Shown one piece after another: positions 1 through 64,000 of a stretch of 64,000 nucleotides of DNA. The notes under the pieces are model-generated. The model was not told where the DNA came from. It worked only from the letters and a program-made list of their open reading frames with translations, and made no database searches. The position numbers and the translations under genes are program-made. This stretch comes from Thermanaerosceptrum fracticalcis (GTDB taxonomy: Bacteria; Bacillota; Peptococcia; DRI-13), in NCBI RefSeq assembly GCF_000746025.2, contig NZ_CP045798.1, forward strand, positions 482,501 through 546,500. Direction: 5' to 3'. Position 1 is the first letter of the stretch. Each line of letters starts with the position of its first letter.

Positions 1-30
1 ACTGGTACTAATAGGCCGAGGGCTTGACCT
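1..30 (+). rRNA. 23S ribosomal RNA, 3' end (partial)
   Basis: The first 30 bases match the conserved end of bacterial 23S rRNA (ACTGGTACTAATAGGCCGAG followed by GGCTTGACC). The rest of the gene lies before the window. A 5S gene follows on the same strand, as expected for the end of an rRNA operon. Confidence 0.93.
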
Positions 31-185
31 ACACCGCCGTAGGCGGTGAGTTGCTGGTTACTGGTTAATAGTTGCTGGTGAAATCGGTGTGCAAAACCTC
101 TGTGCAGTTTTGAGAGAATTAATGTATTAAAGATAAAATAACTAATAACTAATAACTAGTAACTAATAACTGAAAACGAAGTTTT
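31..185 (+). other. 23S-5S spacer with hairpin and AT-rich tandem repeat
   Basis: The spacer contains a 7-bp hairpin (CACCGCC at 32-38 with GGCGGTG at 42-48), probably an rRNA processing signal or the closing stem beyond 23S. Positions 138-171 hold imperfect tandem copies of TAACTAA. No tRNA is seen in the spacer. Confidence 0.6.
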
Positions 186-299
186 CCTGGTGACAATAGC
201 GAAGGGGTCACACCCGTTCCCATCCCGAACACGGCAGTTAAGCCCTTCAGCGCAGATGGTACTTGGCCACGAGGCCTGGGAGAGTATGTCGTTGCCAGG
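186..299 (+). rRNA. 5S ribosomal RNA
   Basis: About 114 nt with complementary ends (CCTGG at 186 and CCAGG at 295). It holds the conserved CCCATCCCGAACACGG core of 5S rRNA, with CGCAGATGGTACT and GAGAGTA near the 3' side. It follows the 23S 3' end in the same direction. Ends are placed by the closing stem and may be off by a few bases. Confidence 0.93.
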
Positions 300-315
300 A
301 TTATTTATTTAAAAG

Positions 316-345
316 AGAGACTCAACCGAGTCTCTTCTTTCTTTT
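316..345 (+). terminator. rRNA operon terminator
   Basis: An 8-bp stem AGAGACTC/GAGTCTCT with loop AACC is followed by a T-rich tract. It lies directly after 5S rRNA. Confidence 0.8.
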
Positions 346-410
346 AATGAAAGGGGACACACTTGCTGAAGATTGGGAGGTTCTTTGGTGATAGAAATAT
401 CCCCAATTCG
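345..410. repeat. Dispersed palindromic repeat, copy A (degenerate)
   Basis: This is the most diverged of four copies in the window. It keeps AAAGGGGACACAC-TTGCTGAAG at the left and ATCCCCAATT at the right. The inner CCTGC/GCAGG arm is lost. It starts immediately after the 5S terminator. Confidence 0.6.
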
Positions 411-1626
411 GTATATGTTTGTTTCATTATATATAGAGAGCAACCTTTATAAAAAGAAATAATTAAGATATAATTTAAAAATGGAATATAGTAGCGTAAT
501 AAATCCTCCTCGTTCCCGTAAATTTATTGAGGAAAGAAGGGGTAATTTGAGTGCTCAAAAAAACAATAACATTTATAAGATAGAACAATATAGTTTTATT
601 GTTGAATGTATATTTCTAGCCTTTTTAAGTATCATTTTAATTCGCAGGTTAGACCCTCCTACCATCTTAGAATGGCAATTTTTTGCCTCTATAGTCATCA
701 TTATTATTGCCGTTATTATTTATATGGGTACTCTGTATAAGTTTAAATACAGCAATGTACCCAGTAAATTGGAATTATTTTTAAGGGTCGTATTTCTTTT
801 AATTTCCGGATGGCTGCTAGCCCAAACCAACGATTCCTCGGTACGGGTAATTATTGTTTTACCTACAGTTCTAGTGGCTTTACGTTATGCAATTAAATAT
901 ACTATATTAATTGCGGGAGTTACATCTCTTGTAGTGATTGTTTCTGACACAATAAATCAAAGAAATAATATTGATTATGAGTTTATCTTTATCTGTTTCA
1001 TCTGGTTTTTGGGGATTCTCATCAGCAAGACTATGGAAAACGAACGACAATTATACAGGGAAAAACAGAAATTACTGGAGAATGAGAAATATGCAGCTAT
1101 GGGACAGATGGCAGCCGGTATTGTGCATGAGGTAAAAAATCCCCTGACAACCATTAAAGGCTTTATTCAGTTGCTGGAGAGAAATATAACGAAGAAAGAC
1201 CCTGAAGAGGTAAAGTATTATCTTAAAGTAATTAATAAAGAAATTGACCGGGTCAATAATTTATTGAAAGGTTTTTTGCAATATGCTAAACCAAGCACAC
1301 CAAAGTTTACCATTTGCAATTTTAATCAAATTATATTAGATATGAGTATATTACTGGAATCACAGTGTACGGCCAAGGGTATACAATTAGAGACTGATTT
1401 AGAAGCTGATCCTCCCGAAGGATACTGTGATTCTAACCAAATTACACAGGTTATTTTAAATATTTGTTTAAATGCTATTGATTCCATGGTTCATAGCCCC
1501 CAAAAAATCTTAACTATTAACACGTTCGCAGATGCCGAATATATTTATGTAGTCATCAAAGATACGGGCTGTGGTATGACAAAAGAGCAAATGGAGAAAA
1601 TTTTTAATCCTTTCTATACTACTAAA

Positions 1627-3255
1627 CAGTAGTTATGCAGTTTCAGGATAATTTTTCCAATTCCATAACCTAAGTTCCAAAGAATGTGGCCAGAATTTAT
1701 CAATAAGCCTTGAAAAACGCTGGGTTGCCGTGTCAAAATAGACTTGGATCAACTGCTCGCAACAGCGGATCCGACAACCGGCGTTGAAGAAGTACCTTAT
1801 CACTTCGCAGAGGGAGGGGGCTTGTTCGGCGCCTTCTTTATTGCACTCCCAAGAGGCATAACAAAGAAGGGTCTTCGCTGTAAACAAGAGCTCCACATGT
1901 GCGAAATGAGCTGTTTCAGACTGAGCATAGCAAGATGTTAAACCAAGATTCTGTTTAGCGGTGCGGTAAAAAACTTCTATTCTCCATCGTTTAGCATAGG
2001 CAGTTGCAGCTTCTTCCGGCGTATCTACGCGATTGCTTATCAGGAGATACGCATCCTTGAAGGTTGCCGGGCATTCTTCCTCCGGAAGAACTATGCTGCC
2101 CTCGACAGCCTGCTTCTCATAAGTGGCTGCAATGGCAGCTATGGGTAAAAAACGTTGTCTAGTAATGGGTTTTCCCTTGCGTGTTAAGGTCTCATAGGGC
2201 ATTTTGATGTAAATGTCCGGAATACTGAGAACCGATTCTTTGCCAAGGACCCGAAGCTGGGAATAAACTTCTCGCAGCAGTTGCTTCGGATTAAGTTTAA
2301 TGTAGCGTTCCTTTCCTAGTACCGGGTCGTAGATTTTCCTGAATAGCGCCGTGTTACGTTTGGCTTTGGTAACCCAGTCAAAATTTTGACCCATCAGCCA
2401 GTTCAGGAACTTTTTACACAAAAACCAGCGATCCATGGCTACCCAGAGTCTGGCCTTGTTCAACTGACGCACCTCTGCGAGCATCTGTTTAGCAAGATCA
2501 AGCTTGGTTTGTTTTTCATTCTCCTGGCCATTTTTAACCCAGAAGCGCCACAGCATAGGATATTCGAGCCCATTCTTTAAGACAGCCAGGGTCGACACAA
2601 GATTAATGCACCATACATGGCACTTATCCGAACTGTCAAAGAGCCAACAGAGAAAGGGGATTTTTTTACCGTGAGGATGCTCAATTTTAGTATCGTCTAA
2701 GGCAATGATATCGCCGTCGGTCAGCCTGCTATCCGTGTTTTCTTGTAACCTGGCAAATCTGCCCAAAGAGAACCGGAGCCACTGAAAGGGCTTGGAGAGA
2801 AACCGGCTGAAGGCACTTTGAGAGATGATTTGCCCGGAAAGCAGTTGTTGTAAAAATGGAGCTTCCGTTGAAAACTTAGCATTTTGATTTGCAGAACTTG
2901 AATGATTAGCAAGGCCGCAGATGTAGGCAAAAGCCAGGAGCCACGCTGGAATTCCGGAGTGTTTGCGTATTCCGGACTGGGAAAACAGCAGAGACAGGTC
3001 AAACAAATCCCAAATTGTCTTGAGTACCGGGATTCCGGCACCTTGACCGTGATCCTTTTTTTCGAAAGTTGGTTTACACAGTTTCTTCATCAACATCACC
3101 CATATCGCTAGAGTGATGGTAAAAAATACCATCCAAAGCGATTATGGGGGCTTTTCGAAAAAGTCAAGACCTTTTTTGTCGAAAATTAGGATCTTTTTTA
3201 AAATATTTTTTGAGTTATTATTTTCTATTTATTTCCACCAACTGCATAACTCCTG
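1627..3255. mobile_element. Complete IS4-family insertion sequence
   Basis: The 1629-bp element has near-perfect terminal inverted repeats (CAGTAGTTATGCAGTT left, CAGGAGTTATGCAGTT right, one mismatch). It is flanked by a 7-bp direct duplication TACTAAA at 1620-1626 and 3256-3262. It carries one transposase gene on the reverse strand. The 7-bp duplication and the Y-(2)-R-(3)-E-(6)-K signature fit the IS4 family, possibly the ISPepr1 subgroup, although the subgroup is not settled. Intact ends, duplication and open reading frame point to a recent insertion. Confidence 0.93.
1633..3132 (-). CDS. IS4-family DDE transposase
   Basis: A full-length transposase of up to 499 residues. The catalytic acidic residues are visible in order: ALDDTKIEH (first Asp), VAMDRWF (second Asp), then YAKRWRIEVFYRTAK, which exactly spells the IS4 signature Y-2-R-3-E-6-K with the catalytic Glu. 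The stop codon lies inside the left terminal repeat. The start could be ATG 3132 or the in-frame ATG 3090, which begins MKKLCKPTF and has GGGTG a few bases upstream. No frameshift is seen, so the enzyme may be active. Confidence 0.92.
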   Translation of the reverse strand: MVFFTITLAIWVMLMKKLCKPTFEKKDHGQGAGIPVLKTIWDLFDLSLLFSQSGIRKHSGIPAWLLAFAYICGLANHSSSANQNAKFSTEAPFLQQLLSGQIISQSAFSRFLSKPFQWLRFSLGRFARLQENTDSRLTDGDIIALDDTKIEHPHGKKIPFLCWLFDSSDKCHVWCINLVSTLAVLKNGLEYPMLWRFWVKNGQENEKQTKLDLAKQMLAEVRQLNKARLWVAMDRWFLCKKFLNWLMGQNFDWVTKAKRNTALFRKIYDPVLGKERYIKLNPKQLLREVYSQLRVLGKESVLSIPDIYIKMPYETLTRKGKPITRQRFLPIAAIAATYEKQAVEGSIVLPEEECPATFKDAYLLISNRVDTPEEAATAYAKRWRIEVFYRTAKQNLGLTSCYAQSETAHFAHVELLFTAKTLLCYASWECNKEGAEQAPSLCEVIRYFFNAGCRIRCCEQLIQVYFDTATQRFSRLIDKFWPHSLELRLWNWKNYPETA

Positions 3256-3455
3256 TACTAAAGAACACGGAACTGGCCTGGGCCTTAGCGTATGCTATAA
3301 AATAGTAGAAAACCATTCGGGGAAAATTAGTGTTGAATCCGAAGTTAATCAAGGAACCAGGGTTTCCATTGTTTTACCCAAAAATTTATGTCTTAATTAA
3401 GCAGCTCATCATATAATAAAATGTAGGCAAAAATTTCCCCGGGACATATTCTTAA

Positions 3456-3484
3456 GCAGGAAAATATGCTTTTATGTAGAATTA
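3456..3484 (+). promoter_or_regulatory. Sigma-H-type promoter for the lipoprotein gene
   Basis: GCAGGAAAA, an 11-nt gap, then GTAGAATTA. Both boxes match the sigma-H consensus (RNAGGAWWW, N11-12, RNNGAATWW) at every position. It lies about 100 bp before the start at 3581. Confidence 0.6.
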
Positions 3485-3580
3485 CATAAATTACGCCTTT
3501 CTTATCGTAAAGAGTAGTGCTATAAATAATTGCGGACAAAGAGAATGCTCTATAAAACAGGGATTAAAGGAGATGTCGCC

Positions 3581-3964
3581 ATGCGTAAAATCACAAAGGT
3601 ATTTTTACTCTTATTCCTGTTCTCCTTTGCTTTTGTAGGTTGTGACAGTCAAGTCCTTGAAAAGCCGGATCTCATGGAAAAGCTTATTAACAAAACTGTA
3701 GAGACCACAGAAAAAGCAATTAAAGATAAAGACATTAAACTTGCGAGGGAAATTTGGGGTCAGGTATCAGATTATGGCCTTAAGGCCAATGAGACAGGTA
3801 AAAAGGAATTATCCGAGTCTTTAGGCAAACTGGCTTCTACTTATCTTTATTTGGTGAAATACCTGGAAACCGGCGATGCTGCCCAATTAAATCAATTTAG
3901 GACTGATTTCGAAACCGCTATCCAAAATCTAAAATCCATAACAATAGAAAATAAGAAAGTGTAA
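3581..3964 (+). CDS. Small predicted lipoprotein of unknown function
   Basis: 127 residues starting at ATG 3581 with AAAGGAG 8 bases upstream; an upstream in-frame start at 3530 has no binding site. The N-terminus is a lipoprotein signal peptide: MRKITK, a hydrophobic stretch, then the lipobox FVGC with Cys at about residue 22. The mature part is short, charged and predicted mostly helical, with no family I recognise. It should be anchored to the outer face of the membrane. It stands alone between a sigma-H-like promoter and a terminator, which suggests expression at the onset of sporulation or stationary phase. Function is unknown. Confidence 0.8.
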   Translation: MRKITKVFLLLFLFSFAFVGCDSQVLEKPDLMEKLINKTVETTEKAIKDKDIKLAREIWGQVSDYGLKANETGKKELSESLGKLASTYLYLVKYLETGDAAQLNQFRTDFETAIQNLKSITIENKKV

Positions 3965-3970
3965 GAAATA

Positions 3971-4030
3971 AGGAAAGGGCACACACCTGCTGAAGCTTAG
4001 GTATTTCTTAAAAGGCAGGAATGTCCCCAA
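3971..4030. repeat. Dispersed palindromic repeat, copy B
   Basis: AGGAAAGGGCACACACCTGC then TGAAG, an inner segment, and GGCAGGAATGTCCCCAA. The arms CCTGC/GCAGG and GG(G)CACA/TGTCCCC are complementary. One base of the left arm differs from copies C and D. Confidence 0.75.
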
Positions 4031-4036
4031 ATAAGT

Positions 4037-4060
4037 AAAGGGCAGAGATTTCTGCCCTTT
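4037..4060. terminator. Bidirectional terminator between convergent genes
   Basis: A perfect 10-bp stem AAAGGGCAGA/TCTGCCCTTT with loop GATT, between the lipoprotein gene (+) and the YbjQ gene (-). It is A-rich on one side and T-rich on the other, so it can serve both strands. Confidence 0.75.
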
Positions 4061-4070
4061 ATGATTATTA

Positions 4071-4388
4071 TTAGTTTTCAGCTCTTACCGCCGTTCCGGA
4101 AACTGTCACCATTAACATTCCTTCCCGTACAACCTCATAGTCTATATCCACGCCCACTATGGCATTTGCTCCTAATTTTCTGGCTCTTTGTTTCATTTCC
4201 TCCATAGCAATTGTCCGGGCTTCAATAAGTTTTTCCTCATAAGCACCGGAACGACCGCCTACAATATCCGTAATACTGGCAAAAATATCTCTCACCACGT
4301 TGGCCCCCATAATAGCCTCACCGGCGACAATCCCGTAGTATTCTTTGATTCTGTACCCCTCTATATTAGGGGTTGTGGTAACAATCAT
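4071..4388 (-). CDS. YbjQ/UPF0145 family protein
   Basis: 105 residues, the usual length of the YbjQ (putative heavy-metal-binding) family. Visible family features are the N-terminal [10 protein letters not shown], the central GGRSGAYE and the C-terminal [17 protein letters not shown]. The start ATG 4388 is preceded on the reverse strand by AAGGAGG. Proteins of this family form small multimeric ring structures, and the biochemical role is not established. It is transcribed toward the lipoprotein gene and stands alone. Confidence 0.9.
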
Positions 4389-4562
4389 TGTGGCTTACCT
4401 CCTTAATATTTTTAGAAATCCTATTGAAATTATGATATATGGTTCTCTCTATTATCCTCATAATCCTTTTTGTTTAAATAAAATTAATGTCTTTTGCTTC
4501 ATGATGACATACCATTCTAAGATCTGGTTTGCTCTAGACGGGTGACGGGTATTTTATTGAAG

Positions 4563-4590
4563 AAGGGATTTGTGTCTACATGTCGAATAT
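4563..4590 (+). promoter_or_regulatory. Sigma-H-like promoter for the G5/3D protein gene
   Basis: AAGGGATTT, a 10-nt gap, then GTCGAATAT. The -10-like half matches the sigma-H consensus and the -35 half has one mismatch. It lies about 20 bases before the start codon at 4610, so the leader would be very short. Confidence 0.45.
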
Positions 4591-4609
4591 AATAAGTTGG
4601 AGGTGACCT

Positions 4610-5563
4610 ATGAAGCTTACACGCAACATTGTGATTATGATCTTGCTTCTACTGCTGTTGTTTATGGGAAGCAAGATTACCCTGGGCAAGCATGAAATAA
4701 ACCTTATTGAACAGGGTAAAAGTGTTGCCATTAAAACCGGAGCCAAAACTGTAAAAGAATTAATCGAGGAAAGAAAAATTATTATCAATGAAAATGATCA
4801 GGTTATACCAGGTATAGAAGCGGCCCTGACAGACGGTATGTCTATTGAAATCAAGCGGGCTAAATCCGTGGGAATTATAGCAGATGGAAAAAATATATCC
4901 CTTAACACCACTGCCCAACTGGTAAAAGAAGTATTGGATGAAGCAGGAGTAGCCTTAGGCCCACATGATAAGGTAATCCCAGGATTACAGGAAGCGGCGG
5001 ACAGCCAGATTAAAGTTATTCGCGTGACCAATAAGAATCTGACCGAACAGAAGGATATTCCCTATGAAGTTGAGCGCAAACCTGAAGAGAGTCTTTATAA
5101 AGGGGAACAGCGTGTTTTACAGAAAGGAAAACCCGGCTTAGAAAAATACGTTTACGAAGTGGTGCTGGAAGATGGTAAAGAGGTAGCCAGGAAACTGATA
5201 CAAAAAATAGTGGTAAGGGAGCCGGTGAAAGAGGTTGTAGCCATGGGAAACCGCCAGACAGTTTCCAGGGGTGGTAAAACCCTGGAATTTGAGCGTGTCT
5301 TAAACATGGTGGCCACAGGTTATACCCATACTGGAAATAGAACATATACAGACATTTGGCCCTCTGTGGGTGTTGTGGCTGTTGATCCCGACGTTATTCC
5401 TTTGGGTACCAGGTTATACATAGAGGGATATGGCTATGCCACAGCCTTAGATATCGGCAACGCTATTAAAGGTAACAGGATTGACCTATTTTTTGAAACA
5501 AAAGCACAAGCCTTGAAGTGGGGAAGACGCACTGTTCAAGTGTTTGTACTTCACAAAGGATAA
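4610..5563 (+). CDS. Cell-wall protein with DUF348, G5 and 3D domains (YabE/RpfB-like)
   Basis: 317 residues starting at ATG 4610 after TTGGAGGTGA. An N-terminal membrane anchor or signal (residues 5-22) is followed by two DUF348 ubiquitin-like repeats (about 30-80 and 85-140), a G5 domain (about 145-210) and a C-terminal 3D domain (about 230-315). The 3D domain keeps its three Asp residues (VDPDVIPLGT, ALDIGNAIKG, RIDLFF) but has DIG where DTG is usual. Such proteins remodel peptidoglycan outside the cell, often in spore revival or stationary phase. 3D domains are related to lytic transglycosylases. A sigma-H-like promoter precedes it. Enzyme activity is inferred from the family only. Confidence 0.9.
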   Translation: MKLTRNIVIMILLLLLLFMGSKITLGKHEINLIEQGKSVAIKTGAKTVKELIEERKIIINENDQVIPGIEAALTDGMSIEIKRAKSVGIIADGKNISLNTTAQLVKEVLDEAGVALGPHDKVIPGLQEAADSQIKVIRVTNKNLTEQKDIPYEVERKPEESLYKGEQRVLQKGKPGLEKYVYEVVLEDGKEVARKLIQKIVVREPVKEVVAMGNRQTVSRGGKTLEFERVLNMVATGYTHTGNRTYTDIWPSVGVVAVDPDVIPLGTRLYIEGYGYATALDIGNAIKGNRIDLFFETKAQALKWGRRTVQVFVLHKG

Positions 5564-5570
5564 TACGAAA

Positions 5571-5599
5571 TTGTTTTCAAACCGAGTTTATGCTAAAAT
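5571..5599 (+). promoter_or_regulatory. Possible sigma-A promoter before yebC
   Basis: TTGTTT, a 17-nt spacer and TAAAAT, with TATAAT overlapping at 5599-5604. It lies upstream of the hairpin at 5614, so transcription from it would have to pass that hairpin to reach yebC. Confidence 0.35.
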
Positions 5600-5613
5600 A
5601 TAATAGCGAGCAA

Positions 5614-5640
5614 AAAGGCACAGGTGTTTCCTGTGCCTTT
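5614..5640 (+). terminator. Hairpin after the G5/3D gene
   Basis: A perfect 11-bp stem AAAGGCACAGG/CCTGTGCCTTT with a 5-nt loop. The T tract is short because it is mostly part of the stem. It probably ends the upstream gene and may attenuate the promoter just before it. Confidence 0.6.
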
Positions 5641-5682
5641 CATATGACTATCTAGCAATAATGGATGGGGGGAGTAATTCAA

Positions 5683-6438
5683 ATGTCAGGCCATTCTAAA
5701 TGGGCTAATATAAAACACAGAAAAGGAAAACAAGATGCTCTCAAGGGTAAACTTTTTACTAAGCTAGGACGTGAACTGATAGTTGCGGCTAAAATGGGAG
5801 GAGCTAATCCCGAAGCAAATTTCCGCTTGAAGATTGCCATTCAAAAGGCCAAAGCCGCTAACATGCCCAATGATAATATCAACAGGGCTATCCAGAGAGG
5901 AGCAGGCGGCCAGGATAGCAATAACTACGAAGAGCTGGTTTATGAGGGATACGGACCTGGCGGTGTAGCCGTTATGATCAATGTCCTCACGGATAACAGA
6001 AACAGGACAGCCGGGGAAATCAGGCACATTTTTTCGAAAAACGGCGGAAATATGGGTGAGACCGGCTGCGTTGGCTGGATGTTCGAAAAAAAAGGGGTAT
6101 TGGTGTTAGAGCCCGCTAAAACAAATCTCAGTGAAGATGATTTAATATTGCTTGTTGTGGATAAAGGCGCAGAAGATATTAAGTTTGAAGAGGAAGAAGT
6201 ACAAATCATCACCGCGCCGGAGGAATTCCAGGCTGTCAAAGAGGCTCTGGAGAAAGAAGGTTTGTCCTTTACCCGGGCGGAACTGGCTATGATCCCGCAG
6301 AATACCGTGGAAATAAAAGACCTGGACCAGGCAAAATTACTGCTGCGCATGATGGATTACCTAGAAGAGCATGATGATGTCCAGGACGTATACGCCAATT
6401 TTGATATTCCTGACGATATTATGGAACAACTACAATAA
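5683..6438 (+). CDS. yebC: YebC/PmpR family protein
   Basis: 251 residues from ATG 5683 (GGGGGGAG upstream), beginning with the family hallmark [18 protein letters not shown]. Three domains are expected: an N-terminal three-helix bundle (about 1-80) and two alpha/beta domains. The loop [21 protein letters not shown] is conserved and acidic patches lie in the C-terminal half. Members are described either as transcription regulators or as factors that help ribosomes through proline stretches. The gene is often next to ruvC, as here after the bofC-like gene. A terminator follows at once, so it is probably monocistronic. Confidence 0.96.
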
Positions 6439-6463
6439 AAACCGCGAAAGCGGTTTTTATTTT
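6437..6463 (+). terminator. yebC terminator
   Basis: A 9-bp stem AAAAACCGC/GCGGTTTTT with loop GAAA, followed by ATTTT. It overlaps the yebC stop codon. Confidence 0.85.
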
Positions 6464-6528
6464 GCGAACAGAGAACCTTTCTTACCAGAATATGTATAAT
6501 TTTTTGGCATTTGGGAAACCATAATAAT

Positions 6529-6591
6529 AAGGAAAGGGGACACACCTGCTGAAGTTCGGGGCTGTCTCTGGGGGCAGGAATGTCCCCAATC
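6529..6591. repeat. Dispersed palindromic repeat, copy C (best preserved)
   Basis: AAGGAAAGGGGACACACCTG then CTGAAG, a 15-20 nt centre, and GGGGGCAGGAATGTCCCCAA. Outer arms GGGGACA/TGTCCCC and inner arms CCTGC/GCAGG pair, giving a long imperfect hairpin of about 50 nt. It lies between the yebC terminator and the bofC-like gene. Confidence 0.8.
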
Positions 6592-6609
6592 TGGTAAAGA
6601 AGGGGAAAT

Positions 6610-7218
6610 ATGCGAATCAGTAAATATAGGTACCTTTATTTATCATTATTCCTGGTGTCCTTAGTAAGTGCCCTGGTTGCTTACTATTATACAACCTTAT
6701 TGCCCGGGTCCGGGGAGAAGCCCGAAGAAGCTGTGGTGATTCCCCCCGTTAAACAGCAGGTAATTCATGCTGGTACATCCGTATATTTACGAGAACAATA
6801 TGCTCTTTGTTCAAAATATAATTTAGGGTGTGATACGGAAAAACTTATAGACGGGACCGCCAGGAATGAATTTAATAATATGACATATACGGAGTTGGAG
6901 GCTAAGTATCCTGAATCTGCCAACTGGAAAATTAAGTGGGAACAAAATAAGGTAGTTATTGAAAAGATCCAGCCAGGGCTATGTCCCGAGCATAAAGAGA
7001 GATGGCATTTAGAACCTGATGAGACAGGAGAAAAAGTAGCAGCCTATGTAGGCCCCGTGGAAGTTGGCAAAGAAGGAGGCCTTGTTCATAATACCGATAT
7101 CATGCTCAGCAGTTTACCTGTCGAGATTCAGGAGAAAATTAGATCAGGCAGGCTGGGATTTATCGATTGGGAAGAGCTTATTGCCACTTTAGACAGTTTA
7201 GATGAATATAATGAGTGA
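6610..7218 (+). CDS. BofC-like sporulation checkpoint protein
   Basis: 202 residues from ATG 6610 (AAGGGGAAAT upstream). One N-terminal membrane segment (about 8-27) is followed by an extracytoplasmic region. The last 55 residues read as a BofC C-terminal domain (GPVEVGKEGGLVHNTDIMLSSLP, then FIDWEELIATLDSLDEY). In Bacillus BofC sits between the spore membranes and restrains the SpoIVB protease that triggers sigma-K activation. Position supports the call, since bofC lies next to ruvA in Bacillus and this gene precedes ruvCAB. The middle part is diverged, and two Cys residues lie near residues 61-68. Confidence 0.8.
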   Translation: MRISKYRYLYLSLFLVSLVSALVAYYYTTLLPGSGEKPEEAVVIPPVKQQVIHAGTSVYLREQYALCSKYNLGCDTEKLIDGTARNEFNNMTYTELEAKYPESANWKIKWEQNKVVIEKIQPGLCPEHKERWHLEPDETGEKVAAYVGPVEVGKEGGLVHNTDIMLSSLPVEIQEKIRSGRLGFIDWEELIATLDSLDEYNE

Positions 7219-7222
7219 TCAT

Positions 7223-7254
7223 AAACCCCTTGTTCTTTAATAGGACAGGGGTTT
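7223..7254 (+). terminator. Terminator after the bofC-like gene
   Basis: A 13-bp stem (AAACCCCTTGTTC with GGACAGGGGTTT, one G-U pair) and a 7-nt loop. The T run is weak. Confidence 0.6.
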
Positions 7255-7276
7255 AATCTTGTTAGGACAGTTTTTA

Positions 7277-7305
7277 AAAGGAGATAGACACCTACCGTCG
7301 AATAC
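7277..7305 (+). promoter_or_regulatory. Sigma-H-like promoter for ruvCAB
   Basis: AAAGGAGAT, an 11-nt gap, then GTCGAATAC. The -10-like box fits RNNGAATW. The -35 box has one mismatch in the W positions. Nearly the same arrangement recurs before yajC. Confidence 0.5.
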
Positions 7306-7333
7306 TATAAATAATAAGGTGTTTAGATATGAG

Positions 7334-7840
7334 GTGAGTAAAATTATTATTTTAGGTGTTGATCCCGGAACGGTCATAACGGGTTACGGGCTTTTAGAAC
7401 ATTCGGGAAATAAATTTAAACTCCTGGAATATGGTACAATTTGTAGTATGAAAACAGATGAAGGCGCCGTACGGCTCAATCAAATTTATACCGGTATGAT
7501 CAATCTTATTGAAAAATTCAAACCGGATCATATAGCCATTGAGGAATTGTTTTTCAATAAAAATGTGAAGACAGCCCTGGAAGTAGGACAGGCCAGGGGG
7601 GTATTGATGCTGGCCGCTTATCAAAAGGGAGTACAGATCCATGAATATACACCGCTGCAAGTAAAACAGGCCGTGGTAGGTTATGGGCGGGCGGAAAAAA
7701 AGCAGGTGCAGTTTATGGTAAAGGCCATATTAAATATACCGGAAATACCACGTCCCGATGATGCAGCTGATGCCCTGGCTTTGGCTATCTGTCACGGACA
7801 TTCTTTTTACTCTCAGTTGGCCAGGAGGGATTTTTTATGA
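7334..7840 (+). CDS. ruvC: Crossover junction endodeoxyribonuclease RuvC
   Basis: RuvC is the Holliday-junction resolvase that acts on RuvAB-bound junctions. The four metal-binding acidic positions are present: GVDPGT, IAIEELFF, and PDDAADALALAICH at the C-terminus. From GTG 7334 the protein has 168 residues. The start is uncertain: the family usually begins M-x-I-L-G-D-P-G, which places the start at an ATT codon (7343), and GAGGTGA at 7331-7337 is ideally spaced for that ATT but overlaps GTG 7334. It overlaps ruvA by ATGA, so ruvC, ruvA and ruvB form one operon. Confidence 0.95.
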   Translation: MSKIIILGVDPGTVITGYGLLEHSGNKFKLLEYGTICSMKTDEGAVRLNQIYTGMINLIEKFKPDHIAIEELFFNKNVKTALEVGQARGVLMLAAYQKGVQIHEYTPLQVKQAVVGYGRAEKKQVQFMVKAILNIPEIPRPDDAADALALAICHGHSFYSQLARRDFL

Positions 7841-8436
7841 TTGAATTTCTACAAGGAGAGTTAATCACAACTGGTGTAAACTATGTTGTGCTTAAAGTAG
7901 GAGGGATTGGTTATCGTTTACACGTACCCGCCAGTTGTTTACATAAACTGCCAGACTTACAGCAAGAAGTGATCATGTATACTTATCTCCATATCCGGGA
8001 GGACGAACTCAGTCTTTACGGGTTTTTAGATATAACGGAGAGAGAATTTTTTATCACTTTACTGCAGGTTTCCGGCATTGGACCCAAATTAGCTTTAAAT
8101 ATTCTATCCAAATTAAATGTCAATGAACTGAGAAGAACCATCGTGATGGGCGATGCAGGGCCGCTCACCGGGATTTCCGGTGTAGGAAAGAAAACTGCAC
8201 AAAGAATAATCTTAGAACTAAAAGATAAGTTGGGTAAGGAGCAAATTGTAGAGCAAGCCTTCTCCCCAAGTGTCAACGATAATGTACGCAGTCAAACTGT
8301 GTCCGCCCTTGTGGCCTTAGGCTACAGTCTGGCGGAAGCACAAAGCGCAGTGCCCAGTTTGGATTCACTTTCCCAGAAAAACCCTTCTGTGGAAGACTTG
8401 TTGCGCATTGCGTTAAAGACCCTGGCTAAATATTAG
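7837..8436 (+). CDS. ruvA: Holliday junction DNA helicase subunit RuvA
   Basis: 199 residues from ATG 7837, overlapping the ruvC stop. RuvA binds the four-way junction and loads RuvB. Domain I (1-65) begins [10 protein letters not shown]. Domain II has two helix-hairpin-helix motifs ([16 protein letters not shown] and [22 protein letters not shown]). Domain III (about 150-199, [14 protein letters not shown]) contacts RuvB. Length and order are standard. Translation is probably coupled to ruvC. Confidence 0.97.
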
Positions 8437-8450
8437 AAGTGGAGGAAACC

Positions 8451-9476
8451 ATGTCAGTTGAGAGAATAGTGTCTCCGGACTTAATCCAGGAGGAAAATGA
8501 GGAAATAACCTTAAGACCCAACCGCTTGCAGGATTATATAGGACAGGATAAAGTAAAAGAAAACCTGGCAGTTTTTATCAAAGCTGCCAGGCAAAGAAAC
8601 GAAGCCTTGGACCATGTATTGTTATATGGGCCCCCGGGTTTAGGAAAGACCACCCTGGCTAATATTATAGCTGTGGAGATGGGAGCCCAAATCAGGGCTA
8701 CCTCAGGGCCTGCCATTGAAAGGCCTGGGGACCTGGCTGCTATTCTTACCAATCTGCAGCCTAAGGACGTCCTGTTTATCGATGAAATTCATCGTTTAAA
8801 CAGGGCCGTGGAGGAAGTACTTTATCCGGCCATGGAAGATTTTTGCCTCGATATTATAATAGGGAAGGGGCCCAGTGCCCGTTCCATCCGCCTGGATTTA
8901 CCACCCTTTACCCTGGTGGGAGCTACAACACGCATTGGCAATCTTACGGCTCCTCTGAGGGATCGCTTTGGGGTAATCAGCCGTTTGGAATATTATGGCG
9001 AAGAAAGCCTGGTAGCCATCGTGGAGAGGGCGGCTAAAATTCTGAATATCGATATTGATAAAGACGGAGCCAGAGAAATTGGCCGAAGAGCCAGAGGAAC
9101 GCCGCGTATTGCCAATCGTCTTCTCAAAAGAGTAAGGGATTATGCCCAGGTACAGGGGCAGCGCATTATTACGAAAGATTTAGCCGACCATGCCCTCAAT
9201 CTTTTGGAAGTGGATCACTTAGGTTTGGATGCTACCGACCGGCGTCTCCTCCTTTCCATTATTGAAAAATTTGGCGGAGGGCCTGTAGGGCTGGATACCC
9301 TGGCTGCTTCTATCAGCGAAGAGACTACCACCATTGATGATGTTTATGAGCCGTATCTTTTACAATTGGGATTTCTGCAACGCACCCCCAGGGGGAGAGT
9401 TGCAACAATCTTTGCGTACCAGCATCTTGGTATTGGCTATAACAAGAAAGAGGATGTTGAACCCACCCTTTGGTAG
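8451..9476 (+). CDS. ruvB: Holliday junction branch migration ATPase RuvB
   Basis: 341 residues from ATG 8451 with GTGGAGG upstream; an in-frame GTG at 8439 is part of that binding site and is less likely. It is an AAA+ motor with Walker A ([10 protein letters not shown]), Walker B (LFIDEIHRL), sensor 1 (LVGATTRIG), the arginine-finger region (APLRDRFGV) and a C-terminal winged helix (IGYNKKE near the end). RuvB hexamers pump DNA through RuvA-held junctions. It is the third gene of ruvCAB. Confidence 0.97.
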
Positions 9477-9487
9477 GAGGAATGAAA

Positions 9488-10033
9488 TTGAAAATTTTGT
9501 TACATTCTTGCTGTGGCCCCTGTAGTATTTTTCCGACCCGGAAACTTTTAGAAGAAGGGCATGAGGTAAGGGGATATTTTTATAATCCCAATATCCACCC
9601 ATACACCGAATTTCAAAAGAGGCTGGAGACATATCAGGAGTTTGCGGAAAAAACAGGATTACCGGTCATTATCGATGATAATTATGAAATTGACGAATTT
9701 TTACGGCAGGTAGCCTTTCGGGAAGGGGAACGCTGCCGTATCTGTTATAGCCTGCGCCTGAAAAAAGCCGCCCAGGTTGCCAGGAAGGGGCAATTTGATG
9801 CCTTTACTACCACTTTATTGGTAAGCCCTTTTCAAAAACATGAACTGATCAAAGAGATAGGCACTGCCATCGGGGAGGAATTGGGGATACCTTTCTATTA
9901 TTGTGATTTCCGCCCGGGCTTTAAGGAGATTGTAACCGTCTCCAAGGAACAAAATATGTACCGCCAGCAGTACTGTGGCTGTATCTACAGTGAAAAAGAT
10001 CGTTATATGCCAAAAAGAAAACCAAAGAGTTAG
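9488..10033 (+). CDS. queH: Epoxyqueuosine reductase QueH
   Basis: 181 residues starting at TTG 9488. AGGAGG at 9475-9480 is 7 bases from this TTG but only 1 base from ATG 9482, so TTG is favoured. QueH (formerly DUF208) performs the last step of queuosine synthesis, reducing epoxyqueuosine in tRNA with an iron-sulfur cluster. Conserved Cys pairs are visible: HSCCGPCS at the N-terminus, CRICYSLRL near residue 83, and YCGCIYS near the C-terminus. Two other queuosine genes, queA and tgt, follow about 4 kb downstream. Confidence 0.95.
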   Translation: MKILLHSCCGPCSIFPTRKLLEEGHEVRGYFYNPNIHPYTEFQKRLETYQEFAEKTGLPVIIDDNYEIDEFLRQVAFREGERCRICYSLRLKKAAQVARKGQFDAFTTTLLVSPFQKHELIKEIGTAIGEELGIPFYYCDFRPGFKEIVTVSKEQNMYRQQYCGCIYSEKDRYMPKRKPKS

Positions 10034-10049
10034 GAAAGGAGGACCATTG

Positions 10050-10274
10050 ATGGGAGACTTTTCATCATTCGGCAAAATTTTGCTTGGTATCGGTGCTTTT
10101 CTTTTTTTCATGGGTTTACTTTTTCTTTTATTGGGTAAATTTACCGGATTAGGCCGCTTACCGGGTGATATTTATTACAATAAAGGTAACTTTACCTTTT
10201 ATTTCCCCCTGGCCACTTCCCTTCTTTTAAGCTTAATTTTAACGGTGTTATTGAATCTCTTTTTTCGGCGTTAA
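10050..10274 (+). CDS. DUF2905 family small membrane protein
   Basis: 74 residues from ATG 10050, with AAAGGAGG 7 bases upstream. Two transmembrane helices (about 8-28 and 50-70) flank the conserved linker LGRLPGDIYYNKGNFTFYFP, the hallmark of DUF2905. The function is not known. The family often lies beside ruvB and queH in clostridia, as here. The last residues FFRR suggest the C-terminus is cytoplasmic. Confidence 0.9.
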   Translation: MGDFSSFGKILLGIGAFLFFMGLLFLLLGKFTGLGRLPGDIYYNKGNFTFYFPLATSLLLSLILTVLLNLFFRR

Positions 10275-10323
10275 CCCCCGTAAACTCATGATGAATTACG
10301 AAAAATTTAACTGAGAGGTGATA

Positions 10324-11052
10324 GTGTTGGACTTAGATATTCGCCAAGCTATCATCCAAGTCCAACAAGGCCGGAATGAGGTAAGGGAAATGCTCATTCA
10401 GCAGTACCTGCCCTTTATTCTGAAAGTAACATCTCAGTCTTGTAATCGGTATGTACATTTAGGACAGGATGATGAAGTAAGTGTTGCCTTGATTGCTTTT
10501 AATGAAGCTCTCGATAAATATGATACAGAAAAAGACACCTCGTTCTTTACTTTTGCGGAAACCGTCATCAAACGACGGATTATAGACAATTTCCGTAAAA
10601 ATAACAAGGATGGTAAATCTTTACCCTGGTCATCCCTTGTCCAGGATGGGGATAAAGAAGTCATCCACAAATTAGATAAATTAACGTGGCAGGAGTCCCA
10701 GGACCGTCACAAGGAAGAGGAAATCGCCCGCCACCGCCGGGAAGAAATCATGGAATATCAGAAAAAATTGCGAGATTTTGGCATTACCCTCCAGGACTTG
10801 GTAGCAGCGTCTCCCAAACACCAGGATGCCAGGGCAACGGCCTTTCAGGTGGCAAGAATTATTTGTGAAAACCGAAAATACCGAAAATACCTGGAAGAGA
10901 AAAAAGCCTTACCATTAAAGGAATTGGAATCTGAAGTGAGTATCAGCAGAAAAACCCTGGAGCGCCAGCGTAAATACATTATAGCTTTGTCTATCGTCTT
11001 GATGGGGGACTTCACTTATTTGGGCGATTATATTGAGGGGTTAAAGGGGTGA
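10324..11052 (+). CDS. sigI: RNA polymerase sigma factor SigI
   Basis: About 242 residues from GTG 10324 (AGAGG 5 bases upstream; TTG 10327 is an alternative). It is an alternative sigma-70 factor of the SigI group. Region 2 has YDTEKDTSFFTFAETVIKRRIIDNFRK, and the C-terminal helix-turn-helix is LPLKELESEVSISRKTLERQRKYIIALSI, the signature of SigI. SigI responds to heat or wall stress in Bacillus and to polysaccharides in cellulolytic clostridia. The next gene is its anti-sigma factor RsgI, whose start directly follows the sigI stop. Confidence 0.95.
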   Translation: MLDLDIRQAIIQVQQGRNEVREMLIQQYLPFILKVTSQSCNRYVHLGQDDEVSVALIAFNEALDKYDTEKDTSFFTFAETVIKRRIIDNFRKNNKDGKSLPWSSLVQDGDKEVIHKLDKLTWQESQDRHKEEEIARHRREEIMEYQKKLRDFGITLQDLVAASPKHQDARATAFQVARIICENRKYRKYLEEKKALPLKELESEVSISRKTLERQRKYIIALSIVLMGDFTYLGDYIEGLKG

Positions 11053-11054
11053 GG

Positions 11055-12236
11055 ATGATGGCGGAGAAGAAAAAAGGAATAGTGATGGAAACTTCTGCAG
11101 AAAGTGTCATTGTCTTAACACCCCAGGGAGAATTTTTACAAGTACCGTGGTCCCAAAGAGAACTTCCTCTCCTCAGCAGTGAAATTGAGTTTACGGTTCC
11201 CTTGAAAAAGACTTATCTGCCCAAAGCAAATTACCTTATTTATATGGCGGCAAGTATTCTTCTCCTGGTCTTCGTTTCTATACAGTTCTTAGGAGGAGTC
11301 TTGCCGGGAGCTAACCAGGTAGTAGCCTACGTTACCATTGATATCAATCCCAGTATTGAATTGGGGATAAACCATCAAGGTAAAGTTATCGAAGTAAAAG
11401 GGTTAAATGATGACGGAGCCAAAATTCTAGAGAAAATTAATGTAGTGGAACTTGATGTATCCCAAGCTGTTACTGTTATCACGGAAGAAGCTGTCAAGAA
11501 ACAATACCTTTCACCTTCTAATGAAAATAATATTGTTATTACTATTAGTGGTAAGGATAAGGAGTTGACAAAAACAAAAGACCTCAATGCCCTGGCTTCC
11601 AGAGTTCTAGAGGAACACAAGTTATCCGGTAAAGCAGATATAGTGGAAATACCTATGGAAATCCATGATAAGGCCAAAGAATTGGGAGTGTCGCCGGGTA
11701 AATATGTAATTCTTTTGGAAGCTCTAGAACAAGGATTGGACGTATCCCTGGATGACATTAAGGGTAACAGTATAGTTAAGGCTATTAAAAAAGCGGGTGG
11801 TGTCCCCGGTGAATTAATTGCTAAAGCTCAGAAAGATAAACATGTTTTTAAAGAACTGGATTTACGCCATAACCAAACGGTGATGAATAAGCCTAAAGCT
11901 CCTGACGTAAAGGAGCAGGAAAAACCTGATCACAACAAAGATAAAAAAGAACAAAAAGACAAAAAGAAAGATGAGGAAAAAAAGGACAAAAGGAAAACTG
12001 TTGAGGAAATCAAGAAAATAAACCCCAAAGAAGAAAAAGAAGTGGAAAGTAAGCACATGGAAAAAAAAGATAGTGAGAGCGTGCCCTCACAAGATACTGG
12101 CCCTCTACAAGATGTTAAAAATGAGATAAATACTGGAACTGATGAAACAAAAAAAAACGACGTGAATGAGAACAGGAATAACAATAGTAATTCAGTCAAA
12201 GGAGGTTCCAACAACTCCGGAGGTAAAAAAAAGTAA
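11055..12236 (+). CDS. rsgI: Anti-sigma-I factor RsgI
   Basis: About 393 residues. The start is ATG 11055 or 11058 (AAGGGGTG just upstream). The N-terminal RsgI domain (about 1-50, KKGIVMETSAESVIVLTPQG) binds SigI in the cytoplasm. A single transmembrane helix follows (about 60-78). The outer part has a conserved fold with YVTIDINPSIELGIN, and the last 120 residues are very rich in Lys, Glu and Asp. No carbohydrate-binding or enzyme domain is seen at the end, unlike some clostridial RsgI proteins, so the outside signal is unclear. The charged tail could contact wall polymers, which is an inference. Confidence 0.93.
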   Translation: MMAEKKKGIVMETSAESVIVLTPQGEFLQVPWSQRELPLLSSEIEFTVPLKKTYLPKANYLIYMAASILLLVFVSIQFLGGVLPGANQVVAYVTIDINPSIELGINHQGKVIEVKGLNDDGAKILEKINVVELDVSQAVTVITEEAVKKQYLSPSNENNIVITISGKDKELTKTKDLNALASRVLEEHKLSGKADIVEIPMEIHDKAKELGVSPGKYVILLEALEQGLDVSLDDIKGNSIVKAIKKAGGVPGELIAKAQKDKHVFKELDLRHNQTVMNKPKAPDVKEQEKPDHNKDKKEQKDKKKDEEKKDKRKTVEEIKKINPKEEKEVESKHMEKKDSESVPSQDTGPLQDVKNEINTGTDETKKNDVNENRNNNSNSVKGGSNNSGGKKK

Positions 12237-12262
12237 AATCCTGCGCCGGCAGGATTTCTTTA
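12236..12262 (+). terminator. sigI-rsgI terminator
   Basis: A 9-bp stem AAATCCTGC/GCAGGATTT with loop GCCG, then CTTTATT. Confidence 0.8.
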
Positions 12263-12264
12263 TT

Positions 12265-12292
12265 GTCAAAGAAATTATTAAATTTCTTTGAC
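12265..12292. repeat. Perfect 12-bp inverted repeat between rsgI and the SpoIID-family gene
   Basis: GTCAAAGAAATT and AATTTCTTTGAC are separated by 4 bases (ATTA). It directly follows the rsgI terminator and lies 33 bases before the sigma-H-like promoter of the next gene. It has no T run and could be an operator. Confidence 0.6.
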
Positions 12293-12324
12293 GGGGTTAT
12301 TGGGGACGGAATTTTTACAATTAA

Positions 12325-12354
12325 GGAGGAAAGAGTTTCTGTTTTGTCGAAGAA
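12325..12354 (+). promoter_or_regulatory. Sigma-H-like promoter for the SpoIID-family gene
   Basis: GGAGGAAAG, a 12-nt gap, then GTCGAAGAA. TTTTGTCGAA also resembles a Spo0A box. One mismatch falls in each sigma-H box. Confidence 0.45.
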
Positions 12355-12385
12355 AGAATAGGATTGTAGAATTGGAGGTTGAACA

Positions 12386-13864
12386 ATGGGGTTGTGGAAA
12401 TTACTGAAACGGCCAATGTACATAATTTTTATTCTCGGTATAACAATTTTAATGCCTCCTTCTGGAGTTCAGGGTGCTTATATTATAGCACCTCCCACCT
12501 CCTTAAGAGTGGCGCTGGCTTTGGATATGGCTTCTGCAGAATTTGCCGTTTCGGAAGGTAATTATGAGTTAGTTGATTACATGACGCAGCGTGTGATCAG
12601 CCCAGTACCCGGCTCTGGAAGCTGGGTGGTAGCCCCGGCGGGAAACGCTGGTATTCAGATCTCTAACAACGGACAGCCGGTTGGGGGCTTGGCCAGTTCT
12701 TTAGTTGTTTTACGGCAGAAGAATCCTGCAGAGCAGAATATTTTCCGTTTCAAAAATAAGCGGTATCGTGGGGATTTGCTCATTGAAAACTTGAATGGAA
12801 AATTACAGATGATTAATCTTATTGATGTTGAACAATATCTTTACGGGGTGGTAGGCGCAGAAATTGGCATGACCGCTCCGGATGAGGCCCTCAAAGCGCA
12901 GGCCATCGTTTCCCGCACCTATGCTCTGTACTATAAGGAACGTCCCCAGTTACATTATGATCTTGGGACCACTACGCTCTGGCAGGTCTATGGCGGTTAT
13001 GATATGGAAGTGCTGAGCGGAGAGCGGGTGAAGAAAGCGGTCGATGAGACCAGGGGTATCGTAATCTATTATGATAACAGTCTAATTCAAGCCTTTTTTC
13101 ATGCCAATTCGGGTGGTTACACAGAAAGTGCTGAAAATGTCTGGTACGCAAATATTCCCTATATTAAACCCGTAGCTGCGCCTGAGGATGCCCATGCCCT
13201 TCAGGTTCCGCAGCAAGCCGGTTGGCCTGCTGTCACCTATCAATGGGAAAAAACGTTTACCCGGCAGGAACTTTTAGACCAGATAAAAAAATGGAATAGT
13301 GAACACCCCGATAACCAGGTAAATGTGGGGGAGATTCTGGATTTTTCGGCTTCCCGCCAGGCCATTAATCCGGTAACCCGGGAGTATTTACCCTATGAAA
13401 CCGCCTCCAAACGTGTCACCCAGTTTGATATTATTGGACAAAAGGGGGTAAAGAGTTTCTTCAGGGATCAAATTCGTTCCGTCCTTGGTTTAAAGAGTAC
13501 GCTGTTTACCATATCTCTTGATTCAACGGTCAATATCTGGACAGCCTTTGGCACTCTGGATACTTTTAACATGACCAAGGATTTATTGGCCACCAATGTT
13601 GATGGCATGGTGAGTAAATTTAATGGCAATAATGGGAATTACTATGTAATAAGTGCCGAGGGTGTAAAAACTGTTCCTAAAGTCTTTACCAATGTAAAGA
13701 TCAGCGGCAAAGGCCACGGCCATGGTTTAGGCATGAGCCAGTGGGGGGCCAGGGGGATGGCCGCTGCCGGCGATAACCATAAAAAAATTCTTGAGCATTA
13801 TTACAACCAGGATAGAAATGACGGGCGGTTGACCCTAAAAATCTACCAGCCGGTTTTAAAGTAG
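12386..13864 (+). CDS. SpoIID/LytB domain protein
   Basis: 492 residues from ATG 12386 (TTGGAGG upstream). The N-terminus is a signal peptide or anchor (about 8-30). A SpoIID domain spans roughly 120-480, with the catalytic-type region YLYGVVGAEIGMTAPDEALKAQA, HANSGGYTESAENVW, and the C-terminal HGHGLGMSQWGARGMA. SpoIID enzymes are lytic transglycosylases that trim peptidoglycan, in Bacillus during engulfment by the mother cell. This one is longer than classical SpoIID and lies outside the spoIID-spoIIIC neighbourhood, so it may be a paralogue used in general wall remodelling. The sigma-H-like promoter fits a sporulation link. Confidence 0.92.
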   Translation: MGLWKLLKRPMYIIFILGITILMPPSGVQGAYIIAPPTSLRVALALDMASAEFAVSEGNYELVDYMTQRVISPVPGSGSWVVAPAGNAGIQISNNGQPVGGLASSLVVLRQKNPAEQNIFRFKNKRYRGDLLIENLNGKLQMINLIDVEQYLYGVVGAEIGMTAPDEALKAQAIVSRTYALYYKERPQLHYDLGTTTLWQVYGGYDMEVLSGERVKKAVDETRGIVIYYDNSLIQAFFHANSGGYTESAENVWYANIPYIKPVAAPEDAHALQVPQQAGWPAVTYQWEKTFTRQELLDQIKKWNSEHPDNQVNVGEILDFSASRQAINPVTREYLPYETASKRVTQFDIIGQKGVKSFFRDQIRSVLGLKSTLFTISLDSTVNIWTAFGTLDTFNMTKDLLATNVDGMVSKFNGNNGNYYVISAEGVKTVPKVFTNVKISGKGHGHGLGMSQWGARGMAAAGDNHKKILEHYYNQDRNDGRLTLKIYQPVLK

Positions 13865-13879
13865 TTTAAAGGGAGAACG

Positions 13880-16058
<2,179 letters not shown>

Positions 16059-16076
16059 ATGTTTTTTCTTTATTTA

Positions 16077-16105
16077 AAAGGAGATACCCGGTTGTTGTCG
16101 AAATA
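16077..16105 (+). promoter_or_regulatory. Sigma-H-like promoter for yajC
   Basis: AAAGGAGAT, an 11-nt gap, then GTCGAAATA, nearly the same as the site before ruvC including TTTAAAAGGAGATA. It lies in the short gap between tgt and yajC. Confidence 0.45.
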
Positions 16106-16139
16106 CTAAATGGTGAAATAAAACAAAGGAGGAAAATGA

Positions 16140-16433
16140 ATGCAAGGTGGCAGTAGTTTAATCTGGTTGATTGTCTTCTTCGGGATCATGTATTTCTTGA
16201 TGATCCGACCCCAGCAAAAGCAGCAGAAAAAGCGTCAGGAGATCCTTAACAGTCTGGAAAAAGGGGACAAGGTTGTTACCATCGGAGGTATCCATGGTAC
16301 AATTATTTCTCTCAATGATAAAGATTTAGTTCTTGAAATAGCCCCTAATGTGAGAATTACTATCCAGCGTACTGCGGTAGGCTTTGTCAAAGTGGATGAC
16401 GAGCCTGCTTCGAAAGAAGAGAAAAAAAGTTGA
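16140..16433 (+). CDS. yajC: Preprotein translocase subunit YajC
   Basis: 97 residues from ATG 16140 (AAAGGAGG upstream). One N-terminal transmembrane helix (about 5-22, LIWLIVFFGIMYFLMIRPQQKQQKK) is followed by a small soluble domain (GDKVVTIGGIHGTIISLNDKDLVLEI). YajC joins SecDF at the Sec translocase. secD and secF lie about 0.9 kb downstream, separated by an HD-domain gene and two hairpins. Confidence 0.96.
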   Translation: MQGGSSLIWLIVFFGIMYFLMIRPQQKQQKKRQEILNSLEKGDKVVTIGGIHGTIISLNDKDLVLEIAPNVRITIQRTAVGFVKVDDEPASKEEKKS

Positions 16434-16440
16434 TTATTTT

Positions 16441-16465
16441 AAAGCGCCGGTGGCGCTTTTTATTT
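16441..16465 (+). terminator. yajC terminator
   Basis: An 8-bp stem AAAGCGCC/GGCGCTTT with loop GGT, then TTATTTT. Confidence 0.8.
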
Positions 16466-16554
16466 TAAGGAAATTTTCTTGATGTAATGAAATAGCCAGG
16501 TTTAGTTAATTCTATTTGTTGGGACATAGTAGAATTTGCTGTGGAGGGTTCAGC

Positions 16555-17214
16555 GTGGTTTCACTGGCTCAGGTAAAAAACGACCCGGAAGTGATTTGTT
16601 ATATAGAAATGGCCAACTGTCATCTGGGGGAAATGGGTTATACCGACCATAGTTTTCGTCACGTGGAAATAGTCTCCTGTAAAGCCCGGGAGATTCTGGA
16701 CGGACTTCATTATCCGCCGCGCCTGGGGGAATTGGCAGCCATAGCCGGGTATCTCCATGATATCGGGAACGTGGTAAGCCGTTATGACCACAGCCAGTCG
16801 GGGGCCTTGATTGCTTTTCATATTTTAAGGAGAATGGGTATGGACTGCCGGGAGATCGCCATGATTATGGGAGCCATAGGCAACCATGATGAAGGGGAAG
16901 GACAGATTGTCAATATTCTTACGGCAGCCCTGGTTTTGGCGGATAAGACTGATGTCCACCGTTCCCGGGTTCGGAATAAAGATTTTGCCAAGTTTGATAT
17001 TCATGACAGGGTTAATTATGCCGTAGAAAGTTCTGACCTCATTATTGATCCAGAATCCCGAACCATTTTATTGAAATTGGGCATCGATACTAAAATTGTC
17101 CCTGTAATAGAGTACTTTGAAATTTTTATGGTGAGGATGATGATGTGCCGCCGGGCTGCGGCGTACTTAAACTGCCAGTTTTCCATTGTGATTAATGAGG
17201 CCAAACTTCTTTAG
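16555..17214 (+). CDS. HD-domain phosphohydrolase
   Basis: 219 residues from GTG 16555 (GTGGAGGG 8 bases upstream). The HD fold is clear: HSFRHVEIV (first His), GYLHDIGNVVSRYDHSQSG (HD pair), GNHDEGEGQ and LVLADKTDVHRSRVR (further metal ligands). Such enzymes cleave phosphate esters of nucleotides or second messengers. The substrate cannot be read from the sequence. The same type of gene often lies between yajC and secD in these bacteria. Confidence 0.88.
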   Translation: MVSLAQVKNDPEVICYIEMANCHLGEMGYTDHSFRHVEIVSCKAREILDGLHYPPRLGELAAIAGYLHDIGNVVSRYDHSQSGALIAFHILRRMGMDCREIAMIMGAIGNHDEGEGQIVNILTAALVLADKTDVHRSRVRNKDFAKFDIHDRVNYAVESSDLIIDPESRTILLKLGIDTKIVPVIEYFEIFMVRMMMCRRAAAYLNCQFSIVINEAKLL

Positions 17215-17230
17215 GCAAACATTATTTTAC

Positions 17231-17252
17231 AGCTTGTCTTGTTTGACAAGCT
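17231..17252 (+). terminator. Hairpin after the HD-domain gene
   Basis: An 8-bp stem AGCTTGTC/GACAAGCT with loop TTGTTT. There is no T run after it, so it is a weak terminator or a processing site. Confidence 0.45.
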
Positions 17253-17328
17253 ATCAGGATGAGGACTATAATTATTTAGTATGATATGCGCTAATAGCCA
17301 GAATAGTCAGCAGGGAGGAGAAGTTTGT

Positions 17329-18561
17329 ATGAAGTGGGGGAAAGTAGTTGCTATTTTCTTAATCGTTGCCCTCATCGCAGGAGCAGCGTTCTACGCTGTA
17401 GAACCTCTAAAGAACAATCTTAAGCTGGGTTTGGATTTGAAGGGCGGAGTTCAGGTAAGGTTAGAGGCCAAAGGACCCGCCACAGATAGAGATATGGATC
17501 AGATTATTGCTGTTATGGATAAAAGGGTCAATGCCCTTGGGGTAACAGAACCTATTATCCAAAAAGAAGGGAAGAACCGGATTATCATTGAACTGCCGGG
17601 TGTCAAAGACCCCGAAGAAGCGGTAAGAATTATCGGTAAAACTGCTCACCTGGAATTTAGAACTTATGATGGGACAACTGTGCTGGAGGGCAAGGACCTG
17701 CAAGAGGCCGTAGAAGCCAAAGATCCTCAGGATGGTAAGGCTTATGTGGCTCTAAAGTTCAAACCTGAAGGTACTAGGAAATTTGCCGAGATTACAAAGC
17801 AGTTAGTGGAGCAGTATCCTGAGAAAGACGGTAATAAGGATCCACGTCGCGTTATTGGGATCTTTTTAGATAACGAGATGTTGCAGATCCCTTACGTTAC
17901 CGAACCTATTCCCAATGGTGAAGCCAGAATCACCGGTTATGCAGATTTGAAAGAGGCCCATGAAATAGCCCTGCTCTTACGTTCCGGTGCTCTTCCCGTG
18001 CCCGTGGAAATGGTAGAAAAAAGGACTGTAGGTCCCACCCTGGGTGCCGATTCCATTATAAAAAGTAAAAACGCCGGGATTTACGGTATTATAGCCATCA
18101 TGCTTTTTATGCTGTTCTATTATCGTGTGCCGGGCCTTATTGCCAATATCTCCCTGGTGCTCTATTCTTTACTGGTTTTGGGTATCCTGGCAGGTATCAA
18201 TGCCACTTTGACTTTGCCGGGGATTGCAGGCTTCCTTCTCTCTATCGGTATGTGTGTTGATGCCAACATCATCATTTATGAAAGATTAAAAGAGGAACTG
18301 CGTAATGGTAAAAGCCTCAGGGCGGCCATTGATGCAGGCTTTTCCAGGGCTTTTTGGACCATCTTCGATGCCAACGTAACAACTTTAATTGCGGCAGGTG
18401 TGCTTTTCTACCTGGGAACCGGTACCATTAAAGGCTTTGCCGTAACCCTCAGTATTGGTATCCTCTGCAGTATGTTTACCGCAATTACCTTTACCCGGTT
18501 TATGCTTAAACACCTGGCCGATTCTCGCTTAGTGACCAATAGTAAATTTTATGGGGCATAG
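17329..18561 (+). CDS. secD: Protein translocase subunit SecD
   Basis: 410 residues from ATG 17329 (GGGAGGAG upstream). The first transmembrane helix (about 6-24) is followed by LGLDLKGGVQVRLEA (D1 motif), an outer P1 domain (about 40-225), and five more helices including VGPTLGADSI, GFLLSIGMCVDANIIIYERLKEE (D5 motif) and AFWTIFDANVTTL. With SecF and YajC it uses the proton or sodium gradient to help pull exported proteins across the membrane. The gap to secF is 12 bases. Confidence 0.97.
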   Translation: MKWGKVVAIFLIVALIAGAAFYAVEPLKNNLKLGLDLKGGVQVRLEAKGPATDRDMDQIIAVMDKRVNALGVTEPIIQKEGKNRIIIELPGVKDPEEAVRIIGKTAHLEFRTYDGTTVLEGKDLQEAVEAKDPQDGKAYVALKFKPEGTRKFAEITKQLVEQYPEKDGNKDPRRVIGIFLDNEMLQIPYVTEPIPNGEARITGYADLKEAHEIALLLRSGALPVPVEMVEKRTVGPTLGADSIIKSKNAGIYGIIAIMLFMLFYYRVPGLIANISLVLYSLLVLGILAGINATLTLPGIAGFLLSIGMCVDANIIIYERLKEELRNGKSLRAAIDAGFSRAFWTIFDANVTTLIAAGVLFYLGTGTIKGFAVTLSIGILCSMFTAITFTRFMLKHLADSRLVTNSKFYGA

Positions 18562-18573
18562 GAGGGAGCAAAA

Positions 18574-19446
18574 ATGAACTTTATAGAAAAAAGAAAGCTG
18601 TGGTATGCCCTCTCTCTTATAGTGATTATTGCCGGCCTTATTTCCCTACTTGTCCAGGGTTTCAACTTTGGTATTGACTTTACGGGAGGATCTTTAATCC
18701 ACCTGAAGTTCGTAGAAAAAAAGGTGGAGACCGAACAATTACGTTCTACTTTGGCTGATTTTAAATTAGAGCAAAGCTATATTCAGGAGAGCAGTGACGG
18801 TGGTTTCATTATCAAAACGGTGGAACTGGACCAGGCCAAACAGGACGAGGTATTGAAGGGGATAGAAAGCAAGCTGGGCAAATACGAACTGCTGCGCAGT
18901 GAAAAGGTTGGCCCTGTGGTGGGCCGGGAGCTAAGAATAAACGGTCTATTGGCCCTTGGTATTGCTTCAGTGTTAATGGTTGTCTACATCACTGTGCGTT
19001 TTGAATTCAAGTTTGCCATTGCCGCTATTCTGGCGCTGCTCCATGACGTAGCCGTTACAGTGGGTATTTTCTCCATCTTTCAAATCGAAGTGGACAGTGC
19101 CTTTATTGCCGCTATCCTCACCATCATCGGTTATTCTATTAATGACACCATTGTTATCTTTGACCGGATCAGGGAAAACTTGAAGAACAGGCGTAAGGAA
19201 ACCCTGGAAGAGATTATCAACAACAGTATAACCCAAACCCTGACTCGTTCCATCAATACTGTACTCACAGTTATTTTTGTGCTGGTAGCCCTCTTAGTCC
19301 TGGGCGGTGAGACCACAAAGGTCTTCTCTCTGGCCATGCTGGTGGGCATTATCAGCGGTGCCTATTCCTCCATCTTTGTGGCAAGTCCCTTGTGGTTCGA
19401 GTTCAGGACTAAAGGCAGGAAAAGTGCCGGTCAAGTGAAAGCCTGA
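18574..19446 (+). CDS. secF: Protein translocase subunit SecF
   Basis: 290 residues from ATG 18574 (ATAGGAGGG upstream). It has six transmembrane helices and the motifs FNFGIDFTGGS near the start, GPVVGRELR, and ILTIIGYSINDTIVIFDRIREN in the fourth helix. It is the partner of SecD and is separate here, not fused as in Bacillus. It ends the secDF unit and is followed by a terminator. Confidence 0.97.
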   Translation: MNFIEKRKLWYALSLIVIIAGLISLLVQGFNFGIDFTGGSLIHLKFVEKKVETEQLRSTLADFKLEQSYIQESSDGGFIIKTVELDQAKQDEVLKGIESKLGKYELLRSEKVGPVVGRELRINGLLALGIASVLMVVYITVRFEFKFAIAAILALLHDVAVTVGIFSIFQIEVDSAFIAAILTIIGYSINDTIVIFDRIRENLKNRRKETLEEIINNSITQTLTRSINTVLTVIFVLVALLVLGGETTKVFSLAMLVGIISGAYSSIFVASPLWFEFRTKGRKSAGQVKA

Positions 19447-19460
19447 TTAGTCTAGACATT

Positions 19461-19486
19461 AGCCTCGTGGAAACACGGGGCCTTTT
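19461..19486 (+). terminator. secDF terminator
   Basis: The stem GCCTCGTG/CACGGGGC with a short loop is followed by CTTTTTG. Confidence 0.65.
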
Positions 19487-19543
19487 TGTACCAGTCGGAA
19501 AGTATAAATTTGGAGAGATAGTTTATACTTTACCAGGAAAGAG

Positions 19544-19572
19544 GAAGGAGTAAGCTGAAAAAAGGCGAATAT
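19544..19572 (+). promoter_or_regulatory. Sigma-H-like promoter for the LapA-like gene
   Basis: GAAGGAGTA, an 11-nt gap, then GGCGAATAT. The -10 box matches the consensus and the -35 box has one mismatch. Confidence 0.5.
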
Positions 19573-19601
19573 AAAGGATAAAAACAGGTGAGGTGAGAGA
19601 A

Positions 19602-19994
19602 ATGCAAGTTTATCTTATCAGCGCTTTGCTATTTTCCCTCCTGGTAGCTGTTTTTGCTATTCAGAATACGGAACAGGTTATAATAAAGTTTTTAACTTTC
19701 CAGTTCCCCATCTCCTTGGTTTTGGTCATTTTAGGTTCTGCTGTTGTGGGAGCCTTGGCTTTATATTTTTTAGGCTTGTTTAAGCAGGTGGGTTCATGGA
19801 TTAAACTCAGGCAACTCCAGCACCAGAAAGAAGATTTAGAAAATCAGGTAAAGAAACTCCAGGAAAAATTAGCGTCTCTAGAAGCAGCCAAAAATCTCTG
19901 TGAAGAAAAATTAAACCAACCCCAGGAGAGCACTGGTGAGCACAAAGAGGAACCTAAAAGTGCAGGAGAGAGCACCGTCAGGACGGAAGCTTAA
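19602..19994 (+). CDS. LapA (DUF1049) family membrane protein
   Basis: 130 residues from ATG 19602 (GAGGTGAGAG upstream; GTG 19593 lies within this site). Two transmembrane helices (about 3-22 and 37-62) enclose FAIQNTEQVIIKFLTFQFP, typical of LapA-domain proteins. A coiled coil follows (about 70-110, LRQLQHQKEDLENQVKKLQEKL). The tail is acidic. In Escherichia coli LapA helps regulate LPS assembly, but that role cannot apply directly to a Gram-positive cell, so the function here is unknown. A terminator follows. Confidence 0.85.
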   Translation: MQVYLISALLFSLLVAVFAIQNTEQVIIKFLTFQFPISLVLVILGSAVVGALALYFLGLFKQVGSWIKLRQLQHQKEDLENQVKKLQEKLASLEAAKNLCEEKLNQPQESTGEHKEEPKSAGESTVRTEA

Positions 19995-20006
19995 GACTAG
20001 TTTCGG

Positions 20007-20034
20007 AAAAGGAGACTAAATGTCTCTTTTTTCT
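20007..20034 (+). terminator. Terminator after the LapA-like gene
   Basis: The stem AAAGGAGAC/GTCTCTTTT with loop TAAAT is followed by a T run. Confidence 0.75.
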
Positions 20035-20084
20035 TGTGGACTATAGCAGGTATTAGTAGTTAGCGGCATTATGGGAGGAACAGC

Positions 20085-23000
20085 ATGAGAGGAAGACGAA
20101 TTTGGCGTCTAAAAAAACATAATAGTGATGCCGTACAAACCTTAACGAAGGGGTTAGGCGTTTCCCCAACTCTGGCCAAAATTTTGGTCAACAGGGGAAT
20201 TACTTCTTTAGCAGAGGCGGAAGGGTTTCTACGAGATGATGTGAGAAAACTTAAAAGCCCTTTTGAAATGAAAGGAATCAAAGAAGGAGCCGAACGTGTA
20301 CATAAAGCCATTACAAGCGGAGAAAAAATCCTGGTTTATGGTGATTACGATGTGGACGGTATTACCAGCACCGCTTTATTAACCGGTTTACTCCGTCGTT
20401 TGGGGGCCCAGGTTGATTATTATATACCGGCAAGAATGGAAGAAGGATATGGCTTAAACAACCAGGCCATTCTCCAGGCTAAAGAAGAGGGTATTGATTT
20501 ACTTATTTCTGTTGATTGCGGTATTTCCTCGGTACAGGAGGCCGAATATGCTGCCAGTCTGGGATTAGACATTATTATTACCGATCATCATCAGCCTCCG
20601 GCCCGGCTGCCGCAAGCCTGCGCCGTGATTAACCCCAAACTTACGGAGTGTCAAGTTTCCTGGCTGGATTTGGCCGGTGTGGGTGTGGCTTATAAACTGG
20701 GACAGTCGGTAGCCCAGATGCAAGGAAAGGGAGAATATGCCTATCATTATTTGGATTTAGTGGCTTTGGGGACTATTGCCGATATTGTACCGCTGACTGG
20801 AGAAAACAGGATTTTAGTAAAGGAAGGGCTTAAATTGCTGGCTAAAGCCGAACGTCCGGGTATTAAAGCCCTTTTAGAGGTTACCGGTTTATACGGTAAA
20901 GAGATTTCTACCGGCCAGGTGGGTTTTAGTCTGGCCCCCCGTCTTAATGCCTGCGGTCGTTTAAGTGACGCCAATTTGGGTGTGGAACTCCTCTTAACAG
21001 ATAGTTATGAGCGGGCCAGGGAAGTAGCATTATTCCTGGATAAAGAGAATCAGATGCGCCAGGCCATTGAAGCGGAGATCTTGCAAGATGCAGTGATGCG
21101 GATTGAAAAAGAACTGGACCTGGCCCAAGAAAAAATTATAGTTCTGGCCTCGGCAGAGTGGCATCCCGGGGTCATTGGCATTGTGGCTTCGCGGTTAACG
21201 GAAAAGTATTATCGTCCAACCGTTTTAATTTCCCTGGATAAAGGCTTAGGAAAAGGGTCAGCCCGCAGTATTCCCGGGTTTAATCTTTACCAGGCTTTGG
21301 TTTTTGTGAAAGAACATCTTCTTAAATACGGTGGTCATGAAATGGCCGCAGGCTTAACGATCGCGGAGGAAGCCCTTCCTTCCTTTCGCAGGGCGATCAA
21401 CGAATATGCAGTCCAAACCCTTACTGAGAAAGATATGATTCCCTTCATCCAGGTCGATGCGGAAATAGCCTGGGAAGAGATTAACGAAGACCTTATCCAG
21501 GAGATAACCTGGCTTGCCCCCTTTGGTTTACATAACCCTTCTCCCGTATTGGCTTTACGCAGAGGACAGATGTGCGAATGTAAAGAAGTGGGCACAGAAG
21601 GGGCTCATTTAAAGGTAAGGGTTTTAGGTGAAAATAGAAGATTAGACGGCATTGGCTTTCAATTGGGAGCGTTAGCTCCCCAGGCTGCTGCCTGGGATAG
21701 ATGTGATTTAGCTTTTGTTCCCGAAATCAATGTTTGGAACGGTCGTTCCCAGGTGCAGTTGAACATTAAAGATATTAAGCCTTCCCACGAGCCTGATGAC
21801 CCTTTCCAGCCCATATCCTTTTTAGACCAGCTTTACCTGGAAGGTGAAGTGTGGCTGGAAGATGATTATTACCGGGATATCACGAACCGGGAAGAATTTT
21901 ATACAAAAGTTGTGGGCGTTACCTTTAACGGCAGGCAGGAAATAATCAGGCAAATCAATGAAGGGGAAACGGTAATTTTACAGCGGGAACCCCACAATAT
22001 CTTCGATCCCTGGGCTATTGCCGTGTATTATAACGATGCGCAAATTGGTTATCTCAATGCGCGCCTGTCCAGGAACCTGGCTCAGGCTCTCGATAAGGGA
22101 GCCCGTTACCAGGCTTATGTGACCCAGGTGACAGGACGCCTGAAGGAAATTTTGGGGGTTAATCTCTGTATCCGCAGAGTTTACGAAGAAGAAACGACTA
22201 AAGACCTAGGGAAAATCAAAGAAAAATTTAGGGCTTTGCCCGCGGAAGAGATGTGGCAGGAGATAAGAAAGGCCATCCTCGGTGAGTTTGACTATCATCC
22301 CAAACAGAAGGAAGCATTGCAGGCCCTGCGTGATGGCAGGAATTCCCTTGTGATTTTTGGAACGGGAAGGGGTAAGTCAGCGGTTTTTCAGACCATGGCT
22401 GCTTACCTGGCCCTGGCCAAGGGGAAGGCAACCGTGATTGTCTATCCTTTACGTTCTTTAGTAAATGACCAGTATCATCGTTTAAAAGATAAACTGGAGC
22501 CTTTAGGAATCACAGTGGCTGCCATCAACGGGTCCCTAAATTTAGAAGAGAGAAAAGAATTTTTTAAAGGTGTTCACCAGGGAAACATTGACGTTATTCT
22601 TACCACTCCTGAATTTTTGGCATATCATTTGGAAAAATTCCACATAATGGTAGACAGAATAGGTCTTTTTGTGGTCGATGAAGCCCATCACCTCCAGGGA
22701 AAACGTTATGGTTACCGCCAGTTAGGTAAAGTGTGGCGTGAGTTAGGGGCTCCGTTAGCTTTAGCTGTGACAGCAACGGCCAATGATGAAACGGCCCAGC
22801 ATATTGTAGACACCCTGGCCTGCCGGTCCTTGATTATTGATACTCACGAGCGTGCCAATCTTCAGGTTTTAGACAGGCGGGGAGAAAAAGACAAACTCAG
22901 ATACCTGCTTAACCTCATCGCCTGCGGAGAACGGGTAGTGATCTATGTAAACAGCCGTAAACAGGCTTACCAGCTGGCAAAAGAATTGCGCCAGTACTAT

Positions 23001-23702
23001 CCTTCCCTCAGGGATGAGATAGGATTTTATCACGGCGGGCTGAACAGCGAATACCGCCTGACCCTGGAAAATATGTTTCGAGAGGGCGCCTTGCGGGTAA
23101 TGGTTACGACCAGTGCTTTTGGGGAAGGTGTGGATTTCCCTGACATTCGACATGTGGTATTATATCATTTGAGCTTCTCCCGTACCGAATTCAATCAACT
23201 GTCCGGGAGAGCAGGACGCGATAACGGAAAAGCCCAGATTCACCTCTTGTTTGGTGAAGGAGACAGGAAACTCAATGAACTTATCTTAGAAGGCAGTACC
23301 CCCTCCCGTGAGGTGCTGGGGAAATTATATTTGTATCTCCGTGACAAATCCCGTACCCTAAATCCCCTGCAGATCACAAACAGTGAACTGGCTGAGTATA
23401 TGCAGCAAGCTGGTCATAAAAATTTCCGTGAACAAACGGCTTCTGCCTCTTTGGCCATCCTGGAGGAATTAGGCCTTTTATTGCGGGAAATCGAAGGGAA
23501 CCAGCGTTATCTTCACCTGGTCCCGCCACCGCCGGGTAAACTGGACTTGAACGACTCCGTGCGTTACCTGGAAGGATTGGAAGAGTGGGAAGAATTTAAG
23601 GAATTTGCCGAATATGTTTTAAAAGAAGATGCAGCCTGTATTTTAGGCACAGTAAATAAACCCATCTTTCCACAGATGCCCCTGAACTTGAAGGAGGATT
23701 AA
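20085..23702 (+). CDS. RecJ exonuclease - HIRAN - RecQ-like helicase fusion
   Basis: 1205 residues from ATG 20085 (GGGAGG upstream), about twice the usual RecJ length. Residues 1-575 are a complete RecJ: DYDVDG (87-92), VDCGIS, TDHH (about 166), GTIADIVPL and the DHHA1 motif GGHEMAAG (about 416), then an OB-like region. Residues about 610-685 read as a HIRAN domain (LQREPHNIFDPWAIAVYY, IGYLNARLS). Residues about 740-1090 are a superfamily 2 helicase: GTGRGKSA (Walker A), VVDEAHHL, VTATAN and QLSGRAGRD (motif VI). No Cys4 zinc site of classical RecQ is seen. A winged-helix-like tail follows. RecJ degrades single strands 5' to 3' and RecQ supplies them, so the fusion should be a self-sufficient end-resection or fork-processing machine. 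No frameshift or inner stop is seen. It is followed 2 bases later by apt, as recJ often is. Confidence 0.93.
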   Translation: MRGRRIWRLKKHNSDAVQTLTKGLGVSPTLAKILVNRGITSLAEAEGFLRDDVRKLKSPFEMKGIKEGAERVHKAITSGEKILVYGDYDVDGITSTALLTGLLRRLGAQVDYYIPARMEEGYGLNNQAILQAKEEGIDLLISVDCGISSVQEAEYAASLGLDIIITDHHQPPARLPQACAVINPKLTECQVSWLDLAGVGVAYKLGQSVAQMQGKGEYAYHYLDLVALGTIADIVPLTGENRILVKEGLKLLAKAERPGIKALLEVTGLYGKEISTGQVGFSLAPRLNACGRLSDANLGVELLLTDSYERAREVALFLDKENQMRQAIEAEILQDAVMRIEKELDLAQEKIIVLASAEWHPGVIGIVASRLTEKYYRPTVLISLDKGLGKGSARSIPGFNLYQALVFVKEHLLKYGGHEMAAGLTIAEEALPSFRRAINEYAVQTLTEKDMIPFIQVDAEIAWEEINEDLIQEITWLAPFGLHNPSPVLALRRGQMCECKEVGTEGAHLKVRVLGENRRLDGIGFQLGALAPQAAAWDRCDLAFVPEINVWNGRSQVQLNIKDIKPSHEPDDPFQPISFLDQLYLEGEVWLEDDYYRDITNREEFYTKVVGVTFNGRQEIIRQINEGETVILQREPHNIFDPWAIAVYYNDAQIGYLNARLSRNLAQALDKGARYQAYVTQVTGRLKEILGVNLCIRRVYEEETTKDLGKIKEKFRALPAEEMWQEIRKAILGEFDYHPKQKEALQALRDGRNSLVIFGTGRGKSAVFQTMAAYLALAKGKATVIVYPLRSLVNDQYHRLKDKLEPLGITVAAINGSLNLEERKEFFKGVHQGNIDVILTTPEFLAYHLEKFHIMVDRIGLFVVDEAHHLQGKRYGYRQLGKVWRELGAPLALAVTATANDETAQHIVDTLACRSLIIDTHERANLQVLDRRGEKDKLRYLLNLIACGERVVIYVNSRKQAYQLAKELRQYYPSLRDEIGFYHGGLNSEYRLTLENMFREGALRVMVTTSAFGEGVDFPDIRHVVLYHLSFSRTEFNQLSGRAGRDNGKAQIHLLFGEGDRKLNELILEGSTPSREVLGKLYLYLRDKSRTLNPLQITNSELAEYMQQAGHKNFREQTASASLAILEELGLLLREIEGNQRYLHLVPPPPGKLDLNDSVRYLEGLEEWEEFKEFAEYVLKEDAACILGTVNKPIFPQMPLNLKED

Positions 23703-23704
23703 TT

Positions 23705-24217
23705 ATGGATATTAAAGAATTCATCAGAAATGTTCCGGATTTTCCCAGAAAAGGAATCCAATTTAAAGATATTACTCCCCTTTTGGCCAACGGGCAGGCT
23801 CTGCGCTTCGTGATCAAGTCTCTGGCCGACGAATTTCGTGATAAAGATATTGAGCTGGTGGTGGGGCCGGAAGCGCGAGGTTTTTTAATCGGTGCTCCCC
23901 TGGCCTATGAATTGGGAGCTGGTTTTGTTCCGGTACGTAAGGAAGGGAAATTACCCTATCATACGTTAAAAGGTGAGTATACCCTGGAATACGGTGAGGA
24001 TAAACTGGAAATTCATACTGACAGCATTAAAAAGGGACAAAAGGTCTTAATAGTAGATGACCTTTTAGCAACGGGGGGTACCATTAAAACGGTAGTAGAT
24101 TTAGTGGAAAAACTGGAAGGTAATATTGTTGGATTAGCCTTCCTCATTGAGCTTGGCTTTTTAGAAGGCAGGAAGGTCCTAGCCCGGTATGATGTGCGGT
24201 CTTTGCTGGAATTTTAG
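23705..24217 (+). CDS. apt: Adenine phosphoribosyltransferase
   Basis: 170 residues from ATG 23705 (GAAGGAGGA upstream). It salvages adenine to AMP using PRPP. The PRPP-binding motif VLIVDDLLATGGT is present (about residues 115-127), with GPEARGFLIGAPLAYELG and the family start FIRNVPDFPRKGIQFKDITPLL. Its place between recJ and rel is the common Firmicutes order. It is probably co-transcribed with both. Confidence 0.97.
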   Translation: MDIKEFIRNVPDFPRKGIQFKDITPLLANGQALRFVIKSLADEFRDKDIELVVGPEARGFLIGAPLAYELGAGFVPVRKEGKLPYHTLKGEYTLEYGEDKLEIHTDSIKKGQKVLIVDDLLATGGTIKTVVDLVEKLEGNIVGLAFLIELGFLEGRKVLARYDVRSLLEF

Positions 24218-24247
24218 AGGGCGACAAAATTGATGGTGGTGAAGTAA

Positions 24248-26128
24248 GTGTCTTTAGAAGACTTATTAGAACAGGTGCAGAGATACCAGCCTCAAGGTGA
24301 CCTCAGTATTATCGAAAAAGCATACAACTTTGCCGAAAAAGCCCATGAAGGACAAAGCCGCATTTCGGGGGAGCCTTATTTTATTCATCCTGTTGCTGTG
24401 GCCAGTATCCTGGCCCGTCTGGAACTGGATATCCCTACTATTGCCGGCGGTTTACTCCATGATGTGGTGGAAGATACAAAGATAACGCTGGTTGAACTGG
24501 AAAAGGAATTTGGTGTGGAAATTGCGCAACTGGTGGACGGAGTTACCAAGTTAAGCAGGATTGAGTTTCGTTCCAAGGAAGAACAACAGGTAGAAAACCT
24601 GCGCAAGATGTTTCTGGCTATGGCCAAGGATATTCGCGTAGTGTTAATTAAACTGGCTGACAGGCTCCATAACATGCGGACCCTCAAACACCAATCTGCC
24701 TGGAAGCAAAGAGAGATTGCCGAAGAGACTCTGGAAATTTTCGCGCCTTTAGCCCATCGTTTAGGAATTTTTGCTATAAAGTGGGAGCTGGAAGATCTAG
24801 CCTTTCGTTACCTGGAACCGGAGCAATACTATCACCTGGTGGAAGGCATTTCCATGAAACGGCGTGAACGGGAGGCCTACATTGATCAGGTGATGAATAT
24901 CTTAAAGGAACGGCTGGTGGAGGTAGGTATTAAAGCCGACATTCAAGGGCGCCCCAAACATTTCTACAGTATCTATAAAAAAATGAAAGAACAGGGTAAA
25001 GAACTCAGTGAAATCTATGACCTCATCGCTGTGCGGGTTATAGTGGAGTCAATCAAAGACTGTTATGGTGCTCTGGGTATAGTGCATACGTTATGGAAAC
25101 CTATTCCAGGGCGTTTCAAAGACTATATTGCCATGCCCAAACCCAATATGTATCAATCCCTGCATACTACGGTCATGGGTCCCCAGGGGGAACCCTTTGA
25201 AATACAGATTAGGACTTTTGAGATGCATCGTACGGCGGAGTTTGGTATTGCTGCCCACTGGAAGTATAAAGAAGGAGGAAAAGGGGGCAGTAAAGATTTT
25301 GACCAGAGACTGGCCTGGCTACGGCAGATCCTGGAATGGCAGACTGAGCTGCGGGACGCCAGGGAGTTTATGGAAACCCTGAAAATAGATGTCTTTTCTG
25401 ATGTGGTTTTCGTCTTTACGCCCAAAGGCGATGTCTTTGAACTCCCGGCGGGTTCGGTGCCCATAGATTTTGCTTACCGGATTCACTCCGATGTGGGTCA
25501 TCGCTGTATTGGCAGTAAAGTGAACGGCAGGATAGTACCCCTGGATTATACCCTGAAAAACGGGGATATCGTAGAAATCCTTACCTCAAAACAGGCCAAT
25601 GGTCCCAGTCGCGACTGGTTAAAACTGGTAAAAACCTCCCAGGCTAAGAACCGCATTCGCCAATGGTTTAGAAAAGAAAAACGGGAAGAAAATATTGCCC
25701 GTGGTAAAGAAATTCTAGAAAAAGAATTGAAAAAGCAAGGGCTAGAGCCGGGAGAACTATTCAAGAGCGACCGGATTCTTGAAGTTAGCAAAAGGTTTAA
25801 TTTTAATAACCCCGATGAATTCTTTGCTACGTTGGGTGACGGGGCCTTAAGTCCTATCCAGGTCATTGCCAGAGTAAAAGATGATATTTATAAAGGCAAA
25901 AAATTGCCCGATGAAAGCATCTTAACAGAGCTGCCTGCCGAAAAGAAAAGCACCGGGTACGGCAAAGCCTCCCAGGGTATTCGAGTACGCGGCGTCGATG
26001 ATGTCTTGATTCGTTTATCACGCTGCTGCAATCCCCTGCCGGGAGACCCCATTGTAGGGTATGTGACGCGGGGACGTGGTGTTTCTGTACACCGGGCCGA
26101 TTGTCCCAATGTGACTTACCACTATTAA
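24248..26128 (+). CDS. rel: Bifunctional (p)ppGpp synthetase/hydrolase Rel, ACT domain lost by frameshift
   Basis: 626 residues in the first frame, from GTG 24248; full Rel proteins have about 720-740. It makes and degrades the stringent-response alarmone (p)ppGpp. Domains in order: HD hydrolase (about 40-150, GGLLHDVVEDT, DRLHNMRTL), synthetase (about 230-350, YSIYKKMKEQGK, YQSLHTTVMGP), TGS (about 385-450), and the Cys-rich zinc-finger region (SRCCNPLPGDPIVGY, HRADCPN). The frame then stops at 26128 just before the C-terminal ACT domain, which continues in the +1 frame. The catalytic half is intact, so enzyme activity is likely, but ACT-dependent ribosome sensing would be affected unless the shift is a sequencing error. 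Confidence 0.93.
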   Translation: MSLEDLLEQVQRYQPQGDLSIIEKAYNFAEKAHEGQSRISGEPYFIHPVAVASILARLELDIPTIAGGLLHDVVEDTKITLVELEKEFGVEIAQLVDGVTKLSRIEFRSKEEQQVENLRKMFLAMAKDIRVVLIKLADRLHNMRTLKHQSAWKQREIAEETLEIFAPLAHRLGIFAIKWELEDLAFRYLEPEQYYHLVEGISMKRREREAYIDQVMNILKERLVEVGIKADIQGRPKHFYSIYKKMKEQGKELSEIYDLIAVRVIVESIKDCYGALGIVHTLWKPIPGRFKDYIAMPKPNMYQSLHTTVMGPQGEPFEIQIRTFEMHRTAEFGIAAHWKYKEGGKGGSKDFDQRLAWLRQILEWQTELRDAREFMETLKIDVFSDVVFVFTPKGDVFELPAGSVPIDFAYRIHSDVGHRCIGSKVNGRIVPLDYTLKNGDIVEILTSKQANGPSRDWLKLVKTSQAKNRIRQWFRKEKREENIARGKEILEKELKKQGLEPGELFKSDRILEVSKRFNFNNPDEFFATLGDGALSPIQVIARVKDDIYKGKKLPDESILTELPAEKKSTGYGKASQGIRVRGVDDVLIRLSRCCNPLPGDPIVGYVTRGRGVSVHRADCPNVTYHY

Positions 26129-26426
26129 TGAGGAAAAAGGGCGGATTGTTGATGTCACCTGGGACCAGGACTCTGGAGCAGCTTATCAAGTGGAAATTGA
26201 AGTCATTGCCTTAGACCGGCCCCGCCTGGCCACAGATATCATGATGACCATCACAGATATGAAGGTGCAGATTAATGCCATTCATGCCAGGGCCGTCCGG
26301 CAGAACCTGGCTACTGTCAACCTTAAAATCGAAATTCGTAATTTAAGCCATCTCAATAATATTATGGAAAAGATTAAAAAGATTAAGGATGTCATAGAAG
26401 TTCACAGGGTCATACCTAATAAGTAG
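26129..26426 (+). pseudogene. Detached ACT-domain end of rel (+1 frame)
   Basis: The frame reads INEEKGRIVDVTWDQ then the ACT domain (EIEVIALDRPRLATDIMMTI to [11 protein letters not shown]). This joins smoothly to the end of the first frame if one base is dropped near 26117-26122. A separate translation start is possible only at GTG 26190 with a poor binding site, giving 78 residues. It is most likely the broken 3' end of rel rather than a gene of its own. Confidence 0.85.
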
Positions 26427-26437
26427 GAGGGAACATA

Positions 26438-26887
26438 GTGCGGGCTGTTGTCCAGAGAGTAGCCAAAAGCTCAGTCACGGTAGAAAACAGGATTACCGGC
26501 AGCACAGGACGTGGTTTGGTTGTATTATTAGGTGTTGCTCAGGGAGACCAGGAAGCTGATGCCCGTTATCTGGCGGAAAAAATAGTCAATCTGCGCATTT
26601 TTGAGGATAAAGAGGGGAAAATGAATTTATCCCTCAAGGATATACAAGGGGAGATCCTGGTAGTTTCCCAGTTTACCCTTTTGGGCGACTGCCGCCAGGG
26701 GCGCAGGCCCAGTTTTACGGAGGCGGCGCCTCCGGTCGATGCGGAAAGACTGTATAATTATTTCGTAGAATTAGTAAATCAGCAGGGAATCCCTGTGGCC
26801 ACAGGTGTTTTTCAGGCTCATATGCAGGTGGAAATCATCAATGACGGGCCTGTGACCATGCTCTTAGATAGCCGCAAATTATTTTAA
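26438..26887 (+). CDS. dtd: D-aminoacyl-tRNA deacylase
   Basis: 149 residues from GTG 26438 (AGGAGGGAAC upstream). Dtd removes D-amino acids wrongly loaded on tRNA. Both active-site motifs are present: SQFTLLGD (about 79-86) and the cross-subunit Gly-Pro motif, here as [11 protein letters not shown] near the C-terminus. The family start [15 protein letters not shown] is clear. The gene commonly follows rel. The gap after the rel stop is 11 bases, so it is in the same operon. Confidence 0.97.
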
Positions 26888-26900
26888 AGGAGGAAAAAGT

Positions 26901-27518
26901 ATGGAGATTTTAATTTTGCCGGTAGGTCCTATTGAGGCTAATTGTTATATTGTTTTTGACGAAAGCAAGGAAGCTATGGTCATTGACCCCGGCGCTGAAG
27001 GTCAGAGAATCTTTCAGGAAATTGAAAAACACGGCCTTAAAGTAAAATACATTGTGAATACCCACGGTCATGGTGACCACATCGGGGCCAATCAAAAGTT
27101 AAAAGAATTAACGGGGGCAAGTATTCTCATTCACGAACTGGATGGTCCCATGCTTACCGATGGCGCCAAAAATTTGTCCGTATACATGGGAAAGAATATC
27201 AGTCAACCTGCCGCCGATCAATTGTTGAAGGACGGGGATGTTTTAGAAGTGGGCAAGATACGTTTCACTGTGCTGCATACTCCCGGTCACACCAGAGGCG
27301 GTATTTGTTTACTGGCGGGCGATGTTTGCTTTACGGGCGATACCCTTTTCGACGGGTCCATCGGCCGCACAGACTTGCCGGGCGGGTCTTACCCTGAACT
27401 AATCAACTCCGTAAAAACCAAACTTTTCACCTTAGACGATAAAATCGTGGTTTATCCGGGCCATGGCCCTGATACCACCATAGGCCGGGAGAAGGCCTAC
27501 AATCCCTTTTTCCGTTGA
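26901..27518 (+). CDS. MBL-fold metallohydrolase (glyoxalase II-like)
   Basis: 205 residues from ATG 26901 (AAAGGAGGA upstream). The metal-binding motif is NTHGHGDHIG (about 54-62), with further ligands in LHTPGHTRGG, FTGDTLFDGSIGRTD and YPGHGPDT. The size fits the short, single-domain glyoxalase-II-like group found after dtd in Firmicutes. It probably cleaves a thioester, but the natural substrate is not known. It overlaps the start of hemZ. Confidence 0.92.
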   Translation: MEILILPVGPIEANCYIVFDESKEAMVIDPGAEGQRIFQEIEKHGLKVKYIVNTHGHGDHIGANQKLKELTGASILIHELDGPMLTDGAKNLSVYMGKNISQPAADQLLKDGDVLEVGKIRFTVLHTPGHTRGGICLLAGDVCFTGDTLFDGSIGRTDLPGGSYPELINSVKTKLFTLDDKIVVYPGHGPDTTIGREKAYNPFFR

Positions 27519-29014
27519 TGATGAAAAGAATAACTGTTATCTCACAAGACCCGGAGGATCACCGGGTTTTAACGGACCTTTTAAGGATCTATTTTCCCCG
27601 TGTTATGGTGGGAGGTGGGGGTTTAGAGGAACCCGATGCTTTCCTTTATATAGAAAGGGATAAGGATGAAAAATTTTTTTTGGTTACCCTTTCATATGAG
27701 GGCAACGTTTGTTCCCACACAGAAAAAATAAGCTCCCCCAGCTTAACGGGAGAAGACCCCCTTAATCATAGGAAACGTACTTTACGCCTGGCTGTACATA
27801 AATTATTAACCCGGAACCTGGATTTGACGCCAAGCCCGTGGGGGATTTTGACGGGAGTCCGTCCCACGAAAATTGTCCATCGCCTAATGGACCAGGATTT
27901 TGCCGCGGGAACGATTAGGGAAATCCTTATAACCGAATATGGGTTGAGCAGTAATAAAGCGCAACTGGTGACAGGCATTGCCAGACTGCAGCGGGATTTT
28001 TTGCTGACTAAGGAAGAAGCGAAAAGGTTCATTAGCATCTATGTGGGGATACCCTTTTGCCCCACCCGCTGTCATTATTGTTCATTCCCCGCCTTTTCCC
28101 TGAAACGCTGGGGTCATCTTTTAGATCCTTATTTGGCAGGGCTTGAGAGGGAAATAGCGGGAATGGGCGCATTTCTTAAGGAACATGGTTTTTTGGTACA
28201 GACGGTATACATCGGCGGGGGTACGCCCACGCTCCTTACGGCGGAGCAGTTGGACCAGCTGCTAACATGTATTACTGAGAATTTTAACCTGATTCCGGCC
28301 AGGGAATTTACGGTTGAGGGCGGCAGGCCTGACACAATTGACGATGAAAAGCTAGGTATTCTAAAAAAACACCGGATAACGCGATTAAGTATCAATCCCC
28401 AGACCATGCACCCGGAAACCCTGGAACTCATTGGACGAAAGCATACGACCCGGCAAATAGCCGATGCTTTCTACCTGGCGAAAGAGTCAGGTATTCCCGT
28501 AATCAATATGGATTTGATTATTGGTCTACCGGGGGAGAACCTGGACATTCTTCGAGAAACACTGGCACAAGTGATGGCCCTAAAGCCTGAAAATATTACC
28601 CTCCATGCCCTGGCGGTAAAGAGAGCTGCTTATTACAGCCAGGAAGGCATTGAATTGCCTCATCATCATGAGGATAGGGAAATGATGGAGTTAGCCCAAA
28701 AGACCCTAAGTGAGGCCGGTTATATCCCTTATTATCTCTACAGGCAAAAAGAAATCTTTGCTCAGGGGGAAAATGTTGGTTATGCCCTTCCCGGCCAGGT
28801 GTGTCTCTATAACATCCAAATGATGGAGGAAAGGCAAACTATCCTGGGTTTCGGTGTGGGTTCGGGCAGCAAGCTGGTTAAGGTACAAGACTGGACCTTA
28901 GAAAATATCTATAATCCCAAGGATATAGAAGTATATCTAAACCGATTGGAGGCCATTATTGCACAGAAAGTTGACAAGCTAACGTCTTTTGTATACAATA
29001 ATTGTCATGTATAA
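27518..29014 (+). CDS. hemZ: Oxygen-independent coproporphyrinogen III oxidase-like protein HemZ
   Basis: 498 residues from ATG 27518, overlapping the stop of the upstream gene as TGATG. There is no clear binding site, so translational coupling is likely. It is a radical SAM enzyme with the cluster motif FCPTRCHYCSF (about 186-194), then IGGGTPTLL and EGGRPDT. The N-terminal 170 residues before the radical SAM core are typical of HemZ and not of HemN. Its role in heme synthesis is reported for some Firmicutes but not settled for all. The promoter of the next operon lies within its last 45 bases. Confidence 0.93.
   Translation: MMKRITVISQDPEDHRVLTDLLRIYFPRVMVGGGGLEEPDAFLYIERDKDEKFFLVTLSYEGNVCSHTEKISSPSLTGEDPLNHRKRTLRLAVHKLLTRNLDLTPSPWGILTGVRPTKIVHRLMDQDFAAGTIREILITEYGLSSNKAQLVTGIARLQRDFLLTKEEAKRFISIYVGIPFCPTRCHYCSFPAFSLKRWGHLLDPYLAGLEREIAGMGAFLKEHGFLVQTVYIGGGTPTLLTAEQLDQLLTCITENFNLIPAREFTVEGGRPDTIDDEKLGILKKHRITRLSINPQTMHPETLELIGRKHTTRQIADAFYLAKESGIPVINMDLIIGLPGENLDILRETLAQVMALKPENITLHALAVKRAAYYSQEGIELPHHHEDREMMELAQKTLSEAGYIPYYLYRQKEIFAQGENVGYALPGQVCLYNIQMMEERQTILGFGVGSGSKLVKVQDWTLENIYNPKDIEVYLNRLEAIIAQKVDKLTSFVYNNCHV
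28971..28999 (+). promoter_or_regulatory. Sigma-A promoter of the hisS-aspS T-box operon
   Basis: TTGACA, a 17-nt spacer and TACAAT, inside the 3' end of hemZ. Transcription should start near 29006, just before the T-box fold. Confidence 0.8.
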
Positions 29015-29247
29015 GGTTCAATTACTATGACGGAGAGAGTAATTAGCCTCCTTCATCCAGGGAGGTGAGGACATGACTGGAATCCTCACTATGAAGCGCT
29101 AGTGAAAAACACTCCTGAGTTGACTTGCTGAAAGCAGTAGGCAAGTCCGGGCACACCGTTACCGTGGGAAGAGAGGAACATTTATTGTTCAATGTGGGTG
29201 GTACCGCGGGTTGAACTCGTCCCAAATATAGGGGCGGGTTTTTTTGT
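29006..29247 (+). promoter_or_regulatory. T-box riboswitch, hisS-aspS leader
   Basis: The antiterminator core GGTGGTACCGCGGG is at 29197-29210. A competing terminator stem (AACTCGTCCC with GGGGCGGGTT) ends in seven Ts. In Stem I, AGTA at 29038 faces GAAA at 29104-29107 between two helices (GGAG/CTCC below, ATTAGC/GCTAGT above). The codon after GAAA is AAC (29108-29110), which reads as Asn. The alanine T-box in this window shows the same geometry with GCC (Ala), which supports this reading. It senses uncharged tRNA and allows read-through into hisS-aspS. Confidence 0.92.
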
Positions 29248-29249
29248 AT

Positions 29250-29313
29250 TTAAGGAAAGGGGACATGCCTGCTGAAGTTTGGGTCATTCTCTGGAGACAG
29301 GAATGTCCCCAAT
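29250..29313. repeat. Dispersed palindromic repeat, copy D
   Basis: AAGGAAAGGGGACATGCCTG then CTGAAG, a centre, and GACAGGAATGTCCCCAA. It starts right after the T-box terminator. A partial extra tail (GGACAGGAATGTCC) lies at 29361-29374. Confidence 0.78.
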
Positions 29314-29413
29314 AATACTAGTTACTAGTGATTTTTGTTGGACTTCGGAAATCGGAAAACGGACAGGAATGTCCTTGGAATAAAAGTCTTGGAGTAAGGA
29401 GGGTTAAAAACTA

Positions 29414-30691
29414 ATGCTGACTACACGGCCGCGAGGCACAAACGATATCTTACCTTCAGAAGCAGGCAAGTGGCATTATCTTGAAGAACTGCTGCGTCTT
29501 GTCAGTAAACAATATGGCTATCAGGAAATCCGTACGCCTGTTTTTGAGCATACCGAGTTGTTCCAGAGGGGTGTGGGTGAAACCACGGATATTGTGGAGA
29601 AAGAAATGTATACCTTCACCGACAGGGGTGAGCGCAGCCTTACCCTGCGGCCTGAGGGCACAGCGCCTACAGTCCGCGCTTTTCTGGAACATAAAATGTA
29701 TGCCAATCCTCAACCGACCAAGCTATATTATATAGGACCTATGTTCCGTTACGACAGGCCTCAGGCGGGGCGTTACCGGCAGTTTCACCAGTACGGGGTA
29801 GAGGTCTTTGGTTCCAATGACCCCAGTGTCGATGCAGAAGTTATCGCCATGGCTATGGATATTTATGAACGCCTGGGGCTAACGGGCTTAACGGTAGAAC
29901 TAAACAGTGTGGGTTGTCCTGTTTGCCGCCCCCGGCACAGGGAAGAGCTGCAAAAGTTTTTGGAAAAAAATAAAGCAAAATTATGTCCCACCTGCCAGGG
30001 CAGGTATGAAAAGAACCCCATGCGCATACTGGATTGCAAGAATCCCGGCTGCCAGGAGTTAACCCAGGGAGCACCTACCACCAGTGAGACTTTGTGTAAA
30101 GACTGCAGTACTCACCTGGAAAAGGTCCAAAGTTACTTACAGGCTTTAGGTGTACCCTATGTTTTAAATCCCAGACTGGTAAGGGGTTTAGACTACTATA
30201 CGGGGACGGCCTTTGAAATCACTGCCCAGGGTATTGGCGCCCAAAGTTCCATCGGGGGAGGGGGCAGATACAATGGTCTCATTAGCCAGTGCGGAGGACC
30301 TGATACACCCGGTATCGGTTTTGCCCTGGGAATGGAGCGCATTCTTCTGACATTAGAGCAGCAAGGTCTTATTCTCCCAACAAAAGAGATGATCCATGTC
30401 TTTATTGCCGCCTTGGGTAAAGAAGCCCAGACAAAAGCCTTTACCTTAGCGCAGTCCCTACGGCAGAAAGGTGTGATCGTGGAGCGGGATTACCTGGGAC
30501 GCAGCTTAAAGGCCCAGTTGAAAGCTGCCGACCGCCTGGAGGCCGTCCTAACGGTCATACTGGGTGACGAGGAAATCAAAAAGAATACAGGTATTGTAAG
30601 GAAGATGGCTAACAGCGAACAGGTCGAAATACCACTGGATGATATTACGGCATATCTCATAGAGGAATTGCAGAAGGAGGGTGTACGATGA
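29414..30691 (+). CDS. hisS: Histidyl-tRNA synthetase
   Basis: 425 residues from ATG 29414 (TAAGGAGGG upstream). It is a class II synthetase with motif 1 ([16 protein letters not shown]), motif 2 ([21 protein letters not shown]) and the His-specific motifs [15 protein letters not shown] and [12 protein letters not shown]. The C-terminal anticodon-binding domain starts at about residue 330. An inserted Cys-rich patch ([29 protein letters not shown]) looks like a zinc-binding insertion, as found in many bacterial HisRS. It overlaps aspS by ATGA. Confidence 0.97.
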
Positions 30692-32493
30692 GCGAATCGA
30701 TTCAAAGTTTAAAACGCAGTCATTACTGCGGTCATCTCAATAAAACCCATATCGGCCAGAAAGTGACCCTCATGGGCTGGGTTAACAAACGGCGGGATCA
30801 TGGGGGAGTTATTTTTATTGATTTAAGGGACAGGGAAGGTATCGTTCAGGTAGTTTTTAACCCTGAAATAGGCGTGGAATTATTTGGTAAGGCGGAGAGT
30901 GTCCGTAACGAATATGTTCTGGCCGTGGTAGGAAACGTCGTTCCCCGCCCGGAAGGAACTGTCAACCCCAGTCTTGCCACAGGTGAAATTGATGTGCTGG
31001 TCAAGGATTTCCGCATCCTGAACCCTGCCAAAACGCCACCTTTCTATATTGCCGATGAGGTTCTTGTTGATGAGACTATCCGCCTCAAGTACCGCTATTT
31101 GGACCTGCGCCGTCCAGAAATGCAGCAAGCCTTAATTTTACGGCATAAGACAGTAAAAGCCATCCGTGATTATTTTTCCGACCACGGTTTCATTGAGGTA
31201 GAAACACCCATGTTAACCAAAAGCACCCCGGAGGGTGCCCGGGACTATTTAGTGCCCAGCCGTATCCATAAGGGTGAATTTTATGCTTTACCCCAGTCTC
31301 CCCAAATTTTTAAGCAGCTTTTGATGGTCTCCGGTTTGGATAAATATTTCCAGGTTGTCCGTTGTTTCCGTGACGAAGATTTGCGGGCAGACAGGCAGCC
31401 TGAATTTACCCAGCTTGACGTGGAAATGTCCTTTGTCCAGCGGGATGATGTGCTGACCATCATGGAGGAAATGATTGCCTTCATATTCCAAAAAACCCTG
31501 GGAATGGAAATAAAAACACCTTTACCGCGGCTTACTTACGCGGAAGCCATGGACCGTTTCGGCGTAGACAAGCCCGATATGCGGTTTGGCCTGGAACTGG
31601 TCAATGTGGGAGAAGAAGTGAAGAATGTGGAATTTAAAGTATTCTCCCAGGTTTTACAAAACGGTGGTCAGGTGAAAGGCATTAATGCCAAAGGGTGTGC
31701 CCATTATTCCCGCAAAGATCTTGACGACTTGACGAAATTTGTCGGCATCTACGGAGCCAAAGGACTTGCCTATATCTTATTAACTGAGGAAGGGGTTAAA
31801 TCTCCTATTGCCAAGTTCTTTAAGGAGGAGGAATTGGCTGCCATTATTAATAAAATGCAGGGTGAACCAGGGGATTTGCTGCTCTTTGTTGCCGATGAAC
31901 CGGCAGTTGTTGCTGCTTCCCTGGGGCATCTCAGATTAGAACTGGCTAGAAGATTAAATCTCATCAATCCAGACGAGTATAATTTCCTGTGGGTGGTAGA
32001 TTTCCCCCTCTTAGAGTACGACAAAGAGGAAGGCCGTTATGTGGCCATGCACCATCCCTTTACTTCTCCGGTAGAGGAGGATATTCCCCTCATGGAAACA
32101 GACCCGGGGAAAGTCAGGGCCCAAGCCTATGATATGGTCTTAAACGGTATTGAAATAGGCGGCGGCAGTATCCGGATCCACCGCAGGGCAATCCAGGAAC
32201 TGATGTTTAAAACACTAGGTTTTTCCAAGGAGGAAGCCCAGGATAAATTCGGTTTCCTTTTAGACGCTTTTGAATACGGTGTACCTCCTCATGGCGGTAT
32301 AGCTTTTGGCATTGACCGCCTGATCATGTTGATGGCCAAAAAGAATACTATTCGTGATGTGATTGCTTTCCCAAAAACCCAGAGTGCCATGGATTTAATG
32401 ACACAGGCTCCGTCACCGGTGTCACCCAAACAGTTAAAAGAGCTGCATATTAAAGTGAATATCCCGGAAAAAAACAGTCTTAACCAGGGATAA
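30688..32493 (+). CDS. aspS: Aspartyl-tRNA synthetase
   Basis: 601 residues from ATG 30688 (GAAGGAGGG upstream). It has an N-terminal OB anticodon-binding domain (about 15-120), class II motif 1, motif 2 ([22 protein letters not shown]), the bacterial GAD insertion (about 290-420) and motif 3 ([13 protein letters not shown]). No asparaginyl-tRNA synthetase is in the window, and the T-box specifier reads Asn. This suggests, but does not prove, that this enzyme is non-discriminating and also charges tRNA-Asn with Asp for later amidation. Confidence 0.97.
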
Positions 32494-32551
32494 GACAAGT
32501 GGGTAAGGGATTATAATAATATTGCTGCAGGTCCTGATAAGGACCCAAAAC

Positions 32552-32580
32552 TTGAAATGTAAGAATTCTTATGTTACCAT
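32552..32580 (+). promoter_or_regulatory. Probable 6S RNA promoter
   Basis: TTGAAA, a 17-nt spacer and TACCAT. The expected start, about 32587-32595, is just upstream of the 6S RNA body. Confidence 0.5.
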
Positions 32581-32594
32581 TAAACTAAAGAAAT

Positions 32595-32789
32595 AATAAT
32601 ACCCTGCGGTGCCCGTGAATGTGCCGTATAGTTTTGAGCCAACACCATCACATAGGGAACCTGGACTCTGGTGGTGGCTTGCAAGCCCGCCATGACGGGA
32701 CGCAAAAAGCCATCAGGAGGGTACCCACCTGCTTTAGAGCAGGTTCAAAACAACGGCCCCACGGCATGTGTGGGGTTTTATTTTTTCGT
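32595..32789 (+). ncRNA. ssrS: 6S RNA
   Basis: About 190 nt. It has the Firmicutes 6S hallmarks: CCCTGCGGTGCCCGTG near the 5' end, GTTTTGAGCCAACACC, GGGAACCTGG and, on the 3' side, GGAGGGTACCCACCTG with AGCAGGTTC. The ends pair (TGCCCGTG and GCCGT with ACGGC and CACGGCA), forming the closing stem. It mimics an open promoter and binds the housekeeping RNA polymerase. Its site between aspS and tcdA matches that of bsrA in Bacillus. It ends in a hairpin CCCCAC/GTGGGG with a T run. Confidence 0.87.
32757..32789 (+). terminator. 6S RNA terminator
   Basis: The stem CCCCAC/GTGGGG is followed by TTTTATTTTTT. Confidence 0.75.
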
Positions 32790-32847
32790 GCCAGATTAAT
32801 AAATGGTAACAATAAATATTAAGGCTTGTTGCGTGGAGGTAGTAAGC

Positions 32848-33606
32848 TTGCTGCATAAATTTTCCCGTACAGAAATTTTGATTGGCAAAGAGGCCCTACA
32901 GAAATTAAATCAAAGCAAAGTAGAAGTTTTTGGCGTGGGCGGGGTCGGTTCTTACACCGTTGAGGCCCTGGCCCGTGCGGGTATTGGGCATTTAGTGCTG
33001 GTGGATTTTGATGATATCTGCCTGACCAATGTGAACAGGCAGCTGCCAGCCCTTCACTCTACGGTGGGGAGGGCCAAGGTTGAAGTGTTGCGGGAACGTA
33101 TTTTGGATATTAATCCAGAAGCAAAAGTCACTGTGCATCGGGAATTTGTGTCTCCGGGAAGTGTAGACAGGCTTGTGGAAAAGGATTGTGATTATCTGGT
33201 TGACGCTATCGATACAGTAACAGGGAAAATTGTGATCCTTGAGAAAGCCTTTAGTTTAGGCATTCCCGTTGTCTCGGCCATGGGCGCCGGCAATAAGCTT
33301 GACCCTACGAAACTAAAGGTAGCGGATATCAGTGAAACCCACACTTGCCCCCTGGCCCGGGTGATGCGCAAGGAGTTAAAAAAGAGGGGTATCACCACGG
33401 GACTTAAGGTCGTCTATTCTCCGGAAGCTCCCCGTAAACCTAACCAGGAAAAAGCCGGCTGCAGCCAGTACTGTATCTGTCCGGGGGGAGAGGCTCACTG
33501 TGCCGCAAAAAGGCAAATTCCCGGGAGCATTTCCTTTGTTCCTTCGGTAGCGGGATTGTTCCTTGCTGCCCAGGTTGTCAATGATCTCATCAAGGATTTT
33601 ATATAG
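32848..33606 (+). CDS. tcdA: tRNA threonylcarbamoyladenosine dehydratase
   Basis: 252 residues from TTG 32848, which has GTGGAGG 8 bases upstream; the longer ATG 32803 start lacks a site. It is an E1-like enzyme that makes cyclic t6A at position 37 of ANN-decoding tRNAs using ATP. Features: nucleotide-binding GVGGVGSYTVEALARAG (about 32-48), DFDDICLTNVNRQ, and DAIDTVTGK. The Cys-rich tail CSQYCICPGGEAHC resembles the family's C-terminal part. It is next to 6S RNA and aspS as in Bacillus. Confidence 0.95.
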   Translation: MLHKFSRTEILIGKEALQKLNQSKVEVFGVGGVGSYTVEALARAGIGHLVLVDFDDICLTNVNRQLPALHSTVGRAKVEVLRERILDINPEAKVTVHREFVSPGSVDRLVEKDCDYLVDAIDTVTGKIVILEKAFSLGIPVVSAMGAGNKLDPTKLKVADISETHTCPLARVMRKELKKRGITTGLKVVYSPEAPRKPNQEKAGCSQYCICPGGEAHCAAKRQIPGSISFVPSVAGLFLAAQVVNDLIKDFI

Positions 33607-33644
33607 GGATAGACATTTTTCAAAGAAAATTTTCGGATAAAGTC

Positions 33645-33674
33645 TTGACTTTTTTAAAACAATAATCATATAAT
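33645..33674 (+). promoter_or_regulatory. Sigma-A promoter of the CsoR-type repressor gene
   Basis: TTGACT, an 18-nt spacer and TATAAT. The operator at 33686-33702 covers the likely start of transcription. Confidence 0.8.
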
Positions 33675-33685
33675 GTACACAGATG

Positions 33686-33702
33686 ATACCCATCGGGGGT
33701 AT
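33686..33702. promoter_or_regulatory. CsoR-type operator
   Basis: ATACCCATCGGGGGTAT is an inverted repeat (ATACCC/GGGTAT) that closely matches known CsoR operators (TACCC, short gap, GGGTA). It lies 11 bases after the -10 box, so bound repressor would block initiation and regulate its own gene. Confidence 0.75.
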
Positions 33703-33717
33703 ATTGGGGGCGGTGCT

Positions 33718-33990
33718 GTGGAGGACCATAAGGCTCAAATAGAAAATATAAAAAGAAGGCTTAACCGCATTGAAGGACAGCTTAAGGGAATCCAGCGCAT
33801 GATTGACAATGATGCCTGCTGTGTCGACATTCTCGTACAAATCTCTGCTGTGAGAGCAGCTATATCCAAAGTTGGTGTTTTAATCATGGAAAGTCACGTG
33901 AAAAAATGTTTACATCAAGCCATTCAGGAAGAAAACAGCGAAGAAACCCTGGATGAATTGATGACCATAATGAGCAATTTTATTAAATAG
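33718..33990 (+). CDS. CsoR-family metal/sulfur-sensing repressor
   Basis: 90 residues from GTG 33718 (GGGGGCGG upstream). It is the all-helical DUF156 fold: NIKRRLNRIEGQLKGIQRMI, CCVDILVQISAVRAAI, then MESHVKKCL. The copper-type ligands Cys (CVDIL), His and Cys (SHVKKC) are kept. The Tyr found before the first Cys in Bacillus CsoR is Cys here. No copper pump follows; instead a thioredoxin gene starts 11 bases downstream. Copper, another metal, or sulfane sulfur are all possible signals. Confidence 0.9.
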   Translation: MEDHKAQIENIKRRLNRIEGQLKGIQRMIDNDACCVDILVQISAVRAAISKVGVLIMESHVKKCLHQAIQEENSEETLDELMTIMSNFIK

Positions 33991-34001
33991 GAGGAAGAAA
34001 A

Positions 34002-34331
34002 ATGGCCAGTGATAAAGTTATTCAACTGACTGATAGCAATTTTAAGAATGAGGTCCTGGATTCCACACAACCTGTGTTAGTGGATTTCTGGGCAGCCTGG
34101 TGTGGACCCTGTAAGATGATTGCCCCTATAATCGATGAGGTAGCCGCCGATTATCAGGGAAAAGTTAAAATAGGGAAGCTTAATGTAGATGAAAACAGCA
34201 AGACTGCTTCGGAATACGGGATTATGAGTATTCCCACCATGGTCATCTTTAAAAACGGTAAAGAAGTCAATCGCTTAGTTGGGTTTATGCCTAAAGCCCA
34301 GTTGGCCAAGGTATTGGACCAGGCTTTATAA
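34002..34331 (+). CDS. trxA: Thioredoxin
   Basis: 109 residues from ATG 34002 (AGGAGGAAG upstream). The active site is FWAAWCGPCKM, and the cis-Pro loop SIPTMVIFKNGKEV is typical. It is a cytoplasmic disulfide reductant. It is 11 bases after the CsoR-type gene and before a strong terminator, so both should be one transcript controlled by the upstream operator. Thioredoxin reductase is not in the window. Confidence 0.97.
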   Translation: MASDKVIQLTDSNFKNEVLDSTQPVLVDFWAAWCGPCKMIAPIIDEVAADYQGKVKIGKLNVDENSKTASEYGIMSIPTMVIFKNGKEVNRLVGFMPKAQLAKVLDQAL

Positions 34332-34353
34332 GCTTTAGGCTTAGTATTCTTAT

Positions 34354-34379
34354 GAGGGACTATATCCCTCTTTTTTTTT
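34354..34379 (+). terminator. Terminator after trxA
   Basis: A 6-bp stem GAGGGA/TCCCTC with loop CTATA is followed by nine Ts. Confidence 0.9.
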
Positions 34380-34390
34380 GATTTAGACAA

Positions 34391-34419
34391 GCAGGAGTTT
34401 ATTCTTATAACGAGAATTT
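34391..34419 (+). promoter_or_regulatory. Weak sigma-H-like promoter before the threonine aldolase gene
   Basis: GCAGGAGTT, an 11-nt gap, then CGAGAATTT. GAAT and the spacing fit, and one mismatch falls in each box. Confidence 0.35.
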
Positions 34420-34455
34420 TAAATAAAAGTTTGCAGCAGTATGGAGGTAAAGGAT

Positions 34456-35499
34456 ATGAGAACAGTTGATTTAAGAAGTGATACAGTAACTGTTCCTACT
34501 CCGGAAATGAGAGAGGCCATGTACCAGGCCGAAGTAGGCGACGATGTCTACGGTGAGGACCCTACTGTAAACAGGTTAGAGGAACTGGCGGCGGCCAAAC
34601 TGGGCTTTGCAGCGGGGCTTTTTGTAGCCAGCGGTACCATGGGTAACCTGGTTGCTCTTTTGACCCATACCCAGAAAGGGGATGAGGTCCTGCTGGAAGC
34701 TGAGAGCCATATATACTACTATGAAGTGGGGGGTATGGCGGCTTTAGCCGGTGTCCAGCCCTGTACCATCCGCGGTGTGAGGGGTAAATTAACAGCGGAG
34801 CTGATTAAGAATCACCTGCGCCCTGCCAATATTCATTTCCCCAATCCCAGCCTGCTGTGCCTGGAAAATACCCACAACCGGGGCGGCGGCAGTGTCACGA
34901 CACCCCAGGAAATGGAGAAAATTGTACAATTTGCTCGCGAAAGTGGCCTTCATATCCATGTGGACGGGGCCAGAATTTTCAACGCAGCCGTGGCCTGCGG
35001 ATGTGATGTCAAAGAACTGGTAAAAGGGGTAGACTCTGTCCAGTTTTGCCTGTCTAAAGGGCTGGGCGCTCCCATGGGTTCCGTCCTGGTGGGTTCCCGG
35101 GAATTTATTGCTAAAGCCCGTAAATGGCGGAAAATGGTAGGGGGCGGTTTCCGGCAAATCGGGCTTATGGCCGCCGCCGGCATTGTTGCCCTGGAAAAAA
35201 TGGTGGACCGCCTGGCAGAAGATCACGAAAAGGCCCAAAAATTAGCAGCAGGGATAGCGGAGATACCCTACCTCAACATCAATGCAGAGGACGTGGAAAC
35301 CAATATTGTAGTAGCTCATCTTAAGCCGGGTGTAATGACGGTAAGCGAATTTATCGGCAGATTAAATGAAAATGGTGTGAAAGCCAACGGCTATGGGGCT
35401 GAGAGAATTCGTTTTGTTACCCATAAAGATGTCAATAATGATGATATAGACTACGCCTTGCGTGTGATGTCTAAACTAGCCCAAAGGGTGATGTTTTGA
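34456..35499 (+). CDS. ltaE: Low-specificity L-threonine aldolase
   Basis: 347 residues from ATG 34456 (TGGAGG upstream; ATG 34441 would overlap that site). It is a PLP enzyme of fold type I that splits L-threonine and allo-threonine to glycine and acetaldehyde. Features: VDLRSDTVTVPTPEMREAM at the start, GDDVYGEDPTVNRLE, HVDGARIFNAA, and the PLP lysine in FCLSKGLGAPMGS (about 200). Length is normal. It overlaps rarA by one base (TGATG). Confidence 0.95.
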   Translation: MRTVDLRSDTVTVPTPEMREAMYQAEVGDDVYGEDPTVNRLEELAAAKLGFAAGLFVASGTMGNLVALLTHTQKGDEVLLEAESHIYYYEVGGMAALAGVQPCTIRGVRGKLTAELIKNHLRPANIHFPNPSLLCLENTHNRGGGSVTTPQEMEKIVQFARESGLHIHVDGARIFNAAVACGCDVKELVKGVDSVQFCLSKGLGAPMGSVLVGSREFIAKARKWRKMVGGGFRQIGLMAAAGIVALEKMVDRLAEDHEKAQKLAAGIAEIPYLNINAEDVETNIVVAHLKPGVMTVSEFIGRLNENGVKANGYGAERIRFVTHKDVNNDDIDYALRVMSKLAQRVMF

Positions 35500-36815
35500 T
35501 GGATCTCTTTTCACAAGTCCAGGAAAAAACGCTGAAAGGGAAGGCCCCCTTAGCTGCCCGCTTGCGGCCCGTTTCTTTGGATGAAGTGGTGGGGCAGGAA
35601 GAGATCTTGGGTAAAGGAAAGCTCTTACGTAGAGCCATTGAGGCGGACCAGTTGGGTTCCCTCATTTTTTATGGCCCCCCCGGTACGGGTAAGACCAGCC
35701 TGGCCTATGTCATTGCGCAAAGTACCAGGTCCCATTTTGTTAAATTAAATGCAGTAACCTCCGGTGTCAATGACCTCAGGCAGGTGGTAAAAGAAGGGGA
35801 AGAACGTTTGGGCTTTTATGGCCAGGGAACCATTCTTTTTATAGATGAAATCCACCGTTTTAACAAAGCCCAGCAGGATGCCCTCCTTCCGGCTGTTGAG
35901 GAAGGAAAAATTGTCTTAATTGGGGCGACTACGGAGAATCCTTACTTTAGTCTGAACTCGGCGCTGCTTTCCCGTTCCCGGATTTTCCGTTTACAGCCTT
36001 TAACCAAAGAAAATATCATCACCCTTTTACGAAGGGCATTACGGGATGAGGAGAGAGGACTCGGCACTTACCGGGTGGAAATCACGCCTGAAGCTTTAAA
36101 TCACCTGGCAGAATCGGCCCGGGGGGACGCCAGATTAGCCCTGAATGGACTGGAACTGGCCGTACTCTCAACCCCTCCCAACGAAAAAGGTATAAGGGTC
36201 ATCGACTTGGCGGTGACCGAAGAATCTATTCAGGAAAAGGCAGTGGTGTATGATAAATTTGGTGACCAGCATTATGATGTGATTTCTGCCTTTATTAAGA
36301 GCATGCGCGGGTCCGACCCCGATGCCACCCTCCATTATTTGGCTCGTATGCTCCATGCCGGCGAGGATCCCCGTTTTATCGCGCGCAGGATCTTAATTCA
36401 TGCCGCCGAAGATGTGGGCCTGGCTGACCCGCAAGCCCTGGTTGTAGCCCAGGCCGCTGCCCAGGGTTTAGAATATGTGGGTTTACCGGAAGGGAGACTT
36501 ATCCTGGCTGAGGCCGCCCTCTATATTGCCTGTGCCCCTAAAAGCAATTCCGTGCTCATTGGTATTGATAAGGCTATGGAGGATGTGAAAAAAGGACAAT
36601 ACGGGCAGGTTCCTTTACATTTAAGGGATGCTCACTATCCTGGGGCGGAAAGCCTGGGACATGGGAAAGGCTACAAATATCCCCATGATTATCCGGGGCA
36701 TTATGTAAAACAGCAGCATTTGCCGGAGGAAATGAAGACAGTTCGCTACTACCGGCCAGCTATGACTGGGCAGGACAGGGGCGTAATACATAAAGAGGAA
36801 GCGGAGGGAAAATAA
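35499..36815 (+). CDS. rarA: Replication-associated recombination protein RarA
   Basis: 438 residues from ATG 35499, coupled to the ltaE stop. It is a clamp-loader-like AAA+ ATPase (MgsA/WRNIP1 family) acting at stalled forks. Features: [18 protein letters not shown], Walker [11 protein letters not shown], Walker [16 protein letters not shown], sensor 1 IGATTENP, and the family C-terminal part with [19 protein letters not shown] and [19 protein letters not shown] terminator follows. Gene order rarA-rrf2-iscS is widespread in Firmicutes. Confidence 0.96.
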
Positions 36816-36827
36816 TGAGTAAAAATA

Positions 36828-36856
36828 GAAAACGCAGCAAAGCTGCGTTTTCTTTC
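36828..36856 (+). terminator. rarA terminator
   Basis: A perfect 11-bp stem GAAAACGCAGC/GCTGCGTTTTC with loop AAA, then TTTC. Confidence 0.85.
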
Positions 36857-36865
36857 TACCAAGAC

Positions 36866-36895
36866 TTGACACAGGGGATGTTGTCATGCTACACT
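36866..36895 (+). promoter_or_regulatory. Sigma-A promoter of the iscR operon
   Basis: TTGACA, an 18-nt spacer and TACACT, about 50 bases before the iscR start. Confidence 0.7.
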
Positions 36896-36914
36896 AACAA
36901 CAAAACCGATAAAA

Positions 36915-36926
36915 ATACTCGGGTAT
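36915..36926. promoter_or_regulatory. Candidate IscR/Rrf2 operator
   Basis: ATACTCGGGTAT is a near-perfect palindrome between the promoter and the iscR start. Autoregulation by Rrf2-type regulators is usual, and similar ATAC/GTAT sites are known for clostridial IscR. Binding here is inferred. Confidence 0.5.
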
Positions 36927-36942
36927 AATTGAGGTGACGATA

Positions 36943-37392
36943 GTGAAGCTATCCACCAAAGGACGTTACGGTGTCAAAGCTATGTTTGACCTTGCTGAAC
37001 ATTTTGGAGACGGTCCTATTGCCTTAAAAGGGATAGCGGAGAGACAGGGGATTTCCGAACATTACCTGGAACAGCTGATGGCAGTCTTAAGAAAAGCGGG
37101 TCTGGTTAAAAGTGTACGCGGCGCACAGGGGGGATACATACTGGCCCGCGAACCCGAGAATATTACGGTTGGTGAAATTATCCGGGTTCTGGAAGGGCCT
37201 CTGGCTCCCACCGAATGTGTCAGCGAAGAAGACCCGGAGATGTGTAAGAATGCTCCCACCTGTATCACCCGTACGATTTGGCAGAAGATGCGCGAAAGCC
37301 TGGCGGAGGTAGTGGATTCTATTACCCTGGCTGACATGGTGCGAGACGCCGAAAAGCTGAAAGGGCAGGAAAATTTAATGTATTATATCTAA
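36943..37392 (+). CDS. iscR: Rrf2-family iron-sulfur regulator IscR
   Basis: 149 residues from GTG 36943 (GAGGTGA 5 bases upstream; GTG 36934 lies inside that site). The winged helix-turn-helix starts MKLSTKGRYGVKAMFDLAEHF and includes ISEHYLEQLMAVLRKAGLVKSVRGAQGGY. The three cluster Cys are in CVSEEDPEMCKNAPTC (spacing 8 and 5), typical of [2Fe-2S] IscR. It heads iscR-iscS-iscU-mnmA, as in related Peptococcaceae, and probably senses Fe-S status and tunes cluster building. Confidence 0.94.
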   Translation: MKLSTKGRYGVKAMFDLAEHFGDGPIALKGIAERQGISEHYLEQLMAVLRKAGLVKSVRGAQGGYILAREPENITVGEIIRVLEGPLAPTECVSEEDPEMCKNAPTCITRTIWQKMRESLAEVVDSITLADMVRDAEKLKGQENLMYYI

Positions 37393-37412
37393 ATTAAAAG
37401 GAGATGGGTCGC

Positions 37413-38609
37413 TTGCGTAGAGTTTACCTGGACCACAGTGCAACTACTCCTGTAAGACCGGAAGTTGCGCAAATTGTACTGGAATATATGACCAATAAGT
37501 TTGGCAATCCTTCCAGCGTCCATGTTTATGGCCGTGAGGCCAAACAAGGTTTGGAAAAAGCCAGAGAGCAGGTAGCGAAACTGATTAATGCCAAGCCGGA
37601 GGAAATTATTTTTACCAGTGGTGGTACGGAAGCCGATAATTTAGCCATTACCGGTATTGCCCAAACCTATGCCAACAAAGGAAAGCATATTATCACCTCG
37701 GCGGTGGAACATCATGCCGTACTGGATACATGTAAGAATTTAGAGAAACTGGGCTATACCGTTACCGTACTTCCTGTTGATGAGTATGGGATTATTAAAC
37801 TGGAAGATTTAAAAAAGGCCATAACCAAAGAAACTATTCTCATTACCATTATGCATGCCAACAATGAAGTAGGTTCCATCCAACCCGTTGCAGAAATCGG
37901 AAAAATAGCCAAAGAAAATGGAGTTATCTTCCATACCGATGCCGTACAGTCTCTGGGCAAGATTCCGGTGGATGTGGATAAGATGAATATTGACCTCCTT
38001 TCGGGATCCGGGCATAAAATCTATGCGCCCAAAGGTATTGGTTTCCTCTACATTCGCCGGGGGGTTGGGCTTAAACCATTGACCTTTGGTGGTGGACAGG
38101 AGAGAAGACGGCGCCCCGGTACGGAGAATTTGCCAGGTATTGTGGGTCTGGGCCTGGCGGCCGAACTTGCCGGTAAAGAAATGGAAACGGAAATGCCCAG
38201 GATCGCCAAGTTACGTGACCGTTTGATTGCAGGAATTATGGAAAGAATCCCCCATGTCCGTCTGAATGGTCACCCCCAGGAGAGGGTTCCCAACAATGTG
38301 AATGTGAGTTTTGAATTCGTAGAGGGTGAGTCACTGCTTTTGTCCCTGGACATGAAGGGTATTGCGGCATCCAGTGGTTCTGCCTGTACCTCCGGGTCCT
38401 TAGACCCCTCTCACGTCTTGATGGCCATGGGCATCTGCCATGAAATTGCCCACGGGTCTGTCCGCATGACTTTGGGTAAGGCCAATACCGAGGAGGACAT
38501 TGATTATGTCCTGGAGGTACTGCCGCCCATTGTAGAGCGTTTGCGTTTAATGTCTCCTCTTTACCAGCAGCAGCGAAAGGAGTGTCAAGCATGTACTCTG
38601 AAAAAGTAA
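37413..38609 (+). CDS. iscS: Cysteine desulfurase IscS
   Basis: 398 residues from TTG 37413, 9 bases after AAAAGGAG; ATG 37404 touches that site and is unlikely. It is a PLP enzyme that takes sulfur from cysteine for clusters on IscU and for MnmA. Features: VYLDHSATTPV, VEHHAVLDTC, HTDAVQSLGKIPVDV, the PLP lysine in SGSGHKIYAPKG (about 205) and the catalytic loop SSGSACTSGSLDPSHVL (about 325-340). It overlaps iscU by 19 bases. Confidence 0.97.
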   Translation: MRRVYLDHSATTPVRPEVAQIVLEYMTNKFGNPSSVHVYGREAKQGLEKAREQVAKLINAKPEEIIFTSGGTEADNLAITGIAQTYANKGKHIITSAVEHHAVLDTCKNLEKLGYTVTVLPVDEYGIIKLEDLKKAITKETILITIMHANNEVGSIQPVAEIGKIAKENGVIFHTDAVQSLGKIPVDVDKMNIDLLSGSGHKIYAPKGIGFLYIRRGVGLKPLTFGGGQERRRRPGTENLPGIVGLGLAAELAGKEMETEMPRIAKLRDRLIAGIMERIPHVRLNGHPQERVPNNVNVSFEFVEGESLLLSLDMKGIAASSGSACTSGSLDPSHVLMAMGICHEIAHGSVRMTLGKANTEEDIDYVLEVLPPIVERLRLMSPLYQQQRKECQACTLKK

Positions 38610-38962
38610 TGGAACATTTCACTAATCCCCGCAACGTTGGGGAAATCGAAAACGCCAGCGGTGTCGGTGAACTGGGTAATGCCGCCTGTGGCGATATTAT
38701 GAGAATTTCCATCTTAGTAGAAGATGATATTATTAAAGACGTAAAATTTAAAACCTTTGGCTGTGGTGCTGCCATTGCCACCAGCAGCATGGTTACGGAA
38801 ATGGTAAAGGGTAAAACCATCGACGAGGCCCTGTCCATCACCAACAAAGCTGTGGCAGAGGCCCTGGGAGGACTGCCCCCAGCCAAAATGCACTGTTCAA
38901 ACCTGGCCGCCGATGCCCTTCATAGAGCCATCGAAGATTACAGGGCTAAACACGCAGGATGA
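38591..38962 (+). CDS. iscU: Iron-sulfur cluster scaffold IscU/NifU-type
   Basis: 123 residues from ATG 38591, with AAAGGAG 8 bases upstream inside the end of iscS. The three cluster-holding Cys are present: GNAACGD, KTFGCGAAIA and KMHCSNLA, together with the conserved start MYSEKVMEHFTNPRNVG. It receives sulfur from IscS and builds [2Fe-2S] or [4Fe-4S] clusters. It lacks the C-terminal domains of full NifU. A terminator follows, so mnmA may be transcribed partly apart. Confidence 0.96.
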   Translation: MYSEKVMEHFTNPRNVGEIENASGVGELGNAACGDIMRISILVEDDIIKDVKFKTFGCGAAIATSSMVTEMVKGKTIDEALSITNKAVAEALGGLPPAKMHCSNLAADALHRAIEDYRAKHAG

Positions 38963-38970
38963 TAATGAGT

Positions 38971-38996
38971 AAAACGCAGCTTACCTGCGTTTTATT
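38971..38996 (+). terminator. iscU terminator
   Basis: A 9-bp stem AAAACGCAG/CTGCGTTTT with loop CTTAC, then ATTCT. Confidence 0.75.
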
Positions 38997-39023
38997 CTAC
39001 AAATTAAGAAATGGGTGATTCCG

Positions 39024-40124
39024 ATGCCAGGGAAGAAACGGGTAATTGTAGCTATGAGCGGTGGTGTTGACAGCTCCGTGGCGGCTGCTTTGTTAAAAGA
39101 GCAGGGCTATGAGGTTATCGGTGTGACCATGCAGATCTGGCAGGCAGGTAAAGAAGATGAGAAGGCAGGAGGGTGTTGTTCCCTTTCGGCTGTCAACGAC
39201 GCCAGGCGGGTGGCCGATAAACTGGGGATTCCATACTATGTCATGAATTTTCGTAGTCTCTTTGAAGAAAAAGTGATCAATTATTTTACCGATGAATACA
39301 TGAAGGGTCGTACCCCCAATCCCTGTATCGCCTGCAACCGTTATGTAAAGTTTGAGGCTTTCCTGCACAAGGCCAAAGGACTGGAAGCTGACTTTATCGC
39401 TACCGGTCATTATGCCAGGATAAATTATGATGAAGAGCGGAGGCGTTATCTTTTAAGAAAAGCCGTAGATGACCATAAAGATCAGACTTATGCCTTGTAC
39501 AGCATGACCCAGGACCAGCTGGCCCAAACACTATTCCCCCTGGGTGAATACACCAAACCCCAAATCAGGCAAAAAGCAGCAGAAATAGGCTTGCTGGTGG
39601 CCAATAAGCCTGACAGCCAGGAAATATGCTTTGTCAGTGATAATAATTATAAAAACTTTCTCATGGAAAGGGTTGCACCGGAGGAGATTAAACCCGGGCC
39701 TTTTCTCAATACTAAAGGTGAGAGGATAGGAACGCACCAGGGTTTACCTTTTTATACCGTAGGACAGCGCAAGGGCCTGGGACTGGCCCTGGGCTATCCT
39801 GCTTATGTTCTGGCCCTGGACACCAAAAGAAATGCAGTAATTATCGGGACTGACGAAGATGTTTATCAGAAGGCCCTTTTAGCCAGGGATAACAACTTTA
39901 TTGCCATAGGTGAACTAAAGAATCCCCTGGAAGTTGAGGCTAAGATCCGGTATGGGGCGGAGCCGGCCCCCGCTGTCATCTCTCTACAGCCTGACGGAAG
40001 AGTGCTGGTAGAGTTTAAGGAAGCACAGAGGGCCATTACCCCGGGTCAGGCCGTTGTTTATTACCAGGGTGATCTGGTTGTGGGCGGGGGAACAATCGAT
40101 GAGGTGGTCTTCGCTGCAAGCTAA
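39024..40124 (+). CDS. mnmA: tRNA-specific 2-thiouridylase MnmA
   Basis: 366 residues from ATG 39024 (GGGTGA upstream; GTG 39015 is part of that site). It thiolates U34 of Lys, Glu and Gln tRNAs using ATP and sulfur from IscS. PP-loop motif: AMSGGVDSSVAA (about 10-19). The two catalytic Cys are in TPNPCIACNRYVKF (about 95-102) and SQEICFVSD (about 200). The family motif TVGQRKGLGLALGYP is in the second half. Its neighbours iscS and iscU give the sulfur source. Confidence 0.97.
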   Translation: MPGKKRVIVAMSGGVDSSVAAALLKEQGYEVIGVTMQIWQAGKEDEKAGGCCSLSAVNDARRVADKLGIPYYVMNFRSLFEEKVINYFTDEYMKGRTPNPCIACNRYVKFEAFLHKAKGLEADFIATGHYARINYDEERRRYLLRKAVDDHKDQTYALYSMTQDQLAQTLFPLGEYTKPQIRQKAAEIGLLVANKPDSQEICFVSDNNYKNFLMERVAPEEIKPGPFLNTKGERIGTHQGLPFYTVGQRKGLGLALGYPAYVLALDTKRNAVIIGTDEDVYQKALLARDNNFIAIGELKNPLEVEAKIRYGAEPAPAVISLQPDGRVLVEFKEAQRAITPGQAVVYYQGDLVVGGGTIDEVVFAAS

Positions 40125-40150
40125 AAGCCGTGCCAACGGCTTTTTTCTTT
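40123..40150 (+). terminator. mnmA terminator
   Basis: A 9-bp stem AAAAGCCGT/ACGGCTTTT with loop GCCA, then TTTCTTT. Confidence 0.88.
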
Positions 40151-40244
40151 GTTCTTTTGGTTTTTTTAACACAGTGAATCCTTATAGGGTTTAGTGGTAA
40201 TAATAGAGATAATGCCATTGTTTATATGTGTAAGGTAGCAGGAG

Positions 40245-40694
40245 ATGAAAAAGGGACGTGAACTGAAAAATCTTCCCGTGATCGAGATCAGTTCGGGACA
40301 GTTACTGGGTTATGTAAGGGAAATAGAGGTTAAGGAAAACAGCAGGCTCTCCGGGCTTTATGTTACATCATTAAGTAATGAGATATGTTACGTCCCGTGG
40401 GAAAACATTGTCAGCATAGGGAGAGATGCTATTTTTATCAAAAGTAAAGAAGACAACCAGAAGGTAGAAAGCGTCCCCGTGGAAAAAACTGCTTACTGCG
40501 GTTCCTGGGTCATGACCATCAGCGGAAAGAACCTGGGAACTATAGAAGACATTGTCATCGAAGAATGTAACGGTAGTGTGGTCGGTTATGAAATATCTGA
40601 CGGTTACCTGAAAGATTTCTTAATGGGAAGGTCTGTCATAGCCCAGGCCGATGTAGTAACCTATGGCGACGATGTTTTTATTGTGGCAGATTAA
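40245..40694 (+). CDS. PRC-barrel domain protein
   Basis: 149 residues from ATG 40245, directly after GCAGGAG, which is unusually close. Two PRC-barrel units are seen (about 8-70 and 80-148): LPVIEISSGQLLGYVREIEV and MTISGKNLGTIEDIVIEE with ISDGYLKDFLMGR. Such proteins bind RNA or ribosome factors (as RimM does) or photosynthetic complexes, so the role here is not defined. It leads a short run of small genes (zinc ribbon, YtxH-like) ahead of an AI-2E-type transporter and alaS. Confidence 0.88.
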   Translation: MKKGRELKNLPVIEISSGQLLGYVREIEVKENSRLSGLYVTSLSNEICYVPWENIVSIGRDAIFIKSKEDNQKVESVPVEKTAYCGSWVMTISGKNLGTIEDIVIEECNGSVVGYEISDGYLKDFLMGRSVIAQADVVTYGDDVFIVAD

Positions 40695-40719
40695 GAGAAC
40701 GTAAGGGAGAGGGAAGACA

Positions 40720-40890
40720 TTGAGATGTCCGGTTTGTAACGGTAAGTCTGTGGGTAAGGTGGGTGTAGACCAGTTTTACTGCTGGGATTGTTTTGTGGAA
40801 TATCAAAAACAGGGTGATAACATTAAAATCTACTCAGTGGCCGAAGACGGCAGTTTGATTGATTTTCATGAACCCGCAAGCATTCTGTAA
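40720..40890 (+). CDS. Small zinc-ribbon protein
   Basis: 56 residues from TTG 40720, with GGGAGAGGGA a few bases upstream; it is easily missed because of its length and start codon. It begins MRCPVCNGKSVGKVGVDQFYCWDCFVEY, with two CxxC knuckles (CPVC and CWDC) spaced as in a zinc ribbon. The rest (DNIKIYSVAEDGSLIDFHEP) is a short beta-like tail. It sits 25 bases after the PRC-barrel gene and 17 bases before the YtxH-like gene, so all three are likely one operon. Function is unknown. Nucleic-acid or protein binding is an inference from the fold. Confidence 0.85.
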   Translation: MRCPVCNGKSVGKVGVDQFYCWDCFVEYQKQGDNIKIYSVAEDGSLIDFHEPASIL

Positions 40891-40907
40891 AGTCAGGAGG
40901 TGATGGT

Positions 40908-41099
40908 GTGCGGCGGGGCTTTATCAATGGTCTTCTAGTCGGAGGAATACTTGGAACCTTAGTCGGACTCTTTACTAGCCCCCAAATGAAACCAACCCCG
41001 GAAAAATATCTCATGGGGAGAACTAAGAAAATAGGCCGCCGGGCTGGGAAAATTATCTCTGAGATGACGCATGATTTCAGACGTATCATGAAAAAATAG
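40908..41099 (+). CDS. YtxH-like small membrane protein
   Basis: 63 residues from GTG 40908 (AGGAGGTGAT upstream). One glycine-rich transmembrane helix (FINGLLVGGILGTLVGLFTSPQ, about 5-26) is followed by a basic helical tail, the layout of YtxH-domain general-stress proteins. No enzymatic motif is visible. A strong terminator follows. Confidence 0.75.
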   Translation: MRRGFINGLLVGGILGTLVGLFTSPQMKPTPEKYLMGRTKKIGRRAGKIISEMTHDFRRIMKK

Positions 41100-41112
41100 T
41101 GTGGAAAAGTAA

Positions 41113-41140
41113 AAAGCAAGCTTAAGCTTGCTTTCTTTGT
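41113..41140 (+). terminator. Terminator after the YtxH-like gene
   Basis: The palindrome AAAGCAAGC-TTAA-GCTTGCTTT is followed by CTTTGT. Confidence 0.75.
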
Positions 41141-41196
41141 CAATTTATTAACTAAACAACACAGGTGAGGCATTATAACTAAAGTGGCGGGAAGCA

Positions 41197-42216
41197 ATGA
41201 ATTATAAAATTTTACGTATTCCTGGTACATTACTGGTCTTATTACTGCTCTTTTGGTTTCTTTGGTCTGTAAGGGCCATTTTAACGCCTTTTTTTATCGG
41301 ATTTATCATTGCTTATATTTTGGACCCCTTTGTGGATATTTTAGAACAAAGCAGAATACCCCGTGCTTGGGCCATCATTTTCATTTATTTTTTCTTTATG
41401 GGCGCTTTCCTCCTGATAATTTTTTATGCCTTGCCCATTATCCTGGTTGACCTTAATAAACTCATCGAGGTTGTCCCCGAGTATACCCGGTTTATACAGG
41501 ATACAATAAGGGAAATACAAAAAGAGTACAGTCGTGTTCCTATCCCGGACAGCATCAGACAGGTGACCGATGAAACCATTGTCCGTGGGGAAAGCCTGGT
41601 TATCTCCCTGATACAGGGGCTGGTCCAGGGGATTATCCATTTTTTTTCCCAGAGTTTTAATTTTATCCTTGCACCCATTCTTAGTTTTTACATTCTCAAA
41701 GAATTTAACAATTTAGGTAAATATGCTTTGATGTTCATTCCCGTGCGTTTCCGGGCGGAAGCAGCCCAGATTGCCAGCGAAATTAACCTGGTCTTACGTA
41801 AATTTATCCGAGGGAACCTTCTGGTGGCCTTCCTGGTGGCCATCCTCACCACTCTGGGCATGTATTTGATCGGTATGGATTTTCCCGTACTTTTGGGTAT
41901 TGTGGTGGGAGTAACGAATTTCATCCCTTATTTCGGGGCTATTATCGGCACCATACCTGCCTTCTTACTGGCCCTCATCAAATCCAAATGGCTGGCTCTT
42001 TATGTCCTGGGTGTGATGTTTTTAGTTCAGCAGATTGAGGGGAATATTATCTCGCCGAAAGTACTGGGTGATTGCGTAGGACTGCACCCCCTTGTCATTA
42101 TTTTTGCCTTGCTGGCAGGCGGACAATTATGGGGATTGGCTGGTTTAGTGGTGGCCATACCCCTGGCCGCCATAAGCAAGATTCTTCTTAAACATATCTT
42201 TGTTCGTCTTTTTTGA
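41197..42216 (+). CDS. AI-2E family transporter (PerM/YtvI-like)
   Basis: 339 residues from ATG 41197 (GGCGGGAAG upstream). Seven to eight transmembrane helices are seen, with a large loop at about 80-145. Family features: FFIGFIIAYILDPFVD near the start, ILAPILSFYILKE, GVTNFIPYFGAIIGTIPAFLLAL, and the C-terminal VLGDCVGLHPLVIIFALLAGGQLWG. Members export small molecules or ions such as autoinducer-2 or sodium/protons. The substrate here is not clear. This gene type is often found just before alaS in Firmicutes. Confidence 0.93.
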   Translation: MNYKILRIPGTLLVLLLLFWFLWSVRAILTPFFIGFIIAYILDPFVDILEQSRIPRAWAIIFIYFFFMGAFLLIIFYALPIILVDLNKLIEVVPEYTRFIQDTIREIQKEYSRVPIPDSIRQVTDETIVRGESLVISLIQGLVQGIIHFFSQSFNFILAPILSFYILKEFNNLGKYALMFIPVRFRAEAAQIASEINLVLRKFIRGNLLVAFLVAILTTLGMYLIGMDFPVLLGIVVGVTNFIPYFGAIIGTIPAFLLALIKSKWLALYVLGVMFLVQQIEGNIISPKVLGDCVGLHPLVIIFALLAGGQLWGLAGLVVAIPLAAISKILLKHIFVRLF

Positions 42217-42222
42217 GTTTCG

Positions 42223-42251
42223 TTGACAAGGATATGCCCTTTTCGTATAAT
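42223..42251 (+). promoter_or_regulatory. Consensus sigma-A promoter of alaS
   Basis: TTGACA, a 17-nt spacer and TATAAT, a full consensus match. Transcription should start near 42258, at the beginning of the T-box leader. Confidence 0.92.
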
Positions 42252-42257
42252 TAACAT

Positions 42258-42520
42258 GTTGAGTAATATTGGAAAAACCGTGAAGGGATCAGTAAACTAC
42301 ACCGCCTGTCCAGAGAGGAAACCCTGGGGCTGTAAGGTTTCTCAGGAGGTCTGGTTGAAAGCCATCCCGGAGTTGCTGAAGGATGACTTCAGCGGGGGCA
42401 TACCCTTACATGCCATGGTCATGTACCAATAAAGAGACCGCTTCGGCGGTAAGCAGGGTGGTACCGCGAGACGAACTCTCGTCCCTGACACGAAAGTGTT
42501 AGTGATGGGGTTTTTTTATT
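42258..42520 (+). promoter_or_regulatory. T-box riboswitch, alaS leader (Ala, GCC specifier)
   Basis: The core AGGGTGGTACCGCGAG is at 42455-42470. The terminator pairs CTCTCGTCCCTG-side sequence with GATGGGG and ends in a run of Ts. In Stem I, AGTA (42291) faces GAAA (42357-42360), followed by GCC at 42361-42363, an Ala codon. GGGAT (42285) pairs with ATCCC (42364) at the base. It responds to uncharged tRNA-Ala. Confidence 0.95.
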
Positions 42521-42535
42521 ATTAAAAGATACTAA

Positions 42536-45193
<2,658 letters not shown>

Positions 45194-45274
45194 TTTCTTA
45201 AATAAAGAGGATTATGGGTGACTCGCACAGAATATTTACCATAAAGAATGGATTTAATTTGGTGGGGTGATGTT

Positions 45275-45532
45275 ATGCCGAATGACAGATTGGAAGAAAC
45301 CATGATGTTCCGGGTAAAAACTGAAGATGACGTCCGGGCTCAAGATGTGCTAGTACATGTCTACGAGGCACTGAAGGAAAAAGGTTACAATCCCATAAAT
45401 CAGATGGTAGGATACCTGTTGTCAGGTGATCCAGCTTACATCACCAGCCATAAAAATGCTCGCTCCTTGATTAGAAAACTTGAACGAGATGAGTTATTGG
45501 AAGAACTTCTACGCAAATATTTAGGGAAATAA
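45275..45532 (+). CDS. IreB family regulatory phosphoprotein (UPF0297)
   Basis: 85 residues from ATG 45275 (TGGGGTGATG upstream). The sequence [11 protein letters not shown]..., [44 protein letters not shown] is diagnostic for UPF0297/IreB. In Enterococcus IreB is phosphorylated by the kinase IreK and affects cephalosporin resistance. The Thr near the start (LEET) is the likely phosphosite. The order alaS-ireB-ruvX-DUF1292 is conserved in Firmicutes. Here an aldo/keto reductase gene and an acyltransferase gene interrupt it. Confidence 0.96.
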
Positions 45533-45569
45533 AATGATAAGCCTCACACTTGGTGTGAGGCTTATCATT
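45533..45569 (+). terminator. Long perfect hairpin after ireB
   Basis: A perfect 17-bp stem (AATGATAAGCCTCACAC with its complement) has a 3-nt loop TTG. No long T run follows, so it is a strong block or mRNA stabiliser more than a classic terminator. Confidence 0.6.
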
Positions 45570-45627
45570 CATTGTATAGGAAAGTCTTTTAAGAGTTTGT
45601 GGGAAAAGAAAGGGTAAACTATTTTTT

Positions 45628-46575
45628 ATGGAGTATCAACTTTTAGGGCATACAGGTTTAAAAGTTTCCCGGCTCTGTTTTGGATCTTTAACCATGGGAC
45701 CCTTACAGGCCAATTTAAGCATTAAGCAGGGGGCCGCTCTTCTTCGTTATGCTTTTGAACTGGGAGTCAATTTTATTGATACTGCCAAGCTTTACCGTAC
45801 CTATCCCTATATCAAAGAGGCCTTGCGAGGTTGGGATGCCCCTGTCATCATTGCCAGTAAATCATATGATTATACCTGGGAAGGCATGCAGCGGAGTGTA
45901 GAAGAAGCCCGGTTAGCCATTGACCGTGATTATCTTGATATTTTTCTCCTCCATGAACAGGAATCAGAATTAACTTTAGAGGGACATCGTCCTGCTTTAG
46001 AGTATTTATGGGAAGCCAAAGCCAAGGGGTTAATTAAGGCTGTGGGCGTTTCTACCCATACCGTGGAAGTGGTAAAGGTTGCTGCGGCGCTTTCGGATAT
46101 TGAGGTTATTCACCCTCTTGTCAATTATAAAGGGCTTGGGATTCTTGATGGTACTCTCCCGGAACTAATTGAAGCCCTTAAGTCAGCCTATGATGCGGGC
46201 AAGGGTATTTACGGGATGAAACCCCTGGGGGGAGGTAATTTGATCCTGGATGTAGATATGGCTTTACGCTATGCTTTCAATCTTCCCTATTTGCATAGTG
46301 TGGCTGTTGGTTGCAAAACCCCCGAGGAACTGGTGTATAATATCTCCGTTATGGAAGGAAAAGATCCCCCTGCAGACCTTAAAGACAAAATCCGGAAGAT
46401 ACCCCGTAAATTACATATTGAGGAATGGTGTTTAGGCTGCGGGGAATGTGTAAAAAAATGTCCTTCGGCACTTCTGGAGATTCGTGAAGGTAAGGCTATC
46501 TTAGCGGGCAAAGACTGCTTGTTTTGCGGGTACTGCGGGGCGGCCTGTCCCCAGTTTGCCATTAAGGTGCTTTGA
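45628..46575 (+). CDS. Aldo/keto reductase with C-terminal ferredoxin domain
   Basis: 315 residues from ATG 45628; the upstream site is weak (GAAAGGGTAAAC). The aldo/keto reductase barrel has [27 protein letters not shown] (catalytic Asp and Tyr), the Lys in [10 protein letters not shown] and the His in IFLLHEQES. Residues about 265-315 hold two 4Fe-4S binding motifs ([12 protein letters not shown] and [12 protein letters not shown]). The fused ferredoxin suggests electron exchange with reduced ferredoxin rather than only NAD(P)H. The substrate is unknown. Its stop overlaps the region before ruvX, so they are likely co-transcribed. Confidence 0.93.
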
Positions 46576-46592
46576 AGGGAAAGGAAGAGATT

Positions 46593-47015
46593 ATGCAGCG
46601 CGTTTTAGGTTTAGACATTGGGGATAGACGTATTGGTGTCTCCATCAGCGATGCTTTGGGTATTACTGCCCAGGGCCTGGATACGATAGAAAGAAGTGAG
46701 CCGGAAAAGGATATTCAAAGCATCGTGGACATTATTAAGAAATGGGAAATTGGCAAAATAGTGGTGGGTTTGCCGAAAAATATGAACGGTACATTAGGTC
46801 CACAGGCTGAAAAGGTCAAAGAATTTATAGAGCGCCTGCAGCAGAAAGTCGCCATCGAGGTCGTGTTCTGGGATGAACGACTGACCACGGTGGCCGCGGA
46901 GCGAACTTTGCTGGAAGGTAATGTGTCCCGGAAAAAGAGGAAAGGCGTTATTGATAAAGTTGCTGCCAACATGATTTTGCAAAGTTATCTGGACAGTTGT
47001 GGTCATGTGAAATAG
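46593..47015 (+). CDS. ruvX: Putative pre-16S rRNA nuclease / Holliday junction resolvase-like RuvX (YqgF)
   Basis: 140 residues from ATG 46593 (GGAAAGGAAG upstream). It has an RNase H-like fold with [34 protein letters not shown], and the acidic [11 protein letters not shown], ending in [13 protein letters not shown]. It is implicated in 16S rRNA 5' end processing and called a putative resolvase by similarity. It belongs to the conserved ireB-ruvX-DUF1292 set. Confidence 0.96.
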
Positions 47016-47064
47016 TATTTTACAAACCGAAATGGGGGAAATGCGAGCCCCCTTTGTTTAATTA

Positions 47065-47073
47065 TGGTATAAT
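47065..47073 (+). promoter_or_regulatory. Extended -10 promoter before the acyltransferase gene
   Basis: TGGTATAAT is an extended -10 (TGNTATAAT). No clear -35 box is seen at the usual distance. Confidence 0.4.
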
Positions 47074-47105
47074 ATGGCGGTAAGCCTATGGTTGTGGAGG
47101 AGAAT

Positions 47106-48132
47106 ATGGTACAACGCCTTACAGAATTTGATAGAATACGTGGAATAGCCATTTTGGCGGTCATAACCATACACGTCACCGCTAATGCCACTATTAGTTA
47201 CTCCTCCGGCAGTCTACGATTTATCGTTTATAATGTCATCAATAGTTTAGCTCAGTTTGCGGTACCCCTTTTTATTTTTATTAGTTCAATTGTGTTAAGT
47301 TATAAATTTTCTCAAGAGAGAATTTATTTGACGCAATTCTATGTGAAGAGAATAAAAAGTGCGATAATTCCTTACATACTTTGGTCGGTTTTTTACATAT
47401 TTTACGTTAAAATGCTTTACGGATATGGGGATATACTATCCTGGCGAAATTGGATCAAATGGCTTTTCTATGGGACATCCTTCTACCATCTTTATTTTTT
47501 GCTTATTATCGTGCAATTGTACCTTGTAATACCACTGTTATATTTTCTTTTTCGGAGAATATCATTAAGTGTCATTGTAGTTACCGTTATAGTTGTACAA
47601 AGTGTCTTTTATTTTATTAATAAAACTTTTATATATCAATATTATCCTTATCCCGCATGTCTCCTGGGCAGTTATATTTCCGTATGTTTTGTTGGTACAT
47701 GGATTGGTTCCCGTTACCGCCAGGTGTTCAATCTATTGAAATCCTACAAAAAAGGTATTTACACCTTGAGTGCTGTATCTGTGATGGTATTTATTTTCGT
47801 TAATATCACAATGCGAATGGAAAAACCTATTAATTGGATAGTTTATTATGGGATATCACAGCTTTGTTCTCATGGCTTCTATAGCTATTTGGCTCATCAT
47901 GACAAAAAGATACTTCTCATTTCTTAATGATCTGGGCAACCAATCTTTTGCCATTTACCTGATTCATCCATTTTTTCTTGATTTATGGGATTCATATGGA
48001 AAAAAATTCGGATTACTGCCGCAAGATCTGCATATCTGGTTAGGCTTCACAATTATTTGTTGTCTATCTTATTTTTTCGGAAAAATTGTCTCTCAACAAC
48101 GTGTATTAAGCAAAGTGTTATTAAGCCGTTAA
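47106..48132 (+). pseudogene. Acyltransferase-3 family membrane protein, frameshifted
   Basis: Two overlapping frames make one acyltransferase-3 (OafA-like) protein of about 340 residues. The first frame (start ATG 47106 after GTGGAGG, frame end 47927) has the N-terminal motif EFDRIRGIAILAVITIHVTA with the catalytic His, and about eight membrane helices. The second (47848-48132) supplies the last helices: NQSFAIYLIHPFFLDLWDSYG. One extra base near GGG at 47848-47852 would explain the shift; dropping it joins YYG to YHSFVLMAS. It is clearly more AT-rich than its neighbours and interrupts the conserved ruvX-DUF1292 order. This fits recent acquisition and decay. Such enzymes acetylate surface polymers. 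Confidence 0.83.
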
Positions 48133-48167
48133 AAACATAGAAATGCTGATTATTTTTTTGGCGAAAG

Positions 48168-48197
48168 TTGACAACCTATATAAGAGAAAGGTACAAT
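48168..48197 (+). promoter_or_regulatory. Sigma-A promoter of the DUF1292 gene
   Basis: TTGACA, an 18-nt spacer and TACAAT, about 34 bases before the start at 48231. Confidence 0.8.
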
Positions 48198-48230
48198 TTC
48201 TGTAACGAGAAAAGGAAAGAGGTGGAAACA

Positions 48231-48503
48231 ATGACAAACATCAACGAGGAAAACATTGTGCTAGTGGACGAGGACGGTGAAGAACACGAATTCGCTTTAA
48301 TTGATGTGATCGAGGTCGACGGGGAAGAGTATGCTATCTTGGAGCCTTTAGATGGTGACGAGGATATAAGTGAAGCCATTATCTTAAAAATCGGTAAAGA
48401 TGAAAACGGCGAAGATATCCTATATGATATTGAAGATGATGAAGAATGGGAAAAAGTTGCCGATAGATGGCAGGAAATGATTGAAGAGGATGAAGAAGAA
48501 TAG
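48231..48503 (+). CDS. DUF1292 (YrzB-like) acidic protein
   Basis: 90 residues from ATG 48231 (GAAAGAGGTGG upstream). It is extremely acidic. The core IVLVDEDGEEHEFALIDVIEVDGEEYAILEPLDGDED matches DUF1292, a small protein in the alaS-ireB-ruvX-DUF1292 neighbourhood of Firmicutes. The function is not known. Its own promoter and terminator suggest separate regulation here, which follows from the acyltransferase gene having split the ancestral order. Confidence 0.93.
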   Translation: MTNINEENIVLVDEDGEEHEFALIDVIEVDGEEYAILEPLDGDEDISEAIILKIGKDENGEDILYDIEDDEEWEKVADRWQEMIEEDEEE

Positions 48504-48517
48504 CTTGTAATCGATAG

Positions 48518-48548
48518 GCCCTTTGTCTAATGGACATAGGGCTTTTTT
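48518..48548 (+). terminator. Terminator after the DUF1292 gene
   Basis: A 10-bp stem GCCCTTTGTC/GACATAGGGC (one mismatch) is followed by six Ts. Confidence 0.85.
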
Positions 48549-48635
48549 CTTTGTGTATTTGGGTAAAGTGAATAAATCCCGGTGGTTAAGGACATGGTGT
48601 AAATGAGTAAAACAAGGGTGTAAAGGAGGAATAGT

Positions 48636-50060
48636 GTGGCAAAACAATTTTTAATTAGCTTTGTTTTATTGATCACTATGGGAACATGCCCGCTATTCGC
48701 CTTACCAACTAAGCAGGAATTAATCATTGAGGGAGTCAAAGTGAATGGTATACCTGTAGGAGGCAAATCATATGCCGAGTTGTTAAAAATCCTGGACCAT
48801 CAGGAGAAAAAAATCATAAACAAAAAAATCACGGTGCATATTCCGGAGGTTACAAAGACGGAATTTATAAGTTATGAAAAAGCGGGCATTGAAATTGATA
48901 AGGAGAGAATCTGGTCTGCCGCCAGTTCCATCGGTAAAGGAGGAAACTGGTGGAGCAGAGCCTGGTTAAGGTGGCAGGTACAAAGAAGGGGTTATGATAT
49001 ACCTTTATATCTTAAATTAGATAAGGGTAAAGCTTTTCACACCCTGCACACACTGGCCAAGCCCTGGCGAAAGGAGCCCCAGGATGCGAGGTTAATGGTT
49101 ACCCGTAATGATAAGGTGGTTATCCTCCCGGAGATAGAGGGTAGAAGCATTCCTGTACCGGTAGTCTTGGAAGAGTTAGAGAACAAAGTAAAAATATCGG
49201 GCTCCGAACCAATCGCTTTAACCCTTACTTTCCAACGGGAAAAACCGTCCCGCACGGCCAAGGACCTGCAGGATTATAAAATAACGGGGTTGATTGCCAA
49301 ATTCTCGACCCAATTTAACCCTGCCAACATCAACCGCAGCGACAATATACGTTTAGCGGCTTTAGCCTTAGACAATTTTTTTCTCAAACCCGGCCAGCAG
49401 TTTTCCTTTAATGAAATTGTGGGTCCCCGGACCAAGGAAGCGGGCTACAATGAAGCCACCATCATTCAAAATAATGAGTTTGTCTCAGGTGTGGGCGGGG
49501 GTGTTTGCCAGGTATCTACTACCTTATACAATACGGTGCTGCGGGCTAATTTAAAGATCATTGAGCGTTCACCCCATTCCCTGATTATTCCCTATGTGGA
49601 ACCTGGCCTCGATGCTACTGTGGTTTACGGCTACAGAGATTTTAAGTTCCTGAATAATACGGAAGGATGTCTCATTATCAAAACGGTCGTTTACCAAAAC
49701 ACCATAACATGTAAGATTTACGGGCTGGAAAGGCCGGAACAGAAAGTGGTAATCAAAAGTTTTCAAGAAAAAGTCATTGAGCCTAAGACGATATACCGGG
49801 AAGACCCTACGGTGCCTAAAGGGCAGTATATTGTAGAAAAAAAAGGCAGCCGGGGTTGGGTCATTCGGGTGGAAAGACATATTTACCGGAATGGTCAGCT
49901 GGTATACTCGGAGGTAATTTCTCGGGACCTTTACCCTCCCGTTCATCGTATCATTAAGACCTTTTCCGCGGAGGATCTGGAAATATCCCAACCAACTGAA
50001 ACACCTTCGTCAGGAGTGCCAGCTTCCCTTTATTGTCCACAAGTCGCCCCTGTAGTATAA
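48636..50060 (+). CDS. VanW family protein with G5 domain
   Basis: 474 residues from GTG 48636 (TAAAGGAGG upstream). It has an N-terminal signal (about 3-23), then a peptidoglycan-binding-like region (about 25-200). The VanW core follows (about 235-350) with QFSFNEIVGPRTKEAGYNEA, SGVGGGVCQVSTTLYN and YGYRDFKFLNNT. The last part (about 385-445) reads as a G5 domain. The fold suggests wall binding, but VanW has no known reaction, and the name does not imply vancomycin resistance. It lies just before mltG, another wall protein. Confidence 0.9.
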   Translation: MAKQFLISFVLLITMGTCPLFALPTKQELIIEGVKVNGIPVGGKSYAELLKILDHQEKKIINKKITVHIPEVTKTEFISYEKAGIEIDKERIWSAASSIGKGGNWWSRAWLRWQVQRRGYDIPLYLKLDKGKAFHTLHTLAKPWRKEPQDARLMVTRNDKVVILPEIEGRSIPVPVVLEELENKVKISGSEPIALTLTFQREKPSRTAKDLQDYKITGLIAKFSTQFNPANINRSDNIRLAALALDNFFLKPGQQFSFNEIVGPRTKEAGYNEATIIQNNEFVSGVGGGVCQVSTTLYNTVLRANLKIIERSPHSLIIPYVEPGLDATVVYGYRDFKFLNNTEGCLIIKTVVYQNTITCKIYGLERPEQKVVIKSFQEKVIEPKTIYREDPTVPKGQYIVEKKGSRGWVIRVERHIYRNGQLVYSEVISRDLYPPVHRIIKTFSAEDLEISQPTETPSSGVPASLYCPQVAPVV

Positions 50061-50093
50061 TAGACAATCATGGACAAAAAAGGAGATAAGGTG

Positions 50094-51125
50094 ATGAATC
50101 CCCCCTTGATGCCTACTAAGAAAAGAACAGCGGGACCGGTCATCGGCTTTGTGGCCTTGCTCCTAGCTGTGGTTATGACTATGGGCGCAATTTTTTACGG
50201 CCAATTGGGGCCGGCAGTTCCCGGCAGCAGTGAGGAAAAACTCTTTATTATTGAACACGGTGCTGCTCCGGGCAAAATTGCTGCAGACCTGCAGAAAGAG
50301 GGTCTTATCAAAAATGCCCAGACCTTTTTATTGTACAGCCGTTTGACGGGCAAGATCGACAAATTCAAATCAGGTCAGTATTTAATCAGCCCCTCCTTTA
50401 ATGTTCCCCAGATTGTTGATCTTCTCGTAAAAGGGAAAGTTGCCACCATCACTTTTACCATTCCCGAGGGTTATCATCTGAGGCAGATAGCCGATGTTTT
50501 TGTGAAGGCAGGTATATCTACGGAGGAAGAGTTTTGGCGGGTTGTTAAGGATGGAAACTTTAACTACCCGTTTCTCAAAGACTTACCTCGCAATGAGCGG
50601 AGGCTGGAAGGCTACCTGTTTCCAGAAACCTATATTATCCCTAAAGGTATGAAAACTGAACAGGTTATTGATTTGATGCTCAGGCAGTTTGACCAGGTTT
50701 ACAAAAAACTACCCTCCAACAAGTCTAATCTTACCATGCATGAGGTAGTTACCCTGGCTTCCATTGTGGAAGGGGAGTCCAGGCTCGATGCGGAAAGGCC
50801 GCTGATTGCTTCTGTTTTTCTTAACCGCCTTAAGATCAATATGAAACTTGATTCAGATGCTACCGTCCAGTATCTCTTTGATAAAAGAAAAGAGCGGGTT
50901 TTATACAAGGATTTGGAAATCGATTCACCCTACAATACCTACCGTAACCGGGGGCTGCCCCCCGGGCCCATAGGCAGCCCGGGCGAGGCTTCTTTACGTG
51001 CCGTACTGGTCCCGGCTCAATCCAATTACCTGTATTTTGTGGCCAAGAAAGACGGCAGTGGGCAGCATGTTTTTGCTGCCACTCATGATGAGCATATCCG
51101 TAATAAACAGCGTCTGGGTTATTAG
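50094..51125 (+). CDS. mltG: Endolytic murein transglycosylase MltG
   Basis: 343 residues from ATG 50094 (AAAAAGGAGATA upstream; ATG 50070 precedes that site). An N-terminal membrane helix (about 13-35) is followed by a LysM-like subdomain and the YceG catalytic domain. The catalytic Glu is in ASIVEGESRL (about 222), with FLNRLKINMKLDSDATVQY and YNTYRNRGLPPGPIGSPGEASLRAVL. MltG cuts nascent glycan strands and sets their length. The gene precedes trmR-trhP, a common Firmicutes order. Confidence 0.96.
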   Translation: MNPPLMPTKKRTAGPVIGFVALLLAVVMTMGAIFYGQLGPAVPGSSEEKLFIIEHGAAPGKIAADLQKEGLIKNAQTFLLYSRLTGKIDKFKSGQYLISPSFNVPQIVDLLVKGKVATITFTIPEGYHLRQIADVFVKAGISTEEEFWRVVKDGNFNYPFLKDLPRNERRLEGYLFPETYIIPKGMKTEQVIDLMLRQFDQVYKKLPSNKSNLTMHEVVTLASIVEGESRLDAERPLIASVFLNRLKINMKLDSDATVQYLFDKRKERVLYKDLEIDSPYNTYRNRGLPPGPIGSPGEASLRAVLVPAQSNYLYFVAKKDGSGQHVFAATHDEHIRNKQRLGY

Positions 51126-51137
51126 CGAGGTGTCAAA

Positions 51138-51803
51138 GTGTCTGAGATTGTGTGGCCCAATCTGGTTAAATTTATTCAGGATATGGTTCCGGAAAGGTCA
51201 GGCTTACTGAAAGAGCTGGAAATGGAATGCCAGGCGGAGCATATCCCCATGATTCAGCCTCAGGTTGGGCAGTTTCTTTTGCTCCTATTATCTATCCACA
51301 AGCCGGTGCGCATTTTAGAGATTGGCACAGCTATCGGCTATTCTACACTATGGTTTACCCAGGCCCTGCAAGATACAAGGGGTCACATCACCACCATTGA
51401 ATTGGATAAGGATAGGTATGAGCGAGCCTGTGCCAATTTCCTGAGGGCGGGAGTCGCCGGCAGAATTACTCCGCTCTTGGGAGATGCCAATGAACTATTA
51501 CCAACTTTAAAGGGGCCCTATGATTTTATCTTCATCGATGCGGCCAAGGGGCAGTATGGGGAGTTTTTCGCCAAAGCCTGGGCTCTTCTCGCACCCGCTG
51601 GAGTAATTGTCATGGACAATATCTTTTTAAATGGCTGGGTTATCGACATGACCTGGCCCCATCGCCGGAAAAAAACCATGGTGGTAAGAGTCAGGGACCT
51701 TTTAGAGAACATTACCTCCCATCCGGATTTGTTAACCTCCCTGATCCCCTTGGGGGATGGGCTTTCTGTATCCATAAGGAGAAATGCACATGAAAAAAGT
51801 TGA
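51138..51803 (+). CDS. trmR: tRNA 5-hydroxyuridine methyltransferase TrmR
   Basis: 221 residues from GTG 51138, 12 bases after mltG (GCGAGGTG upstream). It is a class I SAM methyltransferase of the O-methyltransferase family: ILEIGTAIGYSTLWF (SAM motif I), TIELDKDRYERACANF and DFIFIDAAKGQY (metal-binding Asp). In Bacillus the orthologue YrrM methylates ho5U34 to mo5U34 in tRNA. The next gene makes the ho5U34 substrate, which supports TrmR over a catechol-type enzyme. It overlaps trhP by 14 bases. Confidence 0.9.
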   Translation: MSEIVWPNLVKFIQDMVPERSGLLKELEMECQAEHIPMIQPQVGQFLLLLLSIHKPVRILEIGTAIGYSTLWFTQALQDTRGHITTIELDKDRYERACANFLRAGVAGRITPLLGDANELLPTLKGPYDFIFIDAAKGQYGEFFAKAWALLAPAGVIVMDNIFLNGWVIDMTWPHRRKKTMVVRVRDLLENITSHPDLLTSLIPLGDGLSVSIRRNAHEKS

Positions 51804-53037
51804 GCTTCTCGCTCCTGCCGGTAATTTGGAAAAATTAAAGATGGCCGTCCATTACGGCGCAGATGCTGTATATTTGGGTGGCAAAAAATTTGGCCTCCGG
51901 GCGGCGGCGGGAAATTTTACAACAGAAGAAATGATAGAGGGGGTAAAGTTTGCCCACGAGCGACATGCAAAAGTTTACGTTACAGTGAATATCTTTGCCC
52001 ATAATGATGATTTGCACGGGCTAAAGGAGTATTTGCAAGAACTGGAGAGTTTGGGGGCAGACGGCATTATCCTCTCTGATCCCGGAATCTTTTCTATTAC
52101 CCAGGAAATAATTACCAAAATGGAGATTCATCTTAGCACCCAGGCCAATACTACCAACTGGGCAAGTTGCAAGTTCTGGGAGAAACAAGGTATTAAACGC
52201 ATTGTTTTGGCCCGGGAACTTTCCTTGAAGGAAATAAAAGAAATCAGGGAGAGGACAGATGCCGAATTAGAAGTTTTTGTCCACGGGGCTATGTGCATGT
52301 CTTATTCGGGCCGCTGTCTTCTCAGTAATTACATGGCCGACCGGGATGCCAACCGGGGAGAGTGTGCCCAGCCCTGCCGTTGGAACTATGCTCTGGTAGA
52401 AGAAAAACGCCCCGGCATTTACTACCCTATTGAAGAGGATGAGCGGGGTTCTTATATTTTTAATTCCCAGGACCTTTGCCTTATCCAGTACCTGCCCGAA
52501 TTAATTGAAGCCGGGGTGGACAGCCTTAAAATCGAAGGCCGGATGAAAAGCAGTCATTATGTGGCAACAGTGGTTTATGCCTACCGTAAGGCCCTTGACA
52601 ACTATTATCAAGACCCGGTGAATCACACTTTTAACCCTAAATGGTATGAGGAAATCTTAAAGGTAAGCCACAGGGATTATACGACAGGGTTTTTGTTTGG
52701 TAAACCCACGGCCCAGGCTCATAATTACGGGACCTCTTCCTATCTTCGTTATTATGATTTTGTAGGACTGGTCTTAGATTACGATCCCGTGAGCCGTTGG
52801 GCTACGGTAGAGCAGCGCAATAATTTCCGGGTAGGAGACAAACTGGAGTTTATCGGCCCCAAAACGGATTTGTTCCAGGAAGTACTGACTGCCATGACCG
52901 ATGAGACAGGAACACCCATTGAGGTGGCGCCTCATCCCCAGCAAATCGTGAAAATCCCTGTTTCCCAAAGGGTTAAACCCTGGGATTTAATAAGGCGGGC
53001 AAAGCATGAGGAACAGAATTTGCTTAAAGATTCCTAA
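51790..53037 (+). CDS. trhP: U32-family tRNA hydroxylation protein TrhP
   Basis: 415 residues from ATG 51790, 8 bases after AAGGAG. It begins KVELLAPAGNLEKLKMAVHYGADAVYLGG, and its U32 signature is EVFVHGAMCMSYSGRCLLSNYMADRDANRGECAQPCRW, with Cys residues likely to hold a cluster. Homologues use prephenate to hydroxylate U34 of tRNA. Bacillus has two adjacent paralogues (TrhP1, TrhP2), but only one gene is seen here. It overlaps the DUF4911 gene by 32 bases. Confidence 0.92.
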   Translation: MKKVELLAPAGNLEKLKMAVHYGADAVYLGGKKFGLRAAAGNFTTEEMIEGVKFAHERHAKVYVTVNIFAHNDDLHGLKEYLQELESLGADGIILSDPGIFSITQEIITKMEIHLSTQANTTNWASCKFWEKQGIKRIVLARELSLKEIKEIRERTDAELEVFVHGAMCMSYSGRCLLSNYMADRDANRGECAQPCRWNYALVEEKRPGIYYPIEEDERGSYIFNSQDLCLIQYLPELIEAGVDSLKIEGRMKSSHYVATVVYAYRKALDNYYQDPVNHTFNPKWYEEILKVSHRDYTTGFLFGKPTAQAHNYGTSSYLRYYDFVGLVLDYDPVSRWATVEQRNNFRVGDKLEFIGPKTDLFQEVLTAMTDETGTPIEVAPHPQQIVKIPVSQRVKPWDLIRRAKHEEQNLLKDS

Positions 53038-53212
53038 AAAAGAGATAACCTACTTAACGAAAATCATGGAAGGATATGATAACCTGGGGGTAGTGTCTAC
53101 CATTGACCCCAAAGAGGGGTTGGTCATGATCCATATTACACCGGATACCAGGGATACGGTCAGGGAAATCCTGCACCATCTCCCCTTTGTCACGGATATC
53201 AATGAAGATTAG
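53006..53212 (+). CDS. DUF4911 family small protein
   Basis: 68 residues from ATG 53006 (GGCGGGCAAAG upstream), starting inside the end of trhP. It reads MRNRICLKIPKKEITYLTKIMEGYDNLGVVSTIDPKEGLVMIHITPDTRDTVREIL, an alpha/beta fold like DUF4911, which commonly follows trhP-type genes. The function is not known, but tight overlap suggests it helps tRNA modification or is needed at equal dose. Confidence 0.85.
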   Translation: MRNRICLKIPKKEITYLTKIMEGYDNLGVVSTIDPKEGLVMIHITPDTRDTVREILHHLPFVTDINED

Positions 53213-53240
53213 CTTGCTTAAGCTAATCTTTTATTTTTTT
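53205..53240 (+). terminator. Terminator after the trmR-trhP operon
   Basis: An 11-bp stem AAGATTAGCTT/AAGCTAATCTT with loop GCTT is followed by TTATTTTTTT. It overlaps the DUF4911 stop codon. Confidence 0.9.
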
Positions 53241-53291
53241 CTTGTCTAAAAACATCACGCCCTGGCAAGGCTAAGTGCTGGGAGGATGTAT

Positions 53292-55022
53292 ATGCGAAAA
53301 AGGATTATCAGCATCTTAGGTTTATTTACTGTCTTACTTTTTTTACTGGCAGCGCGCACTGCATATTTACAGCTCTGGGACGGGCCCAACAGCGGGCAAA
53401 CTCTGGCCCAGAAAGCCGTTAAATACCGCTCTCAAGCCATTCCCGGTGAGGAATATTACCGGGGAGAAATTCTGGACCGAAACCTGCAGTCTTTAACGGA
53501 CAGTGGTATCAGACCCACATTAGTCGCCTTTCCCGCCAGTATTAAAAATGTAAAAGAAACTGCCGCGGAACTGGAAAGGCTCATTGGCCTGGAGGCTGAA
53601 TATACGGAAACAACCCTAAAAAAAGGACAAGAATCCCAGGGAAACCGGACGCCCCTGATCCTAAAGGCTAATTTGGATACGGTCCAGGTTGAAATTTTGA
53701 CAACCAGGAAACTTCCGGGGATTGCCGTTCTTCCCATCAAAACAAGGTATGGGCCTAAGGCTGTGGCCAACCACCTGATAGGTCACCTGAACAGTATCAG
53801 TGAAAAACAGTGGAAAAAATTTTCGGAGCAAAAAAGGACGGCGGAAACCAATCCCCGGGTCCCCACTGCTTACAAGATTACGGACAAGATGGGCGTGGCC
53901 GGACTGGAAGCCAAGTTTGAAGATGTCTTAAAGGGTTCCCGTCCGGAAAGCAGGATTATCGGTATTGCCGACGCCAATGGCCAGCTTTTGCAGGGCTTGG
54001 GTTATAAAATACAACATGACCGGGCCGACGCCTGGCGCAATCATCTGGTCTTAACCCTGGACCGCAGGTATCAGGAAATAGTGGAAAAGGTTATGGACGA
54101 GCACATTGGGAGAGGTGCCGTAGTTGTTCTGGATATACCCACGGGAGACGTGTTGGCCGTAGCCAGTCGTCCTAACTTTAATCAAAACGAGGTAGGTAAA
54201 TACCTCACGGGATTTGATGAATTGATTGACCGTACCCAAAGGGTTGCTTTTTTCCCCGGGTCAGTCTTTAAGATGGTAGTCGCTGCCGGAGTTCTGGAAG
54301 AACATTTACTTCAACCGGAAGAAACCTTTACCTGTACCGGTACGTATACTTTTCCTGATGGTACGGAAATTAAATGTTTGCGGGAACATGGCCAGGTTAC
54401 TTTTTACGATGCCGTCAGCAAATCTTGTAATACGACTTTTGTGCAACTGGGCCTTAGACTGGGCAACAGTAAATTAACCGAATATGCTGTAAAACTGGGT
54501 TTTACGGTAAATATCAACAGTAAATCTCCACCGGCCAAACTGGGCAATACATCCATTGGGCAGCAGGGGGTTTTGGTAAGCCCGCTGCAAATCGCCAATC
54601 TCTATGCTACACTTGCCCGTAACGGTGCTTACATAACACCCCGCATTGTAGCCGAGATTAGAAATCATCAGGGTGATTTGATCCAGGAATTTCCTAATAA
54701 ACCACCTGTTCAGGTTATAAGTAACGATACTTGCAATATCCTGAAAAAGGCCCTTGTTTTGACGGCGCAATCAGGTTCAGGCAAACAGGCCTGGGTAGAA
54801 GAAAAGGGAACGGGGGGAAAAACCGGTACGGCCCAAGCCAATGATAAGGATAAGGTAATCGCCTGGTTTGCCGGTTTTACGCCCGTGGAAAATCCTCGCC
54901 TGGCTATTGCCGTCATGATTGAAGAAAACGAGGGAGGACACAATTCAGGTTTAAGGGGGGGCGATAATGCTGCACCCGTGTTTAAGAAAATAGCGGAAGA
55001 GATTTTTAAAATTGATAATTAA
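53292..55022 (+). CDS. Class B penicillin-binding protein (transpeptidase)
   Basis: 576 residues from ATG 53292, 7 bases after GGGAGG; ATG 53286 is too close to it. An N-terminal membrane anchor (about 5-22) is followed by a dimerisation domain (about 50-230), then a transpeptidase domain. The three active-site motifs are in order: SVFK (in FFPGSVFKM, about 318), SCN (in SKSCNTTF) and KTG (in GGKTGTAQ, about 508). It crosslinks peptidoglycan and binds beta-lactams. No PASTA repeats are seen, unlike SpoVD or Pbp2x. Its exact role in elongation, division or sporulation is not clear. Confidence 0.92.
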   Translation: MRKRIISILGLFTVLLFLLAARTAYLQLWDGPNSGQTLAQKAVKYRSQAIPGEEYYRGEILDRNLQSLTDSGIRPTLVAFPASIKNVKETAAELERLIGLEAEYTETTLKKGQESQGNRTPLILKANLDTVQVEILTTRKLPGIAVLPIKTRYGPKAVANHLIGHLNSISEKQWKKFSEQKRTAETNPRVPTAYKITDKMGVAGLEAKFEDVLKGSRPESRIIGIADANGQLLQGLGYKIQHDRADAWRNHLVLTLDRRYQEIVEKVMDEHIGRGAVVVLDIPTGDVLAVASRPNFNQNEVGKYLTGFDELIDRTQRVAFFPGSVFKMVVAAGVLEEHLLQPEETFTCTGTYTFPDGTEIKCLREHGQVTFYDAVSKSCNTTFVQLGLRLGNSKLTEYAVKLGFTVNINSKSPPAKLGNTSIGQQGVLVSPLQIANLYATLARNGAYITPRIVAEIRNHQGDLIQEFPNKPPVQVISNDTCNILKKALVLTAQSGSGKQAWVEEKGTGGKTGTAQANDKDKVIAWFAGFTPVENPRLAIAVMIEENEGGHNSGLRGGDNAAPVFKKIAEEIFKIDN

Positions 55023-55026
55023 TTTC

Positions 55027-55050
55027 AGCCAGGCTGCGGCCTGGCTTTTC
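55027..55050 (+). terminator. Terminator after the penicillin-binding protein gene
   Basis: An 8-bp stem AGCCAGGC/GCCTGGCT with loop TGCG, then TTTC. Confidence 0.82.
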
Positions 55051-55094
55051 TGCCAATAATTCATTAAATCGAAGCTGGGGAGGATAAGCATGAG

Positions 55095-55124
55095 TTGACA
55101 TAAAATTAAAAAATAGTGTACAGT
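55095..55124 (+). promoter_or_regulatory. Sigma-A promoter of the EamA transporter gene
   Basis: TTGACA, an 18-nt spacer and TACAGT, about 42 bases before the start codon. Confidence 0.7.
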
Positions 55125-55165
55125 TTTATTGTTGTTTTATTTATAACAGGAGATGAAGTTGAGAC

Positions 55166-56104
55166 GTGTTTAAGAATACCCATTTAGCCACGTATATGTT
55201 TTTAATGCTAACGGTAGCCATCTGGGGTGGTACCTTTGTGGCCGTAAAAATTATTGTTGCCGATGTAGCTCCTCTGGTTGGCGCTTTTCTTCGTTTTTTG
55301 CTAGCATCTTTGTGCTTAATTCCGGTATTAATCTATAAGGAAAAAAGCACTGCCCTTGTTTCCAAAAGAGATATACCACTGCTCATCCTCCTGGGCTTAT
55401 CGGGCATTACTTTTTATAACTTCTTTTTCTTCAACGGGTTGGCTATGACAAGTTCTATTAATGGTGGGTTAATCATCGCTTTTTCCCCTGTTTTAACCAC
55501 TGTATTATCACCCTTTATCCTGGGAGAAAACTTAAGGCTTCGTCAGGTCCTGGGTTTTGTCATCTCCTTAAGCGGGGTAATATTTATTATTTCCAAAGGT
55601 TCACTGTCCCTGTTGGCATCTTTGCAGGTGAATAAGGGAGATATTTATATCAGTGCCGGAGCATTCTGCTGGTCTGTATACTCCATGGGCGGTAAGATTG
55701 CTACCAGAAAATACAGTCCTCTGCTTAGTACAACCTATGCCTGTACGCTGGGGACCTTTTTCTTATTGATAGCGGCGTTCCCTCAGTTACAGAGTTTTTC
55801 CCTGCAGCAGTTGACTTATAAAAGTATGACAGCCCTCATTTTTATGGGTGTGGTTGCTTCCGCCCTGAGTTTCGTCTGGTGGTATGACGGCATCAAAAAA
55901 ATCGGTGCCAGTAAAGCTGCCATCTTTCAAAACTTTATCCCGGTTTTTTCTGCCCTCTTTTCTGTGCTGATTCTGGGGGAAAAGTTCAAAATCTATCACT
56001 TTTCGGGTGCTGTACTGGTAATTCTGGGTGTGCTCATCAGTAATCAAAAGAGAAACTGCTTCTCCCGCCTCAGTTCTGTTGTTAAAAATCCCGATCACCT
56101 TTGA
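55166..56104 (+). CDS. EamA/DMT family transporter
   Basis: 312 residues from GTG 55166 (CAGGAGATG about 12 bases upstream). Ten transmembrane helices in two EamA repeats (about 8-135 and 155-295) fit the drug/metabolite transporter fold: MLTVAIWGGTFVAVKI, PVLTTVLSPFILGENLRLRQVLGFVISLSGV, and ALFSVLILGEKFKIYHFSGAVLVILGV. The substrate is not evident. Members export amino acids, nucleosides or other small metabolites. It stands alone and converges on the nptA-like gene. Confidence 0.92.
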   Translation: MFKNTHLATYMFLMLTVAIWGGTFVAVKIIVADVAPLVGAFLRFLLASLCLIPVLIYKEKSTALVSKRDIPLLILLGLSGITFYNFFFFNGLAMTSSINGGLIIAFSPVLTTVLSPFILGENLRLRQVLGFVISLSGVIFIISKGSLSLLASLQVNKGDIYISAGAFCWSVYSMGGKIATRKYSPLLSTTYACTLGTFFLLIAAFPQLQSFSLQQLTYKSMTALIFMGVVASALSFVWWYDGIKKIGASKAAIFQNFIPVFSALFSVLILGEKFKIYHFSGAVLVILGVLISNQKRNCFSRLSSVVKNPDHL

Positions 56105-56175
56105 CACCATTATAAACCTCCTTGGTAGTTTTCCCGGTTTATTATGCTGCAGGTGAAAGGGAATAAACTTAAAAG

Positions 56176-57096
56176 TTATTTTCGTTTTTCCGGAATGATA
56201 AGGGTGAGAAATTTAGTAAAGGGGCGAAGAAAGGGCAGCATGAGCAGGGAGGAAATGACATTAAAAAAGGTATGGGTATTGGCGATTTGGTGGGTCAAGG
56301 TTGAACTGATGGCCACCATGGCTTGGGCAAAAGGGGAAATAAAGGGGTAAAAAAGGATAACACCGAAAAGATTGATAAAAACGTGGGCCCAGGCTACTCT
56401 TTTGGCCGTGGTATTGGCAGATAAGCTGGCCAATAAGGTGGTGACGCAGGTACCTACATTAGAACCAAGGATTAATCCTGTTGCCGTAAGAAGAGAAATC
56501 TGGCCATTTTTGGCCAGGACCATGATTAAACCGGAAAATACACTGCTTGACTGGATTATCCCTGTGACAACCATCCCATAAATAATAGCTGTTAAAGGAT
56601 GAGACGCGGTACGCAGGATATCCTGGATAACGGAAAAGGCCTCCGGGGACAGAAAAGATGTACTAATTGTTTTCATTCCACCAAAAATTAAAGCTAGGCC
56701 TAAGATAAGTTTCCCAAGGTTTCTCCAGCGGTAAAACGGTATAAGACAACAACCTAACACCCCGAGGGGCAGGGCCAGGTTTTCCACAGGGAAAGCCAGT
56801 ATTTGGGCGGTAATTGTGGTGCCAATATTGGCGCCCAGGACGATACCCAAAGCCTGGGACAATTCCAGGATACCGCTGTGCACCAAACCTACTGTGACAA
56901 CAGACACCGCACTGCTGGATTGTAAAACAGCGGTCACCACGGTTCCCCAAAATAAGCCTTGCAGGGGGGAAGAGGTATAGCGGCGCAAGGCACTAGCCAT
57001 TGGACCATTGGCCATTTTGCTTAGGGAAGTGTTTAAAAGGAGGATACCACAGGCAAAAAGCGTTAAACCACTTACAAAGTAAAAAGCTATCAGCAT
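56176..57096 (-). CDS. Na/Pi-cotransporter family protein (NptA-like)
   Basis: 306 residues on the reverse strand, start ATG at 57096 with TTGAGG about 7 bases upstream. Two inverted repeats each hold the QSSS motif of the family (TAVLQSSSAVSVVTVG and GIIQSSSVFSGLIM), with GANIGTT and GSNVGTC. About eight membrane helices are present. It lacks the C-terminal PhoU domain found in many homologues, so it is the short form. It probably takes up phosphate with sodium. It is the only reverse-strand gene in the second half of the window and diverges from the hdr operon. Confidence 0.93.
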   Translation of the reverse strand: MLIAFYFVSGLTLFACGILLLNTSLSKMANGPMASALRRYTSSPLQGLFWGTVVTAVLQSSSAVSVVTVGLVHSGILELSQALGIVLGANIGTTITAQILAFPVENLALPLGVLGCCLIPFYRWRNLGKLILGLALIFGGMKTISTSFLSPEAFSVIQDILRTASHPLTAIIYGMVVTGIIQSSSVFSGLIMVLAKNGQISLLTATGLILGSNVGTCVTTLLASLSANTTAKRVAWAHVFINLFGVILFYPFISPFAQAMVAISSTLTHQIANTHTFFNVISSLLMLPFLRPFTKFLTLIIPEKRK

Positions 57097-57250
57097 GTTA
57101 ACCTCAATTCTGTTTAACTAAAAAGAAAGTATTAGTAGTTTTTATTACCAATGGGAACGTATTATTCTTTTCTTTCGAGAGTAAGCAGAAATCCAAAACA
57201 TATAAAATATTTATATGAAAAATGAACAAAAAATTTGGGAAGGAAATTGT

Positions 57251-57279
57251 TTGTTCGAGGAGAAAATATAAGGTATAAT
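57251..57279 (+). promoter_or_regulatory. Promoter of the hdr operon
   Basis: TTGTTC, a 17-nt spacer and TATAAT, about 67 bases before the hdrC start. A partial sigma-H-like match overlaps (AAGGAAAT at 57240, then GGAGAAAAT after 11 bases, with GAAA in place of GAAT). The region 57097-57345 is AT-rich and has no gene. Confidence 0.6.
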
Positions 57280-57345
57280 AAGTGAAAATTGTTACATTTA
57301 TGAGTTGACTCAATGTTAAAAAACCTGGAGGAAGTGAGGGTGTTT

Positions 57346-57918
57346 ATGGAGCGGATTAATCTGACACCGGGTTTGGCCCAGGCAAAACCAATCAGAGATT
57401 CTCTGAAAGAACACTATGGTACTGATGTGGGCCGCTGTTATCAATGTGGCAAATGTACCGCTGGATGCCCAGTGGCTTTTGCCATGGATTATACGCCCCG
57501 GGAAATTGTACGGCTGTTACAATTAGGTTTGAAGGAGGAGGCCCTTAAGTCCAAAACCATCTGGCTGTGCGCCACTTGTGACACATGTTCTACCAGGTGC
57601 CCCAGAGAAGTGGAACCTGCCAAGCTTATGGAAGGATTGCGCCAGGAGGCCAAAGCCAAAGGTCTTGTGGCTGACAAAAGGCTTGACCTTTTTAATGACC
57701 TTTTCCTGCAACTTGTAGAAAAATACGGGCGTGTCCATGAAATGGGGTTGATTTTGAAGTTTAATCTCCTTTCGGCCCAACCCCTGAAAGATGCCGGACA
57801 CGGACCCGGTATGTTCCTTAAAGGGAAAATCAATCCATTGCCGCACACCATTAAAGATAACGGCGAGGTCAAACAAATCTTTGCCAGGGTGCGTGACCTA
57901 GGAGGTGAGGGTAAGTGA
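57346..57918 (+). CDS. hdrC: CoB-CoM heterodisulfide reductase-like subunit C
   Basis: 190 residues from ATG 57346, after a GTGAGGGTG site; ATG 57313 lies upstream and is possible. Two 4Fe-4S motifs are seen: CYQCGKCTAGCP (about 37) and CATCDTCSTRCP (about 78), in the order usual for HdrC. It passes electrons between HdrA and HdrB. It heads an operon of at least seven genes with four-base or shorter overlaps. In bacteria the final acceptor differs from the methanogen CoM-S-S-CoB and is unknown here. Confidence 0.95.
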   Translation: MERINLTPGLAQAKPIRDSLKEHYGTDVGRCYQCGKCTAGCPVAFAMDYTPREIVRLLQLGLKEEALKSKTIWLCATCDTCSTRCPREVEPAKLMEGLRQEAKAKGLVADKRLDLFNDLFLQLVEKYGRVHEMGLILKFNLLSAQPLKDAGHGPGMFLKGKINPLPHTIKDNGEVKQIFARVRDLGGEGK

Positions 57919-58814
57919 AATTAGCCTATTATCCCGGCTGTTCCTTAAGTACCACAGGAATTGAATATAATATGTCCACCCTTGCAGTAGCCAGGACCCT
58001 GGGGCTGGATTTATGGGAAATACCCGAGTGGAACTGTTGTGGAGCCTCTTCTGCCCATTTGACCAATCATCTTTTGGCCCTGGCCCTGCCTGCCAGGAAT
58101 CTGGCCATTGCGGAGGAGGCAGGACTCGATGTGGCTGTTCCCTGTGCAGCCTGTTTTGCTCGTTTTAAAGCAACGGAGGCTGCGGTAAAGGATTCCGCGG
58201 AGACCCGTGCTACCATTGAGGAAGTGATCGGGAGAAAGTATGAAGCCAAATACACTGTAAAATCTCTCCTTGATGTCTTTGTTAATACCGTAGGTCTTTC
58301 CCAAATTAAAACCCTGGTCAATAGACCTTTGGAAGGTTTGAAAGTGGCTCCCTATTACGGCTGTTTACTGGTCCGTCCCCATAAGATCACCCAGTTTGAT
58401 GACCCGGAAGATCCTGTCACCATTGACCAAATAATGTCGGCTATTGGCGCAGAGCCGGTCTACTGGGGCTTTAAGACAGAGTGCTGCGGCGCTGCCCATC
58501 CTACAGTTGTACCGGAAGTGGGCTTGAAAATGCTGAAGAGTATCTACCAGGGGGCCAGGGATGCCGGCGCCGACTGTATTGTTACTGCTTGTCCCCTCTG
58601 TCTCACCAACTTGGACATGAGACAGAAAGAAGTAGGGGAGCAGAACAATACCCAGTACAATCTGCCTGTCTTTTACTTTACCGAACTGGTAGGCCTGGCC
58701 TTAGGCCATGATCCCCATACCCTGGGTATTGATAAACATTTTGTGGATGCCTTGGCTTTCTTAAAGAATAAGGGGTTTTTGAATCCTGTTCAAAACAGGA
58801 GGGATAGTGAATGA
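57915..58814 (+). CDS. hdrB: CoB-CoM heterodisulfide reductase-like subunit B
   Basis: 299 residues from GTG 57915 (GAGGTGAGG upstream), overlapping hdrC. Two CCG-type motifs are present: an N-terminal set (CSLSTTG, EWNCCGASS, CAACFARF) and a C-terminal set (CLLVRPHK, ECCGAAHPT, CPLCLTNL). These hold the non-cubane [4Fe-4S] clusters where the disulfide is cut in methanogens. Both sets are complete, so reductase activity on some disulfide or related acceptor is likely. It is followed by hdrA with an ATGA overlap. Confidence 0.96.
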   Translation: MKLAYYPGCSLSTTGIEYNMSTLAVARTLGLDLWEIPEWNCCGASSAHLTNHLLALALPARNLAIAEEAGLDVAVPCAACFARFKATEAAVKDSAETRATIEEVIGRKYEAKYTVKSLLDVFVNTVGLSQIKTLVNRPLEGLKVAPYYGCLLVRPHKITQFDDPEDPVTIDQIMSAIGAEPVYWGFKTECCGAAHPTVVPEVGLKMLKSIYQGARDAGADCIVTACPLCLTNLDMRQKEVGEQNNTQYNLPVFYFTELVGLALGHDPHTLGIDKHFVDALAFLKNKGFLNPVQNRRDSE

Positions 58815-60790
58815 AGCGCGTTGGCGTATTTATTTGTCACTGTGGTACCAATATTGCCCATACAGTGGACTGTGAAAAGGTAGCCAAAACAGCTGCCGAG
58901 TTTCCCCATGTCGTTTTTAGCACTGACTACAAGTATATGTGTTCCGAACCGGGCCAGATGGTGATTAAAAATGCCATCAAGGAACATAAACTGGACAGGA
59001 TCGTGGTAGCTTCCTGTTCTCCCCGCATGCATGAACCAACCTTCAGAAAGTGTATGGAAAGTGCGGGGCTCAATCCCTATCTCCTGGAAATGGCCAACAT
59101 CAGGGAACACTGTTCCTGGGTTCACCCGGACAAGGAGAAGGGAACGGAGAAAGCCATTGACCTGGTTAAGATGGCCGTGGCTAAGGTAGTAAAAAACACC
59201 CCCCTGACCCGGTCCAGTATTCCTATTCATAAAAGAGCACTGGTGATCGGAGGAGGTATTGCCGGTATTCAGGCGGCCCTGGATATCGCCGATGCCGGTT
59301 ATGTCGTCGATATTGTAGAGAAAGAACCCAGTATCGGCGGGCGTATGGCCCAGGTGGATAAAACTTTCCCCACTTTGGACTGTTCTGCCTGTATTCTCAC
59401 CCCGAAAATGGTGGATGCCGCCCAGCATCCCAATATCAACCTGGTTACCTACAGTGAGATTGAAAAAGTGGAAGGCTATGTGGGTAATTTTGAGGTGACG
59501 ATTCGCCATAAAGCACGTTCTGTTGATGTGAGCAAGTGTACCGGCTGCGGCACCTGCTGGGAAAAATGCCCCACCAAGGTGGCAAGCGAGTTTGAACTGG
59601 GCCTGGGAACGAGAAAAGCCATCTATACCCCCTTCCCCCAGGCAGTCCCTAATAAACCCGTTATCGACCGGGACAACTGCCGCTATTTTAAGACCGGCAA
59701 GTGTATGGTCTGCCAGAAGCTGTGTCCCACGGGAGCTGTAGATTATACCCAGGAGGATCAACTGGAAACCATCCGCTATGGCGCTATCGTCGTGGCCACC
59801 GGTTTTGACCTTTTTGACCACAGCGTCTATGGTGAGTACGGGTATGGTAAATATCCCGATGTCATTACCGGATTACAGTTTGAACGCTTAATCAATGCCT
59901 CGGGTCCCACCGCCGGCAAAATCAAAAGACCATCTGACCATAAGGAACCTAAAACCATTGTTTTCATCAAATGTGTAGGTTCCCGGGATGAAGCCAAAGG
60001 TAAACCTTACTGTTCCAAGACTTGCTGCATGTATACGGCCAAGCACGCTACGCTGGTTAAAGAAAAGATTAAAGACTCTCAGGCCATCGTTTTCTATATG
60101 GATGTGCGGACCCCCGGTAAAAATTATGAGGAATTCTACCAGAGAGCAGTAGACGAATATGGTGTCCAGTATGTCCGGGGACGCGTTTCTAAAATATACC
60201 AGAAAGGTGATAAGCTCATCGTGAAAGGTGAGGACACCCTTCTGGGTAAACAAGTGGAAGTGGAAGCAGATATGGTAGTCCTGGCTACAGCCATGGTAGC
60301 CCGCAGTGATGCCGGGGACCTGGCCCGCAAGGTCGGTTTCTCTTATGACCAGCATGATTTCTTTACCGAAGCCCATCCCAAATTGAGGCCTGTGGAAACT
60401 CATACGGCCGGGGTATACCTGGCTGGCGCCTGCCAGGGTCCCAAGGATATTCCCGATTCCGTATCCCAGGCCAGCGCTGCCGCTGCCAAAGTCTGCGGCT
60501 TGTTGAGCAAGAATGAGATGGCCACAGAACCTATTATTTCTGCCGTTAATGAAAGCATTTGTTCCGGCTGTGGTCTCTGTATTTCCATCTGTCCCTATAA
60601 AGCCATTGACCTGAAAACCATCACAGAGAGGGTACATGGTAAAATCCATGAACGTCAGGTAGCAACTGTGAATAACGGTCTCTGCCAGGGCTGTGGAGCC
60701 TGCACCGTAGCCTGTCGTTCAAGCGCCTTAAATCTCAGAGGCTTTACCAATGAACAAATCCTTGCGGAGGTGGATGCTTTATGTCTATAG
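58811..60790 (+). CDS. hdrA: CoB-CoM heterodisulfide reductase-like subunit A (bifurcating flavoprotein)
   Basis: 659 residues from ATG 58811, overlapping hdrB as ATGA. Domains: an N-terminal part with GVFICHCGTNIAHTVD and ASCSPRMHEPTF, FAD-binding (VIGGGIAGIQAAL, about 145-157), two ferredoxin-like clusters (CTGCGTCWEKCP about 240 and CMVCQKLCP about 300), a thioredoxin-reductase-like part with CVGSRD, and two C-terminal clusters (CSGCGLCISICP and CQGCGACTVACR). The FAD is where electrons split between high- and low-potential paths. Length fits bacterial HdrA. It is the core of the complex in this operon. Confidence 0.97.
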   Translation: MKRVGVFICHCGTNIAHTVDCEKVAKTAAEFPHVVFSTDYKYMCSEPGQMVIKNAIKEHKLDRIVVASCSPRMHEPTFRKCMESAGLNPYLLEMANIREHCSWVHPDKEKGTEKAIDLVKMAVAKVVKNTPLTRSSIPIHKRALVIGGGIAGIQAALDIADAGYVVDIVEKEPSIGGRMAQVDKTFPTLDCSACILTPKMVDAAQHPNINLVTYSEIEKVEGYVGNFEVTIRHKARSVDVSKCTGCGTCWEKCPTKVASEFELGLGTRKAIYTPFPQAVPNKPVIDRDNCRYFKTGKCMVCQKLCPTGAVDYTQEDQLETIRYGAIVVATGFDLFDHSVYGEYGYGKYPDVITGLQFERLINASGPTAGKIKRPSDHKEPKTIVFIKCVGSRDEAKGKPYCSKTCCMYTAKHATLVKEKIKDSQAIVFYMDVRTPGKNYEEFYQRAVDEYGVQYVRGRVSKIYQKGDKLIVKGEDTLLGKQVEVEADMVVLATAMVARSDAGDLARKVGFSYDQHDFFTEAHPKLRPVETHTAGVYLAGACQGPKDIPDSVSQASAAAAKVCGLLSKNEMATEPIISAVNESICSGCGLCISICPYKAIDLKTITERVHGKIHERQVATVNNGLCQGCGACTVACRSSALNLRGFTNEQILAEVDALCL

Positions 60791-61239
60791 AAGCTGTCAA
60801 AGCCGATAAAGCAGCTTCCCAGGAAAACTGGGAACCAAAGATCCTGGTTTTTGCCTGTAACTGGTGTACCTATGCTGGAGCTGACTTAGCCGGCTTAAGC
60901 AGGCTCCAGTATCCACCCAATGTGCGTATTTTACGGGTTCCCTGTTCCGGGCGGGTTAACCCCCAGTTCGTCATCCGTGCTTTCCAAAAAGGTATTGACG
61001 GGGTTCTGGTGGCAGGATGCCATCCCGGTGACTGTCATTATGCCACAGGCAATTACTTCACCCGCCGCCGTTATCTAGTCATGCAGCGCCTATTGGAATT
61101 TATGGGCATGGACCCGGCGCGTTTTCAGGCCCGCTGGATTTCAGGTTCGGAGGGACCCAAATTCCAGCAGGTTGTGACACAGCTAACCCAAGATATTAAG
61201 GCCCTGGGGCCGAACAGGAAGTTGAGGGATATGGAATGA
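60781..61239 (+). CDS. mvhD: MvhD/FlxD-type [2Fe-2S] electron-transfer subunit
   Basis: 152 residues from ATG 60781, overlapping hdrA by 10 bases. Cys residues in FACNWCTYAGADLAG, VPCSGRV, and VAGCHPGDCHY match MvhD (FlpD/FlxD) proteins. MvhD joins HdrA to an electron donor module, such as a hydrogenase in methanogens or an NAD(P)H module in bacteria. No hydrogenase gene is in the window, so the donor is more likely the NAD(P)H-type protein encoded three genes on. Confidence 0.95.
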   Translation: MSIEAVKADKAASQENWEPKILVFACNWCTYAGADLAGLSRLQYPPNVRILRVPCSGRVNPQFVIRAFQKGIDGVLVAGCHPGDCHYATGNYFTRRRYLVMQRLLEFMGMDPARFQARWISGSEGPKFQQVVTQLTQDIKALGPNRKLRDME

Positions 61240-62123
61240 ACCAGCACACTGTAAAGATGCGTGAACTCGCCCGTGAACTTCTGTCCAGCGGTCAGGTGTC
61301 CCTGGTGCTAGGCTGGGAAAAAGGAAACCTGTGGTACAAATCACCCCCTGTTTTCATCTCGCGGGTGGAGGATGTGGAAAAGCTTATCTTTGATGAATTC
61401 TGTCATAACAACTTGGCCAAATACCTTATGGACCTGGTGCATCATTCCGGTAAAATTGCTGTCTTTGTCAAAGGCTGTGACAGCAGGGCCATCAACCGGC
61501 TGCTCCAAGACAACCAGATCAAACGGGAGAAGCTTTATATCGTTGGCGTTCCCTGCCCCGGCTTAAAAGACCCCGATGACGCCGTAGGCAAAAAACAGGG
61601 GGCCGAAGTTAAAAACTCGGCTAAATGTGCGACTTGTAGTTATCCCAATCCCGTAGTGTATGATGCTCTCCTATGGGAAACGGTACCTGTAAATACAACT
61701 AAAGCTCCCGTGGAGGAGTTAATCGCCAAACTGGATAGTATGACTCCCGATGAAAGATATGCTTACTGGACAGAACAATTCAGCCGCTGTATTCGCTGTT
61801 TTGCCTGCCGTAACGTCTGTCCTGCCTGCAACTGCCGGGAGTGCTGCTTCGACCAGGCCGAACCCGACTGGCTGGGCAAGGCCAATAACCTGTCGGAAAA
61901 CCAGTTCATGCAGATGACACGGGCTATGCACGTGGCAGGGCGCTGTATCGAATGCGGCGAGTGTGAGCGGGTCTGTCCCATGAATATACCCCTTATGGCC
62001 ATTAACAAGAAAGTGGCCCGGGATATCGCCGAGCTATTTGGTGAGTGTGCCGCCGGCTTAGACTTGGAGAAAAGACCACCTCTGGGACATTTCGACTTAA
62101 ATGACCCTGAAAAGTTTATGTAG
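61236..62123 (+). CDS. FrhB-like iron-sulfur protein, FlxC-like
   Basis: 295 residues from ATG 61236, overlapping mvhD by 4 bases. The N-terminal 150 residues resemble coenzyme-F420-hydrogenase beta-type (FrhB) proteins: KGCDSRAINRLLQD and VGVPCPGLKDPDD. Two 4Fe-4S motifs follow: CIRCFACRNVCPACNCRECC (about 185-205) and CIECGECERVCPMNIP (about 235-250). The order matches FlxC of the bacterial FlxABCD-HdrABC complexes. Whether it binds a flavin or only clusters is not clear. It is probably part of the electron wire between MvhD and the NAD(P)H module. Confidence 0.82.
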   Translation: MNQHTVKMRELARELLSSGQVSLVLGWEKGNLWYKSPPVFISRVEDVEKLIFDEFCHNNLAKYLMDLVHHSGKIAVFVKGCDSRAINRLLQDNQIKREKLYIVGVPCPGLKDPDDAVGKKQGAEVKNSAKCATCSYPNPVVYDALLWETVPVNTTKAPVEELIAKLDSMTPDERYAYWTEQFSRCIRCFACRNVCPACNCRECCFDQAEPDWLGKANNLSENQFMQMTRAMHVAGRCIECGECERVCPMNIPLMAINKKVARDIAELFGECAAGLDLEKRPPLGHFDLNDPEKFM

Positions 62124-62135
62124 GAGGTGGAGCGA

Positions 62136-63131
62136 ATGAAAACCATTGTAAAATCACGACTTGCTGAGTTGTTACAAACAATGGCCCAGGACTTCAGGGT
62201 TTTGGTGCCCGTTAAATCAGAGGCTATCAGCCAATTTGTACCATGGCAGGAAGGTTTGACGGTGAACCTGGAAGGGAATACGGTTTTGCCGCCCAAAGAC
62301 ATTTTCTTCCCCCAAACGGAGAAAATGTACAAATTCAAAGTTAAGGGGAGTTCCGTAGATATAGAGGAATTTGCAGAAGATGTACAGAAACAGGTTATCT
62401 TCGGTATACGTTCCTGTGATATGCAGAGCATCGATTGCCTTGATAAGGTATTTTTAACCAAAGGTTATGAAGACCAGTTTTACAAAACCAAGCGGGAGAA
62501 GACCCTGCTTGTTGCCTTATCCTGTACTAAGCCTCAGGATACCTGTTTTTGCGAATCTATGGGTTTAAATCCCCAGGAAGCTCCGGGAGCAGATGTCCAG
62601 GGCTATGATCTGGGGGATGCTTTAGGGTTTGTGGCCAAAACACCGGAGGGTGAGGAATTGCTGGCTAAGTACGGCAGCCTCTTTACAGAGGTTAATGCCG
62701 TTCCCCAAAAGGTAGAGGGCTTTAATCTCAAAGCTGATGTGGCAGGAATACCTGAGAAACTGGCTAAAATGTTCGACCATCCCATATGGGGTGAGGTAAG
62801 CCAAAAGTGTTTGGGCTGCGGGGCATGCGCTTATCTGTGCCCAACCTGTCATTGCTTTGATATTTCCGGAACTGTTAAAGGAGACCAGGGCTATAAGTTC
62901 CGCTGCTGGGACTGCTGTATGTTTTCCGAATATACCCGGATGGCAGGGGGACATAATCCCCGGCCCAGCAAAAAAGAACGGGTACGGAACAGGTTCTTGC
63001 ACAAACTTTACTACTTTAAGGACCGCTATGGGCAGCTTTTATGTACGGGCTGTGGTCGCTGCATTGCCAAGTGCCCTGTAGGTATGGATATCACCGCCAT
63101 TATTGAAAAAATAAAGGAGGCGGAGGTCTAA
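62136..63131 (+). CDS. 4Fe-4S dicluster protein, AsrA/FlxB-like
   Basis: 331 residues from ATG 62136, 6 bases after AGGAGGT. The N-terminal half (about 1-215, with FGIRSCDMQSIDCLDKVF) resembles anaerobic sulfite reductase subunit A and hydrogenase beta-type proteins. The C-terminal half holds CLGCGACAYLCPTCHCFDI, CWDCCMF and CTGCGRCIAKCP. AsrA works with AsrB in electron transfer from NADH, and the next gene is AsrB-like. No AsrC (siroheme) gene is seen here, so sulfite reduction is not implied. It ends one base before the next start. Confidence 0.85.
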   Translation: MKTIVKSRLAELLQTMAQDFRVLVPVKSEAISQFVPWQEGLTVNLEGNTVLPPKDIFFPQTEKMYKFKVKGSSVDIEEFAEDVQKQVIFGIRSCDMQSIDCLDKVFLTKGYEDQFYKTKREKTLLVALSCTKPQDTCFCESMGLNPQEAPGADVQGYDLGDALGFVAKTPEGEELLAKYGSLFTEVNAVPQKVEGFNLKADVAGIPEKLAKMFDHPIWGEVSQKCLGCGACAYLCPTCHCFDISGTVKGDQGYKFRCWDCCMFSEYTRMAGGHNPRPSKKERVRNRFLHKLYYFKDRYGQLLCTGCGRCIAKCPVGMDITAIIEKIKEAEV

Positions 63132-63971
63132 ATGTCTGTTAGTACTGCTGATATCAAAAGAATCAACCCCCTGATTCCCATACGGGGCAAGATAACGAAA
63201 ATTGTCCAGGAAACGCCTGATGTTAAAACCTTTCATATAACTACCCTGGACGGACAAAAACCCTTTACTCCGCTGCCCGGGCAACTGGCCATGTTTTCTA
63301 TACCCCAGGTGGGTGAAGCCATGTTCTCCATCACTTCCCAAGGGCCTAATCATCTGGAAATGTCTATAAAAGAGGTGGGCCAGCTCACCAGGTTCCTCCA
63401 TGAAGTGGAGGAGGGGCAGGAATGCGGTATCAGGGGTCCTTATGGCAACGGTTTTCCCATAGACTACTGCAGAGGAAAAGACCTGCTCTTTATTGGCGGC
63501 GGCATCGGTCTGGCGCCTGTCAGAAGCTTAATTAATTATTGTGTGGAAAACAGGAAGGATTTTGGAAAACTTATTGTCGTGTATGGGGCCCGTTCTTATG
63601 CCGATTTGGTTTTCAAAGAAGACCTCTTTGAAAACTGGCCCAAAGTGGAAAACATGGAAGTGTTCGTTACCATTGACAGGGCAGAAGAAGGATGGAACGG
63701 TCATGTAGGCTTTGTCCCTGCCTATGTGGAAGAATTGAACATCAGCCCCATGGTGACCATCACCTGTGGTCCACCCATCATGATCAAGTTTGTACTTCAG
63801 TCCCTGGCGAAAATGGGCTTCAACGACAAGGATGTGATCACCACCTTAGAGATGCGCATGAAATGCGGCATTGGTAAATGCGGCCGCTGCAATATTGGCA
63901 GCTGCTATGTCTGCCTGGATGGGCCGGTCTTTACCCTGGAACAATTAAAGCTCTTGCCGCCGGAATATTGA
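63132..63971 (+). CDS. FAD/NAD(P)-binding oxidoreductase, AsrB/FlxA-like
   Basis: 279 residues from ATG 63132 (GAGGCGGAGG upstream). It is a ferredoxin-NADP reductase-type fold: FAD-binding (about 15-105, PLPGQLAMFSIP), NAD(P)-binding (GGGIGLAPVRSLI about 118-130, CGPPIMIKFVL about 213-223), and a C-terminal [2Fe-2S] Cys cluster (CGIGKCGRCNIGSCYVC). It should oxidise NADH or NADPH and feed electrons toward HdrA. It is the last complete gene; the operon may continue beyond the window. Confidence 0.92.
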   Translation: MSVSTADIKRINPLIPIRGKITKIVQETPDVKTFHITTLDGQKPFTPLPGQLAMFSIPQVGEAMFSITSQGPNHLEMSIKEVGQLTRFLHEVEEGQECGIRGPYGNGFPIDYCRGKDLLFIGGGIGLAPVRSLINYCVENRKDFGKLIVVYGARSYADLVFKEDLFENWPKVENMEVFVTIDRAEEGWNGHVGFVPAYVEELNISPMVTITCGPPIMIKFVLQSLAKMGFNDKDVITTLEMRMKCGIGKCGRCNIGSCYVCLDGPVFTLEQLKLLPPEY

Positions 63972-64000
63972 TGTAAATGTAAAAACCTGCTGAGAAAATC

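What the first reader, a model, noticed from the sequence alone, without database searches (positions are those of the whole stretch)
20085..23702. RecJ-HIRAN-RecQ-like helicase in one polypeptide
The sequence shows one uninterrupted 1205-residue frame with all RecJ motifs, then a HIRAN-like domain, then complete superfamily 2 helicase motifs with GRAGRD. RecJ and RecQ act together in bacteria (established). Fusing them with a HIRAN domain, which in HLTF binds 3' DNA ends, suggests an all-in-one enzyme that recognises an end, unwinds and degrades. The helicase lacks the RecQ zinc-binding Cys set, so it may be a distinct group. RecJ-helicase fusions may exist in related clostridia, but I know of no functional study.
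Basis: partly seen in the sequence, partly recalled or inferred. Interest (0 to 1): 0.72.

Follow-up and report, generated by a model that had tools for sequence, protein, structure and literature searches.

The report
RecJ nuclease fused to HIRAN-RecQ-like helicase
A bacterial DNA-trimming enzyme (RecJ) carries its own DNA-end-binding domain and its own unwinding motor in one chain; this version is old and widespread, and the unexplained tail of RecJ in Bacillus and Staphylococcus appears to be the decayed remains of that motor.

Summary
ORF 20085-23702 (+) encodes one 1205-aa protein: complete RecJ (1-565), HIRAN (604-686), and an SF2 helicase (722-1068) with its own ~140-aa C-terminal domain. 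It sits in the ordinary recJ slot (tgt-yajC-HD-secD-secF-lapA-[recJ]-apt-relA-dtd) and is not an assembly artefact: the same frame recurs in about half of 60 relatives and in 20 of 250 sampled genomes of the phylum. Named relatives are Bacillota (Peptococcaceae, Thermincola, Orenia, Anaerospora) and Actinomycetota (Coriobacteriia), mostly with the same gene order.

The helicase is a separate clade beside RecQ: no RecQ zinc cysteines, below the RecQ family cut-off, and a C-terminal domain that true RecQs lack.

New here: the fusion has eroded repeatedly. Relatives lose HIRAN, or the first motor domain, or all helicase motifs. The C-terminal domain of Bacillus/Staphylococcus RecJ (PF10141) is most likely the decayed RecA2 plus C-terminal domain of this helicase. 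Six Eremiobacterota genomes show the converse: HIRAN-helicase kept at this locus, RecJ not found.

Most likely function: coupled unwinding and 5'->3' degradation in RecFOR gap repair, with HIRAN holding a 3' end. Polarity, end-binding and coupling are inferred. AddAB is also present, so it is not the only resection enzyme.

The parts
20085..23702 (+). RecJ-HIRAN-helicase fusion, 1205 aa
20073..20079 (+). Shine-Dalgarno-like GGGAGGA before the ATG
   Evidence: sequence read
20325..20774 (+). DHH domain of RecJ (residues 81-230); GDYDVDG 86-92, D144, DHH 167-169, D233 invariant in 11 relatives
21132..21410 (+). DHHA1 domain (residues 350-442); S392, R394, S395, GGH 416-418 invariant
21453..21773 (+). 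RecJ OB domain (residues 457-563)
21894..22142 (+). HIRAN domain (residues 604-686); N638, D641, G655, Y656 invariant among relatives
22299..22796 (+). helicase RecA1 (residues 739-904): Q741, TGRGKS 760-765, DEAH 865-868, TAT 896-898
22893..23222 (+). helicase RecA2 (residues 937-1046): SAFGEG 1010-1015, QxxGRxxR 1038-1045
23289..23699 (+). C-terminal domain specific to RecJ-linked helicases (residues 1069-1205); helical with a beta hairpin in the model, winged-helix-like; not matched by any Pfam model in the window protein; source of PF10141
18574..19446 (+). secF, conserved upstream neighbour (49 of 80 loci)
23705..24217 (+). apt, immediately downstream
24248..26128 (+). relA, conserved downstream neighbour (73 of 80 loci)

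Best explanation
The gene is the bona fide recJ of this Peptococcaceae-like bacterium. Its product combines a 5'->3' single-strand DNA exonuclease, a HIRAN domain and a RecQ-related helicase in one chain. Most likely it widens single-strand gaps and resects 5' ends for the RecF/RecO/RecR pathway: the helicase moves 3'->5' on the template or 3'-ended strand, the displaced 5'-ended strand is fed to the RecJ active site beside it, and HIRAN holds a single-stranded 3' end (the stalled primer end at a gap, or the 3' end of a break) so that the enzyme starts there and spares that strand. Shown here by sequence: domain content, intact catalytic motifs, purifying selection, orthology and locus. Inferred: strand polarities (from RecJ and RecQ), 3'-end capture (from HLTF), coupling, and the pathway. 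In evolution the fusion is old; it has repeatedly lost HIRAN or the motor, and what is left of the helicase is the C-terminal domain (PF10141) of RecJ in Bacilli.
For: Full-length recJ equivalog match and all RecJ motifs; complete SF2 motifs in 48 of 49 intact fusions examined; model of 568-1205 with pLDDT 87 whose best solved matches are RecQ catalytic cores, E 1.4e-21. HIRAN residues aligned to HLTF N91 and D94 are invariant, Y93 is F640; HLTF Y72/Y93 border the dinucleotide pocket and the N90,N91 double mutant loses HIRAN function (PMC4666394). dN/dS 0.10-0.29 in each domain against the sister genome. In E. coli RecQ (3'->5') and RecJ (5'->3') act together to widen gaps and to resect blunt or 3'-tailed ends (PMC9203016, PMC4846377). 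In Bacteroidota recJ and recQ are adjacent separate genes, 9 bp apart or overlapping. Own genome encodes RecF and RecO and no stand-alone RecQ over the cut-off. Same locus in Bacillota and Actinomycetota. Erosion: eroded forms nest among intact ones in the RecJ tree, intact forms as one clade rejected p 1e-55; C-terminal extensions align to the helicase, P 1.7e-21 to 1.6e-31, and Bacilli alone P 4.9e-9, with clean controls.
Against: No biochemistry. AddA and AddB are present in the same genome, so break resection does not depend on this protein. Repeated loss of HIRAN or of the motor shows that neither is essential to RecJ in many lineages. Half of fusion genomes also carry a RecQ-family protein. 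The HIRAN match to HLTF is weak by sequence (E 1e-3) and Y93 and H110 are replaced by F and Y.
Confidence: 0.6

Rival explanations
1. Replication-fork remodeller in the manner of HLTF/Rad5: HIRAN captures the nascent leading-strand 3' end, the motor regresses or unwinds the fork, and RecJ trims the nascent lagging strand from its 5' end.
For: HIRAN in HLTF works in fork remodelling (PMC4666394); RecJ with a RecQ-like helicase is proposed to process the nascent lagging strand of stalled or reversed forks (PMC10804225); AddAB is present for breaks, leaving fork and gap work to this enzyme.
Against: The motor belongs to the RecQ side of SF2, not the SNF2 translocases of HLTF. Nothing here separates fork reversal from gap widening.
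Confidence: 0.2
2. HIRAN and helicase serve mainly as a DNA-binding or docking platform that tunes RecJ; unwinding is minor. This would explain why the motor is discarded again and again while RecA2 and the C-terminal domain are kept.
For: Eroded RecJs in the same family as intact ones keep RecA2 and the C-terminal domain but no Walker A, DExH or arginine-finger motif; the unrelated extra C-terminal domain of Deinococcus RecJ binds the helicase HerA (PMC4663267).
Against: In 48 of 49 intact fusions every ATPase motif is kept, which a platform would not need; Eremiobacterota keep the HIRAN-helicase with no RecJ found.
Confidence: 0.17
3. Anti-phage defence component, as suggested by PADLOC matches to DpdF and PsyrT.
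For: DpdF 193 bits and PsyrT 190 bits over the helicase core.
Against: Those models describe RecQ-like helicases in general and match only 718-1108; the gene is the only recJ, at the housekeeping secDF-apt-relA locus; no phage or plasmid record covers 80% of it.
Confidence: 0.02
4. Sequencing or assembly artefact joining recJ to a helicase gene.
For: None found.
Against: Open, collinear frame in independent genomes from several classes and two phyla.
Confidence: 0.01

Closest known systems
RecJ (TIGR00644; E. coli, Thermus, Deinococcus, S. aureus)
   Same: DHH-DHHA1-OB core with all motifs; the only recJ; secDF-apt-relA neighbourhood
   Different: Adds HIRAN and an intact helicase; textbook RecJ ends after OB or after a short extra domain
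RecQ family helicases (TIGR00614, TIGR01389)
   Same: RecQ-type RecA1-RecA2 core by sequence and fold; RecQ partners RecJ in E. coli
   Different: Below the family cut-off, no zinc-binding Cys set, no RQC/HRDC match, own C-terminal domain, separate clade
HLTF / Rad5 HIRAN domain
   Same: HIRAN fold family with N91- and D94-equivalent residues kept; joined to an SF2 motor
   Different: HLTF has an SNF2 motor and a RING domain and no nuclease; two pocket residues (Y93, H110) replaced by F and Y here
PF10141 ssDNA-exonuc_C (C-terminal domain of Bacilli RecJ)
   Same: Homologous to RecA2 plus C-terminal domain of this helicase
   Different: In Bacilli no ATPase motifs remain; function unknown
Deinococcus RecJ domain IV (HerA-binding)
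   Same: An extra C-terminal part of RecJ tied to a helicase partner (PMC4663267)
   Different: No sequence match to the domain found here
AddAB / RecBCD
   Same: Helicase and nuclease joined for resection
   Different: Different folds and subunit make-up; AddAB is present separately in this genome

Membership tests
RecJ | full-length recJ equivalog match above the cut-off | tested here: met
   576 bits, cut-off 396.9, residues 27-564, model 2-546/546
RecJ | metal-binding and DHH/DHHA1 motifs | tested here: met
   D87, D89, D144, H168, H169, D233 and GGH 416-418 invariant in A1
RecJ | 5'->3' ssDNA exonuclease activity | not testable with these tools
   needs purified protein
RecQ family | match above the family cut-off (TIGR00614, 219.8 bits) | tested here: not met
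   170.4 bits; recQ equivalog 181.9 against 640.2; all tested fusions 147-202 bits
RecQ family | RecQ-type helicase core motifs and fold | tested here: met
   motifs; Foldseek best hits RecQ catalytic cores E 1.4e-21; hhalign to RecQ 100%
RecQ family | zinc-binding cysteines and RQC/HRDC after RecA2 | tested here: not met
   one Cys in 1046-1205; no Pfam match in that part
RecQ family | groups with RecQ in a tree | tested here: not met
   RecJ-linked and stand-alone HIRAN helicases form one clade and eight RecQ-family proteins of relatives another, split at 100 (quick method)
HIRAN | Pfam HIRAN above the gathering score | tested here: met
   44.5 bits, cut-off 24.7; HLTF HIRAN chains E 1e-3
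HIRAN | binds a single-stranded 3' end | not testable with these tools
   N91/D94-equivalents kept, Y93 to F, H110 to Y
PF10141 (window protein) | match of the window protein to PF10141 | tested here: not met
   none in window 23160-23699 nor in own genome; link rests on relatives: intact fusion G027 25.8 bits just below the cut-off, eroded G025 26.5 bits just above it, and profile-profile alignments

The most novel reading that the evidence does not exclude
RecJ in the common ancestry of Bacillota and Actinomycetota was a three-part resection enzyme (3'-end capture by HIRAN, unwinding, 5' degradation in one chain). Most lineages have since dismantled it, and the PF10141 domain of RecJ in Bacillus and Staphylococcus is a dead helicase kept as a DNA- or protein-binding scaffold.
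Probability: 0.4. Interest if true: 0.75.

Novelty: new variant of a known kind. Interest (0 to 1): 0.62.

Why it matters
RecJ and RecQ are textbook partners that are studied as separate proteins. A natural single-chain version with a 3'-end-binding domain between them makes the coupling directly testable: one protein, with point mutations in nuclease, motor and end-binding pocket. The erosion series also gives an origin and a testable role for the C-terminal domain of Bacillus and Staphylococcus RecJ, which in Pfam is a domain named only by position. In the open-access library searched, no paper describes either point; subscription papers were not searchable, and such proteins sit in databases under the name RecJ.

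Tried and rejected
Artefact by missing stop: rejected. Fusion as a general replacement of stand-alone RecQ: rejected; among 22 fusion genomes of the phylum sample about 12 also have a RecQ-type match, against roughly 70 of 228 genomes without the fusion (my count; one search agrees). Fusion as the only resection enzyme: rejected, AddAB present. Defence function: set aside. Chance similarity of the eroded tails: column-shuffled alignments reach at most 5.4% probability against 96-99.9% for the real ones (one of the 180 shuffles failed to run), and the Bacilli and eroded tails score 0.5% and 5.8% against true RecQ. Searching the PDB with the first, small alignment of eroded tails gave nothing; its AlphaFold model was poor, pLDDT 57, and Foldseek gave only weak winged-helix matches. 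The larger alignment A4 found S. aureus RecJ 643-755, E 2.4e-8, but A4 contained Bacilli sequences, so that hit is not independent. Deinococcus domain IV as a relic of the same helicase: no match. Whether the stand-alone HIRAN-helicase of Eremiobacterota is the unfused ancestor or a fission product: not resolved; it is sister to all fusions (support 93) yet lies in the recJ slot of genomes where no recJ was found. Literature searches gave no description of the fusion.
Full report
What is there. The frame 20085-23702 (+) is one 1205-residue protein with a good ribosome-binding site. Pfam finds DHH, DHHA1, RecJ_OB, HIRAN, DEAD and Helicase_C, all above their gathering scores. NCBIfam names residues 27-564 RecJ at 576 bits, while the helicase part stays below the RecQ cut-offs (170 of 219.8; 182 of 640). 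In an alignment of eleven full-length relatives at 36-62% identity (A1) the RecJ metal ligands, the helicase motifs TGRGKS, DExH, TAT, SAFGEG and QxxGRxxR, and four HIRAN pocket positions are invariant. The neighbours tgt, yajC, an HD-domain gene, secD, secF, lapA before it and apt, relA, dtd after it make this the ordinary recJ locus of Gram-positive bacteria.

Not an artefact. The sister genome (97% identity) and more than 25 other genomes carry the same uninterrupted fusion. Each domain shows dN/dS of 0.10-0.29 against the sister genome (few changes, so rough).

Helicase and HIRAN. An AlphaFold2 model of residues 568-1205 has mean pLDDT 87.1 and pTM 0.78; its best solved matches are RecQ catalytic cores (E 1.4e-21). 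The whole-chain TM-scores are low (0.3-0.4 of the query) because HIRAN and the C-terminal domain have no counterpart in those entries. The stretch after RecA2 holds one cysteine and no Pfam match. A profile of that C-terminal domain finds none of eight RecQ-family proteins from relatives, which match only RecA1 and RecA2, so it marks this helicase group. In a tree, RecJ-linked and stand-alone HIRAN helicases form one clade apart from RecQ, support 100. HIRAN matches HLTF structures at E 1e-3: HLTF N91 and D94 correspond to N638 and D641, Y93 to F640, H110 to Y656; Y72 to F614 is my reading by eye. In HLTF, Y72 and Y93 border the pocket for the dinucleotide, and only the N90,N91 double mutant lost HIRAN function fully (PMC4666394).

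Distribution. A scan of named genomes with the HIRAN-helicase alignment returned at least 549 relatives; the best 80 were kept. Of those, most are full fusions of about 1200-1250 residues: Peptococcaceae, Thermincola ferriacetica, Orenia metallireducens, Anaerospora hongkongensis, Massilibacillus, a MAG labelled Aneurinibacillus, and many Coriobacteriia and other Actinomycetota such as Kribbibacterium absianum and Parafannyhessea umbonata. In an even sample of 250 genomes of the phylum, 20 have the full fusion (my count of matches over 700 bits in frames of 1197-1272). In 61 genomes of the phylum of Kribbibacterium, two have it, and four have RecJ-helicase without a detectable HIRAN. relA lies downstream in 73 of the 80 loci and secF upstream in 49, including Actinomycetota; many loci are cut by contig ends. 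Same place and same order argue for common descent.

Erosion. Relatives show every stage of loss. Some have RecJ-helicase without HIRAN (e.g. L057, L059, L196). Some have RecJ-RecA2-C-terminal domain without RecA1 and with GRAGR changed to GWAQS (L040). L043 still shows a degenerate RecA1 without Walker A or DExH, and L049 keeps degenerate copies of all three parts. Many RecJs of about 800-970 residues retain only the C-terminal domain at 15-33 bits. Of 49 intact fusions, 48 keep all three ATPase motifs tested; of 25 eroded or extended forms none keeps Walker A or DExH, while all keep the RecJ motifs. In the RecJ-domain tree eroded forms are scattered among intact ones: L039, L040 and L042 lie with the intact L014 and L015 of the same family, L168 beside Orenia, L048 beside the Sporomusaceae. 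Holding the fused forms together as one clade is rejected, p 1e-55, with at least 12 changes. With the remnants, this favours repeated loss over repeated gain. The trees are quick ones (LG+G4, no bootstrap) with several long branches, and transfer is not excluded.

The Bacillus/Staphylococcus domain. The tails of eroded RecJs align profile-to-profile with RecA2 plus C-terminal domain (probability 99.4, P 1.7e-21). For Bacilli-type tails carrying PF10141 the value is 96.0, P 4.9e-9, and for other tails 99.9, P 1.6e-31; the same Bacilli tails against HIRAN and RecA1 give 0.1 and 4.6. Column shuffles give at most 5.4, and Bacilli tails against true RecQ give 0.5. The curated PF10141 model itself matches an eroded fusion just above its cut-off (26.5, G025) and an intact fusion just below it (25.8, G027). 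Twelve of 28 C-terminal domains, eroded and Bacilli ones included, match PF10141. A profile of all of them finds S. aureus RecJ (8y30) residues 643-755 at E 2.4e-8 (it included Bacilli sequences). I conclude that PF10141 is most likely the decayed second half of this helicase.

The converse loss. In Eremiobacterota/Vulcanimicrobiota a HIRAN-helicase of about 600-700 residues follows secD-secF, with apt and relA further on in L150. TIGR00644 finds no recJ in the six genomes (they are MAGs or drafts, completeness not told). So the HIRAN-helicase can serve without RecJ.

Mechanism. RecJ degrades 5'->3' and RecQ unwinds 3'->5'; in E. coli they are in one epistasis group for gap widening (PMC9203016), and RecQ is needed for RecJ to start on blunt or 3'-tailed ends (PMC4846377). 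On a gap or end, a 3'->5' motor on one strand and a 5'->3' nuclease on the other advance in the same direction, so joining them is mechanically sensible. Adjacent recJ-recQ genes in Bacteroidota support the pairing independently. The genome has RecF and RecO and also AddA and AddB, so gap and fork work is likelier than general break resection. Polarity, 3'-end capture and coupling remain inference.

Novelty. RecJ, HIRAN and RecQ-like helicases are all known. The three-part protein is present in databases under the name RecJ, but no paper on it, or on the origin of PF10141, was found in the open-access library. I rate it a new variant of a known kind.

Noticed in passing
L136, L138, L144, L150, L151, L152 (Eremiobacterota/Vulcanimicrobiota): Stand-alone HIRAN-helicase directly after secD-secF in genomes where no recJ was found.
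   Followed up: partly
L160:2316-4286 and L161 (genome G192): One genome holds both a stand-alone HIRAN-helicase (657 aa) far from recJ and a RecJ-helicase fusion without HIRAN, with a stretched helicase branch, at the recJ-relA locus.
   Followed up: partly
L190:388-5301 (G008) and similar frames in G009, G023, G055: A 1605-1640 aa protein with a RecQ-like SF2 helicase followed by a UvrD-type SF1 helicase in one chain.
   Followed up: partly
L056 (G007), between RecJ and helicase: HIRAN is replaced by about 100 residues of Gly/Ala/Glu-rich low-complexity linker.
   Followed up: no
window 16516-17214: HD-domain protein gene inserted between yajC and secD in the otherwise canonical tgt-yajC-secDF-recJ-apt-relA cluster.
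   Followed up: no
L224, L225 (Parabacteroides, Bacteroides): recJ and recQ are adjacent separate genes, 9 bp apart or overlapping by 8 bp, on records labelled plasmids.
   Followed up: partly
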